Below are positions 1 through 64,000 of a stretch of DNA of 64,000 bases, one piece after another (within the stretch, counting starts at the first letter, position 1; every line of letters begins with the position of its first letter). Position numbers and translations under genes: made by a program. Source of the stretch: an uncultured SAR86 cluster bacterium (GTDB taxonomy: Bacteria; Pseudomonadota; Gammaproteobacteria; Magnimaribacterales; D2472). Below the pieces are notes generated by a model. The model did no database searches. It was not told the DNA's origin and saw only the letters and a list, made by a program, of their open reading frames with translations. The stretch is taken from assembly GCA_943789005.1 (NCBI GenBank), contig CALSSL010000002.1, positions 252,532 through 316,531 on the forward strand. The letters are read 5' to 3'.

Positions 1-774
1 TTTCCATTTCAATCTCTAAAAATTAAATTAAGTAAAGTTTCAAACATTATTGGTGAATATACAGTCTATGGTTTGAAAATTATTATGAAAATAATGCATA
101 AAGATTCTATGCAGGTATTTGATGATAACGAATTTAATAAAAACACATGGTACATGGCCATTTCTAACCATCAATCATGGGCAGACATCTTTATCCTTTT
201 AGTGGCTGCTCATAAAAGAATACCTTTGCTTAAATTTTTCATGAAAAAAGAGTTAGCTTGGATACCTTTTATATTTCTGGCAAATAAAACTTTAAACATG
301 CCTTTTGTAAATAGGCATTCAAAAAAACAATTAGAAAAAAATCCTAATTTAAGATTTAAAGATTATGAAAATACGTTAAAGGCATGTAAAAGATTTCAAA
401 GATCTCCTTCAACTATTTTTAGTTATGCAGAAGGGACGAGAAATAACCCTGAAAAACATAAAGCTCAAAACTCACCATATAAAAATCTTTTAATACCAAG
501 AATTGGTGGGATTGCAACCGCCCTCTCTGCTATGCCCAATATTGATGTTTTGGTTGATTACTCAGTTGTTTATAGATCAAACAAAAGATCAGCCTGGGCC
601 TTTTTAAAGGGCGATATGCGCGATGTAAAAGTTTTAGTCAGAAAATATAATATTCCCGAGAATCTTAAAAATAAAAACTATTCTACTGACGAAGAATATA
701 GAAAGAATTTTAAAATTTGGATTGAAAATATATGGGAAGACAAAGACAAAGAAATTGAAAAATTAAAGTTTTAA
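1..774 (+). CDS. PlsC-type lysophospholipid acyltransferase (5' end outside window)
   Basis: Membrane-associated acyltransferase that would transfer an acyl chain to a lysophospholipid or 1-acylglycerol-3-phosphate. The reading frame is open from base 1 (FPFQSLKIKL...), so the N-terminus lies outside the window; the TTG at 73 is only the first possible start inside it. The catalytic HxxxxD motif appears as NHQSWAD near base 166 and the substrate-binding EGTR motif near base 430. The spacing between motifs and the FVNRHSKK segment fit the YihG-like branch of the family. Its 3' end overlaps the convergent rraA by 12 bases. The exact acyl acceptor cannot be told from sequence. Confidence 0.85.
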   Translation, partial: FPFQSLKIKLSKVSNIIGEYTVYGLKIIMKIMHKDSMQVFDDNEFNKNTWYMAISNHQSWADIFILLVAAHKRIPLLKFFMKKELAWIPFIFLANKTLNMPFVNRHSKKQLEKNPNLRFKDYENTLKACKRFQRSPSTIFSYAEGTRNNPEKHKAQNSPYKNLLIPRIGGIATALSAMPNIDVLVDYSVVYRSNKRSAWAFLKGDMRDVKVLVRKYNIPENLKNKNYSTDEEYRKNFKIWIENIWEDKDKEIEKLKF

Positions 775-1257
775 TTTGTTTTTGCTAACAACCCACCCAT
801 TGCTATCAACATAAATCCAGTTACCTGAACTTATTATTATAGAACCAATATTAATGTCTTCATCTTTTAAACCAACACCAATAGATTTGTCTGTCTTCAT
901 TGGATATGCATTTTTTGCATAAACACCAATTGAAATATTCTTGATTACTTCTACATCACGAATATAGCCATTTACAAAAATCCCTCTCCAGTTATTTTCA
1001 AATGCTTTTTGAGCAATTTGATCGCCAACCATTGAACATAATTTATCACCAGTATGATTTATAACCAAGACACTGCCTTCACCATTTTCTTCAACCATTT
1101 CTTTAACAACACTATTACTGTGTAAACAATTTACTGTTCTAATTTCTCCACAAAACTTATCAATACCTCCATAAGAATTGAGAAAAATATCACCTATTAA
1201 TATCTCACTAGGAAAAGTGTCGCATATGTCAGGAACTGTAAAGTTATATTTTTGCAT
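763..1257 (-). CDS. rraA: RraA-family protein (RNase E activity regulator)
   Basis: 164 residues, the normal length for RraA, a trimeric protein that binds RNase E and dampens mRNA decay in gammaproteobacteria. The fold signature is clear: CDxxP-type start region (ICDTFPSE), FLNSYGG, VLVIN, then GDQIAQKAFENNWRG followed by NGYIRD, the segment that in the wider family holds the metal/substrate site of the related aldolases. I infer RraA rather than a 4-hydroxy-4-methyl-2-oxoglutarate aldolase from length and the gammaproteobacterial type of sequence. It overlaps the 3' end of the acyltransferase and is divergent from the nitronate monooxygenase gene, with 72 bases of AT-rich spacer between. 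Confidence 0.78.
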   Translation of the reverse strand: MQKYNFTVPDICDTFPSEILIGDIFLNSYGGIDKFCGEIRTVNCLHSNSVVKEMVEENGEGSVLVINHTGDKLCSMVGDQIAQKAFENNWRGIFVNGYIRDVEVIKNISIGVYAKNAYPMKTDKSIGVGLKDEDINIGSIIISSGNWIYVDSNGWVVSKNKLKL

Positions 1258-1329
1258 TAGAAGAAAATTTTAAATTTATCTCATAATTATAATAGAATTA
1301 AAAATATATATAAAAATGTAGAGTAAATT

Positions 1330-2487
1330 ATGAAATCACCTATATGTGAAATGTTTGATATTGAATTTCCACTTGTGGCATTTAGTCATTGCAGAGATGT
1401 AGTTGCAGCGGTCTCCAAAGCTGGAGGTATGGGCGTCTTGGGCGCGGTTGGTCATACTCCTGAAATGCTGGAACAAGATCTTAAATGGATAGACGAACAT
1501 ATTGATGGTAAGCCATATGGCGTGGATATCTTAGTGCCAACAACATTTGAAGGTAAGGGATCATCTGTTACATCAGAAGACTTAATAAATATGATTCCTC
1601 AAGAGTATAGAGACTTTAGAGCAGATGTTCTAAAACAATATGACGTTGACGGCGAGTCGTTAAGAAATCCATCAGAATCAAAAAAAATTGAATTGGATTC
1701 AGATTCTAGATTTGGAAAAAATCTTAAAGAGGAGGGAGCAAAAAAATTATTAGAAGTTGCTTTTTCACATCCCATTAAACTTATAGCAAATGCTTTGGGC
1801 GTTCCTCCTCATTGGATGCTAGAGATGGGGAAAGAGAATAATGTAAAAGTTGCAGCACTTTTAGGAGCAAAAGAACATGCAATTAAACAAGTTCAAGCCG
1901 GTGTTGATTTATTAGTAGTCTCGGGTACTGAGGGTGGCGGCCACTGTGGTAGTGTTTCAACTATGGTTTTAATTCCAGAAGTAAAAAGAGCGATTAAAGA
2001 TTTGGGTAATGTTCCTATTCTAGCAGCTGGGGGCATTGCAACTGGCGAACAAATGGCTGGGATAATGGCTATGGGCGCAGATGGTGTATGGTGTGCATCA
2101 GTTTTTCTACCAACCACTGAAGCTGAAACATCAGAAAATATAAAAGAGAAGATGATTCAGGCAACATCAAGCCAAACAGTAAGATCAAAAAGTAGAACAG
2201 GTAAACATTCAAGGCAACTTCAATCAGCCTGGACTGATGCATGGGAATCAAAAGATGCGCCTGAACCACTGCCAATGCCATTGCAAACAATTGTTGGAGA
2301 ACCTGCATTGGCAATAATCTCCAAACAGGCAACTCTTGGCCATGAGGGAGCAAAAAAACTAGATACATATTGGGTTGGCCAAGGTATAGGATTGGTAAAT
2401 GAGACAATATCTGCAGGGCAGACTGTTCAAAAATTTAAAGAAGAATTTATTGAAGCCTATGAGCGAATGACAAGCCTAGTAGAATAG
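1330..2487 (+). CDS. Nitronate monooxygenase / 2-nitropropane dioxygenase family flavoprotein
   Basis: 385-residue TIM-barrel flavoprotein of the NMO/NPD family, which binds FMN and oxidises nitronates or related small carbon acids. The N-terminal FPLVAFSHCRDVVAAVSKAGGMGVLGA is the family start, and the C-terminal half has the FMN-binding GTEGGGHCG and the glycine-rich AAGGIATGEQMAG and MGADGVW segments. SAR86-like and other marine genomes often carry such genes near fatty-acid genes, so a role in acyl metabolism is possible but not shown. Convergent with the methionine sulfoxide reductase gene, only five bases apart, so no separate terminator fits between them. Confidence 0.85.
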   Translation: MKSPICEMFDIEFPLVAFSHCRDVVAAVSKAGGMGVLGAVGHTPEMLEQDLKWIDEHIDGKPYGVDILVPTTFEGKGSSVTSEDLINMIPQEYRDFRADVLKQYDVDGESLRNPSESKKIELDSDSRFGKNLKEEGAKKLLEVAFSHPIKLIANALGVPPHWMLEMGKENNVKVAALLGAKEHAIKQVQAGVDLLVVSGTEGGGHCGSVSTMVLIPEVKRAIKDLGNVPILAAGGIATGEQMAGIMAMGADGVWCASVFLPTTEAETSENIKEKMIQATSSQTVRSKSRTGKHSRQLQSAWTDAWESKDAPEPLPMPLQTIVGEPALAIISKQATLGHEGAKKLDTYWVGQGIGLVNETISAGQTVQKFKEEFIEAYERMTSLVE

Positions 2488-2492
2488 AATTA

Positions 2493-3746
2493 TTAAGAAT
2501 TTTTAATATCTTCTCTGGCAATAAATTCAAGCACTGTTGCATTAATACAATATCTTGGCATGCCATTTGGCCCATCATCAAAAACATGTCCAAGATGAAT
2601 ATTACTTGATATTGATTTAACTTCGGTTCTTTTCATTCCATATGAATTATCTGGAAGTTCATAAGTTGCATTAGGAACTGGTGCTGTAAAAGATAGCCAC
2701 CCGCTTCGTGAGACAAATCTATCTCTAGTATCAAATAAAGGTGCCCCACTTAATTTATCAACAAAAATACCATCGGGAGTATTTTTAAAGATTTGATATT
2801 CTTTACAAAATCTTGAATCAGTTCCTTGGTTAAAGGCAACCTCATATGCCTCTGAATTACCTAACTTAAATTTTCCTAGGGCTTTATAAAATAATTCAGG
2901 CTCCATATATCCCTGATAAGAGAACTGCTCTTCGCCGTCTTCTATAAACACAATTGTTGGTGTAGCCCAAGTTGGTGTCTTTATACTAAGCCCACTTAAT
3001 TCTCTACTTGTTCTGTAAATTAAAGGGATGTTTCCTTGATAATTATTAGCAACATCTTTTTTAAACTTTTCACAATAAGGACAGTAATCTTCTGAATCGA
3101 TAACTAGTATATATTTTCCTTGTTTAAGGATTGTATTATCAATTGCTGGTATTTTGCTTTTATTGAAAACCACACCAGTAGAATGATCAGGACAATATCC
3201 ATTTGGATTCTTTTCTATGTAATCTTGGTGGTATTCTTCTGCTTTATAGAACCTATCTAGAGGTTTTATTTGAGTTTGAATCTTGCCATATCCAGCAGTT
3301 AGCAACAATTCTTGAAATTCATTTGTAACTTTAGTAATTGTTTCTCTCTGTGATTCATCATTATATAAAATGATAGATCTATATTGAGTCCCAATATCAT
3401 TACCCTGTCTATTTAATTGTGTAGGGTCATGTTGTTCATAAAAGTACTGCAATATTGATTCTAAGCTAACTACTTGTCTATTAAATGTAACCTCAACAAC
3501 TTCAGCATAATTATTATCATTAAATTTGTTTTTAAACTTTGTAATCTCTCTATATGAGGGTCTGATACCATAACCATCTGAATATCCAGATACTGCATCA
3601 TACACTCCAACTAAAGATTCATATCCTTTCTCTGCACCCCAAAAGCATCCAGAACCCAAGACGATTGTCTCTAAATGAGATGTTTTATTTTCAGCAAACA
3701 ACCCTACTGAAATAGTCATGAGAAAACATGCAATTAATTTGTTCAT
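2493..3746 (-). CDS. Secreted MsrA-thioredoxin-MsrB three-domain methionine sulfoxide reductase
   Basis: Repairs methionine sulfoxide, S form (MsrA) and R form (MsrB), in exported proteins. I start at the ATG at 3746 because it opens a signal peptide (MNKLIACFLMTISVGLFAEN); the frame runs on upstream but would overlap the GST gene. Domains in the 417-residue product: MsrA about 28-195 with catalytic Cys34 in GCFWG and Cys185 near its end; a thioredoxin-like domain about 205-295 with CPYC at 222-225 and a TPT cis-proline region; MsrB about 300-412 with catalytic Cys400 in RYCIN. MsrB lacks the usual two CxxC zinc pairs and the usual resolving Cys (SRSGW here). In Neisseria PilB the thioredoxin domain is N-terminal; here it lies between the two reductases, which could feed electrons to both. 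Confidence 0.88.
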   Translation of the reverse strand: MNKLIACFLMTISVGLFAENKTSHLETIVLGSGCFWGAEKGYESLVGVYDAVSGYSDGYGIRPSYREITKFKNKFNDNNYAEVVEVTFNRQVVSLESILQYFYEQHDPTQLNRQGNDIGTQYRSIILYNDESQRETITKVTNEFQELLLTAGYGKIQTQIKPLDRFYKAEEYHQDYIEKNPNGYCPDHSTGVVFNKSKIPAIDNTILKQGKYILVIDSEDYCPYCEKFKKDVANNYQGNIPLIYRTSRELSGLSIKTPTWATPTIVFIEDGEEQFSYQGYMEPELFYKALGKFKLGNSEAYEVAFNQGTDSRFCKEYQIFKNTPDGIFVDKLSGAPLFDTRDRFVSRSGWLSFTAPVPNATYELPDNSYGMKRTEVKSISSNIHLGHVFDDGPNGMPRYCINATVLEFIAREDIKNS

Positions 3747-3750
3747 ATTT

Positions 3751-4365
3751 TTATTTTTCGTACTTATAACTTCTGCTTTTGATAAATGCTTTTCTATTAA
3801 ATAACATTTCAGTCCATCTTGAAATATTAGGTTTGAACGCCTCATTAATTCCAAGTAGCCCTGCTAAGTTAATTGCATAACTTACGCATATATCAGCAAT
3901 TGTAAATCTATTGGAACAAAGATATTTCTTATTTTCAAGCTCGGATTCAAGTAACTTCAAACGAGAAACAAACCACCTGCTATATCCTTCTATTGCAGCG
4001 TCAGCAACTCCTGGTTCTTGGTATTTATATCTCAAAACAACTGTTTGAGGGAAAGTTAATGTTGCATCTGCATGATGCAACCAATTTAAATAAGATGGAT
4101 AATCTTTTTCATCAGGCATTACTCTTAAATCGGTTGGCCCATACTTTTCAACTAAGTATTGAGACATTGCAACAGACTCTGTCATTTTTATATCTCCATC
4201 AATTAGATATGGGACTGTGCCTAACATATTAATATCCAAATAATCTTCCATAAAGATCCGAGGTGGAAATGGCATCATTATTAATTCATATTTAAGTCCC
4301 ATCTCTTCAGCTGTCCATATTGGCCTCATTGCTCGTGAGTTTTCTGTTCCATAAATCTTCAACAT
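3751..4365 (-). CDS. Glutathione S-transferase family protein
   Basis: 204 residues, the usual two-domain GST length. The N-terminal thioredoxin-fold half has IYGTENSRAMRP at its start, a GTVPYLIDG cis-proline segment and the TESVAM glutathione gamma-glutamyl contact. The helical C-terminal half has the FTIADICVSY motif (N-capping box region) of GSTs. No catalytic Cys is seen; the N-terminal Ser is the likely thiol-activating residue. It is divergent from the acyl-CoA carboxylase operon and shares with it the palindrome at 4408-4433, so co-regulation is plausible. Its stop lies four bases before the start of the Msr fusion gene, so the two probably share a transcript. Confidence 0.85.
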   Translation of the reverse strand: MLKIYGTENSRAMRPIWTAEEMGLKYELIMMPFPPRIFMEDYLDINMLGTVPYLIDGDIKMTESVAMSQYLVEKYGPTDLRVMPDEKDYPSYLNWLHHADATLTFPQTVVLRYKYQEPGVADAAIEGYSRWFVSRLKLLESELENKKYLCSNRFTIADICVSYAINLAGLLGINEAFKPNISRWTEMLFNRKAFIKSRSYKYEK

Positions 4366-4407
4366 AATTTTTCCTAAATACTATTATTAATAATACTCCC
4401 TTTGATT

Positions 4408-4433
4408 GGTAATATTAATGTTAATATATTACC
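4408..4433. promoter_or_regulatory. Palindrome, candidate TetR operator of the acyl-CoA operon
   Basis: Perfect 8-bp inverted repeat GGTAATAT...ATATTACC separated by 10 bases, with a near-symmetric TTAATGTTAA core. It lies 28 bases before the first gene of the carboxylase operon and 43 bases before the divergent GST gene. Its size and symmetry match TetR-family operators, and the operon encodes a TetR-type regulator. That this regulator binds here is inference. Confidence 0.55.
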
Positions 4434-4461
4434 ATAAGGTAACTGTAAAAAATTATGAAAT

Positions 4462-6120
4462 ATGAAAACAGAGAATATTGCACCAGTATTTAAAACTAAT
4501 TTAGATACTAAATCAGATCAGTATCAGAAAAACAAAAAAATGATGCTTGAAAAATTAGATTTTTTAAATGAGCTTCTTGATTTTGCTGAGCTAGGTGGAG
4601 GCATGCATCATCATGAAAGGCTTGCAAAAAGAGGCAAAATGCCAGTAAGAGAGAGAATTCTTAATGTTATTGATTGTGACAGTCCTTTTTTAGAAATTCA
4701 GCCATATGCTGCTTATGGAACAAATACATTTAATGTTGGTGGAGGTTGCGTATCAGGTATTGGAGTTATATCTGGGGTAGAGTGTGTAATTTTTGCAAAT
4801 GATCCTACGGTGAAAGCTGGCGCCATGAATGTTTATGTTGGGGAAAAATGGAACAGGGCAATGGAAATTGCTCGTGTAAACAGAATCCCTTTTATAAGTT
4901 TTGTTGAGTCAGCGGGTGCAGATTTAAGTGTTGGAGGTGGTAAAAGCGATATTCCCCCTGAAGCTCCCTCACTTCATAGCAGTCACTTTGCTTCAACTGG
5001 AAGATTTTTTTATGACATGACTGAACTTTCAAAATTACGAATTCCAGTTATTTCTGTTGTTTTTGGCTCATCTACTGCAGGCGGGGCATATCAGCCCGGA
5101 ATGTCTGATTACAATATTTTTATTAAAGGTCAATCAAAAGCTTTCTTGGCTGGTCCCCCATTAGTAAAAATGGCAACAGGTGAAGAATCTGATGATGAGA
5201 CATTAGGTGGAGCAAAAATGCATTCAGAAAAATCAGGACTTTCTGATTATTTAGCTGAAGATGAAATGGATGCTCTCAGAATTTGCAGGGAAGTAGTGTC
5301 GCATCTAAATTGGAAAAAAAGAGGTAATAGTCCGACAAAAATTGTTACCAATCCTATCTACGATAATGAAGAAATGCTTGGAATCATCAGCGAAGATTTA
5401 AAATCTGCTGTAGATATTAAAGAAGTAATAGCACGATTCTCAGACGGATCTAAATTTGAAGAATTTAAACCTTTATATGGACCGACTATGGTCTGTGGTT
5501 GGACATCGGTTCATGGGTATCAAGTAGGTATTCTTGGTAATAATGGCCCTATTTATCCAGAAAGTGCTGAGAAAGCTGCTACCTTTATTCAGCTTTGCAA
5601 TAAAAGAGATATACCATTAATATTTTTACATAATGTTACAGGTTTTTTAGTTGGAAAAGACTTCGAAAGCCAAGGCATTATAAAAAAAGGTTCGCAGTTA
5701 ATTAATGCTGTATCTAATTCTATGGTTCCACACATTACCTTTATTGTAGGTGCTTCATATGGAGCAGGAACATATGCTATGTCAGGTAAAGCTTTTAATA
5801 ATAGGTTCACTTTTCTGTGGCCTACAGCAAAAATTGCTGTTATGGGTCCAGAGCAAATGGCTGGAGTGATGTCTATCGTTAGAAAAGCAAAAACTCTCAG
5901 AGATGGCAAAGATTTTGATGAAAAAGCCGATGAACAAACTAAAAAATTTGTTATAGATTATTTAGAAAAATTATCTAGAGGTTTGGTTGCTAGCAGCATG
6001 ACAACTGACGATGGAATCGTAGACCCTCGTGATACCAGAGATATTATTGGTTTTTGCTTATCTATTGTGAACAACAATTTGGTTGAGGGCGCTAAAGAAT
6101 ATGGAGTATTTAGATTATGA
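4462..6120 (+). CDS. atuC: Acyl-CoA carboxylase carboxyltransferase (beta) subunit, geranyl-/methylcrotonyl-CoA type
   Basis: 552-residue carboxyltransferase that moves CO2 from biotin to the gamma carbon of an unsaturated branched acyl-CoA. The N-terminal RLAKRGKMPVRERI, the FANDPTVKAGAMNV crotonase-fold core and SSTAGGAYQPGMSDY in the first half, and LGNNGPIYPESAEKAATFI, NVTGFLVG and GASYGAGTYAMSGKAF in the second half are typical of the MccB/LiuB/AtuC group. I prefer AtuC (geranyl-CoA) because the operon also encodes an AtuA-like protein, but methylcrotonyl-CoA carboxylase cannot be excluded from sequence. It is the first gene of the operon and ends in an ATGA overlap with the alpha subunit, implying coupled translation of the two subunits. 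Confidence 0.85.
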   Translation: MKTENIAPVFKTNLDTKSDQYQKNKKMMLEKLDFLNELLDFAELGGGMHHHERLAKRGKMPVRERILNVIDCDSPFLEIQPYAAYGTNTFNVGGGCVSGIGVISGVECVIFANDPTVKAGAMNVYVGEKWNRAMEIARVNRIPFISFVESAGADLSVGGGKSDIPPEAPSLHSSHFASTGRFFYDMTELSKLRIPVISVVFGSSTAGGAYQPGMSDYNIFIKGQSKAFLAGPPLVKMATGEESDDETLGGAKMHSEKSGLSDYLAEDEMDALRICREVVSHLNWKKRGNSPTKIVTNPIYDNEEMLGIISEDLKSAVDIKEVIARFSDGSKFEEFKPLYGPTMVCGWTSVHGYQVGILGNNGPIYPESAEKAATFIQLCNKRDIPLIFLHNVTGFLVGKDFESQGIIKKGSQLINAVSNSMVPHITFIVGASYGAGTYAMSGKAFNNRFTFLWPTAKIAVMGPEQMAGVMSIVRKAKTLRDGKDFDEKADEQTKKFVIDYLEKLSRGLVASSMTTDDGIVDPRDTRDIIGFCLSIVNNNLVEGAKEYGVFRL

Positions 6121-8045
6121 TTTTTAGTTCCATATTAATAGCAAACAGAGGTGAAATTGCTTGTCGTATTATTCAAACAGCTCATCAGATAGGAATCCAT
6201 TGCATTGCTGTTTATGTTGATGATGATAGAGAATCTCCCTATGTAAAAATGGCTGATCAATCAATACGGCTTCCTGATGGCGGCTATCTAGATGGAAAGG
6301 AGATTATCAGGGCTGCAAAAGAATCCGGAGCACAAGCAATTCATCCAGGTTATGGTTTTTTATCAGAGAATGCAGCTTTTGCAAGAACGGTTGTAAAAGA
6401 AGGCCTAATCTGGATTGGGCCTTCTGCTCATGCCATTTCAATAATGGGAGATAAATTAAAGGCAAAAGAACTTGCAGAAAAAGCTAGTGTCCCCACACTT
6501 CCAATGACATCAAAAAGCAAAGATGCTAATAAAATTGGATACCCTCTTCTTATTAAAGCTGCTGCAGGTGGTGGCGGAAAAGGTATGAGAATAGTTCATA
6601 AATCTAAAGATCTTAATGAAGCAATTAAGAGCGCTCAAAGAGAAGCAAAATCAGGATTTGGAGATGAAAGAATATTTATTGAAAGATATGTAGAAAAATC
6701 TAGGCATATTGAAATACAAATTCTTTGTGACACTCATGGAAATACTGTGCACCTCGGTGAAAGAGAATGCTCTATTCAAAGAAGGCATCAAAAAATAATT
6801 GAAGAATCGCCTTCGCCAAGAATCTCTGAAGACATAAGAAATAAAATGGGAGATGCTGCAGTAAAACTTGCTAAAAAAATTAAATATCAATCTGCCGGTA
6901 CAGTAGAGTTTTTATTTGATGATAAAACTGAAGAATTTTGGTTTTTAGAAGTCAATACTAGACTACAAGTTGAGCACCCTGTAACTGAAGAAGTTACAGG
7001 AATAGATATAGTATCTGAACAATTAAGAATAGCTAGGGGAGAAGAATTAGGATACTTTCAAGATGACATAGATTTTATTGGACATTCTATTGAAGCCAGA
7101 CTGTATGCAGAGGATCCTAATAACAACTTCCTTCCAGAAATTGGAAAATTAATAGCTTTTGAGCCTGGGTATAATGACGATACTAGGTGGGATTCTGGCG
7201 TAACAGAAGGTTCAGAAATTGGAACTAAATTTGATCCGATGCTTGCAAAGATAATCTCGTATGCACCAACAAGACATGATGCTGCGTTAAAACTAGCAAG
7301 AGCTCTTGAGTCTGCTCACATTGGAGGTATTAAAACTAATAGAGACTTTCTTATAAGCTGCTTAAGGTCAAAAGAATTTCTTGATGGTGATACAACCTCA
7401 GATTTCATTGATAGAGTAAATCCAGATAGAAAACTGAAGCTATCTCCTCTAGAAATTGAACATGTAGTCTCAATTGCTGCTTTGTGGATTCAAGAAAGAA
7501 ATAGATCAAAAACAAACATAGCATCCTTTATGTCATCTGGATGGACAAATGGCAGACTGCCAAAACAAAATATTACCCTTGTATTTGATAAGGAAGAATA
7601 TAAGGTTCTTTATAAATATAAAAGAAACATTGGCTATGTATTTGAGTGGGGGAAAATTGGAGTCATCCATTCTGCTGATAAATATGGAATTGATGTTGAA
7701 TTCAATGGTAAAAGACATTATTCAAGAATAACCATCAAAGATAATAATATCCTTGTTCATATGCCCTATGGAGATGTAAATCTCGAAATTAAGCCAAGAT
7801 TTTTAATGCCAGGCTCTGAAAAACCCCAAGGAAGTTTATCAGCACCAATGCCAGGAAAAGTTATTGCATTAAATGTTAAAAAAGGAAGTAAAGTTAAAGC
7901 TGGAGATGTTCTCGTTATTTTAGAAGCTATGAAAATGGAACACTCAATTAAAGCTGCAGAAGATGGTGTGGTTTCTAAAATATTAATTTCAAAAAATGAT
8001 CAAGTAGAAAATGGAGCACCTTTAATGATTGTTGATCCTAAATAA
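6117..8045 (+). CDS. atuF: Acyl-CoA carboxylase alpha subunit (biotin carboxylase + biotin carrier)
   Basis: 642 residues: biotin carboxylase domain (about 1-450) with IANRGEIACRI at the start, the ATP-grasp loop AAAGGGGKGMR, ECSIQRRHQK and EVNTRLQVEHPVTE; then a linker domain, and a C-terminal biotinyl carrier domain with EAMKMEH, whose central Lys carries biotin. It carboxylates biotin for the beta subunit encoded immediately upstream, with a 4-base ATGA overlap. The partner pairing (LiuD- or AtuF-like) follows the beta subunit; the symbol is therefore tentative while the biochemical class is certain. The stop codon overlaps the start of the next gene (TAATG). Confidence 0.88.
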   Translation: MIFSSILIANRGEIACRIIQTAHQIGIHCIAVYVDDDRESPYVKMADQSIRLPDGGYLDGKEIIRAAKESGAQAIHPGYGFLSENAAFARTVVKEGLIWIGPSAHAISIMGDKLKAKELAEKASVPTLPMTSKSKDANKIGYPLLIKAAAGGGGKGMRIVHKSKDLNEAIKSAQREAKSGFGDERIFIERYVEKSRHIEIQILCDTHGNTVHLGERECSIQRRHQKIIEESPSPRISEDIRNKMGDAAVKLAKKIKYQSAGTVEFLFDDKTEEFWFLEVNTRLQVEHPVTEEVTGIDIVSEQLRIARGEELGYFQDDIDFIGHSIEARLYAEDPNNNFLPEIGKLIAFEPGYNDDTRWDSGVTEGSEIGTKFDPMLAKIISYAPTRHDAALKLARALESAHIGGIKTNRDFLISCLRSKEFLDGDTTSDFIDRVNPDRKLKLSPLEIEHVVSIAALWIQERNRSKTNIASFMSSGWTNGRLPKQNITLVFDKEEYKVLYKYKRNIGYVFEWGKIGVIHSADKYGIDVEFNGKRHYSRITIKDNNILVHMPYGDVNLEIKPRFLMPGSEKPQGSLSAPMPGKVIALNVKKGSKVKAGDVLVILEAMKMEHSIKAAEDGVVSKILISKNDQVENGAPLMIVDPK

Positions 8046-8656
8046 TGCAATATTCTGTTGGCTCTTATAATATCGAGATTAACTACTCAAAATCTTTTAC
8101 TAAAAAACATAAAACTGTAATCGAAGACCTTGAGATTTTGCTTGAAAAAGGCATTCCTGATTTAACAATGTCAGAAATAGCTTCAAAATTAAAAATCTCT
8201 CTTAGAACTCTGTATGAAATTGCTCCAAGCAAGGATCTGCTCATTACAATGACGGTTGATAATATTCTTAAAAAGTTAGGGAAGAAAGCATTGGAAAGAG
8301 TCTCTTCAATCAGCTCACCTCTAGAAAAACTTGAAACTTATTTGAGGATTGTAAATCAAGCTGTAGGACCGAAATTTGAGACCTATATTCAGGGATTAAG
8401 AAGTGTAAAAGGCTCCTCAAAATTAGTTAACTATCATGAAAAGTTTATAACTAATTACACTCAAAAACTTTTAGAGGAAGCTCTAGAAGCAAATGAAATA
8501 GAAAATATAGATGTAAAAGCATTTGCAATTTTACTTGGAGGTATTGGCAGGGATTTTGCAAAAGAAAAAAATAGAATTCAGATAAATAAATCTCCTGAAG
8601 ATTCAGCTAATTCAATTACAAAAAGTATATTAAAAGGCATAAGGTTGGAGAACTAA
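8045..8656 (+). CDS. TetR-family transcriptional regulator
   Basis: 203 residues. The N-terminal region has the TetR helix-turn-helix: LTMSEIASKLKISLRTLYEIAPSK at about residues 42-65, including the TLYE pattern of the recognition helix. The rest is helical and variable, as expected of a ligand-binding domain. It is inside the operon and translationally coupled (TAATG) to the carboxylase alpha subunit. Family members in such clusters repress acyl-CoA catabolic operons and are released by an acyl-CoA; the palindrome at 4408-4433 is the natural candidate operator. The ligand is not known. Confidence 0.8.
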   Translation: MQYSVGSYNIEINYSKSFTKKHKTVIEDLEILLEKGIPDLTMSEIASKLKISLRTLYEIAPSKDLLITMTVDNILKKLGKKALERVSSISSPLEKLETYLRIVNQAVGPKFETYIQGLRSVKGSSKLVNYHEKFITNYTQKLLEEALEANEIENIDVKAFAILLGGIGRDFAKEKNRIQINKSPEDSANSITKSILKGIRLEN

Positions 8657-8657
8657 T

Positions 8658-10442
8658 TTGGATAAAAATGTAATTAAAATTGCTAACTGTAGCGGGTTTT
8701 ATGGAGATAAATTATCAGCTGCTAAAGATATGGTTGATGGGGGTCCTATTGATGTGCTAACTGGCGATTACTTAGCGGAACTCACCATGACAATTCTTTA
8801 TAGTCAAAAACTTCAAAGAGGAGAGGATAAGGGTTATGTAGGAACATTTTTAAAACAAGTAAAAGAGATTGCCCAAGATTGCAAAGATAAAAATATAAAA
8901 ATTGTTACTAATGCTGGTGGGTTAAATCCTAAATCAATGGCTCATGAGATTGAAAAAATTTTAGATGAACTTTCTATTGAGCTTAAGGTTGCATTTATTG
9001 ATGGAGATGACTTAATGCCATCAATAGATGAACTAGAAAAACTTGGGGAAAACTTTATTAATATTGATAAGAAAAAATCATTAAAGGAATCTGGCTACAG
9101 TCCAATAACAGCAAATGTTTATTTAGGAGCTTGGGGAATAAAAGAAGCCCTTGATAATGGAGCTGATATTGTTGTTTGTCCGAGAGTTACAGATGCGGCT
9201 TTAGTCATTGGTCCAGCTGCATGGAAATTTAATTGGAAGCGTCATGATTATGACGCCCTTGCTGGAGCTCTAGCCGCTGGACACATTATTGAATGCGGCT
9301 GCCAAGCAACTGGTGGTAATTATGCTTTTTTTAAAGAAGTTCCAAGTTTTGATAATGTTGGTTATCCTATAGCTGAAATAGAAGAAGATGGAAGTTTCAC
9401 GATTACAAAGCATCCAGGCACTGGTGGTCTAGTTTCTGTAGGAACAGTAACAGCTCAACTTTTATATGAAATAAGCTCTCCAGCATATATTAATCCTGAT
9501 GTCATAGCCCATTTTGATACCTTAGAAATAGAGCAAATTTCTGATGATAGAGTCTATGTCTCTGGTTGCAGAGGCAGCTCCCCTCCTAATACTCATAAAG
9601 TTTGTGTAAATCTTGCTGGAGGACATAGAAATGGTATGGAATTAATTCTAACTGGAATTGATATTGAAGAAAAAGCAAAGTCTTTTGTAGATACATTATT
9701 TAATTCTCTTGGCGGAAAAGATCAATTTGATGAGGTTGTAATTGATTTACATCAAACACAAAAAAATAATCCGAATTCTAATGAAGAAGCAATGGCATCA
9801 TTGAATATATCAGTTAAATCTATGGACCCAAACCTTGTTGGCAGACTTTTTACTGCAAAAATAGTTGAATTATCTTTATCAAATTATCCTGGATTCTTTG
9901 CTAGAAGTTCAGTTAAGCCTAATGGGCCTGTGATAGTTTATTGGCCAACATTGATTGATAGTAAATATGTAAAAGAAAAGGTTTACATCGATGGAAAGGT
10001 CATTGATATAACTCCAACAAACCAGCTTAATTTAGAAGAAATGTTTTATCAAAGACAGCCTGTAAAGATTTCTAAGGCGCCAAAAGCTGATTTAACCGAA
10101 AGATTGTTCGGTGAAATTTTTGGAACAAGATCTGGTGACAAAGGTGGCTGTGCTAATTTAGGTGTATGGGCAAAAAATAATGAGTCATTTGCTTTTCTTC
10201 ATGATTTTTTAACCATTGAAAAGTTAAAAGAGCTTATGCCTGACCTTGCTCAATTTGATATAGATAGATATGAACTACCCAATATTAAGTCATTAAATTT
10301 TTATATTCATGATATTCTCGAAGATGGTGTTTCATCAAACAACAGAATAGACAGTCAAGCAAAATCTCTAGGAGAATATTTAAGAGCAAAATTAATAAAA
10401 ATACCCTCGTCTTTAATTCAGGAGAAAAATAATGGCCAATAA
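8658..10442 (+). CDS. atuA: AtuA-like acyclic terpene utilisation protein (DUF1446)
   Basis: 594 residues with both parts of the AtuA family: a long DUF1446 domain (IANCSGFYGDKLSAA at the start, NAGGLNP, CPRVTDAALVIGPAAW, ATGGNYAFF) and the C-terminal AtuA-like ferredoxin-fold domain from about residue 488 (IFGTRSGDKGGCANLGVW). The start is a TTG at 8658, chosen because a GGAG Shine-Dalgarno lies at 8647-8650 and the family's N-terminal motif follows at once. AtuA is required for citronellol/geraniol growth in Pseudomonas but its reaction is not settled. Its presence with a biotin carboxylase is the main reason to read this operon as acyclic-isoprenoid breakdown. Confidence 0.82.
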   Translation: MDKNVIKIANCSGFYGDKLSAAKDMVDGGPIDVLTGDYLAELTMTILYSQKLQRGEDKGYVGTFLKQVKEIAQDCKDKNIKIVTNAGGLNPKSMAHEIEKILDELSIELKVAFIDGDDLMPSIDELEKLGENFINIDKKKSLKESGYSPITANVYLGAWGIKEALDNGADIVVCPRVTDAALVIGPAAWKFNWKRHDYDALAGALAAGHIIECGCQATGGNYAFFKEVPSFDNVGYPIAEIEEDGSFTITKHPGTGGLVSVGTVTAQLLYEISSPAYINPDVIAHFDTLEIEQISDDRVYVSGCRGSSPPNTHKVCVNLAGGHRNGMELILTGIDIEEKAKSFVDTLFNSLGGKDQFDEVVIDLHQTQKNNPNSNEEAMASLNISVKSMDPNLVGRLFTAKIVELSLSNYPGFFARSSVKPNGPVIVYWPTLIDSKYVKEKVYIDGKVIDITPTNQLNLEEMFYQRQPVKISKAPKADLTERLFGEIFGTRSGDKGGCANLGVWAKNNESFAFLHDFLTIEKLKELMPDLAQFDIDRYELPNIKSLNFYIHDILEDGVSSNNRIDSQAKSLGEYLRAKLIKIPSSLIQEKNNGQ

Positions 10443-11223
10443 TAAACTCACGCTTGATGGGTTAATTTTTGAAGCAACAAAAATTAATTTTCATAACAAT
10501 ATTTTGACAATTACACTAAATAGGCCTGAAAAAAAGAATGCTATAAATAATGTAATGATGAACGAAATTAATTATGCACTTGCATATGCGAAACAAGAAA
10601 GGTCTATAAGAGTTGTAGTAATTGATGCAAAAGGTGATATTTTTTGTGCTGGAGCAGACCTTAACAGAGCAGAATCAAATTCAAATGTTCCAAAATTAGA
10701 TGATGTAAATGATATTAGTCTTGCTATAAGGCATTTATACAAACCAGTTATTTGTAAAATTCAGGGGTCTGTTTTAGCAGGTGCCTTATTAATGGTAACT
10801 AATGCCACTCATGCTATAGCAGTAGAAACTGCACAATTTTCAGCCCCTGAAATTAAAAGAGGCTTATGGCCATTTATGGTAATGGCAGGTCTATTTAGAG
10901 TAATGCCAAAGCGAGCTGGTCTTGATTTTATTATGAGAGGAGAAAGTATTTCTGCTGATGAAGCGTTAGATTGGGGCTTGATTAATAAAATAGTTTCTAA
11001 GGAAGAATTAGATGAGAATGTTGATAATCTTGCAAGTCAGCTAGCATCTCTAGCTCCAAATACTATGCAAATGGGATTAGAAGCATACGAAAAACAAGAT
11101 GGGATGGTTTTTGATGAGGCATTGCCCTATTTACAGAAGCAAATTGCTGAATGCTTTAATAGTGAAGATGCCCAAGAAGGGATTAAAGCATTTTTAGAAA
11201 AAAGAGAGCCAAATTGGAAATAA
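10432..11223 (+). CDS. Enoyl-CoA hydratase/isomerase family protein
   Basis: 263-residue crotonase-fold enzyme: NRPEKKNAI near the N-terminus, the CoA/oxyanion segment FCAGADLNRAES, GSVLAGALLMV and the FSAPEIKRGLWP region. It probably hydrates the carboxylated unsaturated acyl-CoA made by the carboxylase (the AtuE/LiuC step), as inferred from position. An AGGAG ribosome site lies about 10 bases before the ATG and the gene overlaps the end of the AtuA-like gene by 11 bases, so expression is tightly coupled. Confidence 0.82.
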   Translation: MANNKLTLDGLIFEATKINFHNNILTITLNRPEKKNAINNVMMNEINYALAYAKQERSIRVVVIDAKGDIFCAGADLNRAESNSNVPKLDDVNDISLAIRHLYKPVICKIQGSVLAGALLMVTNATHAIAVETAQFSAPEIKRGLWPFMVMAGLFRVMPKRAGLDFIMRGESISADEALDWGLINKIVSKEELDENVDNLASQLASLAPNTMQMGLEAYEKQDGMVFDEALPYLQKQIAECFNSEDAQEGIKAFLEKREPNWK

Positions 11224-11241
11224 TGGAAAGATGATATAAAT

Positions 11242-12478
11242 ATGGACTTAAATTTTAGACCAGAATATAAAGATTTTAGAAAGGAAGTAGAAGCTTTCTG
11301 TAATAAGTGGAAAGGAGTTTATTTTAAAAATGCATCTAATAGTCCATTGCTAGATCTTACTTCCTCTGGTTCTAATGAGGGAAATAAAATAATAACAAGA
11401 CAAAAATGGCAAAAAATACTAATTGAAAATGGGTATTTTGCTAGGTCTATTCCTAAAGAGTACGGTGGTTTTGGTGGTGAAAATGATGAAATAAAAAATA
11501 GAATTATTGCATCAGAGTTTGCTTATCATGGCATTCCATCACCAATGAGTGGACAAGGAATCGATATGCTAGTGCCAACTCTTCTTGAGCTTGGGACAGA
11601 AGAACAAAAACAAAAATATATTAAAAAAACTCTGCATGGGGAAATGATATGGTGCCAAGGTTATTCTGAGCCAAATGCTGGCAGTGATCTTGCTAGCCTA
11701 CAAACAAAGGCTGAGCTAATAGATGGAAAATGGATAATTAACGGACAAAAAATATGGACTAGTACTGCCCAATATTCACAAATGATGTTTTGTCTTGTAA
11801 GAACAGAACCCGAAGCTAAGAAACATGCTGGAATTAGTTATTTACTAATACCAATGGGTACTCCAGGTATTGATGTAAGGCCATTGATTGATATGACTCT
11901 TAAAGCAGGCTTCAATGAGGTGTTTTTTACTGATGTAGCTATCCCAGAAGAAAATATTGTAGGGAAAAGAGGCGAAGGATGGGCTGTAGCAAATGCAACC
12001 CTCACACATGAAAGAGGATCTTTAACTAATCCAAATGCGACAATGAGTAGAGTCAATGCATTAATAGATAGGATGAAAGAGGATACTATTAATGGCATAA
12101 GATTGATTGATATTCCTGTTTACAGAGATAAATTGATAGCACTTCAAGCAAAAGTAACTGCCTTTCAATCTAATTCATTGCGAGTTTTATCAGCAAAGCT
12201 TAATCCAGGCCAAGATGTAAAAATGGCTGGAATGATACAAAAGTATTATGGGACTGAGCTTAGGCATGAATTAGAGGGTTTTGCTGTTGATGTTATGGGA
12301 GAGCTTGGCACTTTGTATGAAGATAGCCCTCTACCTGAAAGATAAAGGCTCATGGCAATTTTTATATATGTATTATCTAGGACTGATAATTGGCGGTGGC
12401 ACTAGTCAAATACAAAAAAATATAATCTCTGAAAGAGGACTTGGGATGCCAAGAGAACCAAAAATCTCCGGAGTCTAA
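11242..12478 (+). CDS. Acyl-CoA dehydrogenase, interrupted by one extra base
   Basis: FAD-dependent alpha,beta-dehydrogenation of an acyl-CoA. Frame 1 gives an N-terminal 367 residues with WCQGYSEPNAGSDLASL, KIWTSTAQ and THERGS, then stops at 12345. The missing C-terminus (GLIIGGGTSQIQKNII...ERGLGMPRE) is intact in the next frame to 12478. Removing one A from the GAAAG at about 12334-12338 restores a continuous 411-residue protein through ...PEDKGSWQF. I read this as a homopolymer consensus error, not a dead gene. It sits in the operon where the AtuD citronellyl-CoA dehydrogenase would be expected. Confidence 0.8.
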
Positions 12479-12479
12479 T

Positions 12480-13568
12480 ATGTATTTTGGTCTATCTGAA
12501 GAACAACAATTTTTCAAAGATAATGTTAATAAGTTTTTGAATGATCATGCATCTCTAGATATTGTAAAAAAAATTATTGATAACAATGATTTGGACATCA
12601 AAAATGAAATTGCTAATGGCATATTAAATCTTGGAATAAATAGCTTACTGGTTCCAGAAAAGTATGGAGGCCTAGGTTTAGATCTTCTATTTGCTGCAGC
12701 AGTTTCACAAAGTTTGGGAGAAAATGTTGCGCCCTTCTCTTTTGCTGGATCCTACGTAATGGCACCAATAGCCCTATCTTTAGGAGGAAATGAAGACCAA
12801 AAAAATAAGTATCTTAATTCTATAGTGAATAATAAAATGAAATTTGCAGTAGGTTTTTCTGAATATATTGCAGCAAGAAATAATTTTGGATTCTTGTTTA
12901 AAAATAATACCGTTTCTGGAAAATCTATATTTGTACTAGATGTTGAAAATTCAACGCATCTATTGATAGCTGATGAGGCTGGTCAGATTGGGGTTATAAA
13001 TATCAATGATAAAAATATAAAGCTTACAGAACTTACAACTGTAGATAAAACAAGAACATACTTTGAGATACAATTTGAAAAAGCATTAGTTGATATACTA
13101 GAAGAAACAAAAAGCAATATTAATGCTGTTACAAGATCTATTGATGCAGGAAGAATTGTTTTGGCAGCAGACTCACTTGGAGCTTCTGAAGCATTACTAA
13201 CAAAAGCTGTTGAGTATTCTAAAGAGAGAAAACAATTTGGCAGAGCAATTGGATCCTTTCAAGCTGTAAAACATATGTGTGCAGAGATGGCGGCAGATCT
13301 TGAACCATGTTACTCATTGGTATGGCATGCAGCCCATTGTTTTGATAATATTCCTGATGAATCAAGGTTGATGTCATGTCATGCCAAGTCACATGTCTCA
13401 GATGTTTCGAAAGTTATAGCTAAAAAAGCTACTGAAGTGCATGGAGGAATGGGTTTTACTGATCTTATGGGCATACATTATTGGTTTAAAAGGATTGGAG
13501 TAAATAGACAAAATCTAGGCTCTCCTGAAACTATTAGAGAAGAAGCAGCAAAAATACAAAATTTATAA
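12480..13568 (+). CDS. Second acyl-CoA dehydrogenase of the operon
   Basis: 362-residue acyl-CoA dehydrogenase, shorter and more divergent than its upstream neighbour. I start at ATG 12480 (MYFGLSEEQQFF), the normal family start, one base after the previous stop; the open frame to the left is not needed. The C-terminal helical domain is well kept: SKERKQFGRAIGSFQAVKH and ATEVHGGMGFT. The middle beta domain is weakly conserved. Two dehydrogenases side by side often form a heteromeric enzyme in steroid and isoprenoid catabolic operons, so this pair may work as an alpha2beta2 complex; that is inference. Confidence 0.82.
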   Translation: MYFGLSEEQQFFKDNVNKFLNDHASLDIVKKIIDNNDLDIKNEIANGILNLGINSLLVPEKYGGLGLDLLFAAAVSQSLGENVAPFSFAGSYVMAPIALSLGGNEDQKNKYLNSIVNNKMKFAVGFSEYIAARNNFGFLFKNNTVSGKSIFVLDVENSTHLLIADEAGQIGVININDKNIKLTELTTVDKTRTYFEIQFEKALVDILEETKSNINAVTRSIDAGRIVLAADSLGASEALLTKAVEYSKERKQFGRAIGSFQAVKHMCAEMAADLEPCYSLVWHAAHCFDNIPDESRLMSCHAKSHVSDVSKVIAKKATEVHGGMGFTDLMGIHYWFKRIGVNRQNLGSPETIREEAAKIQNL

Positions 13569-13572
13569 AATA

Positions 13573-15600
13573 GTGATTAAACATAAACTCATTTGGTCTT
13601 TCATATGCCTTGCCTTGATTTCATGTGGCAATTCAACCTACGAACCTCAAGAATACATTTCAACCAATCTAAATGATGAAAGAATTGAGTTAAGTCAAGA
13701 AATTTTTAATAAGCTTAAAAAAGAACACTACTTAAAAAACTTCGTTAATGAAGATTTTAATAAAGAATATATAGAAGCCTTAATTAAAAGACTTGATGAA
13801 AATAAATTATATTTTCTAAAGCCAGAAATTGAGGAGTTTTATAAGAAAGCTAATGCATATGATGGTCCTAGTTTTGATATAGATTTATCATATTCGATTA
13901 TAAATTTATATTTTAAGAGGTTGATTTTATTTTCAGAATTTCAAATTTCATTAATTGAAAAAGATTCGTTTAACTTGCAGCAAGACGACTACATAGATAT
14001 TTATTATGAAGATAACGAATGGCCTAAAACGGACGAAAATCTAAAAAAAATATGGAGAGATGAGACAAAGAATGATTTCTTGGTAGCAATGATGTCCGAT
14101 ACTTTGTCTGAAGACCCAAAGGAAGGTCTATTAAAAAGATATACGAATAGAATTAGAAGAATTCAACAACAAAATGAAGAAGATATTTTTTCCATTGCAG
14201 TCAATTCCTTAGCAAATCAGTTTGATCCGCATTCCTCGTACCTGTCACCTAGATCAGCAGAAGATTTTGATATGAACATGAGCCTAAAACTTGAGGGTAT
14301 TGGCGCCCTTTTAGGTGCAGAAGATGATTATACGAAAATAGTTAGCTTGGTAGCCGGAGGTCCTGCAGAAAAATCTGGAGCAATACTACCCGAAGATAGA
14401 ATAACAAGAATAAGGCAAATAGATTCTGAAATTAATGAATATGTTGATGTCGTGGGTTGGCGCATAGATGAGGTTGTAGATTTAATTAGAGGTGAATCAG
14501 GTACCCAAGTTGAAATTGAGTTCATTTCATCTGATTCAGCTGAAAATACTAGAAAACTTGTAACTCTGACAAGAGAAGAAATTAAATTAGAAGATAGAGC
14601 AGCTAAATCAAAAATTTATGAGGCTGATGATGGAAATAAAATTGGCATTATTGATCTACCATCCTTTTATATTGACTTTAACGCTTATCAAAACAGAGAT
14701 TCTGATTATAGAAGTAGCAGCAAAGATGTTAAAAAAATTCTTAATGACTTTAATAATGAGAATGTAGATGCTGTAATTTTAGATCTAAGAAATAACGGTG
14801 GTGGCGCTTTAATAGAAGCAAATAAAATAGTAGGTCTTTTTGTTGCCTCAGGACCAACGGTTCAAGTTAAGCATAAAGCCGGATATATGCAACCATACGG
14901 TGACAATAGAGCTAAGCAAGTATGGGAAAAACCAATTGCTATATTAGTAAATCGTTACTCAGCATCAGCATCAGAGATTGTGGCTGGCGCTATACAAGAT
15001 TACAAACGAGGAATAGTTATTGGTCAACGAACATTTGGAAAAGGAACTGTTCAAAGTTTAGAAAGCCTTTCTAAGGGTCAAATCAAAATTACTGAGTCTA
15101 AATATTATAGAGTAGACGGATCAAGCACACAAAATAAAGGCGTGATACCAGATATAGAATTACTATCCACATGGGATATAGAATCTGTAGGTGAAAGTTC
15201 GTACCCTACTGCAATGGAGTGGGATACTGTAAGACCTTATAGACATAAGAAATTCAAGTTTGATGATAATCAAATTGAAAAAATAAATAATTTATACTCA
15301 CAAAGGTTGAATGAAGATCCAAATCTAAAATATTTAGCTAAAGTTAGAGAAAGATACGATCAAAATAAAGATAAAAAATTATTAAGTCTAAATATAGATA
15401 CAAGAAAATTAGAGAAAGAAGCAAGAAGAGCATGGCTGCTTGAGATTGAAAATGATAGAAGAAAAGTTCTAGGACTTTCTACATTTGAATCATATGAAAA
15501 ACTTGAAGAAAATAATAAAAATGAAAATAAAGATAACGATGAAAAAATTGATCTTAACAAAGATTTTCTTCTTGATAGAATCAACCAATATCGTCAATGA
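13573..15600 (+). CDS. prc: Tail-specific C-terminal processing protease (S41, Prc/Tsp)
   Basis: 675-residue periplasmic serine protease. The GTG start at 13573 gives a lipoprotein-like signal (LALISCG). Then come a helical region, a PDZ domain at about 230-330 (LEGIGALLG, VVGWRIDEVVDLIRGESGT) and the S41 catalytic domain with LDLRNNGGG, the nucleophile in RYSASASEI and the catalytic Lys in FGKGTVQS. The C-terminal extension is Lys/Glu rich. Prc trims or degrades periplasmic proteins with nonpolar tails and controls peptidoglycan hydrolases. It begins five bases after the acyl-CoA dehydrogenase, so it may be read through from that operon. Confidence 0.88.
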   Translation: MIKHKLIWSFICLALISCGNSTYEPQEYISTNLNDERIELSQEIFNKLKKEHYLKNFVNEDFNKEYIEALIKRLDENKLYFLKPEIEEFYKKANAYDGPSFDIDLSYSIINLYFKRLILFSEFQISLIEKDSFNLQQDDYIDIYYEDNEWPKTDENLKKIWRDETKNDFLVAMMSDTLSEDPKEGLLKRYTNRIRRIQQQNEEDIFSIAVNSLANQFDPHSSYLSPRSAEDFDMNMSLKLEGIGALLGAEDDYTKIVSLVAGGPAEKSGAILPEDRITRIRQIDSEINEYVDVVGWRIDEVVDLIRGESGTQVEIEFISSDSAENTRKLVTLTREEIKLEDRAAKSKIYEADDGNKIGIIDLPSFYIDFNAYQNRDSDYRSSSKDVKKILNDFNNENVDAVILDLRNNGGGALIEANKIVGLFVASGPTVQVKHKAGYMQPYGDNRAKQVWEKPIAILVNRYSASASEIVAGAIQDYKRGIVIGQRTFGKGTVQSLESLSKGQIKITESKYYRVDGSSTQNKGVIPDIELLSTWDIESVGESSYPTAMEWDTVRPYRHKKFKFDDNQIEKINNLYSQRLNEDPNLKYLAKVRERYDQNKDKKLLSLNIDTRKLEKEARRAWLLEIENDRRKVLGLSTFESYEKLEENNKNENKDNDEKIDLNKDFLLDRINQYRQ

Positions 15601-15647
15601 TTACATTAATATGAATAAAAAAATTCTTTTAAGCGAAAGAGACTAAA

Positions 15648-16460
15648 ATGAGAATAGTATCTTTTAACATCAATAGTATTAGAGCACGCCCTCATCAATT
15701 AATTCACCTCAGAGATACGCTTGATCCTGATGTCATTGGACTCCAAGAAACAAAAGTAAATGATCCCGATTTTCCCTTAGAAATAATTGAAGAGATTGGA
15801 TACCATCCAGAGTATTGGGGTCAAAAAGGTCATTATGGTGTTGCTTTTTTAAGCAAAGAAAAACCAATTAAAACTGTTAAAGGGTTTAAAGATGATACTG
15901 AAGATGATCAAAAAAGATTTATTCAATGCACCTTTAGTTCAAAAAGCTCAGAAATAACAATTATGAATGGTTACTTTCCTCAAGGTGAAAATATACATCA
16001 TGAAACAAAATTTCCTAAAAAGATTAAATACTATGACGATTTATATAAGCACATAAAAACTCTTAAAAAAACAAAAAGAAATCTAGTAGTTATGGGTGAC
16101 TTTAATGTAGCGCCTGAAGATATAGATATAGGAATAGGTCCTGAAAGTGTTAAAAGATGGTTGCGTGATGGAAAAACTTCTTTCCAACCTCAAGAGAGAG
16201 AGATGTGGAATAGTATTAAAGATTTAGGTTTCGTTGATTCTTGGAGAACAAAGTTTCCTAAGGAATCATCAATATATTCTTGGTTTGATTACAGATCTAA
16301 GATGTTTGATGATGACCCCAAAAGAGGGCTTAGAATTGATCACATAATGGTTTCAAATGATTTAAGCGAATCAATCTCTGATGTTGGAATCGATTATGAT
16401 TCAAGAGCCATGGAAAAGCCATCCGACCATTGTCCTGTTTGGGTGGATTTAAATATATAG
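15648..16460 (+). CDS. xthA: Exodeoxyribonuclease III
   Basis: 270-residue EEP-fold AP endonuclease/3'-5' exonuclease of base-excision repair. Conserved elements: NINSIRARPHQL at the N-terminus, LQETK (metal-binding Glu), NGYFPQG, GDFNVAPEDIDIG (Asp/Asn active site), RIDHIM and the terminal SDHCPVW with the catalytic Asp-His. Length is normal for XthA. A GAGAC element six bases before the ATG is the likely ribosome site. Followed after ten bases by a GNAT gene on the same strand. Confidence 0.93.
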   Translation: MRIVSFNINSIRARPHQLIHLRDTLDPDVIGLQETKVNDPDFPLEIIEEIGYHPEYWGQKGHYGVAFLSKEKPIKTVKGFKDDTEDDQKRFIQCTFSSKSSEITIMNGYFPQGENIHHETKFPKKIKYYDDLYKHIKTLKKTKRNLVVMGDFNVAPEDIDIGIGPESVKRWLRDGKTSFQPQEREMWNSIKDLGFVDSWRTKFPKESSIYSWFDYRSKMFDDDPKRGLRIDHIMVSNDLSESISDVGIDYDSRAMEKPSDHCPVWVDLNI

Positions 16461-16470
16461 ATATATCTTT

Positions 16471-16914
16471 ATGTCTGATAACTTCGAAATAAGGTCGCCC
16501 GCCACAAAAGAAGAGTGGAAAAGATATGATGATTTTAGATGGGAAGTTCTAAGAAAACCATTAAAAATGTCGCACATACCTCTAAAGGATGATCTAGAAG
16601 ATAAAAGTGTTCATCTGATGGGTGTTACTTCCAAAGGGGAAGTTGTTGCTTGCGGAAGGCTTCATTTAAATACCTCTTACGAAGCACAAATTAGATATAT
16701 GGGAGTAAGTGAGGATTTGAGAAGATCAGGCATTGGCTCCAAAATGATTAAAAAACTAGAAGAAGAAGCTAGTAAACAAGGTGCGAGTCAAATCATGTTA
16801 AATGCAAGAGAAAATGCTGTTTCTTTTTATAAATCTCTTGGTTATTTTGAAGCTGGTCCATATGAGTCTGATATTCAAATTCCTCATACCAGAATGGAAA
16901 AAATAATATCTTAG
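16471..16914 (+). CDS. GNAT-family N-acetyltransferase
   Basis: 147 residues, one GNAT domain. The acetyl-CoA pyrophosphate loop is visible as VSEDLRRSGIGSKMI (R-x-x-G-x-G type), preceded by the beta4 strand RYMGV and followed by NARENAVSFYKSLGYF, a standard beta5/helix 4 pattern. It resembles ElaA-like and YjcF-like acetyltransferases. Substrate unknown. Abuts the convergent tadA without spacer. Confidence 0.8.
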   Translation: MSDNFEIRSPATKEEWKRYDDFRWEVLRKPLKMSHIPLKDDLEDKSVHLMGVTSKGEVVACGRLHLNTSYEAQIRYMGVSEDLRRSGIGSKMIKKLEEEASKQGASQIMLNARENAVSFYKSLGYFEAGPYESDIQIPHTRMEKIIS

Positions 16915-17370
16915 CTATCTTTTATTTTTAAAAAAATCTTTTAAAAGTTTTGAACTCTCCTCTTTCATTAAGCCATATCTATATGAAACTTTATGATTAA
17001 AGCTAATTCTGTCGAGTAAATTGTCAATTGAAATAATGCTCCCAGTTTTTGGTTCTGGAGCAGCAAAAACAATTTCATCAATTCTTGCATCAACTATTGC
17101 TTTTATACACATGTGACAGGGTTCAAGAGAAATATAAATCGTTGATTTGTTTAATCTATAATTTTTAACTTTTTTTGACGCGTCTATTATTGCTTCTATC
17201 TCAGCATGAGATGAAACATTCTGATTCTCAATTACTCTATTTCTTCCTTTGCCAATTATTTTATTTTGCTGGACTATTACGGCACCTACTGGCACCTCAT
17301 TATTGGTAAAGGCTTTTTCTGCTTCTTGAATAGCCAAGCTCATAAATGAGCTATCATCATTAGTAAACAT
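16915..17370 (-). CDS. tadA: tRNA(Arg) adenosine-34 deaminase
   Basis: 151-residue zinc deaminase that converts A34 to inosine in tRNA-Arg(ACG). The zinc site is complete: HAEIEAI (His ligand and catalytic Glu) and PCHMC (two Cys ligands). NEVPVGAVIV and EPKTGSI are the usual flanking segments. Length is normal. It lies five bases downstream of the CIA30-like gene on the same strand, so the two are probably co-transcribed. Confidence 0.92.
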   Translation of the reverse strand: MFTNDDSSFMSLAIQEAEKAFTNNEVPVGAVIVQQNKIIGKGRNRVIENQNVSSHAEIEAIIDASKKVKNYRLNKSTIYISLEPCHMCIKAIVDARIDEIVFAAPEPKTGSIISIDNLLDRISFNHKVSYRYGLMKEESSKLLKDFFKNKR

Positions 17371-17375
17371 TTTAA

Positions 17376-17906
17376 TTAATATAACTCTATTTTTGCTATA
17401 TCTAGTTGTGCTTGAAAATCCTTGCCATAAGCAGCAAATGCAATCGTTCTAATTTTGGAAATATTCATTCTTTTGCGCATATAAAAATTTGATTTCTCAA
17501 AAGACGAAAACGGAATTTCTATTATTGACCAATCTTCTTTGGGTTGGAATATAGCAATGTATCTATCCCATGGAAACCTGCTTGAAGGAGTTCTTATCCA
17601 CATATAATAATCATCACTTGTTCCTCTGACAGTAAATCTGATGCCTTGATAATCTTCTGCATTTACAGGAAAGTTAATAATAGATTGAATAAATCCACCA
17701 TTATTTTTTGTACTCACATTTCCTTCTAATCGATAAAATTTATCAGTGCCGTCATCCATTTCATAAAAATTAACTTCAGATATCCCACCCATGACATTAT
17801 CTGATATAGCGCTCCAATTCGCTCTTGTTTTGTCTAAGTCATCGATAATCGTAGAAGAAATATTCATGGTAAAAATTATTAGTAAATAAAGAAATAAATT
17901 TTGCAT
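17376..17906 (-). CDS. CIA30-like secreted beta-sandwich protein
   Basis: 176 residues: a short N-terminal hydrophobic signal (LFLYLLIIFTMNISS), then one CIA30/galactose-binding-like domain. Diagnostic parts are WSAISDNVMGGIS at the start, GGFIQSIINFP, YQGIRFTVRG, DDYYMWIRT and the final IEIPFSSFE. In mitochondria CIA30 assists complex I assembly; bacterial secreted members have no fixed role. Its start overlaps the stop of the GcvT/DmdA-like gene by one base, so the two form one transcript. Confidence 0.75.
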   Translation of the reverse strand: MQNLFLYLLIIFTMNISSTIIDDLDKTRANWSAISDNVMGGISEVNFYEMDDGTDKFYRLEGNVSTKNNGGFIQSIINFPVNAEDYQGIRFTVRGTSDDYYMWIRTPSSRFPWDRYIAIFQPKEDWSIIEIPFSSFEKSNFYMRKRMNISKIRTIAFAAYGKDFQAQLDIAKIELY

Positions 17907-19060
17907 TAATCTAGATTAGTACTTTTTTCAGCAGGAAACCAGGGTAATTCATGAACTTGTGCGTTTAAATGGGCTTTAGGTGATTCTATGATTAGAGGAG
18001 TTCCAGGAACGGCGCTATTTACTTTGATAATTGCTAATCCTATATTTCTTTTTAATCTTGGAGAAAAGAAACACCTTGATAGTCTTCCTAATTTATTATT
18101 GTTTATATCAAAAACTGGCCAAAAATTCTCAGGGACTTTTTGAATAGGATTTCCGTCGATTTCAACTCCTACTAATTTTTCTGTTACTCCATCTTTTTTA
18201 ATTTTTTTTAAGGCTTCTTTACCTATAAAATCTATGTCCTGATCAAGATCAACCAACCTATCTAAGCCTATTGTGAATGGGTTATGCTCTCTCCCAAAAT
18301 CACTTTGATATGAGAGAAGCCCGCCTTCAATTGTTCTTATTGTATTTGGCGCTATAACTGCACCATTAAATTCTTTTGCAGCTTCATAGACTGTCTCAAA
18401 TAATTCATCTCCAAATTTTCTATTCTGAAGATACAGTTCATAGCTTAATTCTCCACTCCAACCTGTTCTAGCTATAACCATTGGAATATTATTTAAAGAT
18501 GTCTCTCTTGCTTTATAATAGCCAAGGTCATCATGAATACCATTAAATAATTTTTGAATAAGTTTTCCAGCTTTAGGTCCGCTAATTTGTAGTGGCGATA
18601 CATCAGGCTCATGGATCTCTATATCCATTCCAGAATTAATTGATATTCCCTGTAACCATGACAAGACATCGCCATCACCGGGTGATATCCAAAATTTATT
18701 TTCTTCTAATCTTAAGAGACATGCATCATTAACAATACCGCCATTCATATCTGTCAAGATAATATATTTACAATCGCCTATTGCACAATTTTCTAGATTT
18801 CTTGGGTTGACATACCGAACAAATTTATATGCGTCTGGACCAGAAATCTCAACTTGTCTTTCTGCTGCAAAGTCTCCAAAAGTAACATCATTTACAAGAC
18901 TGTGGTATTCCTTTTCTGGACCAGAAAAACTAGTAGGTAAATACATCCTGTTATATATAGTAAATCCTGTAACGCCATATTTAATTGTTGAATCAAAGTA
19001 TGGCGATTTTCTTATTCTAGAACCTATTCCAATAAGCAGAGGAAGTTTTGTTTCTTTCAT
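17906..19060 (-). CDS. GcvT/DmdA-type folate-dependent methyl- or aminomethyltransferase
   Basis: 384 residues from the ATG at 19060, chosen over an upstream ATG at 19084 because AAGGGA sits nine bases before it. The N-terminal RIRKSPYFDSTIKYGV, YNRMYLPTSF, AERQVEISGPDA, NPRNLE, GGIVNDACLLRL and EPDVSPLQISGPKA follow the DMSP demethylase DmdA layout closely. However, the ARTGWSGELSYELY segment is closer to ordinary GcvT than to DmdA (SKQGGFEIY type), so DMSP demethylation is possible but not safe. Either way the enzyme should pass a one-carbon unit to tetrahydrofolate. Divergent from the methyltransferase cassette. Confidence 0.72.
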   Translation of the reverse strand: MKETKLPLLIGIGSRIRKSPYFDSTIKYGVTGFTIYNRMYLPTSFSGPEKEYHSLVNDVTFGDFAAERQVEISGPDAYKFVRYVNPRNLENCAIGDCKYIILTDMNGGIVNDACLLRLEENKFWISPGDGDVLSWLQGISINSGMDIEIHEPDVSPLQISGPKAGKLIQKLFNGIHDDLGYYKARETSLNNIPMVIARTGWSGELSYELYLQNRKFGDELFETVYEAAKEFNGAVIAPNTIRTIEGGLLSYQSDFGREHNPFTIGLDRLVDLDQDIDFIGKEALKKIKKDGVTEKLVGVEIDGNPIQKVPENFWPVFDINNNKLGRLSRCFFSPRLKRNIGLAIIKVNSAVPGTPLIIESPKAHLNAQVHELPWFPAEKSTNLD

Positions 19061-19166
19061 GAGTTTTTCCCTTAACAATATCATTTTAGTCTTAAAATAT
19101 TCTATTAGTAAATCGATTATTTGAGCTATTTTTGATTTGATATATGATGATAGTTAAGGGGTTGCT

Positions 19167-20264
19167 ATGGAAAAAAAGAGATTCTTTGATGATAGGTTGA
19201 AATACCTATCTTTTATTCAAAATACAAGTGAAAAGAGAGCTATTTCTGAGCAACTTGCGCCGCATATTGCCTCAATGCCAAAAAATAGAACTTTCCTAAG
19301 AATACTTGATGCTGGAACTGGAGATGGCACTGTAAAGTCTAATGTGATTAAAACCTTTCATAAATATCATCCATATACTTCATTACTAATTACTGGGAAA
19401 GAAATTAGCTATGAAGATCTCAAAAATACTCTAGAAAAAATGCCGGATAGGTTTGTTGAACATCCCAACCTACTGGTCACTATGACAAATGTAAAATTTG
19501 CTGAACTTGGTCATATAGAAAGTAGTAATAAGATTAAAGGTAAAAACGTTAAATCTTATACATTAGTATTAAAAGAAGATAATTCTTTTGACTTCAATGC
19601 TCAGATGAATAAGTTAAATAGCTTTATAAAAAAATATTGGGGTATTGAGATAGATAATAAATCAAGAACATCTTATGCAAACCCCTGCATCATTAGGATT
19701 TATAGAGAGGATCATAAAAGGTACATAGAACCTTTTATTGATAACGATTACAAGAATAATAATTACGACTTAATTATTGCATCGCAAGCTTATAGAGCCG
19801 CTTCAGAAGTAAGAACAAAAGTTAATAATGTAATTGCCCCTTTAATGAGGCTTCTTAATAAATCTGGAAAATTACTTATTACTCATTCATGCGGAGGTGA
19901 TACTGTAGAAAAGATTTTGAAAATAGCATGGAAAGATAAGCAGCCCTTCCCAAATAAGGCTAAAGATATTATTGAGTTCTTAAAAAGTAATCCAGTTGGC
20001 GAAAACAATAAATATTCTTACTCAAAACCCAAGTCTTACACTTTTAATTTCAAAAGAAGCCCAGATCAAACTGTTTCTGAACTTTTTGGTCATGGAGTTG
20101 ATGCAAAATGGGCGAATATTTTATATATAGGTCAAATACCCGATAAAGATATACAAGGGATTGAGAAATCAAATGTTGCTTATAAAAAAGTTCGGACTGC
20201 TATTAATAAAGAAGATAAAATGTTCTTTAAGAATGAAATATTTAGTATCAGAAAAATAAGATAA
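19167..20264 (+). CDS. Class I SAM-dependent methyltransferase-like protein, function unknown
   Basis: 365 residues. The SAM-binding loop is clear: RILDAGTGDGTV at about 45-56. A later NNYDLIIASQAYRAAS and GKLLITHSCGGDTVE fit the strand 4/strand 5 region of a Rossmann methyltransferase. Between them lies a long Lys-rich insert (about 85-190) that I do not recognise. A strong AAGGGG ribosome site precedes the ATG. Two bases after its stop comes a P-loop kinase, then an overlapping nucleotidyltransferase, so the three are one unit. The substrate is unknown; the partners suggest a phosphorylated or nucleotide-activated small molecule. Confidence 0.7.
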   Translation: MEKKRFFDDRLKYLSFIQNTSEKRAISEQLAPHIASMPKNRTFLRILDAGTGDGTVKSNVIKTFHKYHPYTSLLITGKEISYEDLKNTLEKMPDRFVEHPNLLVTMTNVKFAELGHIESSNKIKGKNVKSYTLVLKEDNSFDFNAQMNKLNSFIKKYWGIEIDNKSRTSYANPCIIRIYREDHKRYIEPFIDNDYKNNNYDLIIASQAYRAASEVRTKVNNVIAPLMRLLNKSGKLLITHSCGGDTVEKILKIAWKDKQPFPNKAKDIIEFLKSNPVGENNKYSYSKPKSYTFNFKRSPDQTVSELFGHGVDAKWANILYIGQIPDKDIQGIEKSNVAYKKVRTAINKEDKMFFKNEIFSIRKIR

Positions 20265-20266
20265 TA

Positions 20267-20677
20267 ATGAAAATTTTAATTATGGGTCTTCCTGGAAGTG
20301 GAAAAACTTATCTAGCAGAAAGATTGCAACCGCTTATTAACGCAGCTTGGTACAACGCTGATGTAGTAAGAAAAATGGCCAATGATTGGGATTTTTCTTC
20401 TGAAGGAAGAATTAGACAAAGTATGCGAATGAAAACTTTTGCTGATTTTGAAAAAAGTAATAACAGATATGTAATATGTGATTTTGTATGTCCAACTAGA
20501 ACAACTCAAGAAAATTTTGATCCTGATATCACTATATGGATGAATACAATAAAAGAAGGTCGGTTTGAAGACACAAATAAAATGTTTGAAGAGCCATTAA
20601 ATGTCGATTTTCTAATTACAGAAATGAATGACAATAATCATCATGATATTGCTAAGGAAATTTTAAAAAATGTTTGA
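20267..20677 (+). CDS. Small P-loop kinase related to adenylylsulfate kinase
   Basis: 136 residues. Walker A is at the very start (GLPGSGKT), followed by NAAWYNADVVR (a substrate-binding Asp-x-x-Arg as in APS kinase), RIRQSMRMKTFAD and CDFVCPT. The last part (WMNTIKEGRFEDTNKMF) is shared with APS-kinase-like proteins common in marine phages and bacteria. It is shorter than CysC and is not next to any sulfate-assimilation gene, so phosphorylation of a substrate other than APS is likely. Overlaps the next gene by eight bases. Confidence 0.75.
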   Translation: MKILIMGLPGSGKTYLAERLQPLINAAWYNADVVRKMANDWDFSSEGRIRQSMRMKTFADFEKSNNRYVICDFVCPTRTTQENFDPDITIWMNTIKEGRFEDTNKMFEEPLNVDFLITEMNDNNHHDIAKEILKNV

Positions 20678-21062
20678 TTGGAAAAAACCAACCGTTCAAA
20701 TGCTAGGAAGATGGCAGCCATGGCATGATGGCCATCAAGAACTCTTTAAGAGATGTATTGCTAAAACTGGACAAGTAATTATTCAAGTAAGAGATGTACA
20801 AGGAGCCTCTGGCGGAGACGGTCAAGAAGATAATCCTTTTAACTGGGAATCAGTTTGTGAAAATATTGAAAATGGATTAAAAAAAGATGGCTACAAGAGA
20901 GGTTTAGAATATGAAATCATGCTTGTTCCAAATATAACCAACATCACCTATGGTCGAGGTGTTGGCTATGTCTTTGAAGAAGAGGTATTTGATAAATCTA
21001 TAACTGATATAAGCGCCACTAAAATAAGACAAAAATTAAGAGAAGATGGAGTTTTAGATTAA
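20670..21062 (+). CDS. Cytidylyltransferase-like nucleotidyltransferase
   Basis: 130 residues of the HxGH nucleotidyltransferase superfamily. The catalytic motif is HDGH in GRWQPWHDGHQELF and the second signature ISATKIRQKL (ISxTxxR) is near the C-terminus; YGRGVGY lies between. It should join a nucleotide monophosphate to a phosphorylated substrate, as NMN adenylyltransferase or glycerol-3-phosphate cytidylyltransferase do. Coupled by an 8-base overlap to the kinase, it would activate that enzyme's product. Its 3' end overlaps the convergent arsC by nine bases. Confidence 0.8.
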   Translation: MFDWKKPTVQMLGRWQPWHDGHQELFKRCIAKTGQVIIQVRDVQGASGGDGQEDNPFNWESVCENIENGLKKDGYKRGLEYEIMLVPNITNITYGRGVGYVFEEEVFDKSITDISATKIRQKLREDGVLD

Positions 21063-21404
21063 TTCTAAAACGTTTTCAGGCGGTCTTCCCAAAATAGCTT
21101 TATCCCCTTTTACAACAATTGGTCTTTCTATTAATTTGGGGTGCTGAATCATAAATTTTATAATTTCTTGATCAGAATAATTTGAATTCTTCAAATTATT
21201 ATCTTTAAACTCTTGCTCGCCTTTTCTTAAAAGATCTCTTGGAGATAAAGACATTTTCCCTAAAATATCTACTAAAACAGATTCATCTATTGCAGTTTCA
21301 AGGTATAGGATAACCTCTACTTCACAATCATGCTCTTTAAGAATTTGTAAAGTTTGTCTGGATTTACTACACCTCGGATTATGAAATATTTTATATTTGC
21401 TCAT
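21054..21404 (-). CDS. arsC: ArsC/Spx-family arsenate reductase (glutaredoxin type)
   Basis: 116 residues. The catalytic Cys lies in FHNPRCSKSRQT and the second signature is HPKLIERPIVV; the arginine triad of the arsenate site can be placed on these. It reduces arsenate (or acts on a glutathione-linked substrate) using glutaredoxin. There is no arsenite exporter beside it, so a general role is also possible. It overlaps the upstream NTF2-like gene by 14 bases on the same strand. Confidence 0.88.
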   Translation of the reverse strand: MSKYKIFHNPRCSKSRQTLQILKEHDCEVEVILYLETAIDESVLVDILGKMSLSPRDLLRKGEQEFKDNNLKNSNYSDQEIIKFMIQHPKLIERPIVVKGDKAILGRPPENVLELI

Positions 21405-21828
21405 TATTTTTAAATTGGGTTAGCATTTTCTGCATTTGTTCGTGAATAATCTGAACTGCCTGTAATGGTCTAATCATTACCTTGAATTCAGAGATTTTTC
21501 CTGACTCATTAAAGGTAATGATATCAACGCCATTTATATACTTTCCATCTATTTGAGTTTCAAATTCGAGCATTGCCTGATTACCTTCAAGAATTTCTTT
21601 AGTGTATTTAAAGCTTGATCCCTCAAGTGTTCCATCCTTGGCTTTATCACCACCAAATGTATTGCCTGCTGCCATTAGGTATAAAGTCGTAAGCTCTTTG
21701 CCATTTTGAGGTGAAAAAACTATCGGAGAATAAAAAATAACATCATCAGCTAGGAGCTCATCAAGGCCTCCGAGGAACTCTCCTTTTATATGATCATGCC
21801 ATTTTTTGATATTCTCTTTTATCATCAA
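21391..21828 (-). CDS. NTF2/SnoaL-like domain protein
   Basis: 145 residues forming one cone-shaped alpha+beta fold: N-terminal helix with WHDHIKGEFLGGLDELLADDVIFYSP, a middle LEFETQIDG and the last strands GVDIITFNESGKISEFKVMIRP. This is the polyketide-cyclase/ketosteroid-isomerase-like fold. Catalytic residues cannot be fixed, so the reaction is unknown. Its start overlaps the stop of the saccharopine-dehydrogenase-like gene, pointing to a joint role with that oxidoreductase. Confidence 0.78.
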   Translation of the reverse strand: MMIKENIKKWHDHIKGEFLGGLDELLADDVIFYSPIVFSPQNGKELTTLYLMAAGNTFGGDKAKDGTLEGSSFKYTKEILEGNQAMLEFETQIDGKYINGVDIITFNESGKISEFKVMIRPLQAVQIIHEQMQKMLTQFKNNEQI

Positions 21829-22994
21829 TTCTCAACTTTAAATGTTAATCCAGCATTGTCTTGTAATCTTTTTATAAGTTTAGTTCCCATTGATGGTGCT
21901 GGCGTGTATATACCTCCAGCAAGGTCTTCGCACTCTTTTACTAGACATATTGCACTCTCAGTAATCATCTTTGAGGTTGAGCCATAACCAGGATCCATAT
22001 CTCCTGCTACAGAAACATGGACACTTTCATCATTAATATCTCCGCAAAATAAAACATCATAATTTCCATTTTCTCTAGATTCTCTTGATGGACCATCACC
22101 AGGTTTTGGTGCATCACTAAACGGATTTGCAGTTGCAATATATTTTGCAGCAGCCTCACCCTCTTCACCTGGTCCCATAACCCACATCTCGTTATAACAA
22201 AAATCCTCACCATAAAAATGGTTCATTAACGCATTAGATCTGTGTACATTTTTTGTATTTATAGGTGCCATGAAAAATGGTGCCAACCATGTATCTAATT
22301 TTTCATCATATTGTGGTTTGCTATCTGATGGTTGTTCAGGTCCAGTAAAGCCATTACTTAGTGCAAAAGGATTACCCAAAACTGCAATAAGTTCAGGCTT
22401 TGTCTTAAGAGCTGCCATTGTTGCTCCAAGTGATGCGGCAGTTCCTCCAGAAAATTCACCATTCATGCCTCTAACTCTTCCTCTGACATTTTGAGCAGGT
22501 TTACCAAACCTTTCAATAACCTCGTTTTGAAGAAATAGAACACCCAAATCAAAAGGAATACTATCAAAACCACATGAGAAAACTATTCTTGATCCGGATT
22601 CTTTTGCAACATCACCAAGATCATTAATTTTTTCATGCATCCATCCGGGCTCTCCACATAAATCAACATAGTCTGTTCCAGACTTTGCGCATTCAGCAAC
22701 AATATCATTGCCATAAAGCTGATATGGACCAACAGTAGTTAATACACATTTTGTTTTAGAAACCATGTTTTTAATGCTTGAAATATCGTTGCTATCAACA
22801 ACTAACAACCCAGTATTCTCAGGTACATTTTTTGACTCTGCAACAGACTCAAGCTTCTCAAGACTTCTTCCAGCAAGAGCCCATATAATTTCAGAATTAT
22901 TGCTATATTTTTCTACTAAGTACTCAACAACCAACTTACCAGTAAAACCAGTAGCTCCGTAAACTACAAAATCATATTCTTTAGAGTCGTTCAT
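21825..22994 (-). CDS. Saccharopine-dehydrogenase-like / trans-acting enoyl reductase family protein
   Basis: 389 residues. N-terminal NAD(P)-binding Rossmann motif VVYGATGFTGKLVVEYL, then ALAGRS, TVGPYQLYG, YVDLCGEPGWM and SCGFDSIPFDLG, all typical of the family that includes the mycobacterial trans-acting enoyl reductase. It probably reduces a lipid or ketone precursor rather than making saccharopine. AAGGGGA precedes the ATG as ribosome site. First gene of a three-gene minus-strand unit (with the NTF2-like protein and ArsC). Confidence 0.82.
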   Translation of the reverse strand: MNDSKEYDFVVYGATGFTGKLVVEYLVEKYSNNSEIIWALAGRSLEKLESVAESKNVPENTGLLVVDSNDISSIKNMVSKTKCVLTTVGPYQLYGNDIVAECAKSGTDYVDLCGEPGWMHEKINDLGDVAKESGSRIVFSCGFDSIPFDLGVLFLQNEVIERFGKPAQNVRGRVRGMNGEFSGGTAASLGATMAALKTKPELIAVLGNPFALSNGFTGPEQPSDSKPQYDEKLDTWLAPFFMAPINTKNVHRSNALMNHFYGEDFCYNEMWVMGPGEEGEAAAKYIATANPFSDAPKPGDGPSRESRENGNYDVLFCGDINDESVHVSVAGDMDPGYGSTSKMITESAICLVKECEDLAGGIYTPAPSMGTKLIKRLQDNAGLTFKVEN

Positions 22995-23136
22995 GATTAT
23001 CCCCTTTCATATTGTTAATAAAAATTAATCATCTATATTAATTCATTGCTATTTTTTGCACAATGAAGTTACGAGCATTTGAATATACACAATAAATACT
23101 GGGGTGTAATATGGTTAAAAATAATTGGTAACTCCT

Positions 23137-23976
23137 ATGAATCTTACATTAAAAATTTTATTAATAGTTATTGCTATAATAGTGGTGATAGCCATAGCTC
23201 TACCATCGATTTTAAATTTAGCAGGACTTCATCCTAAATTTGATGGAAATAGCTTTGACCTTAAAGGCAAAAAAGCATTAATTATTGCTACAAACCATGG
23301 AATTCTAAACAAGCCAGGTGAGACTGATGGGAAACCAACTGGTCTTTTTCTATCAGAACTATCAATACCCTATTACGATTTCAAAAAATCTAACATCGAA
23401 GTAGATATTGCAAGCATTAAAGGTGGAAAGATTCCTATGGAGCCTGTTCCATTTTTTATTGATACGCCTGAAGATAAAAGATTTAAAAAAGATACTGGGG
23501 CTATGAGTAAATTACAAAACTCAACACCGATTAAGGATATAGATTTTACAGAATACGATATTATTTTTATTTCTGGAGGCTGGGGCGGAGCTTATGATTT
23601 AGGTTTTTCAGAATTGCTGGGTGAAAAAATATCGGAAGCATATTATTCATCAAAAGCTATTATTGGCGGTGTTTGTCATGGGGTTCTTGGTCTAATTAAA
23701 GCAAAAGATAAAGATGGAAATCTTCTTATTGCTGGCAGAAAAATGACTGGTGTTACTGATAAACAGTTAAAAGAGCTTGGAATTATGTTTACACCACAAC
23801 ATCCTGAAGAAGAATTAAGAAAAGCTGGAGCAATTTTTCAAAGTGAAACTGCTTTTAAAGACATCTTTGCTACACTGACTGTGGTTGATGATGAAAAAAG
23901 ATTTGTGACTGGCCAAAATCAAAATTCTGGTCATGAAACTGCATATGCAATGATGGAAATACTAAATTCTCAATAA
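23137..23976 (+). CDS. DJ-1/PfpI-family protein with N-terminal membrane anchor
   Basis: 279 residues from the ATG at 23137; a TTG at 23125 would add four residues and has no better ribosome site. An N-terminal hydrophobic segment (LKILLIVIAIIVVIAIALPSIL) is a signal anchor. The class I glutamine-amidotransferase-like domain follows: ALIIATNHG, DIIFISGGWGGAYDL and the nucleophile elbow GGVCHGVLGLI. The final HETAYAMMEIL is usual. Hsp31-like enzymes of this fold are glyoxalases or chaperones. Thirteen bases before a strong ribosome site of the next gene. Confidence 0.82.
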   Translation: MNLTLKILLIVIAIIVVIAIALPSILNLAGLHPKFDGNSFDLKGKKALIIATNHGILNKPGETDGKPTGLFLSELSIPYYDFKKSNIEVDIASIKGGKIPMEPVPFFIDTPEDKRFKKDTGAMSKLQNSTPIKDIDFTEYDIIFISGGWGGAYDLGFSELLGEKISEAYYSSKAIIGGVCHGVLGLIKAKDKDGNLLIAGRKMTGVTDKQLKELGIMFTPQHPEEELRKAGAIFQSETAFKDIFATLTVVDDEKRFVTGQNQNSGHETAYAMMEILNSQ

Positions 23977-23989
23977 GGAGGTTTGCCAA

Positions 23990-25055
23990 ATGAAAAAATT
24001 TTTAAAGTACTTAGTTATTTTTTTAGTTTTTACTATAGTTATAGTATTTATCCTTTTAAGACAACCTGCCTTTCAGGATAGGCTTTTAGAATCAGCAATA
24101 GAGAATATAGCTGCTCCCTCTTCATATTTACCAGAAGAAGATGCTTTGACTGCAGTAGTTTGTGGTTCAAGATCACCAATTAATGATCCTGCATAGAGCT
24201 GAAACATGCATACTTATTCAGGCTGGAAAGGATATCTATATATTTGATACTGGTGGTGGAAGTATTGCAAACCTACACAATTGGAATACGCCTTGGGATA
24301 GAGTTAAGGCTATATTTTATAGTCACCTTCATTCTGATCATATTTTTGACATTGCTGATTTTCATCAAGCAACATGGATTAATGGTGGAAGGAAATCTAA
24401 GCAAAAAGTTTATGGACCTGAGGGAGTTCAGATGCTTACAGATGGAATAGAGCTTGCTTACACAAAAGATTATTTTTTTAGAAATGAGCATCATGGAGAT
24501 ACTATTGCTCCATTGGATGTGGCTGGTTTTGATACTCACACTGTTGATTTAAATAATCCTGTATTGGTTGAGGATGGAGATCTAAAAATTACAGCATATG
24601 GTGTTTCGCATGATCCTGTTGATCCAGCGCTAGGATATAGAATTGATTACAAAGGTCGGTCTGTTAGTATAAGTGGGGACACGATTTATGATGAAAACCT
24701 GATAAATAATTCTCAAAATGTTGATGTTTTATTTCATGAATCTATGTCACTTGATCTTGTTAATTTAATTAATAGAAATGCTGAAAGGACTGGCAATAGA
24801 ATGGCTGCAAAAGTAACAATAGATATTCAAGATTATCACACCCCTATTCCTGATATTGTTCGGGCTGCACAAAAAGCAAACGTGGGTCACTTAGTTTTTT
24901 ATCATCATCTTCCAGCTCCAAGAAACCAATTAATGGAAAACATTATGTATAGAGGTGTTGATGAAATCATGGAAAATTGGACTGCTTCTCATGATGGCAC
25001 TATGGTAGTATTACCTATAGATTCAGATGAGATAATAATTACATCTGTAGAATAG
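23990..25055 (+). CDS. Metallo-beta-lactamase-fold hydrolase, interrupted by one extra base
   Basis: A signal-anchored MBL-fold hydrolase of 354 residues if one base is removed. The first frame (23990 to 24196) has the anchor and ...SRSPINDPA, then a stop; the second frame takes over with RAETCILIQAG and runs to 25055. Removing the T in GCATAGAG near 24193 joins them. Metal motif HLHSDH, later Asp in SISGDT and His residues in FYHHLPAP complete a binuclear site. An excellent AGGAGG ribosome site precedes the start. Substrate unknown; it belongs to the arylsulfatase/lactonase-like part of the fold. Confidence 0.8.
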
Positions 25056-25083
25056 GTTTCATCTATATCAGGGGGATATGGTT

Positions 25084-26892
25084 ATGTTAGCTTCTATAAA
25101 AGAATTTTTTAGAGTTATATCTGAACTTAGATATATCATTCCAATGGTTAGATATAAATGGCCTGAATTAGATTCTAATGCATCACTTGCTCATTCTTTT
25201 CAAGAAACTGTTGAAAAATATTGTGAAAAAGATTTCCTTTATTTCGAAGACGAAGTATGGACCTATTCAAAAACAAATGAGGCTGCAAACGTTCTGGCAA
25301 ATAAGTTAGCAAATGAAGGTATAGAGCATGGAGATAGAGTTGTTCTTTTCATGGAAAATAGGCCTAGTTTTGTTATCTCACTTTTAGCAATTAATAAATT
25401 AGGGGCTATTGGTGTGCTTATTAATACCAGTCTTACAGGAAAGCCTCTTGTTCATTGTATAAATACATCTGATTCCAAGAAATGTATTTTTGGAGATGAA
25501 TTATCTGAATCTTTGGAAGGTGTCTTATCTGAAATTAATATTACTAGATCATCTGATTTACTTTGGGTTGAAGATGCTATTCCAAATAACTGTCCTGAAT
25601 GGGCTTCAAATATTACTGACAATCTTGATCAGTCTCAATCTGCTAATCTTGAGCAAACAAATCAAGTAGTTGCTGGAGATACTGCTTTTTACATATTTAC
25701 ATCAGGTACAACCGGAGTTCCTAAGGCCGCATTATTTACTAACGTTAAAGTAGTTGCTGGATCTACAAACATAACTATGGCCGGATACAGACTGACAAGT
25801 GAGGATTGTATGTATAACTGTCTTCCTTTATATCATTCCACTGGTCTAATACTTGGCCTTTGTGCCACTATTAAGGTTGGGGCTTCAACTTTTATCAAAC
25901 GTAAATTTTCTGCATCATCTTTTTGGCCAGAGGTTCAAAAATTTAATACTACTGCATTCGTCTATGTTGGTGAGTTGTGTAGGTATCTAAGCTTTCAAGA
26001 GCCCTGTACAGAAGAAATTAATAATCCTTTATCAAAAATGGTTGGAAATGGTTTAAGACCAGATCTTTGGGATACCTTTAGAAATAGATTTAATGTTGAA
26101 AGAATTTGTGAAATATATGGTGCGAGTGAAGCTAATGGTATGTTTATGAATCTTCTAAATAAAGACCAAACAATAGGTATGACAAATGTTGATATTAAGT
26201 TATTTGAATACGACGTTGCTGAAGATAAATTAAAAGTAGATGAAAATGGAAGATATATAGAGGTTAAAGATGATTCTCCTGGTTTAGCATTAATAAAAAT
26301 TGGTCCAAATGCTATATATAACGGTTACACAGATGCACAAGCTAGTGAAAAGAAAGTTAAAAGAGATGTCGAAGAAGAAGGAGATCGTTGGTTTGATACT
26401 GGCGACCTATTAAAGAAAATGGATGTTGGTTTTGCCCTAGGAAGGCAACATTATCAATTTGTTGACAGAGTTGGAGATACTTTCAGATGGAAATCTGAAA
26501 ATGTATCTACCAATGAAGTTGGTGAAATAATTAATTCATTTGAGCAGGTCAATATGGCAAATGTTTATGGGGTTAAGGTGCCCCATAGCGAAGGTAGAGC
26601 TGGCATGGTGGCTTTTAATTGTGATCCCAATACATTTGATTGGAAAGCTTTCTCATCCTTTGTTGACGAGAAACTACCCCCCTACGCTAGACCTGTTTTT
26701 GTAAGAATTATTGAAGAGTTAGAAACAACAGGAACATTTAAATTAAAGAAAGGTGATCTTAGAGAAGAAGCTTATCATTTAGACAAAGTTAATAACGATT
26801 TGGTATTTGTTAGAGAGCCAAAAAGCGAATGTTATACAAGGCTAACTAGTGAAAACTATGAACAAATAAACAATGGAACAATAAGCTTCTAA
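25084..26892 (+). CDS. Long/very-long-chain acyl-CoA synthetase (AMP-binding, FATP-like)
   Basis: 602 residues from the second of two close ATGs (25084), which sits eight bases after GGGGG; the first (25078) is too close. Adenylation motifs: FYIFTSGTTGVPKA (phosphate loop), YGASEANG, WFDTGDLL and FRWKSENVSTNEVGEI, with a final catalytic Lys in TGTFKLKKGDL. The layout matches the FATP/very-long-chain branch, which activates bulky fatty or bile-type acids. It would feed substrates to the acyl-CoA enzymes that are numerous in this window. Convergent with the cupin gene, five bases apart. Confidence 0.86.
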   Translation: MLASIKEFFRVISELRYIIPMVRYKWPELDSNASLAHSFQETVEKYCEKDFLYFEDEVWTYSKTNEAANVLANKLANEGIEHGDRVVLFMENRPSFVISLLAINKLGAIGVLINTSLTGKPLVHCINTSDSKKCIFGDELSESLEGVLSEINITRSSDLLWVEDAIPNNCPEWASNITDNLDQSQSANLEQTNQVVAGDTAFYIFTSGTTGVPKAALFTNVKVVAGSTNITMAGYRLTSEDCMYNCLPLYHSTGLILGLCATIKVGASTFIKRKFSASSFWPEVQKFNTTAFVYVGELCRYLSFQEPCTEEINNPLSKMVGNGLRPDLWDTFRNRFNVERICEIYGASEANGMFMNLLNKDQTIGMTNVDIKLFEYDVAEDKLKVDENGRYIEVKDDSPGLALIKIGPNAIYNGYTDAQASEKKVKRDVEEEGDRWFDTGDLLKKMDVGFALGRQHYQFVDRVGDTFRWKSENVSTNEVGEIINSFEQVNMANVYGVKVPHSEGRAGMVAFNCDPNTFDWKAFSSFVDEKLPPYARPVFVRIIEELETTGTFKLKKGDLREEAYHLDKVNNDLVFVREPKSECYTRLTSENYEQINNGTISF

Positions 26893-26897
26893 TTCAT

Positions 26898-27419
26898 TTA
26901 TTTTAAATCACTATCAATTAATACAGCTATCAGTAATGCAGGCTCATCGCCATTATTAACCCAAGCATGATTAGTACCCCTTTGAACTACGACATCATGG
27001 GGCTCTAGTCTTACTTCCTCTTCATCTAGAATTAAAGTGACATCACCTTTCAATAAAATAATGTAATCGATGGTATCTGTCTTGTGCATTGCTGGATGCT
27101 TTGATGTGTCAACCCTATGATGAGCTGCTCCTATTTTTTCAAATGCATCAGCTGCAATTTCTTGCATTATCTCCATTGGCACACCCTCTGGAGTTGGGTT
27201 TATTTGAAAATACCTAAATTTAGAGCCATTTTTAGGTGGAGATAAAACAATATCAGTATCTGCTCTATCAATTGAATCGGTTGTATCGATTAAATTTCCA
27301 TCTGTATTCCATATCTCAAACAAACCTCCCACATCCTCGCCTATTGATCGCGCTGGAGGACCGTCGATAGTAATAATAGATTTTCCTTCGCTGTTATGGC
27401 CTGTAACTATTCTTCTCAT
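26898..27419 (-). CDS. Cupin-domain protein
   Basis: 173 residues with a single C-terminal cupin_2 barrel: HKTDTIDYIILLKGDVTLIL, EVRLEPHDVVVQRGTNHAWVN. The metal ligands expected in the first motif are partly replaced (H..D.ID), while the second motif keeps its His. The N-terminal half (GPPARSIGEDVGGLFEIW) forms extra strands as in cupins that follow 3-oxo or aromatic pathways. Last gene of a minus-strand run; its start overlaps the stop of nagZ by one base. Confidence 0.82.
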   Translation of the reverse strand: MRRIVTGHNSEGKSIITIDGPPARSIGEDVGGLFEIWNTDGNLIDTTDSIDRADTDIVLSPPKNGSKFRYFQINPTPEGVPMEIMQEIAADAFEKIGAAHHRVDTSKHPAMHKTDTIDYIILLKGDVTLILDEEEVRLEPHDVVVQRGTNHAWVNNGDEPALLIAVLIDSDLK

Positions 27420-28447
27420 TATGTTCTCCCCATTTCTTTGATTACATTTTTAATATCTTTGACTCTATCTTTATTCTCTAGTTCATTCCAATCAAGGTTA
27501 GCAGAATTCTGCAAGACTTTAATTTTGATTGAGGTCCGGACATCATTTTTTTCAAAAGCATTAACAACATCCATTGTTCCATCATAATCATTGCATACTA
27601 AAACCATATCACAGCCAGCTTCAATTGATTTAATGGCCTTTTCACCCATGGAGTAATCGCCAGCACCTTTCATGGATAAATCATCACTAAAGACTATTCC
27701 TTTAAATGCTAATTTCTCTCTTAATATTTCTCTAATCCACACATCGGAGTAACTCACACAAATACTATCTATATTTGGAAAAGTTATATGCGCTGTCATT
27801 AATGCGCCTAAATTATCTTTTAGTTCTATAAAAGGTTTTAAATCTAACTCTAATAATTGGTTATATGATCTTGTATCAATAGGTTCAGATATATGACTAT
27901 CCTCAAATACGCCCCCGTGCCCAGGAAAATGTTTACCAGTTGCCTGCATGCCTGCCTCATTCATTCCATTAATAAACTTTCTTGCTAATTGAATAATTAG
28001 ATTAGGATCATTTGAGAATGCCCTATTTCCAATAATGCTGCTAGTTTCCCTATCTACATCTAATACTGGAGCAAAGCTGATATCTATGCCTGAGGCGGCT
28101 AACTCGCTTGCCATCAGCCAGCCTACCTCATGACAAAATTCTAACTTATTTTTTTCAAGAGTATAATCTCCAAGGTCTTGCATTGAAGGCAATGCAGTAA
28201 ATTCATTTTTAAATCTTTGAACTCTACCGCCTTCTTGATCGACTGCAATAATAATATTCTGTTTTATAGATTTAATATCTGAACATAATGATTGTATTTG
28301 TTTTTGGGATTCAAAATTTTTAGAAAAAAGAATAATTCCACCAACATGCTTATTTAATATTAATTTTTTATTCTCATGGGTTAATGAAGTTCCTTCAAGA
28401 CTAGTCATTAACCTACCAAAACTATTTAAAGAATTACTTTCTTGCAT
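27419..28447 (-). CDS. nagZ: Beta-N-acetylhexosaminidase (GH3)
   Basis: 342 residues, the normal size for cytosolic NagZ, which removes N-acetylglucosamine from anhydromuropeptides in peptidoglycan recycling. Signatures: GGIILFSKNFES near the N-terminus, AVDQEGGRVQR, the catalytic loop KHFPGHGG and the nucleophile region VFSDDLSMKGA. Overlaps by 14 bases the SDR gene upstream and by one base the cupin gene downstream. Confidence 0.92.
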   Translation of the reverse strand: MQESNSLNSFGRLMTSLEGTSLTHENKKLILNKHVGGIILFSKNFESQKQIQSLCSDIKSIKQNIIIAVDQEGGRVQRFKNEFTALPSMQDLGDYTLEKNKLEFCHEVGWLMASELAASGIDISFAPVLDVDRETSSIIGNRAFSNDPNLIIQLARKFINGMNEAGMQATGKHFPGHGGVFEDSHISEPIDTRSYNQLLELDLKPFIELKDNLGALMTAHITFPNIDSICVSYSDVWIREILREKLAFKGIVFSDDLSMKGAGDYSMGEKAIKSIEAGCDMVLVCNDYDGTMDVVNAFEKNDVRTSIKIKVLQNSANLDWNELENKDRVKDIKNVIKEMGRT

Positions 28448-29183
28448 TTAATGTTTTCCAAATAATTTTTGTAATTTTTAGATTAAAGAAAATACTAGTA
28501 ATTCTATATAAGAATCCAGGAATAATACGAGACTTTCCCTTTATAGAGGCCTTTTCAGTTTCAGTTACTACCTTGTCAGCGGAAACCCACATCCAATTTG
28601 GTATTTTTCTAGTTAAATGCTCCAAACCAGATCTTTGATGAATGTTTGTTCTAACATAGCCTGGTAAGCTTACTGTTACTGAAACATTTGTATTTTCCAA
28701 TTCTTCATTTAAAGACCTTCCATAAGCATATATTCCTGATTTTATTGCTGCATAAATTGATGATTTTGGCATAGGAATTAAAGCTCCAATACTAGAGATT
28801 ATTACAACTCTTCCTGAATTTTTTTCTTTCATTTTTGGTAAAAAATATTCAATAAGGCCAATAACACCTCCAAACATCAAGTAAGTTGCATCTTGAATAT
28901 CTCTAGATGAATTTTTACCTACGCTTCCATTAATGCCTATTCCTGCATTAGCAATTAACAAGTCTGGTGTTGAGATTTCTTTCATTAAATTATGAAGTTC
29001 ATCTGATGAACTAAGATTGCAAGAATGAACAGAACAATGATCATAATTTAGATCTTCTAATGCAGATAATGATCTTTCTTTATTTTGTGAAACTAAGTCT
29101 AGGTGCCAACCGTTATTTGCCAAATGTTTTGCATAAGCAAAACCAATTCCAGAAGAAAATCCAGTTAGTAATGCTTTTTTCAT
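28434..29183 (-). CDS. Short-chain dehydrogenase/reductase
   Basis: 249-residue classical SDR. Cofactor motif TGFSSGIGFAYA, the NAGIG strand-4 motif, catalytic Ser in IISSIGAL and YxxxK in YAAIK. The C-terminal end carries a hydrophobic/basic stretch (FLYRITSIFFNLK) that could associate with the membrane, as in lipid-acting SDRs. Between an enoyl-CoA hydratase (two bases away) and nagZ; with the hydratase it suggests acyl metabolism. Confidence 0.86.
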   Translation of the reverse strand: MKKALLTGFSSGIGFAYAKHLANNGWHLDLVSQNKERSLSALEDLNYDHCSVHSCNLSSSDELHNLMKEISTPDLLIANAGIGINGSVGKNSSRDIQDATYLMFGGVIGLIEYFLPKMKEKNSGRVVIISSIGALIPMPKSSIYAAIKSGIYAYGRSLNEELENTNVSVTVSLPGYVRTNIHQRSGLEHLTRKIPNWMWVSADKVVTETEKASIKGKSRIIPGFLYRITSIFFNLKITKIIWKTLNARK

Positions 29184-29185
29184 AA

Positions 29186-29989
29186 TTATTTGTCTTGCCA
29201 GTCTGGAGACCTTTTATCAATGAAAGCACTTATGCCCTCTTTTGCATCATCTCTTAATAAGTTATTTTTCATAACCTCTGAGGTGTATTCATAGGCTTTT
29301 GACAAACTCATTTCAGCTTGTTCATAAAAAGCTTTTTTGCCAGTAGATATTGTTAAGGTCGGCTTGCTTGCTATCTTATGTGCTAATGCCATTACAGTTG
29401 AGGTTAATTCTTCAACCTCAACATAATCATTAATTAAACCAATTTCTTTAGCTTTATGCGAGTCAATCATATCTCCAGTTAAAAGCATTTCCATTGCATT
29501 CTTTTTATGCACATTTCTGGAAAGAGCAACCATTGGTGTAGAGCAAAAAAGTCCAATATTGACTCCAGGAGTTGCAAATTTAGAATCATTTGATGCTATT
29601 GCTAAATCGCAACTAGCAACTAATTGACAACCTGCAGCTGTAGCAACTCCGCTAACCTCAGCAATTACTGGTTTTGAGGAATTAACTATTGTTTGCATTA
29701 AAGCAGAGCAAGAATCAAAAAGTTCTTTAAAAAAACTATTTCCGTTATCTTTATCCTTTCTAGCTTCTTCTATTTCTTTTAGATCATGGCCAGCACTAAA
29801 AACATTCCCGTTTGCAGCAATAACTATTACTCTTATTGACTTGTTATCACAAGCAGATGAAATAGCATTCGTTAAGGCAGAAATCATTTTGCTTGAGAGT
29901 GCATTTTTACTTTTATGATCATTCATGACCAATCGCAAAATACTATTATTAGGTTCTTCTTTTGATATTAATGGAACTTCATTATTCAT
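29186..29989 (-). CDS. Enoyl-CoA hydratase/isomerase family protein
   Basis: 267-residue crotonase-fold protein: SKNALSSKMI, the oxyanion loop FSAGHDLKEIEE, AGCQLVASCDLAIAS and ATPGVNIGLFCSTP. The pattern GHDLKE with a following helix resembles the ECHDC3/ECHDC2-type subgroup, in which one catalytic Glu is often missing; hydratase activity is therefore not assured. First gene of the minus-strand series with SDR, nagZ and cupin. Confidence 0.84.
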   Translation of the reverse strand: MNNEVPLISKEEPNNSILRLVMNDHKSKNALSSKMISALTNAISSACDNKSIRVIVIAANGNVFSAGHDLKEIEEARKDKDNGNSFFKELFDSCSALMQTIVNSSKPVIAEVSGVATAAGCQLVASCDLAIASNDSKFATPGVNIGLFCSTPMVALSRNVHKKNAMEMLLTGDMIDSHKAKEIGLINDYVEVEELTSTVMALAHKIASKPTLTISTGKKAFYEQAEMSLSKAYEYTSEVMKNNLLRDDAKEGISAFIDKRSPDWQDK

Positions 29990-30029
29990 AACTAATATAT
30001 TAAAAGCTATTTTGTTTTACTAGTCCAAT

Positions 30030-30440
30030 CTACTTAGCCAGTTCCTTTTTAGGGCACCTATCCATAATTACGTTCAACCCAGCATCCTCAGCAAGATTAG
30101 CTGCTTTTCGATGAATAATACCCTCTTGCATCCATAAAACTTTTGCGCCTATCAGAATAGCATCTTGCGTAATACCCATGACAGCATCATGAGCTCGAAA
30201 AATATCTACCATATCAACATTTTCTTCAATTGCTTCTAAGTTTGGTAGACACTCTAGTCCCAAAATAATTTTTCCAGACTCATTGGGATTGATTGGAAAT
30301 ACCTTATAACCATTTTCAATGAGACATTGCATCACCTTATAACTATCTCTTTCTTTCTTTGAGCTTGCTCCTACAACTGCAATTGATTTAACTTCATTTA
30401 GAATATTTTTTATGTAAGATTCAGAATAATCTATGCTCAT
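30030..30440 (-). CDS. CoA-binding domain protein (YccU-like)
   Basis: 136 residues consisting of one CoA_binding_2 Rossmann domain. The motif SIAVVGASSKKERDSYKVM starts the nucleotide fold; VFPINPNESGKIILG and WMQEGIIHRKAANLAEDAGLNVIMDRCPK follow the YccU pattern, with the conserved terminal Cys. The cellular role of this small family is unknown. Confidence 0.85.
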   Translation of the reverse strand: MSIDYSESYIKNILNEVKSIAVVGASSKKERDSYKVMQCLIENGYKVFPINPNESGKIILGLECLPNLEAIEENVDMVDIFRAHDAVMGITQDAILIGAKVLWMQEGIIHRKAANLAEDAGLNVIMDRCPKKELAK

Positions 30441-30462
30441 TAAATTAATATAATTTTTCTTT

Positions 30463-31598
30463 CTACTTGTGCGGATTAACTAGATACTTTTCACCAGTTG
30501 CTTGTTTCGCATAAGATTTAATAATTTCTGGTTGTAGCATTTGCTCAAATGAAATTTCTTGAGCATATGAGCTAGCAAAAGTAGTTTTAATTTCTTTAGC
30601 TACCCTCATTCTCATTTGTTGAAATTTTTCCATTCCAATTCTTCCAATCATTGGTGTTAATAACCAACCACCAAGACCCCATGACATGCCATAAGCCCTT
30701 TTTAGAATTGTTGGCGATTGATCCAATCCACCATAAATATAAACTTGTTTGTAGGTATCTGATCCATATCTGCTGTATTCTTTTGCAGTCTTATTAGCTG
30801 CTATTTCCATTGCAGAAAGTATCTGTCCTGGAAGCTCTCCACCATTTCCACCACCTGTTGCATCAAAGCCTAATGTCGCACCAGTTTCTACAAGAGCGGA
30901 AACAAGAGTATCCATAAAATTATCATCACTTGTGTTACAAACATGTTCAGCGCCAAGATTTTTTAATAGCTCTACATGTTCTGATTTTCTAACTATATTA
31001 ACCAATGGTATTCCATCGTCTTTGCAAATTTTTACAAGCATTTGACCGAGGTTTGATGCAGCTGCTGTATGAACAAGTGCGGTATGATTTTCCATCTTCA
31101 TGGTTTCTACAAAAGAAAGAGCTGTTAAAGGATTTACAAAACAAGATGCTGCCTCAGCAGGTGAAGTGCCTTCATCCATTACCAAACAACTTGCAGCTGG
31201 TACGCATCTATATTGAGAATACATAGCACCACCTGCCAATCCAACTGTTTTACCAATTAATTCTTTTACATTCTCTCCAGCGTCTTCAATAATACCAGCA
31301 CCCTCATTACCCGCCTGCATTGATTGATCCAGCCTTGGCTTCATAGATCCCATCAGGGCTGGATGTATTTTCATACTTGTCACCATTTCTTCTTCTGTGC
31401 CAGAAGTACTAATAGATGATAAATCAGCAGCAAAACTTAATAAAAGACCAAGGTCAGATGGATTAATAGGAGCTGCTTCAACCCTTATTAATACTTCGTC
31501 AGCCGATGGTATTGGTTTTTCAGCTTTTGTAATTGAAAGTTCTATATTGCCTTCGCTAGTAACTTTAGAACGTATTTCTTTTGAATACTTTCTGACAT
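30463..31598 (-). CDS. Zinc-type (MDR) alcohol dehydrogenase/quinone reductase, one base missing near start
   Basis: Medium-chain dehydrogenase/reductase. The frame from 31386 lacks the first ~70 residues of the fold; these are present upstream (EGNIELSITKAEKP...EVLIRVEAAPINPSDLG). The correct ATG is at 31598, preceded by AGGGAG, but it is in another frame: adding one A to the GAAAG near 31588 gives MSEKYSKEIRSKVTSEG and a 378-residue protein. NADPH-binding region HTAAASNLGQML and GFDATGGGNGG. I see no structural-zinc Cys cluster, so a quinone or enoyl reductase role is likelier than a zinc alcohol dehydrogenase. Confidence 0.78.
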
Positions 31599-31660
31599 GT
31601 TCTCTCCCTATCTTTGAATTAAATTAATAAATCAGCTTGCCGCAGATAAAACTGAAATAA

Positions 31661-32230
31661 TTATTTTTCAATTATAGTCGATATCTTGTCAATTAAGTCT
31701 TTAAGCTCTGGTTTGTTTTCTTTGATTTCTTCAACTGTTAATCCGTCAAGTTCATGAGGAAATACTAACCATTCATCAGTTTCATGAAGATAGAAGTCTG
31801 GCTTTCTATCAGTCTTATTTTTTGTCGGTTTGAAGTAAGGTGTTGCGATCTTTATTTCAGGGGTATTTTTTTTGCATGCTTTTTTTAGGTCATTGATAAT
31901 TTGCTGAATAGACAGCCCCGTATCATGAACATCATCAACAATTAATAAAGAATCTTCAGATTCAAGTTGTCTTATCACGTAGTTCAAACCATAGACTGTA
32001 ACATTCTGATTATGTTGATTTATTCCTGAATAATGTGAGGTTCTAATGGCTATATGATCTGAAGAAACACCCAAAACTTCTAAAAATTCTTGAACAGCTA
32101 TACCTATTGGAGCTCCACCTCTCCATACACCAACAATATAGTTGGGGCGAAAACCGCTTTCATATACTGTCCACGCAAGCTTAAATGAATCTTCTAGTAA
32201 TTGGTCAGCTTGGATAAAAGTTTTTTTCAT
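31661..32230 (-). CDS. Purine phosphoribosyltransferase (Gpt/Hpt-like)
   Basis: 189 residues. The PRPP-binding loop is LLIVDDVHDTGLS and the pyrophosphate loop lies in VGVWRGGAPIG. It transfers ribose-5-phosphate to a purine base (hypoxanthine, xanthine or guanine). The long C-terminal acidic tail is not part of the core. Context fits purine salvage: an NCS2 purine permease and guaA/guaB lie a few kilobases away, with a TonB receptor between them. An 11-bp inverted repeat lies just upstream (32241-32279). Confidence 0.8.
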   Translation of the reverse strand: MKKTFIQADQLLEDSFKLAWTVYESGFRPNYIVGVWRGGAPIGIAVQEFLEVLGVSSDHIAIRTSHYSGINQHNQNVTVYGLNYVIRQLESEDSLLIVDDVHDTGLSIQQIINDLKKACKKNTPEIKIATPYFKPTKNKTDRKPDFYLHETDEWLVFPHELDGLTVEEIKENKPELKDLIDKISTIIEK

Positions 32231-32240
32231 TTTTAAATGC

Positions 32241-32279
32241 TATACGAGTAAATGCTTGATAACAACAATTACTCGTATA
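32241..32279. other. Perfect 11-bp inverted repeat between receptor and phosphoribosyltransferase genes
   Basis: TATACGAGTAA at 32241-32251 and its exact complement TTACTCGTATA at 32269-32279, with a 17-base loop. On the minus strand it lies 15 bases after the TonB receptor stop and 10 bases before the phosphoribosyltransferase start. There is no T-run after the stem, so it is a poor intrinsic terminator; it could be an operator or an RNA hairpin. Function unknown. Confidence 0.5.
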
Positions 32280-32294
32280 TAAACTTAATTTAGA

Positions 32295-34622
32295 TTAGTA
32301 ACTTTTTCTAAATCTAACAATAAATTGCCTAGGTGGTATCAATTCAACTCCAGTACCCGCAACTCCAAAAACATCTGTCATTGCTGAATTCATTCCATCT
32401 TTGTCTGTTGCATTTAAGATCATAAAATCAACCCCTGAACTATCACTTAGTTCTAAGCTAGTTGTAAAATTAAGAACTGTATATGAATCAACTTTGTCAA
32501 CAAAAGGACTATTAAATACTCTTTGCTGAAAGTCATCTCTATGAATCAATTCAGCTGTAGCTCTTATAGGAGTTCCAGACTTTAATTCTCCATCATACTT
32601 TAATCCAAAGTTAGCAGTAAACTCAGGGCTTTTTGCTAATTGATTTCCTTTGATATTTTCTCTTAAAGCATATCTCTGAGGCTCTTCACCAAAGAAGTAA
32701 AGTTCTGACTTGATATTATCTAAAGCTTCATAGTCTGAAGTAATTTCAGTATCTAGAGTAGAGATTCTGAGATCCATTGATAATGATTCAGATAGAATCC
32801 CAATTAATTCTAGCTCAACACCACTCATTTCAGATTCTGGTATATTTGCTACGCCACCTCTATATACATCCGGGTCTGTTGACTGGAATTGTAAGTTTTT
32901 GTAGTCATACATAAATGCTGAAACATTAGCTCTCATTCTCCCGTCCATTAAATCAGTTTTAAGTCCGAGTTCAAAAGCATCAATAATTTCACTCTTAAAT
33001 AATGGATAAATTAATTGTGGAGCTGGTTGTGCACCAAAGTTCTGCTCATCATCTTCAGGAAAGCCAAAGGTTAAGTTGCTTCCACCAGGCTTAAAACCCT
33101 TAGTGTATGATGCATAAACCATGGTGTCGTCATCAACATCATATTCGACAGCGAATTTTCCTGTTTTTTCATCTATCTCATCTTCAATTAAGTATTTTTG
33201 AAGACCAAAGAAATTTGTAACATCACTAGAGAAGGAATCTTCGGTATACCTCATACCAAAAATATATCTCATGTTATCTTGAGCGTTATAAGTAGCTTGT
33301 CCATAAATAGATAATGATTCTCTAGTTGGGTATGCTTCAGAAACAAAACCTAATTCAGCATTAAATGCTGCAAAACAAACTCCAGCAAAAGGATTCGTTG
33401 CACAAATTGGATCATGTACATATGGGGTAAATGCGCCATCCATTAAATCAACTTGCTTAATGTTATTTACATCTTTTACTTCATATATTGAGTTTGCGAT
33501 TTCATGATCAAAATATAGTGCTCCCACTATCCAATCAATTTTATCGTTAAAGGGTTCATTTGAAATTAAGTTGATTTCAAGGGTTGTCGTATCAACCACT
33601 GAAGTTTCAGGCCTATACTCTGCTGCAATATAAGGTATTCCAGCCAAAGGACCAGATGCATGAACATCACCGAAGTTATGTCTATCGTTGTCTCTACTTA
33701 CATAAATATCATCTTCTTGGGTGCTAGCAAGTATTTTTAAATCAGCAAAACCAAGTTCAACATTAAGAATTGCTGCAATGACTTCTGATGACAAATCATA
33801 ATCAGAAGAAGAATCTTGGGCTAACCTTCTTGGATTTGGCGTTTTGTCATCTAAGCCTTTCATGGCTGCCCCATTATTATCAGCATCAAAAAACTGTCCA
33901 AATACTCTTAACGAAGTTGAATCAGAAATATCAAAATACCAGTCAGATCTAAAACTAACATGTTCTGCATCATCTAAATCTTGGCCATTTAATATATTTT
34001 TACTAAAGCCATTTCTATTTGTAGAAACAATAGACATTCTAGTTGCAACTTTTTCTGAAAGGGGTAAATTAACAGCGCCTCTAAACTTAGTTAAACCATA
34101 ATTACCCAATGAAAGATCAGTTTTAATTTTTCTCTCATCAAAGGAAGGTTTCTGACTAATTACATTAATAGTTCCACCAGTTGAATTTTGTCCAAATAAA
34201 GTACCTTGAGGACCACGAAGAACTTCTATTCTTTCTAAATCAATAAAATCAGTTCTTAGTGAAAACTTTGAAGCTATAAAAATTCCATCCATATGCAGAG
34301 CAACTGATGGTGCTGCAATAGCGTTTTGGTTGGTTTCATCACCAACCCCTCTTATGGAGATAATTGTTTTATAACCTTCATTTTTAGCAACAGTAACACC
34401 CGGGGCTATGGCACTTAACCCTACAAAGTCTGTAATATTTTTTATTTCTAACTCTTCTTCAGTTAGCGCTGTGACCGACTGAGAGATATCCTGAAGACTT
34501 TCATCTCTTTTCTCAGCAGATACTATAACTTCTTCTATGGACATATTTTGTGCATTTGCATCAAAATTGAGCATAAAAAGCATTGAAAGATAAATTACAG
34601 TATTAAGTTTTAAAAATTTCAT
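32295..34622 (-). CDS. TonB-dependent outer-membrane receptor
   Basis: 775 residues. Signal peptide (LNTVIYLSMLFMLNFDANA), then a TonB box (IEEVIVSAEKR at about 28-38), the plug domain (GVTVAKNEG, IRGVG, RGPQGTLFGQNSTGGTINVISQKP) and a 22-strand barrel ending in an aromatic residue (RFRKSY), as BamA substrates do. It imports a scarce large solute across the outer membrane with TonB-ExbBD energy. The IYGQ, ASYTKGFKPGG and NLTFGF segments match the broad iron-complex/unknown-substrate group common in SAR86-like bacteria. Substrate unknown; flanking purine genes are suggestive only. AGAGGA ribosome site before the ATG. Confidence 0.9.
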   Translation of the reverse strand: MKFLKLNTVIYLSMLFMLNFDANAQNMSIEEVIVSAEKRDESLQDISQSVTALTEEELEIKNITDFVGLSAIAPGVTVAKNEGYKTIISIRGVGDETNQNAIAAPSVALHMDGIFIASKFSLRTDFIDLERIEVLRGPQGTLFGQNSTGGTINVISQKPSFDERKIKTDLSLGNYGLTKFRGAVNLPLSEKVATRMSIVSTNRNGFSKNILNGQDLDDAEHVSFRSDWYFDISDSTSLRVFGQFFDADNNGAAMKGLDDKTPNPRRLAQDSSSDYDLSSEVIAAILNVELGFADLKILASTQEDDIYVSRDNDRHNFGDVHASGPLAGIPYIAAEYRPETSVVDTTTLEINLISNEPFNDKIDWIVGALYFDHEIANSIYEVKDVNNIKQVDLMDGAFTPYVHDPICATNPFAGVCFAAFNAELGFVSEAYPTRESLSIYGQATYNAQDNMRYIFGMRYTEDSFSSDVTNFFGLQKYLIEDEIDEKTGKFAVEYDVDDDTMVYASYTKGFKPGGSNLTFGFPEDDEQNFGAQPAPQLIYPLFKSEIIDAFELGLKTDLMDGRMRANVSAFMYDYKNLQFQSTDPDVYRGGVANIPESEMSGVELELIGILSESLSMDLRISTLDTEITSDYEALDNIKSELYFFGEEPQRYALRENIKGNQLAKSPEFTANFGLKYDGELKSGTPIRATAELIHRDDFQQRVFNSPFVDKVDSYTVLNFTTSLELSDSSGVDFMILNATDKDGMNSAMTDVFGVAGTGVELIPPRQFIVRFRKSY

Positions 34623-34802
34623 TATTTAGTTATCCTCTTGTGCTTAAGTATAGGGTTAGTTAGTCAGCACATAGTTAGTGTTGTTAATATATTATTAAAA
34701 GCAATTTACATGCCAAAATATTGATACAAAATTAAAAGTAATATAAGTAATCCAGCATTATAAATTGTAGAATTAATAAGTAAATTGCAATCCAACAAAA
34801 TC

Positions 34803-36105
34803 ATGAAAAATTTTATAGAAAAAACCTTTGCTCTTCAGTCAAATAATACCTCCATTAAACAAGAGTTTATAGCTGGCTTTACTACTTTTATTACAATGGC
34901 TTACATTATTTTTGTAAACCCGCAAATGATGGCAGCAAGTGGAATGGATTATGGTGCAAGTTTTGTTGGCACATGCATTGCTGCTGCTATTGCATGTTTT
35001 GCAATGGGTCTTTATGCAAACTGGCCTGTTGGTTTAGCTCCAGGGATGGGGTTGAATGCTTTCTTTACTTATACAGTTGTTGGAGAAATGGGTTATTCCT
35101 GGGAAGTAGCTCTTGGAGCAGTCTTTTTAGCTGGAATATTATTTGTAATCATCAGTGTTACTCCCTTAAGACAGTGGATGCTTAATAGCATTCCAATGAA
35201 TCTAAGAATTGCTATGGGGGCAGGTGTTGGCTTATTTGTGGGTTTTATTGGTTTAAAAACCGGTGGGATTATTGTTCAAAATGAAGCAACTTTTTTAAGT
35301 ATGGGTGATTTTAAGAATGTTGAAACCTTGCTTGCAGCTATTGGTTTTCTATTAATTTTAGTATTGGCTATAAGAAAGGTAACTGGTGCAATAATTATTG
35401 GTGTTTTGGCAGTTACTATCTCGGGGTTATTGCTTGGTTTAATTAACTTTAATGGCTTTGTCTCTTCTCCACCTGATTTGATGCCGACATTAATGAAGTT
35501 AGATATTATTGGAGCTCTAGACGTTGCAATGATAAGTATTATTATTTCCTTTCTTTTTGTTAATCTGTTTGATACTGCAGGCACCCTGCTTGGTGTTGCA
35601 TCTCGAGCAAACTTAATAGATGGCTCTGGAGAAATTAAAAATTTAGATAAGGCTCTAAAGGCTGATAGCACAGCAAGTGTTGCTGGATCATTTTTTGGCT
35701 GTTCACCAGTAACAAGTTATGTAGAAAGCTCAGCTGGTGTTGAAGCTGGTGGAAGAACAGGCCTTAACTGCAATAACAGTTGGTGTATTTTTCTTAATAG
35801 CAATTTTTTTCTCACCTCTTGCATCTATGGTTCCAAGTTATGCAACAGCTGGTGCTCTTGTTTATGTTGCAATTTTAATGCTTGGTGGAATGGAGAAGCT
35901 CGATTGGTCAGATAATACTGAGCTTTTGCCAGCTCTAATTATGATTATTATGATTCCATTAACTTTTTCTATAGCTAACGGAATAGCTATAGGATTTATT
36001 TCATATGTTGTTCTTAAATTTGCAGCAGGAAAGAAATCAGATATAAGTCTTGGAGCTTGGTTTCTTTTTTTAATTTTCTTATTAAAATTTATTGTGCTGG
36101 ATTAA
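34803..36105 (+). CDS. NCS2 purine permease (AzgA/GhxP-like), interrupted by one extra base
   Basis: Inner-membrane proton symporter for hypoxanthine/guanine-type bases. I start at ATG 34803 (MKNFIEKTFAL); the TTG 18 bases earlier is weaker. Family motifs: FTTFITMAYIIFVNP, LAPGMGLNAFFTY, FLFVNLFDTAGTLLGV and GCSPVTSYVESSAGVEAGGRTGL. After RTGL the first frame loses homology, and the second frame continues with TAITVGVFFLIAIFFSP to 36105. Removing one A from CTTAACT near 35767 joins them into 433 residues with about 12 membrane segments. Neighbouring guaA/guaB support purine transport. Confidence 0.85.
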
Positions 36106-36117
36106 TTTAGAAAGAAT

Positions 36118-36507
36118 CTACTCCCACTCAATAGTAGCTGGAGGTTTGCTTGAGATGTCATAGACCACCCTGCTAACTTCTTCTATCTCATTTACTATTC
36201 GGTTAGATACATGCTCTAAAAACTCATAAGGAAGATGCGCCCATCTTGCAGTCATAAAATCCACTGTCTCTACTGCTCTTAGAGCTATAACTTCAGCATA
36301 TCTCCTCTCGTCACCAACAACACCAACTGATTTTATTGGTAAATAAACTGCGAAAGCCTGGCTAACTGTTTTATATAGATCTGCTTTTACAAGCTCTTCT
36401 ATAAAAATATGATCAGCCTCTTTTAAAATACTTGTCTTCTCTTTAGTAATATCTCCTAGAATTCTAACCCCAAGACCTGGACCGGGAAACGGATGCCTGT
36501 TTAACAT
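36118..36507 (-). pseudogene. Second copy of the guaA 3' end (C-terminal fragment)
   Basis: Encodes only the last ~129 residues of GMP synthase (from [13 protein letters not shown] to PPATIEWE), the dimerisation and substrate-binding domain. It repeats the end of the adjacent full-length guaA, with the same protein sequence but about sixteen silent differences. It alone carries the canonical C-terminal ATIEWE. It has no ribosome site or N-terminal domains and should not make a working enzyme. Most likely it is the true end of guaA from a second strain haplotype left in the assembly. Confidence 0.85.
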
Positions 36508-36920
36508 TTCTGATGACAGGCCTAATCAATAGTGGCTGGGGGTTTACTTGAGATATCGTAAACCACTCTGCTAACTTCTTCTATCTCATTTACTATTCGG
36601 TTAGATACATGCTCTAAAAACTCATAAGGAAGATGCGCCCATCTTGCAGTCATAAAATCCACTGTCTCTACTGCTCTTAGAGCAATAACTTCTGCATACC
36701 TCCTCTCGTCACCAACAACACCAACTGATTTTATTGGCAAATAAACCGCGAAAGCCTGGCTAACTGTTTTATATAGATCTGCTTTTACAAGCTCTTCTAT
36801 AAAAATATGATCAGCCTCTTTTAAAATACTTGTCTTCTCTTTAGTGATATCTCCTAAAATTCTAACTCCAAGACCTGGACCTGGAAACGGATGCCTGTTT
36901 AACATTTCTGATGACAGGCC
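36128..36920. repeat. Tandem near-identical repeat (2 x ~395 bp) at guaA 3' end
   Basis: Copy 1 at 36128-36522 and copy 2 at 36526-36920, period 398 bases, joined by TAA. I count about sixteen mismatches, mostly transitions and all synonymous in GuaA, and no indels. Copy 2 belongs to the full gene and is cut three codons before the normal stop. Confidence 0.9.
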
Positions 36921-38084
36921 AAGTTCAACACCCATTCTTCTGACTTCATCTTTAAATAAGTCTCTTAATGGTTCAACTAATTCCATCTTCATTTCTTCAG
37001 GAAGCCCCCCAACATTATGATGAGATTTTATCACCCTTGCTTCTTTAGATTCTGAACCGGAAGATTCAATTACGTCAGGGTAAATGGTTCCTTGTGCTAA
37101 GAAATGAACGTCTTTTAATTTTGTTGCCTCAGCATCAAAAACATCAATAAAAGTTCTCCCAATAATTTTTCTTTTTTGTTCAGGGTCTTTTACATCTTTT
37201 AAATGTCTTAAGAACACCTCTTCGCTGTCTGACTTTATAACATTTAAATTCATATTCTCTTTAAAAGTATTCATAACTTCTTCAGCTTCACCTTTTCTTA
37301 ATAAGCCATTGTCTACAAAGACGCATACAAGCTTTTTGCCTATAGCTTGATGCAAAAGTGCAGCAGTGACTGAAGAATCAACTCCGCCCGAGAGACCAAG
37401 CAGGACTTTATTATCTTGAACTTGATTTTTAATTTCTTGAATTCTTTGTCCTATTAAATCGTCCATTTTCCAGTCTGTCTTTGCATCGCAGACCTTAAAA
37501 ATAAAATTATCTAAGACAGTTTTACCATCTTCTGTATGAGTTACTTCAGGGTGAAATTGCAAGGCATAGATAGGCTTGCTTGTATGCTGCATTGCAGCAA
37601 TCGGAGCAGTTGATGTTGCTGCTACCAAATCAAAATTATCTGGTAGATCTTGCACCTGATCTCCATGGCTCATCCATACATTTAACGTTTTACCCAATTC
37701 AGAAAATAATATGCAATCTGCAGTAATCTTAAGTTCTGAATATCCAAATTCCTTTTGCTCAGATGAAATAACCTGTCCTCCAAGTTGTTCTGCAAGTGTT
37801 TGCATTCCATAACAAATACCTAAAATGGGAATATTTAAATCAAAAATTACTTGGGGAACTCTTGGTGTATAGCTATTCGTAACTGAGTCTGGACCTCCAG
37901 ATAAAATAATACCTTTAGGGTTAATTGATTTGATTTTTTCTTCATTAATATCCCAAGGCAATATTTCTGAGTAGACGTTACTCTCTCTAACCCTTCTTGC
38001 AATTAATTGTGTATATTGAGATCCAAAATCTAGAACTAGAATGGTATCTATCTGCTTAGATGTAGTTGATAAATTGGCAGGCAT
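36522..38084 (-). CDS. guaA: GMP synthase (glutamine-hydrolysing), C-terminus altered by repeat junction
   Basis: 520 residues converting XMP to GMP. Class I amidotransferase domain with [15 protein letters not shown], catalytic Cys in [12 protein letters not shown] and His-Glu in [16 protein letters not shown]-pyrophosphatase domain with the P-loop [15 protein letters not shown]-terminal dimerisation domain with [12 protein letters not shown]. The protein ends ...PPATID instead of the universal ...PPATIEWE, because the sequence runs into a second copy of the gene end. guaB lies nine bases upstream on the same strand, the usual guaBA operon. Confidence 0.93.
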
Positions 38085-38093
38085 GTTTAAATA

Positions 38094-39557
38094 TTAACTT
38101 CTTTGGTAGTTAGGTGCTTCCTTTGTAATCATGACATCATGGACATGGCTTTCAGTCATACCAGCATTTGTAATTTCAACAAATGCACTATCCTCATGAA
38201 CTTCTTTGATGGTTTTACAACCAATGTAGCCCATTGACTGCCTTAATCCACCAACTAACTGGTTTATTACATTAACTACAAGGCCTTTGTATGGAACTCT
38301 TCCCTCGATACCTTCAGGTACTAATTTTTCAGAATCTAAATCTTCTTGCATGTATCTATTTGCATCATGCCTTTCGGTCATAGCTCCAATTGAACCCATG
38401 CCACGATATGTTTTAAAACTTCTTCCTTGAAATAATTCAACTTTACCTGGCGCTTCTTCTGTTCCTGCAAATAAACCTCCAAGCATAACCGAGTCAGCGC
38501 CTGCTGCTATAGCTTTTGCTATGTCGCCTGAAAATCTTATTCCTCCATCAGCAATAATGCCTACATCATGTTTTTTGATAGCTTCTTTAATATCAAGTAT
38601 TGCAGTTATTTGAGGCACACCAATCCCAGCAATAATTCGTGTTGTACAAATAGAACCAGGTCCCATTCCCACCTTCACCCCATCAACTCCAGCTTTTACT
38701 AAATCTAATGCTCCTTCAGGTGTTGCTACATTACCACCAATTATATCGATGCCTGGTAACTCTTTTTTAATCATTTTGATTGTATCAACAACGTTTTTTG
38801 AATGACCGTGTGCGCTATCAATAACAAATACATCCACTCCAGCTTGACTTAATGCTTTTGCTCGCTCAAGAGTATCCGATCCAGTTCCAAGTGCAGCACC
38901 AACCATTAGGCTGCCTGAATCATCTTTAGTTGCATCTGGATGTTCTGCTGACTTTTCAATATCTTTCATAGTAACTAGTCCGCTAAGCATTCCTGATTTA
39001 TCTATCACTAACACTTTTTCAATTCGATTTTCATGCATTAGTTTTTTTACTGAGTCTTGTGGGGTTCCCTCCACTACTGTTATTAGCTCATCAAATGGGG
39101 TCATGATTGAAGAGACTAAAGCACCCAAATTATCTGCGTATCTAAAATCTCTACTTGTTACTATTCCTTTTAATTTATTATCATCAACAACAGGCATCCC
39201 AGAGATGTTGAGTTCAGTGGTTAGTTGAATTAATTCACCTATTGATTTGTCTGATTCAATTGTAATAGGGTTTCTAACAACACCGCTTTCATATTTTTTG
39301 ACAGTTTTTACTTGAGAGACTTGTTCTTCAATAGAGTTATTCTTATGAATAATACCAATCCCCCCTACTTCAGCTAGAGCTATTGCCATGCTTGATTCAG
39401 TGACGGTATCCATAGCAGCAGATACCAAAGGAACCTTGATAGTTATATTTTTTGTGAGTTTTGTTTGAGTTGATGCTTCGCTAGGTATAAAGTCACTATA
39501 CCTTGGCAAAAGCAGGACATCATCAAATGTTAGTGCTTTTTGTTTTACTTTTTCCAT
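38094..39557 (-). CDS. guaB: IMP dehydrogenase
   Basis: 487 residues catalysing the NAD-dependent oxidation of IMP to XMP, the first step to GMP. The TIM barrel has [15 protein letters not shown] at the start, the active-site loop [10 protein letters not shown] with the catalytic Cys, [18 protein letters not shown] and [10 protein letters not shown]. Two CBS repeats (about residues 95-205) sit between barrel strands. All expected regions are intact. Co-transcribed with guaA. Confidence 0.95.
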
Positions 39558-39597
39558 GTCGGATTATAGCAAGACTAAATTTAAAAAAAAATAATTC

Positions 39598-39825
39598 TTA
39601 GAATATTAGTCCTAAAATATAAATCAATGTTAATCCAGCATTAAGGACTATCAATGATTGCTCTTTCCACAACCACCCAACATATACCCATAATGTATTG
39701 GCTGATATAAAAGCCCAGTGATGATATTCCAGCTCTGGTACAAAGCTAGCCAATGAAGCTGCAATGATGAGAATACCAGTAGCAAGCCATGCCAATGATT
39801 GATAAGGTTTTTCGTTTTGTTCCAT
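39598..39825 (-). CDS. Small hydrophobic membrane protein, unknown function
   Basis: 75 residues with two to three short membrane segments (about 9-28, 37-50 and 56-74): SLAWLATGILIIAASLASFVP, WAFISANTLWVYVGWLW and LIVLNAGLTLIYILGLIF. Rich in Trp and Tyr. I do not recognise a family. It is six bases downstream of the pterin dehydratase gene on the same strand and likely translated from that transcript. Small proteins of this kind are often called holin-like or YgjV-like, but nothing here supports a specific claim. Confidence 0.6.
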   Translation of the reverse strand: MEQNEKPYQSLAWLATGILIIAASLASFVPELEYHHWAFISANTLWVYVGWLWKEQSLIVLNAGLTLIYILGLIF

Positions 39826-39831
39826 ATTTAG

Positions 39832-40170
39832 TTAGTAATTATTTAATTGATCAGTTTTTGCCGCACATATAAAGTCATTTTTGTGAAGACCTTGAATTTT
39901 ATGAGACCACCAAACAACAGTCACTTTACCCCATTCGAGAGTAATTTCTGGATGGTGATCTTCTTTATCAGCCATATCAGCGACTTTATTAGTAAAATCT
40001 ACTGAATCTTTATAACTTGAAAAGCTAAAAGTTTTTTTTAACTTTTTAATACCTTCGTTCAATAAATCCCAATTATCAATTTCTTTTAGCAATATATTTG
40101 CCTCATCGTCTGAAACTTTCGGAGCATCAATTCTGCATGCCTCACAAGTATTTGAAGCCAAATCATTCAC
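39832..40170 (-). CDS. phhB: Pterin-4a-carbinolamine dehydratase
   Basis: 112 residues. The active site appears as EDHHPEITLEWGKVTVVWWSH: two adjacent His, then Pro-Glu and the strand ending in His. It dehydrates 4a-hydroxytetrahydrobiopterin made by phenylalanine hydroxylase; no phhA is in the window. The N-terminal CEACRIDAPKVSD is the common bacterial start. It overlaps the end of fumC by eight bases. Confidence 0.9.
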   Translation of the reverse strand: MNDLASNTCEACRIDAPKVSDDEANILLKEIDNWDLLNEGIKKLKKTFSFSSYKDSVDFTNKVADMADKEDHHPEITLEWGKVTVVWWSHKIQGLHKNDFICAAKTDQLNNY

Positions 40171-41554
40171 TAATGCCGCCTTTGGTTAATTTTGCTGGAT
40201 CTAATAATTTTTTTAACTCAGCTTTGCTCATTCCAGTTTCTTCATGAGCTACATCAATTATTGATTTGCTATCTTTATAAGCTTTTTTAGCAATAGCTGC
40301 TGCTTTGCTATAACCAATTATTCTATTGAGTGCCGTTACAAGAATGGGATTTTTTGATAAAGATTCATTTATATTTTTTGAATTTACTTTAAATGTTTTT
40401 ATTGCCTTGTTTGCAAGAAGCGGCATTGCATTGCCTAAAAGATTAATACTTTTTAAAAGGTTATAAGCTACAACAGGTAACATCACATTTAATTGAAAAT
40501 TACCGCTTTGACCTGCAAGAGTTACAGTAACATCGTTTCCAATCACATCAGCACAAGCCATTGCTACGGCCTCTGGTATTACGGGATTTACCTTGCCAGG
40601 CATTATGCTGCTTCCAGGTTGAAGCGCTTCAAGTTCTATTTCCCCCAAACCGGTTAATGGTCCACTATTCATCCATCTAAGATCATTAGAAATTTTCATC
40701 AAAATAATACTTAAATTTTTAATAGCTGAAGAAAGCTCTACTGCATTATCAACGGAACTTAAACCTTGATAAAAATTCTTAGAAGGTTTGGTTTTAAACT
40801 TAGAGAGTTTATTTAATTCATAACAGAAGTTTTTTGAAAAATCTTTATGAGTATTTATGCCGGTCCCAATAGCTGTTCCGCCCTGAGGAAGTTCATTCAT
40901 TCTGTTAGTAGCTAATACTATAATTTTCTTATTTGCTTCCAGCTGAGCTTTCCAACCAGATAACTCTTGTGAAAAATCAATTGGCATGGCATCCATTAAA
41001 TGCGTCCTGCCTGTTTTTACGTTGCCTTTTACTTGCTTCATTTTTGTATCAATTACTTTAATTAAATGATCAAGGTTTGGGAGAAGCAATCTATGCATAT
41101 CTATTAGAGCACTTACGCAAATTGCTGTTGGGATGACATCATTTGAGCTTTGGCTCATATTAACATCATCATTAGCATTAATTTTTAGTTTTGATCTTTT
41201 TGAAGCTAAATTAGCAATGACTTCATTGGCGTTCATATTGGTGCTTGTTCCGGATCCGGTTTGAAAAACATCAAGAGGGAATGAGTCGTCATGCAAACCA
41301 TTTAATACATCTTTTGCAGCTGATTTAATAGCTGTAGCCTTATTTGAAGGTAATAACTTTAATTTATTGTTAGCTGCTGCTGCTGAATACTTGATTATGC
41401 CCAGAGCTTCAATAAAAGACCTTCCAAAAGGGAAGGCAAATTTAATGCCGCTTATAGTAAAGTTATCTAGAGCTCTTTGAGTTTGAGCTCCCCACAAAGC
41501 CTTTTGAGGAACCTTAACCTCTCCAAGACTATCTTTTTCAATTCTAAATTTCAT
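40163..41554 (-). CDS. fumC: Fumarate hydratase class II
   Basis: 463-residue homotetrameric enzyme interconverting fumarate and malate in the citric-acid cycle. Signatures: KALWGAQTQRAL, SGTSTNMNANEV, SQSSNDVIPTA, GRTHLMDAMP and the catalytic loop GSSIMPGKVNPV. Lysine-rich relative to other species, as expected for an AT-rich genome. Divergent from the class II aldolase gene with 58 bases between. Confidence 0.93.
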   Translation of the reverse strand: MKFRIEKDSLGEVKVPQKALWGAQTQRALDNFTISGIKFAFPFGRSFIEALGIIKYSAAAANNKLKLLPSNKATAIKSAAKDVLNGLHDDSFPLDVFQTGSGTSTNMNANEVIANLASKRSKLKINANDDVNMSQSSNDVIPTAICVSALIDMHRLLLPNLDHLIKVIDTKMKQVKGNVKTGRTHLMDAMPIDFSQELSGWKAQLEANKKIIVLATNRMNELPQGGTAIGTGINTHKDFSKNFCYELNKLSKFKTKPSKNFYQGLSSVDNAVELSSAIKNLSIILMKISNDLRWMNSGPLTGLGEIELEALQPGSSIMPGKVNPVIPEAVAMACADVIGNDVTVTLAGQSGNFQLNVMLPVVAYNLLKSINLLGNAMPLLANKAIKTFKVNSKNINESLSKNPILVTALNRIIGYSKAAAIAKKAYKDSKSIIDVAHEETGMSKAELKKLLDPAKLTKGGISE

Positions 41555-41612
41555 AATATCTCTTTTTTTGGTAAGCTATTTTAACATTCAATAAGGAATA
41601 GAGGGATATAGA

Positions 41613-42422
41613 ATGACAAATGTTTCACCAATAAAGATAGATACTACTGATGGAAGACTTCCTATGAAAGGAAAAGGTCTTGAAATGACTGAGTTTGCTA
41701 ACACAGCAGAACTAAGAAGAAACCAGCTCGAAAAACTTGCTGCGGGTTTTAGAATGTTTGCCTACTTTGGCTTTAATGAAGGTGTTGCTGGACATATAAC
41801 TCTAAGAGATCCAGAATTTCCTGATCATTTTTGGGTTAATCCTCTTGGAGTTCATTTTTCACAAATTTCTGTTTCAGATTTAATTTTAGTCAATCATGAG
41901 GGAAAGGTTGTCCAAGGAGACAAAGATGTTAATGTTGCTGCCTTTGCAATCCACTCTAGGCTTCATGCAGCAAGACCAGATGTAAATGCTGCTGCTCACT
42001 CTCATTCTATTTACGGAAGAACTTTTTCTACTCTTGGTAAACCTCTCGATCCTATTTCACAAGATGCATGTGCTTTTTATGAAACACAGGCAATGTATAA
42101 GGATTTTTCAGGAGTTGTGGAAGAAGTTGATGAGGGTGATGAAATTGCAAAAGCTTTGGGTGATAAAAAAGTTATTATTCTTCAAAATCATGGGATTCTA
42201 ACTACAGGCCCGTCTGTTGATATTGCTTTATGGTTTTATATGTCAATGGAAAGATGTTGTCAGGCTCAATTAATGGCCGAAGCAGCAGGCACACCAGTAA
42301 TTATTCCTCACGAAACTGCTATAAAGACTAGAGATTTTATAGCAAATGATATCGCCGCATGGGCAAGCTATCAGCCTGCATATGACATGATTATTAAAAG
42401 AGAACCGGATTTGTTAGATTAA
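41613..42422 (+). CDS. Class II aldolase/adducin-domain protein
   Basis: 269 residues. The zinc site is visible as AHSHSIYGRTFS and HGILTTGPSVDIA; an N-terminal GHITLRDP and WVNPLGVHFSQI are typical of the aldolase/epimerase fold. Members include fuculose-phosphate aldolase and enzymes that release aldehydes from hydroxy acids. Convergent with an aldehyde dehydrogenase, two bases apart, which could handle an aldehyde product, though the genes are on opposite strands. AGAGGG ribosome site. Confidence 0.86.
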   Translation: MTNVSPIKIDTTDGRLPMKGKGLEMTEFANTAELRRNQLEKLAAGFRMFAYFGFNEGVAGHITLRDPEFPDHFWVNPLGVHFSQISVSDLILVNHEGKVVQGDKDVNVAAFAIHSRLHAARPDVNAAAHSHSIYGRTFSTLGKPLDPISQDACAFYETQAMYKDFSGVVEEVDEGDEIAKALGDKKVIILQNHGILTTGPSVDIALWFYMSMERCCQAQLMAEAAGTPVIIPHETAIKTRDFIANDIAAWASYQPAYDMIIKREPDLLD

Positions 42423-42423
42423 A

Positions 42424-43842
42424 CTAAGGAGCTATAACTGCTTTAGTTTCCAAGCACTCTTCTAAGCCATGCATGCCATGCTCTCTTCCGTTTCCTGATG
42501 ATTTGTAGCCACCAAATGGTGCCCCAGTTCCTCTTGCTCCACCATTTATAATAACTTGTCCTGCTCTAATCTTTCTTGCAACTTCATTTGCGTGTGCTGG
42601 TTCACCTTGAACATACCCTGCTAAACCATACTCAGTGTCATTTGCTATATCTATTGCCTCATCTTCAGATCTGTACTTTAGAATTGATAGGACAGGTCCA
42701 AAAATCTCTTCTTTTGCAATTGTCATGTCGTTAGTAACATTTGCGAATACAGTAGGTTTTATATAATACCCCTTGTCATAACCTTCTGGCTTTTCTGTTC
42801 CACCTGCAACTAAAGTAGCGCCCTCTTCAATACCAATTTCTATCATTTTTATAATCTTTTCATACTGAGCTTTATTAGCTATAGGACCAATTCTAAACTC
42901 GCCATGAGGATCACCTACGGTTGTGTTATTTGCAGTTTGAGCTGCAATTTCAACAGCTTTATCATAATTTTTTTCAGAAACTAGCATTTTTGTTGGTGCA
43001 TTACATGATTGTCCTGAGTTCAAAAAACAGTGCCCAGCACCACCTTTTACAGATTTTTCTAAGTCTGCAACATCATCAAGGATGATATTTGAAGATTTGC
43101 CGCCAAGCTCTTGATGAACTCTTTTTACAGAGACTGCAGATGCTTGAGCAACTGCAATACCAGCTCTTGTAGACCCGGTAAAAGACATCATAGCTACATC
43201 TGGATGTTCAGACAAAGCTGCTCCTACTGTAGGTCCATATCCATTTACAAGATTAAAAACACCATTTGGAACTCCAGCTTTATCAAATACTTCTGCTAAA
43301 AGCATTGCACAATATGGAGAAATTTCACTAGGCTTTAGAACCATAGTGCAGCCAGCCGCAAGAGCAGCTGATACTTTAGTAGTTATTTGATTCATAGGCC
43401 AGTTCCATGGCGTAATCATTCCTATAACTCCAATAGGTTCTTTGATAAGAGTGTAATCACCCTCTTTTTTTTCAAATTGATATTCTTTTAACGCATCAAG
43501 AGTTTCATGGAAATTTTTAATTCCAGTAGATGCTTGAGCTTTTTCTGAAAGCCATATAGGAGCTCCCATTTCTTCTGTAATAGCTTGAACAAAATCATCA
43601 TACCTATTTTCATATTCTGTAATAATATTATTTAAAATCTCAATGCGATCATCCTTTGAAGTATATTGATATGTCTTGAAGGCTTCATTTGCAGCCTGAA
43701 CTGCACTGTCAATATCGGCTTTTGTTCCAGCTGTTACGTGGCCTATTAACTCTTCATTAGCAGGATTTATAACCTCAATCATTTCACTTGAATCAGACTC
43801 AACCCATGCGCCATTTATGTAAAACTGTAATTTATCTTTCAT
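42424..43842 (-). CDS. NAD(P)-dependent aldehyde dehydrogenase
   Basis: 472 residues. Cofactor motif SFTGSTRAG, general base Glu in HQELGGKSSNI, catalytic Cys in NSGQSCNAPTKM and KEEIFGPVLSILKY. TPWNWPM is also typical. It oxidises an aldehyde to an acid; broad family, substrate unknown. Fhs lies downstream on the same strand beginning 1.7 kb away in the opposite direction of reading order: transcription enters this gene after fhs, with 36 bases between them. Confidence 0.88.
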   Translation of the reverse strand: MKDKLQFYINGAWVESDSSEMIEVINPANEELIGHVTAGTKADIDSAVQAANEAFKTYQYTSKDDRIEILNNIITEYENRYDDFVQAITEEMGAPIWLSEKAQASTGIKNFHETLDALKEYQFEKKEGDYTLIKEPIGVIGMITPWNWPMNQITTKVSAALAAGCTMVLKPSEISPYCAMLLAEVFDKAGVPNGVFNLVNGYGPTVGAALSEHPDVAMMSFTGSTRAGIAVAQASAVSVKRVHQELGGKSSNIILDDVADLEKSVKGGAGHCFLNSGQSCNAPTKMLVSEKNYDKAVEIAAQTANNTTVGDPHGEFRIGPIANKAQYEKIIKMIEIGIEEGATLVAGGTEKPEGYDKGYYIKPTVFANVTNDMTIAKEEIFGPVLSILKYRSEDEAIDIANDTEYGLAGYVQGEPAHANEVARKIRAGQVIINGGARGTGAPFGGYKSSGNGREHGMHGLEECLETKAVIAP

Positions 43843-43878
43843 AATATACCTTTGAAATTTTCGTCAATTATACTGAAA

Positions 43879-45551
43879 TTAGAATAAGCCTTCGATATTT
43901 TTATTCTCATCGATTCCAATGTTCTCAGATGCTGGTTTTCTTGGTAATCCTGGCATCGTCATAATTTCCCCACATATAACAACAATAAACTCTGCACCTG
44001 AGCAGAGCCTTACCTCTCTATAGGCACTTCATGGCCAGATGGCGCTCCCATAAGTAATGGATCTGTTGAAAAACTATATTGAGTCTTTGCCATACAAATT
44101 GGGTATTTCCCATAACCGTCATCTTCTAATTTATTAAATTTATTTCTTACTTTTTTATCAGCAATAATATCACTAGCGCCATAAATACTTGTAGCAATAT
44201 GTTTGGTCTTTTCCCATAAAGGCATTTCATCATCATATAAAGTTTTAAATGAGGACTCATTACTATCTACTAATTCTGCAACATGAGATGCCAAATCTGC
44301 TGCGCCCTTTCCACCATTTTCCCAATGAGAAGATATTTTGCATGCAACACCATGACTTTGACAAAAATCTATTATTGCTTGGTGCTCATCTTTGGTATCA
44401 GTGTAATATTCATTTATACCTACAGTTACAGGAACTCCAAACTTAGCAATATTCTCAATATGCCTTTCAAGGTTTTTACATCCGTCTTTTACTGCCTGAA
44501 TATTTTCTTCTTTTAAATCTTCTTTTTTAACACCACCATGCATTTTAAGAGCTTTGGTTGTTGCAACTAGGACTACAGCATCTGGTGATAGACCCGCTTT
44601 TCTACATTTAATATCAAAGAATTTTTCTGCTCCCAAGTCAGCACCAAAACCAGCTTCAGTAACAACATAGTCAGCCATTTTTAAAGCGCTTTTTGTTGCC
44701 ATAACAGAATTACATCCATGGGCAATATTTGCAAAAGGTCCCCCATGCATAAATGCTGGATTGTTCTCAAGAGTTTGGACTAAGTTAGGTTGAAAAGCAT
44801 CTCTTAACAAAGCAGTTATTGCGCCTTGAGCATTTAATTGGCTTACTTTTACAGGCTCTTGAGTTTTTGTGTATCCAACTACGATATTGCCAATTCTATT
44901 TTGCAAATCATTCAAATCACTTGCTAAACAAAAAACAGCCATAATTTCAGATGCTACAGTAATATCAAAACCACTCTGCCTTGGAACACCATTACCTGTT
45001 CCTCCAAGTCCACATGTAATATCTCTTAATGACCTATCATTCATATCAACCACTCTTCTCCAAGTAATTCTTCTTGGATCAAGATTTAAAGTATTTTCCC
45101 AATGAATATGGTTATCAACTAATGCTGAAAGCAAGTTATGAGCGGCCCCAATTGCATGGAAATCTCCTGTAAAGTGAAGATTAATATCAGTCATAGGAAT
45201 GACTTGAGCATAGCCGCCTCCAGCAGCACCTCCCTTCATTCCAAAACACGGACCTAAACTTGGCTCTCTAAGACATATCATTGCTTTTTTGCCTATATGA
45301 CATAAACCATCAACCAAACCAACACTTGTAGTCGTTTTTCCTTCGCCTGCTGGTGTAGGAGAAATTGCAGTAACAAGAATTAACTTTCCATCTTTTTTAT
45401 CTTTGCAAGAGTCTAAGTAATCATAATTAATCTTAGCTTTATCATTTCCATAAACAATTAAAGCCTCTTCAGGGATATTCAAAGATGCAGCTATATCTTT
45501 AATGTGTTTCTTTGATGCGCTATTTGCTATTTCTAAATCTGATTTATGCAT
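43879..45551 (-). CDS. fhs: Formate-tetrahydrofolate ligase, one base missing near the 3' end
   Basis: ATP-driven formation of 10-formyl-tetrahydrofolate. The first frame covers 513 residues with the P-loop [29 protein letters not shown] and TGDFHAI, and stops at 44010. The expected C-terminus ([28 protein letters not shown]) follows in the next frame and ends at 43879. Adding one A after CCTATA near 44020 gives PIREVRL and a 557-residue protein, the normal length of the family. I read the gene as intact with a homopolymer error. It links to the folate enzyme at 17.9 kb only by chemistry. Confidence 0.9.
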
Positions 45552-45626
45552 TTATATTTGCCTAGTAGAAAAAATTATTTAACAAAGTATACATAAGATC
45601 AATTAACTAAACTATGAGTTTTAATA

Positions 45627-47042
45627 CTAAGATTTAGCTGTTTTAAAAGCATCTATTGCTCTTAATCTTGATTCTTTTAAATCTAATATTGGTTCTGGAT
45701 ATTTACAATATTTTCTGTGCTCTATGGATGGATTATGAATAACAGATTTATCTAAGTCTTTTAGCTCAGGAACATATTTTTTGATAAATGTGCCCTCTTT
45801 ATCAAAGTTTGTAGATTGGGTGATTGGATTAAAGATCCTAAAATATGGAGCTGCATCAGTTCCGGTTGAGCTACTCCACTGCCATCCACCATTATTCGAA
45901 GCAAAATCGCCATCTATAAGATTTTGCATAAAGTATGCCTCACCCAATCTCCAATCATGAAGCATATTTTTTGTAAAAAACATAGCAACAACCATTCTAA
46001 GCCTATTGTGCATCCAGCCTTCATTTAGAAGCTGTCGCATAGCTGCATCAACAATCGGAAATCCAGTTTTACCTTCTTTCCAAGCATTAAATTCATCTTC
46101 ATTATATCTCCATAGGATTGTTTTAGAATAATCTTGAAAAGGTTGTCCTTTACTCACCTTTGGAAAGGAAAACATTATATTCTTATAAAACTCTCTCCAA
46201 ACAATTTCATCAATCCATTTAGTTACGCCGATATGTCCTGAGTTAAACTCAAAATTATTAATTTTTAACGCTTCTAAAATACATTTTTTGGATGAAATAA
46301 TTCCCAAAGCTAAATATGGTGAAATTCTGCTAGTTCCATCTAAGATTGGGTCATTTCTATTTTTTGAATAGTCTATTGCTTTTTCGTTAAGGAATCTAAG
46401 CAATCTTGTTTCCGCCTCATCTTCTCCTGCAGGCCATAACTCCATATTAACTTGATGAGTTTTTTTATAATTAAAATCAAAATCTCGAACATTTGAAGAA
46501 TAATCAAGGTTATTTCTGGCCTCATAACGATATTCAATATCCAAGAAATCCATCTCAAAGTTTTCTATCCATTTTCTTTTAAATGGAGTAAAAACTGAAT
46601 ATGGGAGACCTTGACCTGTTTTTAAAAAACCTGGCTCATATATAATCTGGTCGTTATATGTCTCATAGTCTATATTTTTTTTATCTAAAAGAATTTTTAC
46701 AAGCTTATCTCTTATAGCTTCATCCTCACCAAATTGATTATTCCAAAAAACTTTTTTAATGTTCTTCTTTTCTATAAATTGTTCTATAAGAGAAGCATCG
46801 TTATCAAACCCATCGCTATCAATAATAGTTAATGGGACATTTAGTTTATCGAGTTTTTCTTCAAGTAAGAATAAATTAGATTTCAAGAAATCTATTTTTA
46901 CGTTAGCTTCATTGTGTTTTTTTAGCTGATTATTTGAAAAAATAAATACAGCATGGACATTCTTAGCTTGTTCAAATGCATTTCTTAACGCGGGATTATC
47001 TTGAAGTCTTAAATCACTTCTGAACCAAACTAAAGCTTCCAT
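45627..47042 (-). CDS. phrB: Deoxyribodipyrimidine photolyase (class I CPD type)
   Basis: 471-residue flavoprotein that splits UV-induced pyrimidine dimers using blue light. N-terminal antenna domain starts LVWFRSDLRLQDNPAL; the FAD domain has SRISPYLALGIIS, WREFYKNI, GFPIVDAAMRQL, HNRLRMVVAMF and the signature WQWSSSTGTDAAPYFRIFNP. Complete. Expected in sunlit surface-water bacteria. Eight bases downstream of the inositol-phosphatase-like gene. Confidence 0.93.
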   Translation of the reverse strand: MEALVWFRSDLRLQDNPALRNAFEQAKNVHAVFIFSNNQLKKHNEANVKIDFLKSNLFLLEEKLDKLNVPLTIIDSDGFDNDASLIEQFIEKKNIKKVFWNNQFGEDEAIRDKLVKILLDKKNIDYETYNDQIIYEPGFLKTGQGLPYSVFTPFKRKWIENFEMDFLDIEYRYEARNNLDYSSNVRDFDFNYKKTHQVNMELWPAGEDEAETRLLRFLNEKAIDYSKNRNDPILDGTSRISPYLALGIISSKKCILEALKINNFEFNSGHIGVTKWIDEIVWREFYKNIMFSFPKVSKGQPFQDYSKTILWRYNEDEFNAWKEGKTGFPIVDAAMRQLLNEGWMHNRLRMVVAMFFTKNMLHDWRLGEAYFMQNLIDGDFASNNGGWQWSSSTGTDAAPYFRIFNPITQSTNFDKEGTFIKKYVPELKDLDKSVIHNPSIEHRKYCKYPEPILDLKESRLRAIDAFKTAKS

Positions 47043-47050
47043 AAAATTTT

Positions 47051-47800
47051 TTATATCTTTATTAATGAATTTGAAAAACGAACATCAACTTGAAATTTTT
47101 CATTTTGATTAACAATTAAAGCTTCTCCACCAGCAGCATTAACTATAGCTGCTCCAGCGGCAACATCCCATAAATAGGTTTTATTTTCCATGTATAGATC
47201 TGCTTTACCAGATGCAATATATGCAGAAGCTAAAGCAGCTGAACCAAGCATTCTAACCTTTCGCCAATTTTGAAAATTTTTAATCATATTAAGTAGTGCT
47301 TCATCAGAATAATCCGTATCATTGGGCAAACCAGTGATTAAAATACCTTGATTGCTTTTTGTTATTTTTGAAACTGAAATTTCTTTTCCATTTAAACAAG
47401 CATTTGTATTTATAGACCCCTCATAGAGATGGTCATTATTAAAGTCGTATATAACACCAATAATTGGTTTGAAATCCGATATTAAAGCTATAGAGACACA
47501 GCATATGGGTATATCTCTGGAGTAATTAGCAGTTCCATCAAGAGGATCAACAACCCATAAACTTTTAAAAGATGCATCCGAAGACATTCCACTTTCTTCT
47601 GCCAATATGCCAATATTAGAATCTCTTTTAATAATATCTTTAATGATTTTTTCTGCTTCAATATCTGCCTTAAGCTTAAGATCTCTATTGGTCGACGATA
47701 ATGCTTGATTGAGATTAATCTTATTATCTCTAAGGTATTTTCCAGCCTCTAATGCTGCTTTTTTAGCAATATCTATTTCTTTTTTACAATCTATATTCAT
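47051..47800 (-). CDS. Inositol monophosphatase/CysQ-family phosphatase
   Basis: 249 residues with the lithium-sensitive phosphatase metal motifs: ILAEESG (metal Glu), WVVDPLDGTANYSRDIP (DPLDGT) and the later LWDVAAGAAIV. Either a 3'(2'),5'-bisphosphate nucleotidase (CysQ) or inositol monophosphatase (SuhB); the NYSRDIP segment is nearer to IMPase but does not decide. Divergent from the wecA-like gene. Confidence 0.85.
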   Translation of the reverse strand: MNIDCKKEIDIAKKAALEAGKYLRDNKINLNQALSSTNRDLKLKADIEAEKIIKDIIKRDSNIGILAEESGMSSDASFKSLWVVDPLDGTANYSRDIPICCVSIALISDFKPIIGVIYDFNNDHLYEGSINTNACLNGKEISVSKITKSNQGILITGLPNDTDYSDEALLNMIKNFQNWRKVRMLGSAALASAYIASGKADLYMENKTYLWDVAAGAAIVNAAGGEALIVNQNEKFQVDVRFSNSLIKI

Positions 47801-47891
47801 AATACTTATTTACTATAAAAATGTTCTTTTAAAAACATTTTTTTTATCAAACTGCATACTATTTCTAGCCAAAGATGTAAAATTGATAAAT

Positions 47892-48956
47892 ATGGAATTA
47901 AATATAATCATAAGTTATTTAATTATAAGCATAATGGCGTCTTTAGCTATTAATTCTGTTTTACGAAACTTTGCTAAACAAAAAAGTATACTTGTAGACA
48001 TTCCTGATAGAAGTAGAAAATTTCATAAAAGAGCAACACCTCTTACTGGGGGGATTGGCATACTTTTAGCAGTCGCTGTTTCTACAGAAATATATTTAAA
48101 TCTTAATAATCTCCAAGGATATTTGCCTGAATTTAGTCAAAAATTATATTTTGCCTCTATACCTCTTTTACTTTTGTTTTTATTTGATGATTTTAAATCT
48201 TTGAAGCCTATAGTTAGGCTTTTCATTCAAATTATATTGAGCTTATATGTAATTTTTTCAACAGATATATATTTAGCTAATTTTGGTAATTTGTTTGGTT
48301 TTGGTGTGGTAGATTTAGGCATTTTTGGCATTCCAATTACAGTCTTTTGTGTTGTAGGAATAATGAATGCATTTAATATGATAGATGGAATCAATGGTTT
48401 GTGTGCTGGTTCAGCTGTAATGGCATTACTTTTCACTGGTTTTTATTCAGGACTAATGTATGACTCAATACTGATGATCCTAATTGGATCGGTAATAGGT
48501 TTTTTAATATTTAATCTAAGATTCTTCGGTAAAAAAAGAGGTGTGTTCTTGGGTGATAGTGGCTCAAATCTAATAGGTTTTTGGGTGGCTTGGATTGCAA
48601 TTTTCTCATCACAAAATACGTTGTACCAAGTAGAACCAATTACAATGCTTTGGTTCGTATCTATTCCACTTCTTGATTGTATTGGGCTAATTGTTTCAAG
48701 AATAAGCCAAGGTATTGGCATCACATCTCCTGGCAGAGACCATATTCATCACAAGCTCATGCTTCGTTATTCACCAGAAGGTGCTTTGGGAATTATTTTA
48801 TTGATATCATTCTTTGCAGGTTTATTTGGTGTATTCTTAGATAATAATTTTGCACCGTGGATTTCAACATATCTTTTCATGGTATATTCAGCAACCTATT
48901 ATCTGTTTGCATATAAATATAAAAGTATTCGAGAGGGGTTGGTAAAAAATGTTTAA
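47892..48956 (+). CDS. WecA/MraY-family undecaprenyl-phosphate sugar-1-phosphate transferase
   Basis: 354-residue multi-span membrane enzyme that starts glycan synthesis by moving HexNAc-1-phosphate to undecaprenyl phosphate. I start at ATG 47892; the frame runs to 47709 but that would overlap the divergent gene. Motifs: IPDRSRKFHKRATPLTGGIGI, DD in FLFDDFK, NMIDGINGLCAG, FLGDSGSNLIGF and RDHIHH, the WecA-type active-site set. Likely supplies the O-antigen or exopolysaccharide exported by the SLBB/YjbH genes a few kilobases on. Overlaps the TerB-like gene by eight bases. Confidence 0.87.
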   Translation: MELNIIISYLIISIMASLAINSVLRNFAKQKSILVDIPDRSRKFHKRATPLTGGIGILLAVAVSTEIYLNLNNLQGYLPEFSQKLYFASIPLLLLFLFDDFKSLKPIVRLFIQIILSLYVIFSTDIYLANFGNLFGFGVVDLGIFGIPITVFCVVGIMNAFNMIDGINGLCAGSAVMALLFTGFYSGLMYDSILMILIGSVIGFLIFNLRFFGKKRGVFLGDSGSNLIGFWVAWIAIFSSQNTLYQVEPITMLWFVSIPLLDCIGLIVSRISQGIGITSPGRDHIHHKLMLRYSPEGALGIILLISFFAGLFGVFLDNNFAPWISTYLFMVYSATYYLFAYKYKSIREGLVKNV

Positions 48957-49395
48957 TTTTTTTAAGAAAAAGAAGCCTGAAATCAAAGAAAATAAAAATG
49001 ATTTTGATATAGAATTAACTGCTTCTATCTTGGCTTATGAGATTGCTCGATCTGATGGCGAGATCTTAGAATCTGAACTTACGATACTTTTAGATGAAAT
49101 AAAAAAAATTAGTATTAAAGTTGGCAAAGAAGCTAATAAGGTTTTAGAAATCATAGAGGAATATAGTAGGAACAGTGTTTCTTTTTATGAATTTATAGAT
49201 GATATAAATAAAGATTATTCCAAAGACAACAAACTTTCCTTGATTCGTTTCCTATACGATGTTGCATACGCTGATAAAATTCTAGAAGTAAACGAAGAAA
49301 GGCTCATTAGAAGAATTGCGGATATGATAAAAATAAAAGATATAGAGGTGCTGAAGATTAAAGATGCCTCTAAGAATGAAAAAAAAATTAATTAG
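48949..49395 (+). CDS. TerB/DjlA-like helical domain protein
   Basis: 148 residues, all helical and acidic/Lys rich. The repeated pattern LAYEIARSDGEILESELTIL and LYDVAYADKILEVNEERLI is the TerB signature, with a calcium/metal-type DG.I.E.E spacing in each half. An N-terminal MFNFFKKKKPE could bind the membrane surface. The family links membrane stress and phage-resistance systems in other bacteria. No other Ter genes are near; its 8-base overlap with the WecA-like gene suggests a cell-envelope role. Confidence 0.72.
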   Translation: MFNFFKKKKPEIKENKNDFDIELTASILAYEIARSDGEILESELTILLDEIKKISIKVGKEANKVLEIIEEYSRNSVSFYEFIDDINKDYSKDNKLSLIRFLYDVAYADKILEVNEERLIRRIADMIKIKDIEVLKIKDASKNEKKIN

Positions 49396-49404
49396 GTTGC
49401 TTAA

Positions 49405-51207
49405 CTAATAGTCTATAAAACTAGCATTATCTTTTAAGAATTGCTCTGATTTCTCTCTGCTACAGTTACCTGGGTACTCATCAACATATTCATCATATAA
49501 GTCGTCGCCAACGTATGTTAGCATCTGGAGAAGAACAACACATTTTTCTAAGTCGGTTAAAGCATCCTCTTTATATAAGTCATGTATTAAAGAGGAAAAG
49601 GAAAAGTTATCAGATTTCATTTTTAATTCTTTTCTTTTATCTAAAATCATATAATTTGATGAGGCATTTTTTAAACCATTATATTTTTTCCATTCTAATC
49701 CGTTCGTAGAAAATCCAGGTTCGCCATTTTTTGCAAAATTTGTCCAAAACTGCATCATATTTTTAGATGTGAATCTTTTGGATGGACCTTTTGGGTAAAT
49801 TAAAAAGCCATAGTCTCCAACTAATTTATTATTGCCTGTTAACAAAGGGATCTCTGTGGCATGTGCTGCACCAATAAGTTGCTTAAAATCACCAATAATA
49901 AATCTTCTATGGTCATCCCAGTCATATCTGTAAGCATATAAATTATTGTTGCCAGCCTCATAAAGACTTCTTAGCGGTCCATCAACCCCTCTAATTTTCC
50001 ATGCCTTACTTCTATAAGAGTTAAAAAGATTGAAAGCATCTTTATCATTTAAAACTACTTTAGGGACTCCAAAAATTGAGCCGAAAAAAGAGTAATCAAG
50101 ATCAACAAAATATTTAGCCGAAGCAAGCCATAATTTAACTTCATCTCTATTTGAGCCTGCAATGATTGGAACACTATGAAGGTATTCTTTTTTTGATAAT
50201 GCATCTGTTAAGCCTATTTTAGGTATTACTAGTCCATCAGCAGTTAATAGAGGTAGGTTTTCATACGATGGTCTTTGTGAATAATATCTGAAAAACTCCT
50301 TTGATGATAAATTCTTTAGAAAATTTCTAATTTCTTTATCATTTTCTGTTTGAAGGACATTTAATGATTTGTCTTCAATAATTTGATTAACGACATTCCA
50401 GCTAGAATGCTTAGAAGTTGATGAGTATTTTGAAGGTCTATATGAATCTTTTAAGGAGTATGTTGTCGTATAACCTGATTGAGAAATTGCTTTATGAAAA
50501 AGCCCTTTTGCTTGAGTGGTAACTAATAATGATAAAACATTATGTCCTCCTGCAGACTCTCCAAAAATTGTTACATTATTAGGATCTCCGCCAAAATTAG
50601 ATATATTTCTATTCACCCATTTAAGGGCTTGAATTATATCTAAAGTCCCAAAATTTGAAGTTTTATCTAATCCAGCTTGCTGTCCTTGGATTGAAGGGTG
50701 TGTAAACCAACCAAATGGTCCCAACCTATAATTTATAGTAACTATTAACACTTCATGATTTTTTGTCATGGTAGAGAAATCATATAAGTCTTTTAAGCCC
50801 GATGTGTTTCCACCACCATGAATCCAAAACATTACTGGTAGCAATTTTTGTGAATCATTTACCAATGGGTTACCATGGGGCCTTGATATCTAAATACAAA
50901 CAATCCTCTGAACCAGAGAAATAATCATCACCTTCAGAACCACCTAAGCCAGAGGGTTCTTGTACACAAAAATTATCTTCTTTAGGTCTTATAATATTAT
51001 TAATGGAGGATACATCTAAATCTTGAGGTGCTCTCCATCTAAGGTCGCCAATGGTGGTTTTGCATAAGGTATGTCATCCCAACTAATAACTGCATTTTCT
51101 TCCTGGCCATATATAATGCCGCTAGTGGTCTTGATAACATAATCATCACTTAAAATATGAGATGAACATAGAATAAAGTAAAATACTAATGCATTGTTTA
51201 ATTTCAT
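49405..51207 (-). CDS. Secreted type-B carboxylesterase, broken by two single-base errors
   Basis: About 600 residues when repaired. The start (ATG 51207) gives a signal peptide and SGIIYGQEENAVISWDDIPYAKPPL; adding a G to the TTGGC near 51050 recovers LGDLRWRAPQDLDV; removing a C from GGCCCC near 50880 recovers the join to NPLVNDSQ. The remaining frame is continuous from 50865 and has the oxyanion hole WIHGGGNTSG, nucleophile GESAGG, the acid in SNRDEV-like region and active His in AHATEIP. Cleaves ester bonds in the periplasm or outside the cell. The breaks sit in homopolymers, so I expect an intact gene. Confidence 0.85.
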
Positions 51208-51246
51208 AATAACTCTAACATATTGAATATATAATAACCCATTTAA

Positions 51247-51323
51247 CGGGATGTAGCGCAGCCTGGTAGCGCACTACACTGGGGGTGTAGTGGTCGTCGG
51301 TTCAAATCCGGCCATCCCGACCA
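51247..51323 (+). tRNA. tRNA-Pro (anticodon GGG)
   Basis: 77 bases including encoded CCA. Acceptor CGGGATG pairs with CATCCCG; D-stem GCGC/GCGC; anticodon stem CTACA/TGTAG around the loop CTGGGGG, so the anticodon is GGG; T-arm GTCGG-TTCAAAT-CCGGC. Convergent with ihfA, five bases apart. tRNA genes near ihfA are common in gammaproteobacteria. Confidence 0.95.
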
Positions 51324-51328
51324 CAAAC

Positions 51329-51604
51329 TTAGTTTATTAAAGTTTTTAATTTATTTGATGCCTTAAAATTCAATTTCGATCTTTCAGTTATAACAAATTC
51401 TTCTTTTGTTATTGGATTTCTTCCTATTCTACTTGGAGTAGTTTTATGTGTAAAACTTCCAAAATTTGGAATCTTTACTACAGATTTTGCTGAATTGTGA
51501 ATTATTAGATTTATAAATTTATCAAATAACTGGTTACTATCAGATTTTGATACATGTGCACTCAAAGAGATATTATTAAGAATATCCTTTTTTGTAAGGT
51601 TCAT
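51329..51604 (-). CDS. ihfA: IHF/HU-family DNA-binding protein (IhfA-like)
   Basis: 91 residues with the type II DNA-binding fold: N-terminal [19 protein letters not shown], core [13 protein letters not shown] and the DNA-intercalating arm [14 protein letters not shown]. IhfA is favoured over HU because it lies close to the pheST operon and the tRNA-Pro, as in other gammaproteobacteria, although a three-gene insert now separates it from pheT. The sequence is more divergent than most IhfA. It bends DNA in recombination, replication and transcription. Confidence 0.8.
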
Positions 51605-51614
51605 TAATTAATGT

Positions 51615-52778
51615 CTAGGTGCCAGTTCCGGTTCCAGTTCCAGTTCCAGTTCCAGTTCCTGTACCTGTTCCTGTACCTGTACCTGTGCCAGTATCATCAT
51701 CATCTGGGTCATTAGTAACATTGACTGTGATTTCTTGCGTTGCAGAATTAGAACTTGCATCAGAAGCTGTTACAGTTGCAGTATATACAGTTTTGGTTTC
51801 ATAATCCGGAGCAGTCACAAAGCTAAGAACGCCTGATGAAGTTATAGCAAGCTCATTACCAGAAACGGTAAATGTTACCTCTGCTAAATCAAAAGCAGTT
51901 ACAGTACCTATTGCAGTTTGATTTTCTTCAGCACTAAAAGTAGCAGGAGATGTGAAAACTGGCGCAGTAGTATCAACTACATTAACTGTTCTAGATGCTG
52001 TTCCGACATTACCAGAGGCATCTGTTGCTGTATATGTAAGGGTGTATGAACCAACAGTATTTGTATCGACAGTACCTGTCGTTACTACAGTCACATCACC
52101 AGAAAGATCGGTAGCTGTTGCACCGGCATCAACGTATGTAGCACCAAGTTCAACAGTTGGAGTATCACCATTAGGTGTTACTACTGGCGCAGTAGTATCA
52201 ACTACATTAACCGTTCTAAAAGCCTGTGATATATTCCCGGATGAATCCGTGGCGGTGTAGGTAATTTGATATGAGCCAACTGAGTTAGTATTAACAGTTC
52301 CAGAGGTTACTAGAGTAGCAGAACCGCTATCATCACTTGCTGAAGCTCCAGCATCTGTATAAGAACCACCAAGTTCGACAGTTGCAGGATTGTCACCATT
52401 AACAGTTATGACTGGTGGCGTAAAATCTCTCACAACAGGATCGTCATCAATATTTCCAGAATCAGACAATATAACTCCAGCACCTACTAATGCTGCAACA
52501 ATATATACAAGTTCAGCAGTAACTAGTGAAAGTTGTATTGTTGCTTCCTTAACATCAGATGGATTCTGTGAACTTTCTTTTGTTTCTTCAAGTCTTTGTG
52601 CTTCGTTTTCTAAATAAGCTTTTCTTGATCTAAGCTCATCAACACCCATTTGATTAACTCTCACTGTAATTTCATTGGCTTGAGCGTTTGTAATACTATA
52701 TGCACTAAGATCAGTAGTCTCAGCAATAGTTGTTGAAGTAAAAATAACAAAAATTGTGTATACAAGTAAATTTTTCAT
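51615..52778 (-). CDS. Secreted DUF5011/bacterial-Ig repeat protein with Gly-Thr tail
   Basis: 387 residues. Signal peptide (MKNLLVYTIFVIFTSTTIAE), a helical region to about 115 with a hydrophobic stretch (IVAALVGAGVILS), two DUF5011/HYR Ig-like repeats of about 75 residues (starting DFTPPVITV and DTTAPVVTP), then a cadherin-like domain (APVFTSPATFSAEENQTAI) and a DDDD plus T(GT)12 tail. Such domains bind surfaces or glycans. It stops in the low-complexity tail directly before ihfA, so the protein may have lost a C-terminal part through repeat slippage. Stop to ihfA start is 10 bases. Confidence 0.8.
   Translation of the reverse strand: MKNLLVYTIFVIFTSTTIAETTDLSAYSITNAQANEITVRVNQMGVDELRSRKAYLENEAQRLEETKESSQNPSDVKEATIQLSLVTAELVYIVAALVGAGVILSDSGNIDDDPVVRDFTPPVITVNGDNPATVELGGSYTDAGASASDDSGSATLVTSGTVNTNSVGSYQITYTATDSSGNISQAFRTVNVVDTTAPVVTPNGDTPTVELGATYVDAGATATDLSGDVTVVTTGTVDTNTVGSYTLTYTATDASGNVGTASRTVNVVDTTAPVFTSPATFSAEENQTAIGTVTAFDLAEVTFTVSGNELAITSSGVLSFVTAPDYETKTVYTATVTASDASSNSATQEITVNVTNDPDDDDTGTGTGTGTGTGTGTGTGTGTGTGT
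51618..51692. repeat. Hexanucleotide microsatellite encoding Gly-Thr tail
   Basis: Twelve 6-base units of the form GTnCCn on the plus strand (Gly-Thr on the minus strand), with several pure consecutive units. Unit-number change would keep frame, while loss of a single base would move the stop. Confidence 0.9.
51958..52217. repeat. Internal direct repeat of 35 bp, period 225 bp
   Basis: ACTGGCGCAGTAGTATCAAC begins at both 51958 and 52183, and the match continues for about 35 bases with one mismatch. It marks the junction between the two DUF5011 repeats (75 codons each) and could recombine to change repeat number. Confidence 0.85.
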
Positions 52779-52917
52779 AAAAGCCTGTGTTGAGTTAACT
52801 ATCCCCTAAATGCAAACTATACTATTATTTTGTTGAATTTAAAACATTTTTACCTATAAATATGTTTTTTTTCTAAACTCACTTTTTATATAAAAAATCA
52901 TATCTCAGTAAATAGTT

Positions 52918-54873
52918 TTAGTTATAGTTTCTAAATTTTATTAATAAGTCGTTAAGCGTATGCTTTCTTATTAATTTAGCTCCAGGATCTTTTGTTAAAG
53001 GCCTCCAAGTGTAACTTATAAAATTACCATATATTGGTATATTAAAAAATATACCTTTATCAAAGGTTCCCTCACCGAACTGTTCTGACGAAACGTCAGT
53101 AAATGATGCAAATACCCCAAATTTGGTACCATTTATAAATGACCTTGATAATTCAAAGGTTGTACCTTCGTCTCCGGCCAAATATTCACCATATGAAATT
53201 TTCATATCAAATGGAATATAGTCATAATTTCTATAATAGAAATTTAAAGAATGTGTAATATTCTCATAATCTTGTGTCCCGAATCTCATTTTGTAATCTC
53301 TTTTCTTAACATTAAAAATCTCAAATCCAAAAGCATAATTAGAATTATTTTTAAAATAAAGGTACTCACCGCCATAACCAGAGAACATTTCTTCTAAAAT
53401 ACCTCCAGTAAACATAAGATGGTGGTTTTTTTTAGGAGTAATATGATAATCAAGCTGCGCTCTTCCAATAATAATGCCTTCATCAAGATTTCTAAGATAA
53501 TCTTTAATATCAGACCTTACTTGAGCTGGATAAGTGTTTACAGGAGGGATAGTAAGATCATCAAAGTTATCTGCTAATGAATATTTAATATTTGATGAAA
53601 AAAAGAAATTATCTTGTATTAAATATTCGCTATTATTTTCTAACAATAAAGCACCTTTAAAAAAGTCTTCTCTTGATGCTAAAAATGGTCTTAAAACCAA
53701 ACCATTAGATGAAGAAAACTTTCTAGATGCCTTCCTTTCATATAATATCTTGGAATTGTTTATAAAATCTTCATCAAAATCTGTTTTTGCTTGAAGGTTT
53801 GCAATTCTTAAGTCAGTTTTAATTTCTTTATTGATACCAGAATCAATAGAAGCAGATGTAATAATCTCTTCAATAATATCAAGATTACTGTGGGTGAATT
53901 GGGTCAACTCTAAACCAAGAGCATCAGCTGATTCAATAATTTTATTGACTCCAATGCCATTATTTTCAATATTCTTTATAAGTTTTTTATATCTATCATC
54001 TTGAGGTTTTATGGTTTCAGATGTTTTATATTGATATTTTTTTACAGCTTGTTTTGGGTTATCTTTGTATACGAACTTTGCTGAAAAATAATTATTTCTT
54101 TCATTTGCTATTCCAATACTAAAGTTTTTATTTACAGCATAATCTATGCCAAATGAATAATTACTTTCTGCTTTTTTATAACCAACTTGTCCCGGGGTGA
54201 GAGTGTTATCAGTTTCAAATTTTATTAAAATCTTACTATTGAGCGCATAGGATATCCCAAAAAATGGTGAGGCTTTTTCTCCAGAGAAATATCTTGACGG
54301 CTGAAACTGACCACCATTATCTTCAGTTGAATTGGGTCTATCATAAAATTGATCATCTATAAATCCAAAAGGATTTTTAAAACTATTTTTTGAGCCATTT
54401 AATGTGCCCCAACTAAGGCCTAAATGAAAATCTATATTATTAATGCCATAACTTCCAACAATGTACTCTGAACTATAGAAACCAGTACCAGCAATATCGT
54501 TTATTCCTAATGCAACTGCTGGAAATATCCCCTCTTCTTTTAATCTAAACTTAAAATTAAAACCTTTATCCTTGTAGTCCTGCTGGCAAACGCTATCAAA
54601 AGCTTGTGCGCAATATGGCCTGTCTTGAATATTGGTATAAAAAAAGGAGGCTTCCATCCAATCATAAGGATAAGACGTCATAGTAATTTTTTGATCAGGC
54701 TCACCGTTATATAAAGTTAAACCGTATGATGACTCATCATAAAATCTGGCAGTAGGCATGTTCACAAGGCCAATTACACCGTGATTATTAAAAGAATTAT
54801 AATTAAAGCTATCAGTATAAATGTTTTGAATAAAGAAAATTAAAAATAAGTAGACAGAAGTATATTTCTTCAT
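52918..54873 (-). CDS. YjbH/GfcD-like outer-membrane protein for polysaccharide secretion
   Basis: 651 residues. Signal peptide (KYTSVYLFLIFFIQNIYTDS) followed by the YjbH start GVIGLVNMPTARFYDESS, SYPYDWMEASFFYTNI and LGINDIAGTGFYSSEY; the rest alternates beta strands, as expected of a double-barrel YjbH/GfcD protein. These proteins help release group 4 capsule or exopolysaccharide through the outer membrane. The SLBB exporter lies 12 bases upstream on the same strand, matching the GfcD/GfcE or Vibrio YjbH-Wza pairing. 139 bases separate it from the DUF5011 protein; I see no clear signal there. Confidence 0.82.
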   Translation of the reverse strand: MKKYTSVYLFLIFFIQNIYTDSFNYNSFNNHGVIGLVNMPTARFYDESSYGLTLYNGEPDQKITMTSYPYDWMEASFFYTNIQDRPYCAQAFDSVCQQDYKDKGFNFKFRLKEEGIFPAVALGINDIAGTGFYSSEYIVGSYGINNIDFHLGLSWGTLNGSKNSFKNPFGFIDDQFYDRPNSTEDNGGQFQPSRYFSGEKASPFFGISYALNSKILIKFETDNTLTPGQVGYKKAESNYSFGIDYAVNKNFSIGIANERNNYFSAKFVYKDNPKQAVKKYQYKTSETIKPQDDRYKKLIKNIENNGIGVNKIIESADALGLELTQFTHSNLDIIEEIITSASIDSGINKEIKTDLRIANLQAKTDFDEDFINNSKILYERKASRKFSSSNGLVLRPFLASREDFFKGALLLENNSEYLIQDNFFFSSNIKYSLADNFDDLTIPPVNTYPAQVRSDIKDYLRNLDEGIIIGRAQLDYHITPKKNHHLMFTGGILEEMFSGYGGEYLYFKNNSNYAFGFEIFNVKKRDYKMRFGTQDYENITHSLNFYYRNYDYIPFDMKISYGEYLAGDEGTTFELSRSFINGTKFGVFASFTDVSSEQFGEGTFDKGIFFNIPIYGNFISYTWRPLTKDPGAKLIRKHTLNDLLIKFRNYN

Positions 54874-54885
54874 CTAATTTAGAAC

Positions 54886-57159
54886 TTAATTAGTATTCGA
54901 CAAACTTTCAATTGCAGCTGCAGAAAAAGCCAAATCAGACAAAATTTGTGTAACAGGCAATAAAGCTTCTAAGCCAGGATTATTAGTAATAATTTTTCTT
55001 GGAACCACAATAGTATCACCAGGTTCAAGGCCAACATTTCTAACAAAAATATTTCTATTAGCTTTTTTAACGATTCCATTTGCCTTGATCACATATACCC
55101 TTCTTTTATCCGCATATTGTTGGTACCCACCAGCTTGATTTATTGCAGAGGTAATAGTTAATTTTTTTGAGTATTCGAATGCTATTGGATTTAAAACCTC
55201 TCCGAGTACATTTACAGCATTTGGATTTTTAGGAACAATAATCGTATCTCCATCAAATAAAATTGTATTAATTGAGCCTTGTGATTTTGGAGTAAAGTCT
55301 CCTGCCAGTCTCCCTAAATTTTCTGGTTCTATACTTTCTGAAAGTGCTCTTATTAAATTAATATCACCAATATTTTCTCCTTTTTGGACAGAAGTTAAAA
55401 TTACCTTATTGAGATCTTCTTTAGATTTTTCTATAGACTTAATCTGCCTTGCTCTTATATTGTCTCTAGTCAAGATAATTCCTTTAAGATAAGCTTGATT
55501 TTTAAAATTACCAACTAATTGATATAAGTCCTCTATGGTAGCGTCATCATTTAAAACATAAGTTCCTGGAAAGTCCACAGCACCACTAATAGATACCTCA
55601 ATAAGATCATTATCAAAAGATCTAAAATTAACAGTATTATATTTTTCTGCTATATATTGCATATTTTTATAATTATCATTAACTACAATATTCTTCAGCG
55701 GACTAACATAAGTAGCAATATTATCTACGTCACTCATGTCTAAACCCAATAAATTTATAAATGAGCTAACAGAATATTTTCCGTATACTGGCAATCTGAA
55801 ATTGCCCTGTCTATGAGATAGCCTTAATTCATATTCTGTTATTAGCTTTCTTGACGTTTCAGAGACATCAAATGATCTTGTATCAATATTTGCAAAATAA
55901 ATTCTAGAATTGGGTAAAAGCTCTACAGAGGTATAGGTGTTTGGATCATTTAAATTAAATAAAACTGTAGATTTGATTAGCTTATTTTCGTCAAATTGCT
56001 CTAATACAGCCAACCAAGGATATACATCAATAAATTTTAAATCATTTATTAAATCAGTTAACTTTCTATACTTTAGAGCATTATAAAAACCCGGCTCCTC
56101 TATTGCTCCTTGAACGAGAATGTTAGCGCTTGGTTCGTTTACATAATTAAAAACATTTACTGATAATGCGTTTTGTAGGTTTTGATCTAGAGTATCAACA
56201 TTTTTCTTAACTATTGATGCTTCATTTAAATCCAAAAATGATACAGATATATTAGATTTATTTGCGGTTTGGTTAAAGCCAAGAGCAAAATCTACCAAAC
56301 TATTAATAGTTTCACCTTCTAAGACTTCATATATTCCAGGTCGCTTTACAGCACCGGTTATTTCAACAAACTGAGATGCTGCGTTTATTAATAAAGTATC
56401 GCCTGCCTCAATAGTAAGATCATTAGATCTATTACCTTTGATAAGTAAATCGTATAAATCAAAAGAAAAGACCTCTTTATTATTTCTTATTAACTTAATA
56501 TCTCTCAAGGATCCTATTTCAGAAATACCCCCAGAGTATGCAAGTGCTCCAGTAATGGTGCTAAAGGGGTTAACTAAATATGTTCCTGGAGTATTTACCG
56601 CACCAACAATAGTTATCTTTTTGGCGCTTAAATTTTGTAATGAAACATCAATATTTACCCCAATGTAAGCTTGTTTAATTAATTGCGATAGTTTCTCTTT
56701 AACCTCTTTAAAACTAAGGCCGACAACAGAAACAGAACCAAGTTCAGGAAACAAAATTGTGCCATCCAGCTTAACATTTAAATTAAATAAGGCATCTTTC
56801 GAACCTGTTAAAATAACTGTAAATTGATCTCTTAAAGATATTATATAGTCATTAGGAAGTGGTAAGTCTCCAACCGCTGTGAGAGAGGTAGGCATTGATG
56901 AAAAAAAATCATAACCATATTTCTTACCTGCAATTTTATTTGAATCACCGCTAGATTTTTTAATTACTAATGACTCATCAATCACTGGTAGTTCTTCAAC
57001 TGACTTATCGGTAGAATTCTTGCTTGCATAAGCATCTTTTGCCATTTCAATTTGCTCAGGACTAAGCTGAGACAGGATTGATGGGTCTATAGCTTGTCCA
57101 AAAGAATAAAATGGAAATAAAGATAAAGCCAAAAGAAGATATTTTTTGTAATGTTCCAT
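54886..57159 (-). CDS. Multi-SLBB polysaccharide export protein (Wza/GfcE-like)
   Basis: 757 residues. Signal peptide (YKKYLLLALSLFPFYSFGQA), a polysaccharide-export domain starting GDLPLPNDYIISLRDQFTVILTG with DGTILFPELGSVSVVGLSF, then a series of SLBB domains, each beginning near VGAVNTPGTYLV, ITGAVKRPGIYEV, VQGAIEEPGFYNA, ISGAVDFPGTYVL and VLGEVLNPIAFEY. It is much longer than Wza and belongs to the multi-SLBB type found in Vibrio and marine bacteria. The C-terminus has a weak hydrophobic stretch (LLPVTQILSDLAFSAAAI) possibly crossing the outer membrane. 70 bases follow the pheT stop. Confidence 0.85.
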   Translation of the reverse strand: MEHYKKYLLLALSLFPFYSFGQAIDPSILSQLSPEQIEMAKDAYASKNSTDKSVEELPVIDESLVIKKSSGDSNKIAGKKYGYDFFSSMPTSLTAVGDLPLPNDYIISLRDQFTVILTGSKDALFNLNVKLDGTILFPELGSVSVVGLSFKEVKEKLSQLIKQAYIGVNIDVSLQNLSAKKITIVGAVNTPGTYLVNPFSTITGALAYSGGISEIGSLRDIKLIRNNKEVFSFDLYDLLIKGNRSNDLTIEAGDTLLINAASQFVEITGAVKRPGIYEVLEGETINSLVDFALGFNQTANKSNISVSFLDLNEASIVKKNVDTLDQNLQNALSVNVFNYVNEPSANILVQGAIEEPGFYNALKYRKLTDLINDLKFIDVYPWLAVLEQFDENKLIKSTVLFNLNDPNTYTSVELLPNSRIYFANIDTRSFDVSETSRKLITEYELRLSHRQGNFRLPVYGKYSVSSFINLLGLDMSDVDNIATYVSPLKNIVVNDNYKNMQYIAEKYNTVNFRSFDNDLIEVSISGAVDFPGTYVLNDDATIEDLYQLVGNFKNQAYLKGIILTRDNIRARQIKSIEKSKEDLNKVILTSVQKGENIGDINLIRALSESIEPENLGRLAGDFTPKSQGSINTILFDGDTIIVPKNPNAVNVLGEVLNPIAFEYSKKLTITSAINQAGGYQQYADKRRVYVIKANGIVKKANRNIFVRNVGLEPGDTIVVPRKIITNNPGLEALLPVTQILSDLAFSAAAIESLSNTN

Positions 57160-57229
57160 AATAATGCGTAATTTATTAACGTATTTTACATTTATTTATA
57201 AAATATAGTAGTGATAGATACTATATTAA

Positions 57230-59853
<2,624 letters not shown>

Positions 59854-59860
59854 TTAGAAG

Positions 59861-60206
59861 CTACTTTACTGCAGTTTGTACGATTTTCTCAAAGGTTGAT
59901 GTATCGTTATAGCAAGTTCAGAAAGAATTTTTCTATCTATAGCAATATTATTTTTTATTAAACCATTCATTAATATTGAATATGAAACTCCAAGCTCCTT
60001 GATCCAGCATTAATTCTAGCAATCCAAAGAGATCTGAAAGCTCTTTTTCTATTTTTTCTATCTCTAAATGCATATTGAAGAGATTTGATATTAGATTGCT
60101 TGGCAGTTCTGAATAATCTACTTCTAGCTCCGTAATGACCTTTGGTAGCACTTAATACTTTCTTATGTTTAGCTTTAGCTGTTACTGATTTTGTTACTCT
60201 TGGCAT
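59861..60206 (-). CDS. rplT: Ribosomal protein L20, two bases missing
   Basis: 115 residues when repaired. [34 protein letters not shown] and [18 protein letters not shown] are unmistakable. After ARINAG one A is missing near 59999 (recovers [19 protein letters not shown]) and after ELAIT one G is missing near 59909 (recovers [14 protein letters not shown] and the stop at 59861). Binds 23S rRNA and is essential for 50S assembly. Between rpmI and pheS as usual. Confidence 0.93.
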
Positions 60207-60212
60207 GATTTA

Positions 60213-60406
60213 TTACCTTCTAATTAATGCAGAAGCCATCTTAAGAACAGTTCCTGTTAACTTATTAAGACCTCTATTATGTCTTTTTCTTTTGTAGATT
60301 GCTTTGTAAGGATATGATTTCTATTTGCACTTTTGCTTTTCACAGATGATCCTGTCTTTTTAAAGCGCTTTGCAGCTCCTGAATGTGTTTTAAGTTTATA
60401 TCCCAT
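60213..60406 (-). CDS. rpmI: Ribosomal protein L35, one base missing
   Basis: 64 residues when repaired. Start at ATG 60406 ([21 protein letters not shown]). The first frame goes wrong after [12 protein letters not shown]; adding one A to the ACAAAAG near 60296 recovers [20 protein letters not shown] and ends at 60213. Small subunit partner in the infC-rpmI-rplT operon. Six bases separate it from rplT. Confidence 0.92.
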
Positions 60407-60428
60407 ATTGTCTTCTTGTAATTTATAT

Positions 60429-60998
60429 TTAACTTTTCTTTTTATAGGCGATAAAACCATTAGTAATTGTCTCCCTTCTAATGAAGGCTCTTGGTCAACT
60501 TGAGCTATTTCTTCAAGCTCATCTCTTAATTTATTTAAAAGATTAAGCCCATATCACTATTTAATATTTCTCTACCTCTAAAACGGACGCTTATTTTAGT
60601 CTTATCTCCGTCAAGAATAAAGCTTTTAATCTTTTTTAATTTAATATTGTAATCACCACATCTGTTGAAGGTCTAAATTTTATTTCTTTTGTGGTATTTC
60701 TTTTAACTTTAACCTTTGATGATGAAATACTTTTCTTCTTATCAAAAAGATGTTTTCCATAATCTAAAAGCTTACAAACAACTGGATTTGCATCAGAGGG
60801 AGAACTTGAACCAAATCTAATGATGCTGACTCTTGCTGACTTCAAGAGCTTCGATAAATGGTACAATCCCATTTTTTCTCCATTAGCTCCAATAAGCATA
60901 ACTTCTTCAGCTCTTATTTTTTCATTAATAGGAGTAATATTTTTTTTTGAGAAGCTATGAGAGTACCTAGAATTAGAAGAAGATAAAATGTATAACAT
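60429..60998 (-). CDS. infC: Translation initiation factor IF-3, about six bases missing
   Basis: About 191 residues when repaired; the sequence is present in pieces in all three frames. In order: [60 protein letters not shown]...[61 protein letters not shown] and [16 protein letters not shown] with a stop at 60429. Each join needs one added base, six in 570. The start is uncertain: 60998 is the first ATG, but IF-3 often uses AUU and a nine-base A-run lies in the N-terminal region. IF-3 controls start-codon fidelity and subunit recycling. Confidence 0.85.
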
Positions 60999-61085
60999 TA
61001 AGTATTAATATAATGTTTGTTTTTTAGATTTTATTGATTTATCATTTAGTGTGAATTTTATACTAAAAATTATATTTGGCAATAT

Positions 61086-61681
61086 TTATGGCTGAAGAAA
61101 TGAATGCTTCCAGACACCATCAATTTTTTCAAAAACTTCTCTTTTATTTATTCTTGATTCATGCCCTTCCCAGAATTCAAAATAGTAAGGAGTAAATGAA
61201 TAACCTCCCCAATATTCAGGACATTTTTTTAAATCATCATTTTTTAAAGATTTATTATAATTTTCTTTAACTTGGTTATAAGAATCTATTGGCTTTGATT
61301 GGTTGGATGAAATAGCTAATGCATTTTTTTCTTCTGATCTATCAAAAAAATATTTTTGATTAAATTCATCTGAAGTTTTTTTTATTTTAGCCTTCATTCT
61401 AATCTGAACATTAATACTAGGCCAATATACTAATGCAGCTATTTGGTTGTGAGAATTAAAAGCAGATGCTTTTGGAGAGTTATAATTACTAAAAAAAATA
61501 AACTCATCATTTGAAATAAATTTAAGATTTACGTATCTAGAATCAACCTCACTTATCTCCTTGTTGTAAGAAGAAATTGAAATAGCCTCAATGCCTTTTT
61601 GACCTGCATCTAAAGCCTCATCATATTTCTCTTTTAAAAGTTGATAAGGTATTTCTTGATTTAAGTTATTAAATTGATCAT
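61086..61681 (-). CDS. pdxH: Pyridoxamine 5'-phosphate oxidase (PdxH-like), start uncertain
   Basis: About 198 residues. The frame is open from 61685 down to 61086 without an ATG until 61397; an ATG at 61681 is one base out of frame, so one base is probably missing near it. Signatures: FIFFSNYNSPKASAF, ALVYWPSINVQIRMKAKI, ALAISSNQSKPID and the C-terminal CPEYWGGYSFTPYYFEFWEGHESRINKR. It oxidises PNP/PMP to pyridoxal phosphate using FMN. The N-terminus is shorter than in E. coli. Confidence 0.85.
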
Positions 61682-61756
61682 TGTATTAAAATTTAAAATT
61701 AATTATATACGTCTTATTACCAATCAAGAACTTTAAAAACAAAACCTATAAACAAA

Positions 61757-61779
61757 AAAAGCTGCATAATGCAGCTTTT
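61757..61779 (-). terminator. Intrinsic terminator reading on the minus strand
   Basis: Stem AAGCTGC/GCAGCTT around ATTAT, extendable to 11 bp, followed on the minus strand by seven T. On the plus strand only four T follow, so it works best for transcription from the right. It lies between pdxH and the G+C-rich segment, and the flanks on both sides of it are still AT-rich. Confidence 0.75.
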
Positions 61780-61864
61780 CATATCTATTTATTTTTTTAA
61801 AAGTTGATAAGCTTATTTATCGCACGCCATGATTTGGATTGGTTGGCTTCGTTTTGTTACTTTT

Positions 61865-62970
61865 TTAATCTAGCCCTGCCGAACCGCTCTGGATAACCGA
61901 GCGATGCCATTGCGCTGGTAACGTATCAGTTTGTGGGTGTCCGCAGAGCGACGGGATACCGGCCCACCCTTGCGCCGCTCCTGCCTTTGCATGCTCGGCA
62001 AAAAAAGCTGCCATCTCTCGCACATCTTGGGGCTCACTGCCCGACGGACTGAGAAGCTCTCTAAAGATGGGGTTCGAAGCCTTCACATTCGCATCACGCA
62101 AAAACTCATCAACCGGCTCGGGGCTGGTGTAGGTATCGTAATAGGCATCCATCACCCGTCGATAATTAAGAAGTCCCGAGGCAATATCGGCACAGGCAAA
62201 GGCAGAGAACCCCTCCTCCGCGATTAGATCGACAAGCGCCCTGTACTCAGACGATGACTCAAAGTCGGGGGCACTATTTAGGCCATGCTTGCGGGAATTT
62301 TGGCTGCTGGCCCGCTTCCCAGCCACCGATCTCGGGCCCGTTGATTTAAGTGCATTGCACTGATTTGCAAGGTTCCTACGATGGTTTGCGTCAAGCGAGC
62401 GAACCCCCTTCACAGACTGCTTTGACTCAAGTGCTGCCAGCTCAAGATCCATACGCTTAATCAGGCGTGACTTATAGTCTATGGAGTCGATACTCCGCTG
62501 AAGATGCCTCATCGTTTGGTGCTGACGGTGAATCAGATCATCCACCATCTTGATATGCCTGGCCGCATCCTTAAAGGCCCTAACACGGAGATCGGATAGG
62601 GTCAGCTTCGACTCGGCGAGGATTTCATCAATCCATGCCGCTTCATCCTTGTCCGCGCTGCCATCCAAATAACGCTCAAGGGCCTCTGACACCTTACGGT
62701 TGTCATAAGTCTCCAGTTGCTACCCGCCTTAGACAAAAGCCTCGCCATCGCCTCATGGAGCAGTAGCTCCTTATCCACGGTGTGCCTCCTAATCCACCAG
62801 AGGCACTCATTCAGCTGACTGACCAGCGCAACCGCCAAGGGTGAGGGATTGTCTAGTTCGGATAAGAGACTTTGCAAACCAGATTGAAACTCAGCCTCAG
62901 ATTCATTGGGCAAAAGCTTGGGGCTTGATAGGAAGGGTAAAAGAGACTTGGATTTATCTTCAACAGGCAT
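61865..62970 (-). CDS. Unknown protein with STGPR...GK...KHGL motif, one base missing
   Basis: About 368 residues when repaired. The N-terminal part (from ATG 62970, MPVEDKSKSLLPFLSSP, or from 63012) reads to LLSKAGSNW; adding one G near 62716 continues as ETYDNRKVSEALERYLDG and on to 61865. The only motif I recognise is NALKSTGPRSVAGKRASSQN followed by SRKHGL at about 210-235, a short basic element seen in many uncharacterised bacterial proteins, often near mobile genes. The middle is helical with coiled-coil character (HRQHQTMRHLQRSIDSIDYK). Function unknown. Confidence 0.6.
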
Positions 62971-63038
62971 AGCAACATCCACATAAATACCGAAGTGGAT
63001 ATTATAAAGCATAAGCTAAAAGATAAAGCAGATAGAAC

Positions 63039-63281
63039 TTAGTCGTCGCGCTTGATACGTAGGGTCACGCCTGGGTTAACCAATGGATCGCCGGTGAATT
63101 CAATACCGGCCTGCTTCTAAAGTATTTCTTATCACCATTAAATTCTTGTATTAGCATCAGGGATACCCGCTGCACCTCATAGCGCTTAATCGTAGCCTAC
63201 CAACACCACTGCGGTTTGCAAGCTCAATCGCGCTCCAACCTAACATGCACGCGCAGCCTTTATTTGAGCAGAAGATACCAT
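63039..63281 (-). CDS. Small XRE-family (Cro/CI-type) DNA-binding regulator, split over three frames
   Basis: Recovered by joining frames: MVSSAQIKAARA, MLGWSAIELANRSGVGR, ATIKRYEVQ, GIPDANTR, NLMVIRNTLEA and AGIEFTGDPLVNPGVTLRIK, ending RDD-stop at 63039. Four missing bases and one extra base give 81 residues, the usual length for the compact XRE proteins with an ALGWSQ..LA...GVS..TIKR..E helix-turn-helix and a C-terminal AGIEF...GV.LR strand. No single frame is long enough to show it. Its start faces the recombinase start with 58 bases between, around a palindrome. It is probably the local repressor. Confidence 0.7.
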
Positions 63282-63312
63282 TGACTCTACTTTATGATTC
63301 TATTAGAATCAT
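63281..63312 (+). promoter_or_regulatory. Sigma-70 promoter overlapped by a 19-bp palindrome, upstream of the recombinase
   Basis: -35 TTGACT (63281-63286), exactly 17 bases, then -10 TAGAAT (63304-63309). The palindrome ATGATTCTATTAGAATCAT (63294-63312; two 9-bp arms around one base) covers the spacer and the -10, so a dimeric repressor bound there would block the promoter. The divergent XRE gene starts at 63281, making that regulator the natural candidate. Confidence 0.7.
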
Positions 63313-63339
63313 TTAATGTTATTTTATAGAGAGAATAAC

Positions 63340-64000
63340 ATGATTGATGATATCTTAGCCAAGTTTGATGGCGCCTTTGCCAAAAATACCATAAGAGCCT
63401 ATAGGTCGGACTTTATTCAATACCAGACCTGGTGCTCACACAATAATATTGATTCAATACCGGCAACTGCCGACGCCATGGCGCAGTATGTTGACTACCT
63501 TGCCACCATCAGAAAAAGCGCGACCATCCGCAGAAGAATCAATAGCTTGGGCACGGTACTAAAACTCTCCAAACACTACAACCCCACCAACCAGCCAGAG
63601 GTCATATTGGCCATAAAACGAATGCACCGCAAAATTGGACGGGCACAGCAGCAGGCTACTCCACTCACCAAACCACTACTCAACCAGCTACTTAGCAACT
63701 GCGATAACAGTCTCAGGGGTTTAAGAAATCAAGTCCTCCTAAGACTCGGCTACGAAACCATGCGCCGCCGGTCAGAGCTCTGCGCCTTTAAGTTTGAGGA
63801 CATCTGCAAGGGAGCCAACGGAAAACCGGCTATCCGGCTTAACTTCTCAAAGACAGACCAATTCGGGACTGGAAAGATACTACCAATCAGCCAAGAACTG
63901 TTCGACTTATTAGAAAAATGGAGGAGTATGATCAGCGATGAAGGCTATATTCTGAGATCAATTAATAGGCATGGGCATTTTGGGAACAACCTACACCCAG
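63340..64000 (+). CDS. Tyrosine recombinase/integrase (3' end outside window)
   Basis: 220 residues seen, open at the window edge. The N-terminal SAM-like core-binding domain has AFAKNTIRAYRSDFIQYQTWC, typical of XerC/D-type integrases. The catalytic domain begins near residue 110: the first catalytic Arg is in YETMRRRSELCAFKFEDI and the beta-hairpin Lys in FSKTDQFGTGK. The HxxR and Tyr motifs lie beyond the end. AGAGAG precedes the ATG. Unlike its neighbours to the left this frame is unbroken over 661 bases. It would move the G+C-rich element into and out of the chromosome. Confidence 0.88.
   Translation, partial: MIDDILAKFDGAFAKNTIRAYRSDFIQYQTWCSHNNIDSIPATADAMAQYVDYLATIRKSATIRRRINSLGTVLKLSKHYNPTNQPEVILAIKRMHRKIGRAQQQATPLTKPLLNQLLSNCDNSLRGLRNQVLLRLGYETMRRRSELCAFKFEDICKGANGKPAIRLNFSKTDQFGTGKILPISQELFDLLEKWRSMISDEGYILRSINRHGHFGNNLHP

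Follow-up and report, generated by a model that had tools for sequence, protein, structure and literature searches.

Three genes lie together on the + strand of the window, the whole 64,000-nucleotide stretch of DNA analyzed here, which comes from a 1.27-Mb SAR86 genome: MT (19167..20264), coding for a putative 365-aa class I SAM-dependent methyltransferase; KIN (20267..20677), coding for a 136-aa P-loop kinase resembling APS kinases; and NT (20670..21062), coding for a 130-aa minimal NMNAT-like nucleotidyltransferase that we propose to be an ATP sulfurylase. A 2-base gap separates the first two genes and an 8-base overlap joins the second and third, exactly as an earlier note on this DNA had described, and the motifs listed there are all found in the translations. 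These are the SAM-binding loop LDAGTGDG of MT (19305..19328, +), conserved in the MT family; the near-invariant Walker A GLPGSGKT of KIN (20285..20308, +); and, in NT, the HxGH nucleotidyltransferase motif HDGH (20724..20735, +; H19, G21, and H22 invariant) and ISATKIR (21009..21029, +; S, A, T, and R invariant). NT also has a YGRGVGY motif (20949..20969, +), of which G, R, V, and G are invariant. The order MT-KIN-NT is kept in many SAR86 genomes, with homologues at 78-97% identity, and the three reading frames and their order are far beyond chance.

A methyltransferase that shares the locus

The AF2 model of MT (mean pLDDT 86) has a Rossmann-like fold which, together with the glycine-rich loop LDAGTGDG, identifies MT as a class I methyltransferase, apparently of a small-molecule type. 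The nearest Foldseek match of the model is histamine N-methyltransferase (2e-11), with other small-molecule enzymes also near, and no Pfam family scores above its cut-off. The long insert that the earlier note could not place is present (approximately residues 109-200); it is, however, conserved in MT relatives and mostly confidently modeled. A distant homologue (G179, L221 8080-9459) is extended at the N-terminus by about 85 residues that the SAR86 MT lacks.

In many genomes of SAR86 family f1, MT-KIN-NT occupies one locus, with a GcvT-like gene on one side and a saccharopine-dehydrogenase-like gene on the other. This identical order and tight spacing across many f1 genomes would fit a single pathway that takes a small molecule through KIN, NT, and MT in turn, and the earlier note had treated the three genes as one unit. 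However, MT occurs at about 10 other SAR86 loci without KIN-NT, and lone distant homologues are found in larger gammaproteobacterial genomes; KIN-NT occurs without MT in many SAR86 genomes and, in most lineages, stands alone or with other partners; and a search of viral contigs found no MT homologues. We consider a three-enzyme pathway very improbable: MT is a separable local neighbor of KIN-NT, a separate enzyme sharing its locus.

A fixed kinase-nucleotidyltransferase pair, common in phages

KIN and NT, by contrast with the three-gene cassette, are a real unit of the locus. In a partly redundant sample of 239 viral loci collected from IMG/VR in three scans, both genes are present on the same strand, KIN first, in 230, and in 79 of those 230 they are fused in one open frame. 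The two proteins match consecutive halves of one PHROG, 10255, and the pair is present in five cultured phages; in myovirus-like contigs it often has a UvsX-like recombinase gene on one side and a gp41-like helicase gene on the other (neighbors that we identified by eye from sequence). The earlier note was right that these kinase and nucleotidyltransferase types are frequent in marine phages, where the pair is abundant, and the regular separation of the two genes, which it had named beforehand as speaking against its proposal, was not found across the 239 viral loci. Its suggestion of an undescribed system holds for the pair, of which a limited search of the open-access literature found no description, but not for the cassette of three.

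Among approximately 400 sampled Pseudomonadota genomes, KIN-NT was found only in the genome of the window and in G692, and relatives of G692 supplied a few more pairs; a kinase match in G633 was rejected as a KIN, being a canonical APS kinase. Since few bacteria carry the pair and phages commonly do, SAR86 may have acquired KIN-NT from phages.

Several variants of the arrangement were also seen. Two phage loci (L063 3394-4932 and L069 5995-8586) carry KIN with no NT on the contig and a SAM synthetase gene after KIN, to which L069 adds Apt-like and MTA/SAH-nucleosidase-like genes; a link of KIN to SAM, considered on account of this gene row, was set aside, as nothing else backs it. In L071 (5579-6001), and also in L072, an intact KIN-NT pair is immediately preceded by a second, degenerate NT paralogue, with HxGH changed to N.GH and ISATxxR absent. 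In L584 (6209-6604), and likewise in L583, a phage NT without KIN stands beside a DUF2061 gene and has lost R and ISAT from its motifs. In G692 (L390 5380-9170), the fused KIN-NT is followed by an AMP-ligase-like gene, and an MfnB-like gene and an aldehyde dehydrogenase gene lie nearby on the opposite strand.

KIN scores 25.4 bits against APS_kinase (PF01583), above the curated cut-off of 21.1, and its best PDB profile matches are APS kinases (2yvu, 9e-10), whereas its match to NadR is weak (1e-3). The Walker A, DxxR, and FSxxxR...R with FVxP motifs are conserved, with NADxxR where APS kinase has DGDxxR. The predicted structure of a fused KIN-NT homologue folds like APS kinase, kinases filling the Foldseek matches listed for it. 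The APS-kinase lid with the RDPKGLY motif (about 19 residues) is missing from every aligned KIN member, and the APS-kinase stretch around LGFSxxDRIEQARRM is nearly intact in L300, L390, L397, and L398. Judged by profiles and the model, KIN is a lidless relative of APS kinase, and we infer that it phosphorylates APS at the 3' position.

NT matches NMN adenylyltransferases (1f9a, 5e-10; 2qjt, 2e-9), sharing their GRxQPxHxGH...NPF...ISxTxxR core, and is nearest in sequence to the archaeal and NadM-type enzymes. The significant match covers the N-terminal half and ends at about residue 83, short of full length, and at 130 residues compared with 168, NT is about 35 shorter; the second half of NMN adenylyltransferase is where NMN binds. 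A PDB match of NT to Crov588 was discarded as spurious, that protein being a leucine-rich-repeat protein (PMC9525666).

HxGH, VRD, YGRxVGY, and ISATxxR are invariant across the NT family. Canonical ATP sulfurylase (Sat) has the motifs HxxH, GRDHAG, and ISGTxxR, and NT has HxGH and ISATxxR, with its invariant YGR(G/D)VGY at the position of GRDHAG by motif order only. Structures of Sat from yeast and Penicillium assign sulfate binding to QxRNP and GRDHAG; we treat the motif equivalence as a lead rather than a test. NT has no Pfam or NCBIfam match to Sat (PF01747), and a profile comparison with one Sat was not significant (probability 10%). With no sequence-profile relationship between them, NT may be said to work like a Sat, not to be one.

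Sulfotransferases, DUF2061, and cysteine genes near the pair

In six of the eight SAR86 f2 genomes (G040, G046, G049, G052, G055, and G058), a sulfotransferase gene lies directly upstream of KIN-NT in an operon, and the two products that we checked against Pfam are Sulfotransfer_3 proteins (6e-39 and 1e-45). G037 keeps sulfotransferase-KIN with no adjacent NT, and in G043, which has a complete KIN-NT at another place, the sulfotransferase gene adjoins what is left of a KIN. Among f4 genomes, the pair is found in G051 alone, where KIN, NT, DUF2061, and a CysQ-like (inositol-phosphatase-family) gene stand in a row, adjoined by a gene for a Sulfotransfer_1 protein; in G029 (f1), a Sulfotransfer_1 match below the curated cut-off lies downstream of KIN-NT. 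The alphaproteobacterium-like G772 has the order SUMT-CysI-CysH-DUF2061-KIN-NT, and in G746 an NT homologue is found together with a canonical APS kinase and two fragments of sulfotransferases; relatives of this G746-type NT were sought in viruses and none was found.

Phage sulfotransferase genes lie near KIN-NT in L266, L272, L279/L280/L282, L286, and L078, and in phage Suzuki a partial Sulfotransfer_4 match lies two genes upstream of the fused pair. Between the two in Suzuki, directly upstream of the fusion, is a NADAR-domain gene (L542 14708-15881). Most phage copies of KIN-NT have no sulfotransferase within the flank examined, and no CysH, CysI, or SUMT turned up around the viral copies.

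These neighbors bear on a reading that we initially favored, in which the pair resembles NadR: KIN would phosphorylate nicotinamide riboside and NT would adenylate NMN to NAD+, for phage use against NAD-depleting defense. NadR likewise combines a P-loop kinase with an NMNAT-like domain carrying GRxQPxHxGH, NPF, and ISxTxxR motifs; NMN adenylyltransferases are the closest relatives of NT; the NADAR gene of Suzuki would also fit; and jumbo phages encode NadR-type proteins that join a P-loop kinase to a HIGH-family NTase (PMC7824862). However, KIN is far closer to APS kinases than to NadR and precedes NT, whereas the NadR kinase domain follows its NMNAT domain; the similarity of NT to NMNAT is confined to the N-terminal half of a protein that is shortened in its C-terminal half; and the neighbors are sulfotransferase, CysH/CysI, CysQ-like, and DUF2061 genes, with no NAD-related neighbors of KIN-NT in cells. 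We dropped NAD salvage on gene context and the affinity of the kinase to APS kinases, and regard it as quite improbable.

Of the 239 viral KIN-NT loci, 30 also encode DUF2061 (PF09834), a small membrane protein, whose gene commonly lies next to KIN and NT or between them. As a control we used 80 ThyX-centered viral loci, two of which carry KIN/NT. DUF2061 is absent from all 78 ThyX loci without KIN/NT (Fisher 2e-4 against 30/239), as is sulfotransferase, for which the difference from KIN-NT loci (8/239) is not significant (Fisher 0.21). In the reverse direction, KIN/NT is present in 14 of 30 phage sulfotransferase loci (7e-8) and in 11 of 15 phage DUF2061 loci (1e-9), each compared with 2/80 ThyX loci, although these p values are optimistic because the queries were taken from KIN-NT loci and the loci are non-independent. 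DUF2061 also lies between a sulfotransferase gene and cysD-cysN on nod plasmids of Mesorhizobium (rhizobial), an order that provides a separate, independent tie between DUF2061 and the activation of sulfate for sulfation; the other copies on plasmids have no neighbors of the sulfotransferase or cysD-cysN type. Recurring beside sulfate-activation genes on nod plasmids, in bacteria, and in phages (L507 4980-5213, L510 4971-5204, L399 7857-8126, and L421 6986-7210), DUF2061 looks like a partner of sulfate activation.

KIN and Sulfotransfer_3 also co-occur across 61 genomes: 38 have both, 16 have neither, 3 have KIN alone, and 4 the sulfotransferase alone (Fisher 2e-8). The counts are clade-structured, since both are missing from every f3 genome and from nearly every f4 genome. 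Several of the exceptions can probably be explained: in G005 and G014 the contig breaks off within MT, G004 and G020 are fragmented, and the sulfotransferase of G051 is of a different family.

A candidate miniature PAPS synthetase

The genome of the window codes for two strong sulfotransferases (G000:C2:4474-5049 and 214022-214753), both outside the window. Sat (PF01747) gave no match in the 15 SAR86 genomes searched, which carry KIN-NT or its locus, no CysD/CysH (PF01507) match was found in the window's genome, and a KIN query across the latter returned only KIN itself. PF01507 gave only weak matches in other SAR86 genomes; one of them, L401, was rejected as a CysD, since it reads as a TilS-like tRNA lysidine synthetase, and others are reading frames of about 520 aa, the length of GMP synthase. 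With sulfotransferases present and no Sat, CysD/CysH, or second KIN found, KIN-NT is the only candidate source of PAPS found in the window's genome, which is estimated to be 91% complete, so that the absence of the other enzymes is suggestive, not absolute.

We propose that KIN and NT together form a miniature PAPS synthetase, and put the probability of this at roughly three in four; homology, pairing, fusion, co-occurrence, and context are observed, and the substrates, products, and physiological use are inferred. NT, as a 130-residue NMNAT-like HxGH core, would transfer AMP from ATP onto sulfate, giving APS and PPi; KIN would convert APS to PAPS by phosphorylating the 3'-OH; sulfotransferases, whose genes lie at other places in the SAR86 genome, would use PAPS for sulfating acceptors; and CysQ-type phosphatases would recycle PAP. 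Phages carry the same pair, sometimes with a sulfotransferase of their own or the DUF2061 membrane protein. Sulfate adenylation followed by phosphorylation to PAPS is better supported than the scheme of the earlier note, in which a small molecule is phosphorylated, joined to a nucleotide, and methylated. Counting against the PAPS reading are the resemblance of NT in sequence to NMN adenylyltransferase and not to Sat, in KIN, the loss of the lid and the replacement of DGDxxR, the many phage copies with no sulfotransferase in the examined flank, the non-significant forward enrichment of sulfotransferases, and the canonical Sat of G772.

A different division of labor would keep KIN as a genuine APS kinase, with NT producing a different sulfated or sugar nucleotide, or acting as a regulator of KIN, and an undetected enzyme activating sulfate. 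G772 carries a canonical Sat, so that KIN-NT is not its sole source of APS, and the two phages with KIN and no NT on the contig would also suit this arrangement. The lack of Sat matches in the 15 SAR86 genomes and of CysD/CysH in the window's genome argues against it, as do the retention of HxGH and ISxTxxR in NT and the position of the G746 NT beside a canonical APS kinase, an enzyme that must act on APS; we think it rather unlikely. On balance, we favor the view that NT, at only about 120-137 residues, arose independently from an NMNAT-like core as one more class of ATP sulfurylase; with a lidless APS kinase it would make up an exceptionally small PAPS synthetase, widespread in marine phages and fixed in SAR86, where it would be the sole sulfate-activating enzyme.

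Several known systems are similar in part. Animal PAPS synthetase (PAPSS; APS kinase plus ATP sulfurylase) also places an APS-kinase homologue first and an HxGH-superfamily nucleotidyltransferase second, the order of the fused phage proteins, and PAPSS shares sulfotransferases as genomic company; however, KIN-NT has about 260 residues compared with about 620, its kinase is lidless, and NT is NMNAT-like with no Sat domain. KIN-NT occupies the same kind of operon slot, by DUF2061 and sulfotransferase genes, as CysD-CysN(C) and NodP-NodQ, although their adenylyltransferase is non-homologous, CysD being a PP-loop enzyme dependent on the GTPase CysN. PHROG 10255 is exactly this fused family in phages, but its annotation stops at 'kinase'. 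Viral 'cysC' auxiliary-gene calls have been listed as not validated (PMC12713726; see also PMC9611531), and some of them may belong to the KIN-NT family.

If the proposal is correct, some viral 'cysC' and 'nadM' auxiliary calls, usually read as sulfate assimilation or NAD synthesis, may be genes for PAPS supply and sulfation; a very common marine phage gene pair would gain a function, and DUF2061 would probably act as a membrane partner in activating sulfate. KIN-NT would be an unrecognized miniature replacement for the standard enzymes that make PAPS, the sulfate-group donor, and would explain how the sulfotransferases of SAR86, an abundant surface-ocean lineage with no known activating enzyme detected in the genomes tested, are supplied with it.
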